Positions 1 through 11,848 of a stretch of DNA of 11,848 bases are shown here, piece by piece. The position numbers and the translations under genes were made by a program. This stretch comes from Candidatus Omnitrophota bacterium (GTDB taxonomy: Bacteria; Omnitrophota; Gorgyraeia; Gygaellales; Profunditerraquicolaceae), in the NCBI GenBank assembly GCA_903907475.1, contig CAIVOB010000120.1, positions 1-11,848 of the forward strand, in the 5' to 3' direction. Position 1 is the stretch's first letter. Each line of letters begins with the position of its first letter. The notes beneath the pieces were generated by a model. The model ran no database searches, had not been told where the DNA came from, and saw nothing but the letters and a program-made list of their open reading frames with translations.

Positions 1-55
1 CAAATTTATCAATTAAAAGATTACTTTGCGCAACAATTTCTTGAGGTAAAGACAT
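1..55 (-). CDS. N-terminus of an unidentified protein (cut by window edge)
   Basis: Only the first 18 codons are present, starting from an ATG at 55-53 and running off the left edge. The visible residues read MSLPQEIVAQSNLLIDKF. A good Shine-Dalgarno sequence (AAGGAG, complement of 61-66) sits 5 bases before the ATG, and the frame is open to the edge, which supports a real gene start. It lies about 30 bases after the terminator at 82-122, on the same strand, so it either has a promoter overlapping that terminator or depends on read-through. The fragment is too short to assign to a family. Confidence 0.6.
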   Translation of the reverse strand, partial: MSLPQEIVAQSNLLIDKF

Positions 56-81
56 TTCTACTCCTTTAGGCTATTCTACTC

Positions 82-122
82 CAAAGAAAAACCCTCTGCA
101 ACATAAAATTGTCACAGAGGGC
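82..122 (-). terminator. Intrinsic terminator of the zinc-protein operon
   Basis: Read on the minus strand, a 13-pair stem, GCCCTCTGTGACA against TGTTGCAGAGGGT (including G-U pairs), encloses the loop ATTTTA. It is followed directly by TTTTTCTTT, the T-tract at about 82-90. The hairpin starts 45 bases after the stop codon of the 50-aa gene at 167-319. This is a textbook Rho-independent terminator and separates that operon from the partial gene at 1-55. Confidence 0.85.
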
Positions 123-166
123 TTTAAATTGCGTAACTTCCATCTTAAAACAGGCTATATTTAGAC

Positions 167-319
167 TTATTCCACAACCGGAGTGACGACATTTTCCAGT
201 GCCTCCGGGGCAACAATCTCCGGAGCATTTTTATTTAAACGCCTAAGTCTTTTTTCTTCCCGCTTCTTCTTTTGCGCCTCTTCTCTTCTTTTTTTATTAA
301 GGCTATAGTTTTCTTTCAC
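167..319 (-). CDS. Small, highly charged conserved-type protein (50 aa)
   Basis: The ORF starts with GTG immediately after the TAA of the zinc-protein gene, in the same frame, and encodes 50 residues to TAA at 169-167. Residues 9-30 are almost entirely Lys, Arg, Glu and Gln (NKKRREEAQKKKREEKRLRR) and should form a charged helix or a nucleic-acid-binding tail. The C-terminal 20 residues are Pro/Val/Glu-rich (APEIVAPEALENV) and probably disordered. The GTG start is the first possible codon after the stop; the nearest AAGGA lies about 13 bases upstream, inside the preceding gene, so translation is probably coupled. The terminator 45 bases downstream supports a genuine gene end. I think I have seen similar small basic ORFs beside CxxC zinc proteins in uncultivated bacteria, but the function is unknown. 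Alternatively it is a C-terminal extension reached by stop-codon read-through. Confidence 0.6.
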   Translation of the reverse strand: MKENYSLNKKRREEAQKKKREEKRLRRLNKNAPEIVAPEALENVVTPVVE

Positions 320-484
320 TTAACGTCCACTGTCCTTGCGCTTAGAATAACAATCCTTGCAATATACCGGACGGTCTTCTCTAGGCTTAAAAGGAACTTC
401 GCATTCCTTTTTACATTCAGAACAAGTCGCTTTAAAAACCTCTCTTGGCCTTCCTCCAAACCCACCACCTGGCTCATATGCCAT
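320..484 (-). CDS. CxxC-x17-CxxC mini zinc-ribbon protein (54 aa)
   Basis: This 54-residue protein has a Gly/Arg-rich N-terminus (MAYEPGGGFGGRPRE) followed by one zinc-ribbon-like unit. Cys21 and Cys24 (CSEC) and Cys42 and Cys45 (CKDC) are separated by exactly 17 residues, which include ECEVPFKP and DRPVY. This is the arrangement defining the TIGR04272-type 'CxxC-x17-CxxC' domain, found in small bacterial and archaeal proteins and probably binding one zinc ion. Its role is unknown; nucleic-acid binding is a common guess given the basic tail (SKRKDSGR). The ATG at 484 is supported by GGAGG four bases upstream (complement of 489-493) and a good promoter at 548-576. It forms an operon with the charged 50-aa gene that begins on the next codon. 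Confidence 0.85.
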   Translation of the reverse strand: MAYEPGGGFGGRPREVFKATCSECKKECEVPFKPREDRPVYCKDCYSKRKDSGR

Positions 485-547
485 ATTGCCTCCTATTTTT
501 GCTATATACTAAATCCCTCATGGATATTAGTAATAACGATTATTTCA

Positions 548-576
548 ATTATAACGCTAAACTGTTTACTTATCAA
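548..576 (-). promoter_or_regulatory. Sigma-70-type promoter of the zinc-protein operon
   Basis: On the minus strand, -35 TTGATA (576-571) and a perfect -10 TATAAT (553-548) are separated by 17 bases. The start point would be near 541, giving a leader of about 57 nt before the ATG at 484. Confidence 0.75.
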
Positions 577-671
577 GTATATTTACGAGAAAAATTTTAA
601 TTGGCGATTGATACAGAGGAGCTTCCCATTTTTTTGCCTGTGGCAGCAGATACTCTTTAATATAAATTCCA

Positions 672-700
672 TTGTCAGGCATATTGAAGGATGCTAATAT
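672..700 (+). promoter_or_regulatory. Sigma-70-type promoter of the STI1-like secreted protein
   Basis: The -35 TTGTCA (672-677) and -10 TAATAT (695-700) are separated by 17 bases. The start point would be near 707. A near-perfect Shine-Dalgarno AAGGAGG follows at 721-727, four bases before the ATG at 732. Confidence 0.75.
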
Positions 701-731
701 ACTTTCATATCCATAACTTTAAGGAGGTTCG

Positions 732-1217
732 ATGAAAAAAATTATTTTAATTACAATTTTAGGCTTAAGTATTTTTGCTTCTGTTGCACTAGCGCAAAAA
801 GTAAGTAAAATCGAATTAAATAATGGGAGTGTAATTATGGGAGAAGTCACCGGAGTCAATAACGGAACCTACTCCATTAATTCCCCGGAAATGGGCACGC
901 TTCAAATCGCCGAAAAAAATATTAAACAAATTGGCTTTGCCAATTCTAGTGAAAATTTAACCCACTCACCTAAATCCACAGATATCTCTCCTGAAAAAAT
1001 GGATGCCTTACGTAATAAATTATTAGGAGACAAAGATACAATGGGTATGGTGATGTCCCTCCAAAACGACCCGCAATTTCAAGAAGTACTTAAAGACCCG
1101 GATATAATTAACGCCATCAAATCCGGAAATACCGCAGCATTAATGAATAATGAGAAATTTATGCAGCTTAAAAACAATCCGACGGTACAAAAAATAAAAG
1201 ATCGCGCGGGAGAATAA
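732..1217 (+). CDS. Secreted protein with SH3-like N-domain and STI1-like C-terminus
   Basis: This 161-aa protein begins with a clear Sec signal peptide: Lys2-Lys3, hydrophobic residues 4-19, probable cleavage after Ala-Leu-Ala at 19-21. Residues 26-68 (IELNNGSVIMGEVTGV, then YSINSPEMGTLQI) form a short beta-rich unit like those in proteins that start with 'L.DGS.I.GEV', probably an SH3/Sm-like barrel. Residues 69-90 look like a linker. Residues 103-155 (MSLQNDPQFQEVLKDPDI, then NNEKFMQLKNNPTVQKI) carry the repeated DP/NP helical pattern of STI1/Hop DP domains, which bind hydrophobic peptide segments. It should therefore be a periplasmic or lipid-face binding or chaperone-like protein; the client is unknown. 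It is the only plus-strand gene here, has its own promoter and strong ribosome site, and its stop lies 3 bp from the stop of the convergent MacB-like gene. Confidence 0.85.
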   Translation: MKKIILITILGLSIFASVALAQKVSKIELNNGSVIMGEVTGVNNGTYSINSPEMGTLQIAEKNIKQIGFANSSENLTHSPKSTDISPEKMDALRNKLLGDKDTMGMVMSLQNDPQFQEVLKDPDIINAIKSGNTAALMNNEKFMQLKNNPTVQKIKDRAGE

Positions 1218-1233
1218 ATTTTATTCGTAGCGC
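1189..1233 (-). terminator. Possible terminator of the efflux operon, inside the convergent gene's 3' end
   Basis: A hairpin spans both stop codons: arms GAATAAA/TTTATTC (1212-1218 and 1220-1226) with GCGC/GCGC (1204-1207 and 1230-1233) able to close the base. Read on the minus strand, it is followed four bases later by TTTTATTTTTT (1199-1189). The central stem is A+T-rich and the outer pairs are separated by a bulge, so it is weaker than the terminator at 82-122. No T-tract follows on the plus strand. Confidence 0.4.
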
Positions 1234-3191
1234 AGTGCTTCAATCGGATCAAGTTGCGAAGCTTTTCTGGCAGGCCAAACTCCAAATATTAAACCCACAA
1301 CAAGTGAAAACACCGTCGCCAAAATCACCGAGGTCAAAGACACGACCACCGTCCAACCGGCAAAAACATTTATTAAAGTAGCAATCCCCCAGCCCAATAA
1401 AACTCCCGATAATCCACCGATGAGTGACATTAACACCGACTCAATTAAAAACTGCACCATAATATCTTTATTGTTTGCCCCGATCGCTTTACGTAATCCG
1501 ATTTCACGCGTGCGCTCCGTAACGGAAACCAGCATGATATTCATAATACCGATTCCTCCTACTAAAAGCGAAATTGCCGCAATTGCCCCCAATAATAGCG
1601 ACATCGTTTTAGTGGTGGCCTCAAGCGTTTTCTTTAAATCCGCCATATTGCGAATCTGGAATGAATCTTCATTATCTTTACTCAAGCGGTGCTGTTTAAT
1701 AATGGTCTTCGAAAGTACATCCTGAGCTTCATCCAAAAGATCCGGGCTAATAACTTCGACAAAAATACTATCAATATACTGCTTACCAAAAACCCGATAC
1801 ATGGCAGTAGTAATCGGAATGACCACTGTATCATCCTGATCATGAAAAGAATTGCCTCCTTTTTCAGGAAGAATACCAATCACTTTAAAATTAATCAAAT
1901 TGATTTTAATGCTTTGGCCCACCGGATTAGAATCACCAAACAATTCCTTAACTACCGTTCTGCCCAAAAGAGCCACCTTCTCCCGCATTTTTACTTCTTG
2001 AGCGGAAAAAAATCTCCCAATCGTAGGAACCGCGGCACGCACCTCTTCGTAATCCACACTTGACCCTTCAACCTCGGTGTTCCAATTCTTATTTGCATAA
2101 ACCAGCTGCCCCCGCCCAGTTACCGAAGGACAAACTTTTGCCACATAATCAGTAAGTTTGGTAAACGCCGTAACATCTTGAAATGTAAAACGCGTGACCG
2201 CGCCAGTCTCTAGAGACACGCCATGTGATTTCTCCGATCCCGGCCTAATCATAAGCAAATTTGAACCTAAAGAGACCAACTGTTTTTCAATTGATTCTTT
2301 CGCGCCCTGCCCCAAAGATAACATCGCAATTACTGCGGCGACTCCAATCAAAATTCCCAAAATCGATAAAAACGAACGCAATTTATGCGAGACCATCGCG
2401 AAACCTGCCTGACGTAAATAATCCAAAAACTTAGTTTGACCGGAAACTTTATGCGGTTGAGATAAAATCGTATCGGCGAAATTCTCCCCCAACGTCACTG
2501 CCGGCGCGAGGCCCAAAACATTTCCTACCGACTCATCAGAAATAATTTTACCATCGCGCATTTGAATTATTCTGCGCGCATGAGATGCCACCTCCTGCTC
2601 ATGAGTGACCACGACAATGGTTTTTCCTTCCTGATTTAATTTTTCCAGGATGGCAATAATTTCCGCTTTACTTTTTGAATCAAGATTACCGGTCGGCTCA
2701 TCCGCAAAAATTATCACCGGATCATTGACCAAAGCCCGAGCAATCGCCACTCTCTGCTGCTGGCCTCCGGACATTTCATTTGGGCGATGAAACATCCGCT
2801 CTTTTAAGCCCACTTTCTCGATTTCCTGCCGTGCCTTTTCTTTTAAGTTCCTTTTACCGGCATAAATTAAAGGCAATTCCGCATTTTCTAATGCCGTCAT
2901 TCTCGGTAAAAGATGGAACTGCTGAAAAATAAAACCCACAATCTTATTCCTTAAAATCGCTAACTTTTCATCAGTAAGTTTACTAATTTCTTTATCGCCT
3001 AAATAATAAGAACCAGAATCCGGCCGGTCTAATAATCCTAAAATATGCATGAGCGTGGATTTTCCCGACCCGGATGCCCCCATAATCGCGACAAATTCAC
3101 CCGCCGCGATCTTCAGGGAAACTCCGTCCAAAGCCTTGACCTCCACCTGCCCCATGAGATAAGTTTTATTTACATTCTTTAATTCGATCAT
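1221..3191 (-). CDS. macB: MacB-like ABC transporter, fused ATPase and permease
   Basis: This 656-aa protein has the MacB layout and length: N-terminal ATPase, then an MacB-type permease with a large periplasmic domain. The ATPase (1-225) shows Walker [10 protein letters not shown] (38-46), Q-loop Gln90, signature SGGQQ (141-145), Walker B IIFADE with catalytic Glu165, D-loop, and switch His197; no key residue is missing. The first membrane helix is about 272-294, the periplasmic domain about 295-530, and the other three helices about 530-556, 580-608 and 617-638. The cytoplasmic segment [15 protein letters not shown] (558-572) is typical of the family. MacB proteins work as mechanotransmitters with a MacA adaptor and TolC, expelling substrates from the periplasm. 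Both partners lie directly upstream, 11 bp to the adaptor. The substrate cannot be read from the sequence; macrolide export should not be assumed. The ribosome site is weak, so translation may be coupled. Confidence 0.92.
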
Positions 3192-3202
3192 ATTTTATTT
3201 TT

Positions 3203-4174
3203 TTACTTACTCTTGGTTTCTTTCTTTTTTCCAAACGGCATAAACGGATTAGTGCCGGTACTACTTTTCGGCAGGAGGTATTTTTTTTCTTTAATCATCA
3301 CCGCATCAGTCTTACTTATCCCAGAAAGAATCTCCACATTTTTATCATCGGTAATCCCCACCTTAACTTTCTGCTTTATTCCTTCCTTAAGCGCCGAATC
3401 TTTTAACATGACAAAGCTTTCTTCGCCTTCCTTGTGCAGTGCCTCCAGCGGAACAAGCAGGGCATTTTCCCTGCTCTGTTCGACAAAATTTATCGTCACA
3501 TTCATTCCGGAACGAAAAATATCCAGCACTTTTTCAGGAATTAAATCTACTTCATAAATCGTAACATTATTTACTGTTTGAGATTCATAATAAATATGCT
3601 CCACCACCGCATTTACTTCAACATCCTGATAAGCATCCAAGCTCACGGTAGCTTTCTGCTTGAGCTTGATTTTTCCGATATCCGTTTCATCAACCTGGGC
3701 GCGGATAATCAATTGGTCTGACAAAACAATCACCGCATCAGCCGTTGTCACCGTTTGGCCCGGCTGAGTAGTGGCAACAATGACCTCTCCTTTAATTGGC
3801 GCTAATAACGCAATCGGCTTATAAGTTTCCTGCCAATATTTTAATTTATCTTCTCCCTGCCCCTGGGCAGCATCTAAAAGCGCGGCCCGTTCAGTAGAAC
3901 TCATCCAAGCTAAAACATCACCGGTTTTAACACTCTGGCCCTCTTTTACCAAAACACTCTCTAATCTACCGTTTACCGGAGGCTTAATCTCCAAACGATT
4001 TTTAGGCAAAATTGTACCCGTCGTGGAAATTATAGTTTCAATTCCACCAATCATAGGAGTAATCTCTTTCCATACTTCCCCGGAATCATTTTTAGGCCAA
4101 AACTTAAACGCCAAAAAAATAACCACTGACAAAACCACCGGAACGATAAAATAATATTTAACTTTTTTATTCAT
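3203..4174 (-). CDS. MacA/HlyD-family membrane-fusion (adaptor) protein
   Basis: The frame is open up to 4297, but the start is placed at the ATG at 4174. That ATG sits inside the last codons of the TolC-like gene (8-bp overlap) and has GGAG about 12 bases upstream, giving a 323-aa protein that begins with a short basic segment and one membrane anchor (residues 8-25). The longer version would overlap the TolC-like gene by over 120 bp. Residues about 62-95 and 120-150 are the two halves of the lipoyl-like domain (PPVNGRLESVLVKEGQSVKTGDVL; APIKGEVIVATTQPGQTV), about 152-230 the beta-barrel and 235-300 the membrane-proximal domain. It would join the MacB-like pump to the TolC-like duct across the periplasm. 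The segment between the lipoyl halves is only about 25 residues, far shorter than the long coiled-coil hairpin of classic MacA. The C-terminus is Lys-rich (KKKETKSK). Confidence 0.88.
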   Translation of the reverse strand: MNKKVKYYFIVPVVLSVVIFLAFKFWPKNDSGEVWKEITPMIGGIETIISTTGTILPKNRLEIKPPVNGRLESVLVKEGQSVKTGDVLAWMSSTERAALLDAAQGQGEDKLKYWQETYKPIALLAPIKGEVIVATTQPGQTVTTADAVIVLSDQLIIRAQVDETDIGKIKLKQKATVSLDAYQDVEVNAVVEHIYYESQTVNNVTIYEVDLIPEKVLDIFRSGMNVTINFVEQSRENALLVPLEALHKEGEESFVMLKDSALKEGIKQKVKVGITDDKNVEILSGISKTDAVMIKEKKYLLPKSSTGTNPFMPFGKKKETKSK

Positions 4175-5462
4175 ATTCGATAGTTTCTCCTTTCGCTTGA
4201 ATCCAACTCGCTTGAGCGTATAATTCATTTGCTTGCGCATCAAGATAAGCTCTCTTAGCAGTAACCAAATTATTTTCAATGATAATCCAATTATCAAAAT
4301 TTATAAACCCGGTCGAATATTGCGCCTGAGCAATCTTCGAACGCTCTTCATTAGCACCTAAAACTTTATTCTCTACCATAACACCTTCAACCGCATCTTG
4401 CAGTCCTGCCCAAGCTTCTTCTAAAGTTAAAATTGCTGCATCCTTAGTGCTTCTTTCATTTTCTTTCAACTGATTTAATAAAGCCTGCGCTTGAGAAACC
4501 TGCGCCAGCCTTAATCCGCCTTCAAAAATCGGTAGCGATAATTCTAACCCCAAGTCCCATTCATTTCCCCGCGGCGCCCAATGCGAACCGGTTTTACTGG
4601 CTCCGGCAGAACCGGAAAGCGTGGGAGAAAAATTACCATAAGCTGATTTCAAATTAAAATTTGCGGCATTTTTTTGCGCTACTAACTGCAATACCGAAGG
4701 ATTATTTTTAACAATTGCTTCAAAATCGGGTTTATCTATTACAGGATCTTTAATTTCAAAATCACCTTTTACGGTTATAGGAATTAATTGTAAGCGGCCT
4801 AATTCTTTAGTCAAAGCCCTTTGCGCAACCTCAATACTTCTTTTGGCATGAGAAATTTCATAATTAGCCGAAGCTAAATCCGCTTCCGAAGTTAATAAAG
4901 CGCCTTTATGTTCTAAACCAGATTCATAACGCAAAGTGATAAGTTCCAGATTTTCTCTCCTAATCTCGAAAATTTCATGCGCTATCTTTAAAGCTTCTTG
5001 AGCTTTTAATAAATCAATAAAGGCATTCCGTAACCTGAATCTTACAGTCACTGAAGTAAAACGAAAATTTTGTCGCGCAGCATTAATATTTTCAGCAGCA
5101 GCCTTAACATTATTAATTGTTTTTGCGCCGTTAAAAAATAATTGTGTGGCGTTAACTCCATAACCATAAGCATCACTTTTTGCACTTGAGCCCGAAGCGC
5201 TGGAACTTTGAGAGGTGGAAGCGCTAGCGCTAGCATTGACCTGTGGGAAAAGCGTGCTGGCAGTAACTGTTTTAGCAGCTTGCGATTGCTTCACCTCTTG
5301 ACTGGCAGCAATTAAATCCGGCTGATTTTTTGCAGCTTCTTTAAGGCACTCCTGCCAGGAAAGCACTTCTGCCGCAGTTGCCTGTTGCAAGAAAATAGAC
5401 ATAGCAGCAACCAACAAAAAATAAAATTTAAATTTATTTAATATCGTCTTAACCATTGCCAT
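4167..5462 (-). CDS. TolC-family outer-membrane efflux protein
   Basis: The 431-aa product has an N-terminal signal peptide (hydrophobic residues 12-28, probable cleavage around ATA-AE at 28-32) and the two repeated OEP halves of TolC. Each half has a long helical region plus barrel strands: LFPQVNASAS to YGYGVNATQLFFNG (71-112) and FSPTLSGSAGASKTG to LGLELSLPIFEGGLR (278-318). The helical segments at 185-222 and 385-425 are Ala-rich and coiled-coil-like. It would trimerise into the outer-membrane channel of the pump. Residues 77-95 form a Ser/Ala/Thr-rich low-complexity stretch within the first extracellular hairpin. The start is uncertain: ATG at 5462 or ATG at 5456 two codons later, both with a poor ribosome site, 3 bp after the regulator gene's stop, so coupling is likely. 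The adaptor gene overlaps its 3' end. Confidence 0.9.
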   Translation of the reverse strand: MAMVKTILNKFKFYFLLVAAMSIFLQQATAAEVLSWQECLKEAAKNQPDLIAASQEVKQSQAAKTVTASTLFPQVNASASASTSQSSSASGSSAKSDAYGYGVNATQLFFNGAKTINNVKAAAENINAARQNFRFTSVTVRFRLRNAFIDLLKAQEALKIAHEIFEIRRENLELITLRYESGLEHKGALLTSEADLASANYEISHAKRSIEVAQRALTKELGRLQLIPITVKGDFEIKDPVIDKPDFEAIVKNNPSVLQLVAQKNAANFNLKSAYGNFSPTLSGSAGASKTGSHWAPRGNEWDLGLELSLPIFEGGLRLAQVSQAQALLNQLKENERSTKDAAILTLEEAWAGLQDAVEGVMVENKVLGANEERSKIAQAQYSTGFINFDNWIIIENNLVTAKRAYLDAQANELYAQASWIQAKGETIEYE

Positions 5463-5465
5463 TCA

Positions 5466-5711
5466 TTAATCTTTCTTTTTAGAAATCTCTTCTTTCATAC
5501 TATTAAGATGATTCTCGAAAAGTTTTAAAAACTTATTAAACTCCTCCTCCGGCACGATACTTATCATCTTGGCATGATGCGGAGGCCCGGAAATAACCAT
5601 GACACTGTCTCCAGGTTTAATCTGCATCGCTTTTCTTGCTTCGAGCGGAATAACAATCTGCCCCTTGGTCCCCACCGGCACTTTACCAAAAAACTTACGC
5701 AGCTTATTCAT
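5466..5711 (-). CDS. AbrB/SpoVT-type DNA-binding regulator, probable autoregulator of the pump operon
   Basis: This 81-aa protein has a swapped-hairpin AbrB/MazE/SpoVT domain at about residues 11-55, with the signature VGTKGQIVIPLEARKAMQIKPGDSV spread over 13-37. A charged helix follows (56-81: EEEFNKFLKLFENHLN and a Lys-rich end), probably for dimerisation or effector sensing. Proteins of this type bind short A+T-rich repeats as dimers or tetramers, either as stand-alone regulators or as antitoxins. No toxin gene is adjacent: the next gene, 3 bp away, encodes a TolC-family protein. It is therefore more likely the local regulator of the efflux operon. The ATG at 5711 has AAGGAG seven bases upstream. 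Tandem repeats at 5759-5785, just after the promoter, are the probable binding site. Confidence 0.88.
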   Translation of the reverse strand: MNKLRKFFGKVPVGTKGQIVIPLEARKAMQIKPGDSVMVISGPPHHAKMISIVPEEEFNKFLKLFENHLNSMKEEISKKKD

Positions 5712-5758
5712 TTTTTATCTCCTTAAAATATAAGCGCGATCTTTTATCTTCGCTATCC

Positions 5759-5785
5759 TTGTATGACTTGTATTACAAGTATTAC
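5759..5785. repeat. Three tandem 9-bp repeats with a palindrome: probable operator
   Basis: Plus strand: TTGTATGAC (5759-5767), TTGTATTAC (5768-5776) and AAGTATTAC (5777-5785), consensus NNGTATKAC with a 9-bp period. Across them runs a perfect 15-bp palindrome, ACTTGTA-T-TACAAGT (5766-5780). On the minus strand the repeats lie just downstream of the -10 box, roughly +4 to +31, where a bound protein would block transcription. The first gene downstream encodes an AbrB-type regulator, so autoregulation is the natural reading. That this protein binds here is inference. Confidence 0.7.
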
Positions 5786-5795
5786 TTCCAAGATA

Positions 5796-5824
5796 AAATT
5801 AACATAATTATCTTACTTTGTCAA
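5796..5824 (-). promoter_or_regulatory. Promoter of the regulator-efflux operon
   Basis: On the minus strand a perfect -35 TTGACA (5824-5819) is followed after 17 bases by -10 TAATTT (5801-5796), preceded by an extended -10 TGT. The start point would be near 5789, leaving a leader of about 78 nt that begins with the tandem repeats at 5759-5785. Confidence 0.7.
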
Positions 5825-5868
5825 TATTAATATTATTTAAAAAATTTAAAGGTAACTTCCACTGCAGG

Positions 5869-6957
5869 CTACAAACGCGGCAAATTTAAACAAGCTTCAG
5901 TCTCCGTCACAAGTTCTAAGATTAACTCTTTAACCGAAACGATCTTATTAATACGATAAGCATTGCTACCGCACATCGCAAACCCTTTATCCATCTCCCC
6001 CCGAGAAGCATTGAGCAGCGCTTTAGCAATACAATAATTAACTTTTTTCGCATCACAAGTATATAAACACTGATACTCGCAACCAAAATCCATGCGTTCC
6101 CCTTGAGAAATCCTCTTTACAAATTCATTCAAAATTACCCTTCCCGGCAAACCTACCGGGCTTTGAATAACAACAATATCCTCTTTTTTAGCGGCAAGAT
6201 ATGCCTCTTTATATTTTAAAGATACATCGCATTCATGGGTACAAACAAAACGCGAAGCCATCTGCACTCCACTTGCCCCTAAAGATATTAGTCGCGCAAT
6301 ATCTTTACCGTCAAAAACTCCCCCGGCGGCAATTACCGGTATGCGCGTTGAATCATTCTCAAAAGCATGCGCCACCGCCAATACTTCAGTTAAAATTTTA
6401 TCCAAATTAAAATTCTTTTCATCACTAAGTTCAGCCATACTATATCCCAGATGTCCGCCGGCAAGCGGCCCTTCTACAATAATTGCATCCGGCAGGCGCT
6501 TATACCTTCTGGCCCAAGTACTACAAATAATTTGCGCTGCCCGCGCCGAAGAAACAATCGGGATAAGCTTGGTATGCTTATTTTTAACTAAAGACGGCAA
6601 GCGCAACGGTAAACCTGCTCCGGAAATAATAACATCTACCGCTTCAGCTTGCGCCGCTTCCACAAGCTCATCATAGTTAGTAAGCACGCACATAATATTT
6701 ACGCCGAAGGGATTCTGCGTCAGTTTTCTAGTCGCGCGGATAATATTTGTCAATTCCGCCCGCGAACGCATTTTATAATCGCGCTGCTCATTACCACATT
6801 CCTCTCCCAACCCCACCGCAGCGATTATCCCTAACCCGCCTTCATAGGATACCGCCGAAGCTAATGAAGAGGCCGACACCCGCACTCCCATTCCACCCTG
6901 AAAGATCGGACGCTTAATTATTAAGTCACCTATTTTGAGATCTTTAAATTCTCGCAT
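5869..6957 (-). CDS. Nitronate monooxygenase / 2-nitropropane dioxygenase-family flavoprotein
   Basis: The product is a 362-aa FMN-dependent TIM-barrel protein. N-terminal IFQGGMGVRVS (about 18-28) is the family's opening motif, the catalytic-type His169 lies in EGPLAGGHLGY (162-172), and AAGGVFDGKD (210-219) plus GVQMASRFV (230-238) form the phosphate-binding end of the FMN site. Relatives include nitronate monooxygenases, which oxidise alkyl nitronates, and FabK enoyl-ACP reductases; sequence alone does not decide. The C-terminal 70 residues add a cysteine cluster, C293, C297, C301 and C309 (CEYQCLYTC...C), with C329 further on, which may bind metal or an Fe-S cluster. The ATG at 6957 is preferred; a TTG one codon earlier is the only in-frame alternative. 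No clear Shine-Dalgarno is seen. It has its own promoter and is flanked by the pump operon (downstream) and the terpene-like operon (upstream). Confidence 0.85.
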   Translation of the reverse strand: MREFKDLKIGDLIIKRPIFQGGMGVRVSASSLASAVSYEGGLGIIAAVGLGEECGNEQRDYKMRSRAELTNIIRATRKLTQNPFGVNIMCVLTNYDELVEAAQAEAVDVIISGAGLPLRLPSLVKNKHTKLIPIVSSARAAQIICSTWARRYKRLPDAIIVEGPLAGGHLGYSMAELSDEKNFNLDKILTEVLAVAHAFENDSTRIPVIAAGGVFDGKDIARLISLGASGVQMASRFVCTHECDVSLKYKEAYLAAKKEDIVVIQSPVGLPGRVILNEFVKRISQGERMDFGCEYQCLYTCDAKKVNYCIAKALLNASRGEMDKGFAMCGSNAYRINKIVSVKELILELVTETEACLNLPRL

Positions 6958-6984
6958 CAACTTATTTCACCATTTTCTGCGTCA

Positions 6985-7024
6985 TAAAAATGCTGTAAAG
7001 GTAAGTTATCCTGCCCTTTACAGC
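6985..7024 (-). terminator. Terminator-like hairpin in the leader of the nitronate monooxygenase gene
   Basis: Perfect 10-bp arms GCTGTAAAGG (7024-7015 on the minus strand) and CCTTTACAGC (7001-6992), with a 13-nt loop, are followed at once by ATTTTTA (6991-6985). It could end transcripts coming from the gene at 7083-7418. However, the promoter at 7059-7086 lies upstream of it, so it is also inside the leader of the flavoprotein gene and could act as an attenuator. Confidence 0.65.
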
Positions 7025-7026
7025 TA

Positions 7027-7053
7027 CTAGATTCCCTAAAGTACAATATCTAG
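7027..7053 (-). repeat. Inverted repeat at the 5' end of the flavoprotein leader
   Basis: Arms CTAGAT/ATCTAG (7048-7053 and 7027-7032) enclose 15 nt and lie just upstream of the terminator-like hairpin. The predicted transcription start (about 7051) falls at the first arm, so the RNA hairpin may lose one or two pairs. The loop contains CTTTA, which could pair for 5 bp with TAAAG in the ascending arm of the terminator. This is suggestive but weak. Confidence 0.35.
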
Positions 7054-7058
7054 GCTTG

Positions 7059-7086
7059 ATTATAGCACTGAAAACATATTTTTCAA
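7059..7086 (-). promoter_or_regulatory. Extended -10 promoter of the nitronate monooxygenase gene
   Basis: On the minus strand, -35 TTGAAA (7086-7081) and a perfect -10 TATAAT (7064-7059) are separated by 16 bases, with an extended -10 TGC directly before the hexamer. It overlaps the stop codon of the gene at 7083-7418. The start point would be near 7051, giving a leader of about 94 nt. Confidence 0.75.
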
Positions 7087-7418
7087 TCTTTTAGTTTACA
7101 CGCGCAATGCTTTTTGCTTAAAATTTTTATTTGCTGCTTCGGAGAATCCACAAACACGGTTTGCTTTTTATTACCCAGAGCTTCTTTCTGATTTAAAACG
7201 CTCTGATGCTGATATCCTCGAGACCTCATTTCCTGCACTAACATTCGATGCCTTAAATACAAAGCTGCTAATTTACCTTTCCAACGTAAAGTTTCCGGAT
7301 GCCGCGCGTATCCTTTTTTACCCTTGGTAAGAATAGACCAAATTGCATGCAACTCTCGATGTTCACCTAAGAGATGATTGCGGCATAATTTATTAACCGA
7401 AAGATCCCAAATCCTCAT
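7083..7418 (-). CDS. Pyrimidine-dimer DNA glycosylase-family protein (T4 endonuclease V-like)
   Basis: The 111-aa product begins MRIWDLS and contains NHLLGEHRELHAI (14-26) and GKKGYARHPETLRW (33-46), the pattern of the Pyr_excise family (PF03013). Against T4 endonuclease V as I recall it (QHLMAEYREL), Glu22 falls on catalytic Glu23, Arg21 on Arg22 and His15 on His16. Such enzymes cut the glycosidic bond at UV dimers using the N-terminal amine and then nick the strand. It is shorter than the phage enzyme (about 138 aa); the tail after residue 75 is Lys-rich and ends with a Cys-Ala-Cys pair, unlike the T4 tail. The ribosome site is poor (GAG, far upstream). It follows terpene-like gene B by 30 bp on the same strand and is probably last in that operon; a link to isoprenoid chemistry is not obvious. 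Other family members are annotated only as hypothetical. Confidence 0.75.
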   Translation of the reverse strand: MRIWDLSVNKLCRNHLLGEHRELHAIWSILTKGKKGYARHPETLRWKGKLAALYLRHRMLVQEMRSRGYQHQSVLNQKEALGNKKQTVFVDSPKQQIKILSKKHCACKLKD

Positions 7419-7448
7419 GACTTTTTTATTCTCACAAAAATACGCCTC

Positions 7449-8402
7449 TTAGATAAACAAAGATAATTTATTTAATTTTTTTTCTTTCGTAAAAAATACA
7501 ACTTGCATTAAACTTCCTACCCCTTTTAAATACCCATCCGGGTTCGGGCTATACTGGCGCAAATATTCAGCAGTCTCTTCGAATTTTCTTAACAAAGCCC
7601 TTTTAGGGTCAGCGCTTTGATTAATATAATTAATTTTACCATCGGCCAGATCTTCATCGTAATCATAAAAATTATCCAAACCCGCAAAAAAATCTGCGGT
7701 CAGGTCCAAAGCTCGAATAAGATCGATTGGCAAATCATTCATCATAATATACATATCTAACAGAAAACCATTCTTAATCTTATAAGGAACAGCTTTCTCA
7801 ACATTCTCTCTTGCATCCGGAACACCTTGAGCATCATTTACTGCTTTAAGCGTGGCGTAATAGTTCCCAAACTTCGCAATCGGCGCTAATTCTCTAATTT
7901 TTTTTCTTAAATCTAAAAACAATCTATAATCAGCATTCGCTAACAACTTCTGATTCGACTCCTGCTTAAATAAAACCTCTTTATCAATATGTTCATTATC
8001 AAGCAAGTCATCATAAACTCGTTTTAAGAACGCCATAAGAATACACCTTCTTTGTGCCTTGCGATCAGGTAAAATATTATAAGCTAGAAACAAACTGGTA
8101 TGTTCATATAAAAGTACCGCCGCCATCTTAAAAAAACGGTAGTATAATTGCTCCGCTTTAAGTTTACATTCTTTCTTATACCAACGGGGAATAAATTCTT
8201 TAAACCCCGCATCACTGGCTCTAATACAGGAAAACCAACGCTTTTTATCGGCGCTCAGGTTGGCATTGATTTTCACGATCATCTCCCGGTAATGCGGCAG
8301 GCCCCGCGCGTCATTTAACATCCACCACAAACGCTCAAATAGCTTTCTCCCATCTTTAGACAATGAAAAATATAACCCAAAAATCTTCATCTTTTCTAAC
8401 AT
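7449..8402 (-). CDS. Class I terpene-synthase-like protein B (YtpB/DUF2600-like)
   Basis: The frame opens at 8441, but the ATG at 8402 fits better: it follows the preceding stop by 4 bp, and its product starts like the paralogue at 10891-11841 (MLEK..IFGLYFSLSKDG against MLNF..IGILYLTLSKEG). The all-helical 317-aa product has two acid-rich motifs of class I isoprenoid synthases: DDLLDN at 131-136 and LDNFYDYDEDLADGKINY at 242-259. The second resembles the 'LDYF.DQEED...GDLNF' motif I recall from YtpB/DUF2600 (tetraprenyl-beta-curcumene synthase), and the first its 'DYLDN'. Such motifs hold Mg2+ and the diphosphate of a prenyl substrate. The substrate and product are unknown. No Shine-Dalgarno precedes the ATG, so coupling to the radical SAM gene is likely. 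Squalene/phytoene synthase-like or UbiA-like are alternatives; the latter is less likely, since no membrane helices are evident. Confidence 0.65.
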   Translation of the reverse strand: MLEKMKIFGLYFSLSKDGRKLFERLWWMLNDARGLPHYREMIVKINANLSADKKRWFSCIRASDAGFKEFIPRWYKKECKLKAEQLYYRFFKMAAVLLYEHTSLFLAYNILPDRKAQRRCILMAFLKRVYDDLLDNEHIDKEVLFKQESNQKLLANADYRLFLDLRKKIRELAPIAKFGNYYATLKAVNDAQGVPDARENVEKAVPYKIKNGFLLDMYIMMNDLPIDLIRALDLTADFFAGLDNFYDYDEDLADGKINYINQSADPKRALLRKFEETAEYLRQYSPNPDGYLKGVGSLMQVVFFTKEKKLNKLSLFI

Positions 8403-8406
8403 TGGT

Positions 8407-9651
8407 TTAATTTTTAAAATAGGTAAATATCTTTTGCACATGATTCGGGCTCATAAAACTGCTCAATTTATTTTTTTCTGCAAGCGCTAAAGCAATTCTC
8501 CCAAAACACATCGGATCTTGGCCAAATACTCCTTGGCTATCACTTTCGTAAGTATAACCATTACCGCGACAGCCATAACAAAGCTCTAATTTCTTACTAT
8601 AATCGCAAACCCCACAAAAACCCTTTAAATTTTTATACGCCCGGCGAACACGTTTTAGCAGGACATTACGCTCTAGTTTACGCTTAATATTCTTATCATT
8701 TAAATTTCCTAAATGCTTGTCTACTCCACAACAAACACTTAAGGCGCCATTACGCTCTAAAAATATTCCCCTGCCATAAGTCAATTTATCACAAGCCGCA
8801 GGAAAAACGCTCCCATAAGGCGGCTGCCAAATATTTGATTCCCGGGCTTCCTTTTTACTTAATCCAGAGCGCAAAGACAAATTTAAAAGCGAAAGTTCAT
8901 AAATATCCTTAACATATTGCTCCGGGTTAATATTTAGTTGCTTAAAATTTTTAACGCAGCCCCCCTTAATCACCGGCACTTCCACAAAAGGCACAAATCC
9001 GTTCTTAAAACATCTTCTCCAAAACGATAAAAGATCCCCCCGGTTAATGCCGGTATATAAAAATTCAGCAATAACCCTGGTTTTCTTATAACGTTTACTT
9101 AGACTCTTTACCAAATCCCAGCTTTGCCGAATCTTAAAATAAGCGTCTTTATTTTTTATCAGCTGCGCTACGGATTTTTTGCTCCCCCAATCTTTCATAA
9201 ATAACACGCCCTCTTGGTCGAATAAAACCTTTAAAACAGATTCTTCTAAAGCAATCCCGGAAGTAGCCAGGCAAACCCTGACTTTTAAATCTTTACTTAA
9301 CCAAGAAATCATTTTTTTCAGAAATTTATTCGGCTCCTCTGCTTCCTTATCCCAAAGTGTGGGCTCACGCCCATAGAGAGTCACAAACTCCAGCCCCAAT
9401 TTTTTTAATTTTTTAAAAAAACGCTGAAAAAGCTTAAACTCCGCGTTAAGATCATTAACCGTTTTATTTTTTTTCTCATCGTCATAGGATCGCAGAACCG
9501 GGCAAGTAATACAGCCGGCCTGACATCTACCGGTAATATTAAACTCTACGTATTGGACTAAGGATTCTTTCGCTGGAACGCTTAATGCGTTACCAATAGT
9601 TTTAAATCTTCCCCAAGGGGTTGCTCGGGTCGGAAGGTTAAGATTGCTCAT
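8407..9651 (-). CDS. Radical SAM/SPASM-type enzyme 2 (414 aa)
   Basis: The radical SAM cluster motif CQAGCITC (Cys43, Cys47, Cys50; CxxxCxxC) follows VEFNITGR. The usual GGEP is replaced by GREP in TLYGREPTLW (91-100), and LATSG (128-132) is the next barrel strand. The C-terminal third is Cys-rich: C287, C307-C308, C346, C349, C358, C361 and C382, arranged like a SPASM or twitch domain that holds extra Fe-S clusters. This class forms the 5'-deoxyadenosyl radical from SAM; SPASM members often modify peptides, but also sugars and other small molecules. Here the neighbours are isoprenoid-synthase-like, so a prenyl or terpenoid substrate is the best guess. The ATG overlaps the TAA of enzyme 1 by one base (TAATG), a coupled start. 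The gene for terpene-like protein B begins 4 bp after its stop. No B12-binding domain is present. Confidence 0.85.
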   Translation of the reverse strand: MSNLNLPTRATPWGRFKTIGNALSVPAKESLVQYVEFNITGRCQAGCITCPVLRSYDDEKKNKTVNDLNAEFKLFQRFFKKLKKLGLEFVTLYGREPTLWDKEAEEPNKFLKKMISWLSKDLKVRVCLATSGIALEESVLKVLFDQEGVLFMKDWGSKKSVAQLIKNKDAYFKIRQSWDLVKSLSKRYKKTRVIAEFLYTGINRGDLLSFWRRCFKNGFVPFVEVPVIKGGCVKNFKQLNINPEQYVKDIYELSLLNLSLRSGLSKKEARESNIWQPPYGSVFPAACDKLTYGRGIFLERNGALSVCCGVDKHLGNLNDKNIKRKLERNVLLKRVRRAYKNLKGFCGVCDYSKKLELCYGCRGNGYTYESDSQGVFGQDPMCFGRIALALAEKNKLSSFMSPNHVQKIFTYFKN

Positions 9652-10859
9652 TAAAGCCCCCGGGCGGATTTTATTTTTAAAAATGATCGATAGTTGCGAG
9701 ACATCACTTTGGCTAATCGCGGAGTAATTGAATTTCTTTCATTAAATGAAACAGTCGAAGTCCATTGTTTACCTAACAAATACTTTTTAAAACCTTCCGG
9801 ATCAGCATAAATCGGACATTCTCCGGGATATTGAGCATGGCACCAATCAAGAGTAGAATCTTTAATCAATCGCTCAATATCTCCTCCTAAAATATTATGC
9901 TTAGCATAATGAAAGAAGGGACAGCATTTTATATTTCCATCAACATCAAAGAATATTAATCCCGAGCAGCGCTTCTGCGCCGTTTCCTGCATATAAATTT
10001 CAGAATTTTTAATAATCTGAGCTTTTCTCTTTTCCATTAAATAATAAGTTTTAGCCGTTGGCACAAGCTTCGGAAGAGCTTGCGCACCCACCGGAATATA
10101 CTCCAAATACCGGGCTAAAATTGCGCCCTTCTTTTTCATAATTTTTACGAATTTTTTACTAAGGACTTCTCGGGCGTTAAGATTCGTAACCATGGATAAA
10201 TATCCCCAGGGTATCCGAGCGGCATTTAAAATTTTAATCGCGCGCTGTACTTGAAGATAGCTCCCTTGACCTTTAAAATAATCATGCCGCTTTTGCGCGC
10301 CTCCATCAACACTTAAAACTGGTATCAGATTACCTAAAGCAGAAAGTTTAGCAGCATATGACCGATTAATCGGACCGCCATTAGTAAACATAAAAAAAAG
10401 AATATCCGGATTATTTTTAGCGATCGCCAAAACACGCCGGTCTAAAGTTGGCTCTCCGCCGGTAACAAAAACATGTTTATAATTATTCCGCGCTAATTTC
10501 ACTATGCGCTTAACTACCGCGTCTTTCATGTTCTTCTTAAACTCCGCTCGAGAATAGCAATGCTGACATTGCTGATTACAATGCTTGGTAATTTCCATAA
10601 TTATCGAACCATGCCGCCCATCTTTATTGATTTTGCGCCGATAGATTCTAAGATAAGCACGAAAAAAACCCGACCTAAAACGCGGATTAGAAATCATCTT
10701 TGAAATCTCCGACAAATGCGCCAAAAATTGCTCTTGAACCAAAGGATCGCGGGCCAACTTATTTAACTCACCCTTATACTGCGCTAATTGGCGCGGAAAT
10801 TTTTGCTTTAATAATTTAGCTAACTCCGGAAGTAATTTTTTTGCCCCAACTTTTTTCAT
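9651..10859 (-). CDS. Radical SAM/SPASM-type enzyme 1 (402 aa)
   Basis: After an 85-residue basic, helical N-terminal extension comes IIMEITKHCNQQCQHCY with Cys94, Cys98 and Cys101 (CxxxCxxC), the site of the SAM-cleaving [4Fe-4S] cluster. VTGGEPTLD (132-140) is the canonical GGEP, MFTNGGP (157-163) the next strand and VLSVDGGAQKRHDYF (181-195) the SAM-binding strand. C-terminal C298, C312-C313, C340 and C348, with DVDGNIKCCPF (305-315), look like a SPASM/twitch domain. The frame opens at a GTG at 10871, but the ATG at 10859 is preferred: GGAG (complement of 10871-10874) lies 11 bases upstream and MKKVGAKK is a normal start. It follows terpene-like gene A by about 30 bp and overlaps enzyme 2 by one base. 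It is only distantly similar to enzyme 2, so the two are probably not interchangeable. The substrate is unknown. Confidence 0.87.
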   Translation of the reverse strand: MKKVGAKKLLPELAKLLKQKFPRQLAQYKGELNKLARDPLVQEQFLAHLSEISKMISNPRFRSGFFRAYLRIYRRKINKDGRHGSIIMEITKHCNQQCQHCYSRAEFKKNMKDAVVKRIVKLARNNYKHVFVTGGEPTLDRRVLAIAKNNPDILFFMFTNGGPINRSYAAKLSALGNLIPVLSVDGGAQKRHDYFKGQGSYLQVQRAIKILNAARIPWGYLSMVTNLNAREVLSKKFVKIMKKKGAILARYLEYIPVGAQALPKLVPTAKTYYLMEKRKAQIIKNSEIYMQETAQKRCSGLIFFDVDGNIKCCPFFHYAKHNILGGDIERLIKDSTLDWCHAQYPGECPIYADPEGFKKYLLGKQWTSTVSFNERNSITPRLAKVMSRNYRSFLKIKSARGL

Positions 10860-10890
10860 TATTACCAACACTCCAATTTTTTAGTTAAAA

Positions 10891-11841
10891 TTAATCAATA
10901 TTTAAAAAACTATTTTCAATATTTGTGCCCCGTTCTTTCGCATCGATAATTCGCGTCGTAATCATCTCCATAAATTTAATTAATTTATCCGGATTCGGAG
11001 CAGCTTGTTTTATAATCTCCCGGCAAACTTCGAATTGTTTCCACATTACCTCTTCCGGCTCTTTAGCCATAATCATATAAGTTACCCGATTGATCTGCCT
11101 ATCGTGCTCTAAATCCGCTAATTCATCTAGCATATATAGCCATCTGGCCACCGGTTTTAATACTATTTTTAATTTTTCAGGGATTTCATTGACCATGATA
11201 TACATAAATAGTAAAGCAACATATGGAGCAACCTCATCCAAAACTATTTCCGCCTTCTCCGGTGTATACGCAAATAAACTGCAAACGCTAAACCCCTGTA
11301 AATGTTCGTAATATTTAGCGAAAAGTTCTGGGGGCGCGAGTTTACGCTCCAAGTGCTTAAGCTGCCTTAAAAAGTCAAGCTCTTTTGGTATTAAAGCCTT
11401 ATAATCAAAAGCCGCGAATAGTTCCTGAAATGAATATCCTTGGTTATCAAAAAGATCGTTCCATTCCCGATGCGTAAAAGCCACCAAGACACAACGCTCT
11501 TGCGCTGCTTTATCATAGGCAAGATTAAATGCCTCAAGCATCTTGCCCCACATCAAAAGACTAAACCATCCGTAAGCCACAAATCTAGCGTACATCACGG
11601 ATTTATCACGCCCAAGGCTAGCACATAATTTATTTGACGCCTGTTGATTAAATACTTTATCGCAAACTTTAAGCGTTTTGACAAAATAAAGAATTTTCGC
11701 CGCATCTATTACTATCGGTTTGGTCAAAACTTTATTAACTTGGCGGGATTTATTAAAAGCTTTTTTTAAAAAACACTTGCCTTCCTTACTCAGCGTTAAA
11801 TATAATATTCCAATTTGAAACTCTGCTCCAAAGTTTAACAT
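10891..11841 (-). CDS. Class I terpene-synthase-like protein A (YtpB/DUF2600-like)
   Basis: This 316-aa, mainly helical protein is a diverged paralogue of the product of 7449-8402. Shared landmarks in the same order are the start (LTLSKEG), the first acidic motif NDLFDN (128-133), the 'ERKLAPPELFAKYY' region (164-178), the helix FMYIMVNEIP (212-221), the second motif LDELADLEHDRQINRVTY (238-255) and AAPNPDKLIK (280-289). The D..DN core of motif 1 and the D...D...HD of motif 2 match the DUF2600-type pattern I recall, but the DGK step of paralogue B is absent here (DRQINR). It may be a catalytic class I synthase or a partner subunit. The ATG at 11841 follows an in-frame TAA directly, so the start is fixed; that TAA may end another gene beyond the window. 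It is the most upstream visible gene of the operon, and the promoter is outside. Confidence 0.6.
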   Translation of the reverse strand: MLNFGAEFQIGILYLTLSKEGKCFLKKAFNKSRQVNKVLTKPIVIDAAKILYFVKTLKVCDKVFNQQASNKLCASLGRDKSVMYARFVAYGWFSLLMWGKMLEAFNLAYDKAAQERCVLVAFTHREWNDLFDNQGYSFQELFAAFDYKALIPKELDFLRQLKHLERKLAPPELFAKYYEHLQGFSVCSLFAYTPEKAEIVLDEVAPYVALLFMYIMVNEIPEKLKIVLKPVARWLYMLDELADLEHDRQINRVTYMIMAKEPEEVMWKQFEVCREIIKQAAPNPDKLIKFMEMITTRIIDAKERGTNIENSFLNID

Positions 11842-11848
11842 TTACGCC

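Follow-up and report, generated by a model that had tools for sequence, protein, structure and literature searches.

A four-gene block of two predicted isoprenoid-synthase-fold paralogues and two radical SAM proteins in Omnitrophota

In the hopanoid system, two paralogous proteins of the class I fold (HpnC and HpnD) stand beside HpnH, a radical SAM enzyme that modifies a terpenoid. MoeN5, a class I-fold prenyltransferase of moenomycin biosynthesis, transfers a prenyl group to a non-prenyl acceptor, and the lipid-acting radical SAM enzyme GDGT-macrocyclic archaeol synthase (GDGT-MAS; 7tol) provides a precedent for radical chemistry on isoprenoid lipids. Here we describe a locus of Omnitrophota, a phylum known almost only from metagenomes, in which two paralogues with a predicted class I fold (A and B) flank two radical SAM proteins (R1 and R2). 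Each of these enzyme classes is known, but to our knowledge the two synthase-like families and their pairing with two radical SAM enzymes are not, and no entry in Pfam, NCBIfam or PADLOC names this four-gene set. The hopanoid proteins serve as our working analogy, on account of the two paralogous class I-fold proteins and the radical SAM partner. However, neither the A and B homologues scanned nor the genome analyzed here has a match to SQS_PSY, the block contains no cyclase, and HpnH is absent among the best 25 of the 67 NCBIfam matches of R1.

Layout of the block

The window, by which we mean the whole 11,848-nucleotide stretch of DNA analyzed, begins 7 bp before A, and its list of open reading frames has four on the minus strand that are transcribed in the order A-R1-R2-B (Table 1). 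The original prediction described close packing, with gaps of about 30 bp and 4 bp and a one-base overlap, and inspection of the junctions bore this out: 31 bp separate the stop codon of A from the ATG of R1, R1 and R2 have one base in common (TAATG), and B starts 4 bp past the R2 stop. This spacing rests on the inner starts of R1 (10859) and B (8402); a GTG at 10871 is possible for R1, as is a start at 8441 for B, in which case R2 and B overlap. A scan for promoters and terminators returned about as many sites as were found in shuffled sequences.

Table 1. Coordinates of the block genes, their motifs and the nearby exporter genes in the window
Feature	Position	Strand	Remarks
Gene A	10891..11841	-	316 aa; predicted class I isoprenoid-synthase fold; distant DUF5685 relative; first in block
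A motif 1, residues 125-132	11446..11469	-	R-E-x-N/D-D-x-x-D; alignment of 24
A motif 2, residues 239-247	11101..11127	-	D-x3-D-x3-D; alignment of 24
R1	9651..10859 (ATG)	-	radical SAM; C-terminal auxiliary-cluster-like Cys set; N-terminal extension of ~85 aa
R1 CxxxCxxC, residues 94-101	10557..10580	-	4/4 sequences
R2	8407..9651	-	414 aa; radical SAM/SPASM-like
R2 CxxxCxxC, residues 43-50	9502..9525	-	30/30 sequences
R2 SPASM-type Cys set	8506..8793	-	C287, C307, C346, C349, C358, C361, C382; all seven 30/30
Gene B	7449..8402	-	317-aa paralogue of A; predicted class I isoprenoid-synthase fold
B motif 1, residues 127-135	7998..8024	-	K-R-x-x-D-D-x-x-D; alignment of 26
B motif 2, residues 243-251	7650..7676	-	D-x3-D-x3-D/E; alignment of 26
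TolC-like	4167-5462	-	possibly linked, downstream in window
MacA-like adaptor	3203-4297	-	possibly linked, downstream in window
MacB-like ABC	1221-3191	-	possibly linked, downstream in window

Fold and family relationships of the four proteins

Searches of Pfam, NCBIfam and PADLOC with A, R1, R2 and B assigned none of them to a specific family. A and B are paralogous, as originally proposed: they align with 26% identity over 314 columns (E 1e-25), and a profile-profile comparison relates them with a probability of 99.9% (E 1e-33). A class I alpha-helical fold in both had been set beforehand as a test of their terpene-synthase-like nature, and the predicted structures have it, the AF2 models of A and B being all-helical with the class I isoprenoid-synthase fold. 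Among the matches listed by VIA-align, 50 of 50 rows for each model were isoprenoid synthases (chains missing from these lists were not treated as excluded). Among the 50 rows listed per model by Foldseek, all were isoprenoid synthases except for one UbiA row with B, and no row for either model had an E-value of 0.001 or less. MoeN5-type prenyltransferases were the best fold match of both models; however, identity in the aligned rows is 8-13%, and A and B lie beside two radical SAM genes and not in a moenomycin cluster. We call A and B terpene-like because the fold models show this, and Pfam alone would not have done so. At E up to 0.1, polyprenyl_synt (PF00348) and SQS_PSY (PF00494) each matched 0/24 A and 0/26 B homologues. 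PDB sequence searches with A and with the A and B profiles found no convincing relative; three matches of the B profile look like chance (best E among B-profile and R2 matches, 0.051).

Both paralogues carry two acidic motifs spaced about 110 residues apart, in alignments that take in 24 of the 40 A matches and 26 of the 44 B matches (30 of 62 for R2). R125, E126, D129 and D132 of A motif 1 are present in 24/24 sequences, with residue 128 being N in 22 and D in two, and the three aspartates of A motif 2 (D239, D243 and D247) are likewise present in all 24. In B, K127, R128, D131, D132 and D135 of motif 1 and D243 and D247 of motif 2 occur in 26/26 sequences, while position 251 has D in 25 sequences and E in the remaining one. 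The acidic motif residues fall on helices in the models, except for A 243 and B 247, which lie in one-residue breaks. These motifs look like those of DDxxD then DxxxD chemistry, and A and B may use a prenyl diphosphate.

A family of unknown function, DUF5685 (PF18937), matched all 24 A homologues scanned at E up to 0.1 (best 2.9e-6), but none of the 26 B homologues. The window's own A reaches 17.2 bits, below the curated cut-off of 26.7; the A homologue P0027, with 27.3 bits, was the sole one of five homologues scored to pass it, and another, P0034, has a precomputed PF18937 annotation. DUF5685 also occurs in the Thermotoga maritima control genome. A PF18937 search of 384 genomes of the phylum had matches only in G011, where it found that genome's own A, and in G385, where the region (L056) reads as ribosomal-protein genes and the match was dropped as chance. 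Neither the DUF5685 relationship nor the exporter linkage described below was part of the original prediction.

R1 is, by its sequence, clearly a radical SAM protein, matching Pfam Radical_SAM (PF04055) over the cut-off with an E-value of 5.8e-17. Cysteines 298, 313, 340 and 348 in its C-terminus are kept in 4/4 sequences. Its best 25 of 67 NCBIfam matches, which include NirJ, GeoRSP, the sulfatase maturase and sactipeptide maturases, are all far below cut-off. SkfB is its best PDB match and is found by the R1 profile at E 4.9e-10; the profile finds the sulfatase maturase too. It also matches 7tol weakly (E 3.3e-4), with only R1 residues 88-199 aligned, which is a likeness of the radical SAM core and not a family relationship. 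R2 scores just under the curated PF04055 cut-off (E 2.7e-6; 28.1 vs. 29.5 bits), but precomputed PF04055 annotations are attached to its database entry (P0085) and to many of its homologues. Its C-terminus resembles TIGR04053, AhbD and NirJ2 of NCBIfam. R2 is probably a full SPASM enzyme, because its CxxxCxxC motif and seven further cysteines are invariant in 30/30 sequences. The original prediction of two radical SAM/SPASM enzymes holds for the radical SAM assignment of both; for the SPASM part, R2 has the invariant cysteines, whereas its match to PF13186 is weak (E 0.16), with precomputed PF13186 annotations in 3 of 62 listed homologues. PDB sequence searches with the R2 protein and profile gave no convincing relative, and one R2 match looks like chance.

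Occurrence, shared history and loss of the block

Protein searches listed 40 A, 44 B and 62 R2 proteins, the window's own included, so that the genes are not a chance feature of one sequence. Where homologues had an organism named, 8/9 were from Omnitrophota and 1/9, the B relative P0082, from Lentisphaerae. Whether the four genes occur together in other genomes had been set as a test of the block, and the order A-R1-R2-B is identical in 4/4 intact genome loci: the window (G000), G026 (L003/L042) and G011 (L004/L043), both of the window's genus, and G220 (L044). The flanks of these loci differ, except for an upstream transporter common to L043 and L044. R1 was surveyed in one contig scan rather than genome by genome, and that search of genome contigs found two loci, both in Candidatus Omnitrophota. 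The A profile matched 3 of 58 relatives; the B profile matched 5/108 genomes of the family (four intact blocks and one remnant) and 4/384 drawn from the whole phylum (three intact blocks plus that remnant). R2 exceeded 600 bits in 3/285 genomes of the phylum, the same three intact ones found with the B profile in the phylum-wide search. The other R2 matches (41/285 genomes matched in all) were of 58 bits or less; they were attributed to other radical SAM proteins and left uncounted. Occurrence of the block is patchy across both family and phylum.

Among contigs of at least 6 kb, an exact-size match to a partner of another family was found for 17/22 with A, 19/25 with B and 18/35 with R2; equal size is only a proxy for the same contig, and these counts include the window's own proteins and, for A, count size 7194 twice. 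The remaining 17/35 R2 contigs had no A or B match by this proxy, and either have R2 alone or have partners beyond the reach of a word-based search. Pairwise distances of the three proteins A, R2 and B were correlated (A-R2 0.93, A-B 0.85, R2-B 0.93; Mantel p 0.0004 or less) in a sample made up of the four loci and of seven contig sizes common to the A, R2 and B lists. At the level of sequence, this co-divergence shows a shared history of A, R2 and B, not a function.

A fifth genome, G008, appears to have lost the block. The B profile match there is weak by itself (20.8 bits), but the alignment of the region to L042 runs to position 5963 and resumes at 10617, with the intervening ~4.65 kb that contains the block replaced by 45 bp beside the last 25 codons of B, stop codon included. 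Because the alignment breaks round the block and the 3' end of B is left, the sequence indicates that the block was once present and was lost whole. An apparent GT2-A fusion, P0039, was set aside; it comes from a 1437-base contig, retains of A just what follows motif 1, and was treated as an assembly chimera or a deletion. The original prediction suggested a single pathway from the packing of the genes, and the placement of A, R1, R2 and B in one pathway is now well supported because of the same order in 4/4 loci, the co-occurrence on contigs by the size proxy and the co-divergence of A, R2 and B.

Export, precursor supply and a proposed route

Upstream of the block in L043 and L044 lie genes for a permease and an ATPase, which end 21 and 15 bp before A, respectively. 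The L044 pair is typed as a MacB_PCD-FtsX permease and a LolD-like ATPase; the L043 counterparts share 80% and 76% identity with these two proteins. In the genome of the window, contig C13 encodes a complete orthologous permease (88% identical to that of L044) and breaks off at residue 198 of the 226-residue ATPase, in an orientation that fits a junction with A. Since C13 stops in the ATPase in the right orientation and the window starts 7 bp before A, we infer that C13 and the window's contig (C120) abut; no sequence overlap between the two was found. G026 has no permease/ATPase pair adjoining the block and has a MarR-TolC-adaptor-RND set after B. The TolC-MacA-MacB-like set of the window (1221..5462) may be linked to the block, to judge from its position. 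MacB_PCD matches are few per genome (G000 2, G011 5, G026 1, G220 3), as are PF02321 stretches (6, 8, 4 and 6, respectively; two per protein as listed), and for this reason the nearness of exporters to the block is notable, though the comparison was chosen after the neighbors were seen. A lipid-like product would suit exporters of the MacB/LolCDE/DevBCA type, because these pick up their substrates at the periplasmic face of the membrane.

LYTB/IspH is present in 4/4 genomes with the block, and the genome of the window (94% complete) has one polyprenyl synthetase (PF00348) match, on another contig, and no match for squalene/phytoene synthase (SQS_PSY). Therefore, prenyl diphosphate is probably available in the host, and A and B are not the only candidates for a housekeeping synthase.

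We lean slightly toward the view that the block is the central part of an accessory operon for biosynthesis, in which polyprenyl diphosphate from the host is made into a lipid-like isoprenoid that is modified by radical chemistry and exported. Computation shows the fold, the motifs, the gene unit and the nearness of exporters, whereas the catalysis, the substrate, the sequence of steps and the class of product are proposals. A and B would take polyprenyl diphosphate from the host, probably in successive half-reactions or as a heteromer, and are predicted to ionise, couple or transfer the prenyl chain via metal held at the two acidic motifs. R1 and R2 may then act on the product of A and B, functionalising C-H bonds or forming C-C bonds. 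The MacB/LolD-like ABC exporter just upstream would either translocate the product through the inner membrane or extract it from that membrane; alternatively, a nearby RND or MacAB-TolC system could do so.

It is also conceivable, if rather unlikely, that A and B have the fold without prenyl catalysis and serve as binding or assembly proteins, while R1 and R2 are maturases for a peptide, protein or tetrapyrrole in a RiPP-like or cofactor pathway. The sub-cut-off maturase matches of R1, with SkfB its best PDB match, the likeness of the R2 C-terminus to TIGR04053, AhbD and NirJ2 and its seven SPASM-type cysteines all suit such a role, and R1 and R2 resemble SkfB, NirJ and the sulfatase maturase in their radical SAM core and auxiliary cysteines. 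However, the scores listed are far below the curated cut-offs and no common precursor peptide was found nearby. No small ORF (20-90 aa, within 2.5 kb) outside the block is common to the four loci, excepting coding shadows of the permease in L043/L044 and a single ORF antisense to the beginning of A, in a scan that addresses linked precursors only and whose flanks extend just 7 bp before A in the window and ~0.2 kb after B in L043. The acidic, metal-type motifs kept in both A and B would, moreover, be needless in a mere scaffold. The same conservation bears on a somewhat less probable arrangement, in which A and B form a heteromeric prenyl synthase with a single catalytic subunit, the other one being regulatory or setting chain length. 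Heteromeric geranyl diphosphate and hexaprenyl diphosphate synthases set a precedent for such a split, each of the four loci has A together with B, and A departs at the first Asp of motif 1, yet metal-type acidic residues are kept in both motifs of both proteins.

That the block is a defense or stress island making an anti-phage small molecule seems very unlikely. R1 does match the PADLOC pVip models (2.3e-12), and four intact loci in 108 family genomes is a patchy occurrence, but what matches in R1 is the radical SAM core, and other radical SAM families score higher (38.2 bits for the NCBIfam viperin equivalog, whose cut-off is 180, vs. 52.2 for NirJ). PADLOC has no model that matches A, R2 or B at E up to 0.01, and the scar in G008 suggests presence and then loss. 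Close packing is common in small genomes, so four unrelated genes could be adjacent by accident; we regard this as highly improbable given a gene order that is the same in two genera although most of the flanks differ, the co-divergence of A, R2 and B, and the loss of the block as a unit in G008.

Returning to the biosynthetic operon, it is a tentative proposal, with chances a little short of even, that it represents an unrecognised class of isoprenoid pathway in uncultured bacteria, with two synthase families that fall outside every isoprenoid model of Pfam, one of them tying DUF5685 to the fold, and a prenyl chain passed to R1 and R2 and then to dedicated MacB/LolD-like export. If this is true, the block would add two synthase families that escape sequence searches of Pfam and the PDB and would suggest a fold for DUF5685. 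It would also provide a compact four-gene route to a radical-modified isoprenoid, small enough to be carried into a laboratory host.

Loss of the block and its upstream end

In genome G008, the sequence at approximately 1468-1590 on the reverse strand of contig C70 (locus L048) is the deletion scar of the four-gene block. Here B is reduced to its last 25 codons, stop included, a perfect 22-base palindrome lies at the junction beside this remnant, and both sides of the junction are flanked by sequence resembling L042, a locus in which the block is intact.

Contig C13 of the window's own genome (G000; locus L059), which is 4.5 kb long and terminates within an ATPase gene, probably lies directly next to the 5' end of gene A in the window. 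A gene on this contig is orthologous to one upstream of the intact block at L044 (77.5% identical). L044 also carries an ArsG-family permease gene, situated a few kilobases 5' of the block and adjoined by the gene for a small CxxC-bearing protein.

Window genes downstream of B

The gene directly 3' of B encodes a Pyr_excise protein. The nitronate monooxygenase/FabK-like protein scored far under the FabK equivalog cut-off, and the AbrB/MazE-like regulator gene immediately precedes the TolC-MacA-MacB-like genes. By eye, the small protein with a weak STI1/HOP DP match has an apparent signal peptide.

Neighbouring genes in the window and at L044
Feature	Locus	Position	Strand	Support
Small protein, weak STI1/HOP DP match	window	732-1217	+	E 0.00067
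AbrB/MazE-like small regulator	window	5466-5711	-	profile matches
Nitronate monooxygenase/FabK-like protein	window	5869-6960	-	FabK equivalog score 187.7 bits vs. cut-off 453.1
Pyr_excise (PF03013), pyrimidine-dimer glycosylase-family protein	window	7083-7418	-	E 1.4e-26
ArsG-family permease	L044	2614-3716	+	score above NCBIfam cut-off

Relatives of A

The longest contigs of P0027 and P0031, both A-type database homologues, are each 7194 bases, which suggests a tandem duplication of A. DUF5685 (PF18937), a Pfam family distantly related to A, was found in one of the 14 control genomes, that of Thermotoga maritima; the fold and partners of the T. maritima protein are of interest.
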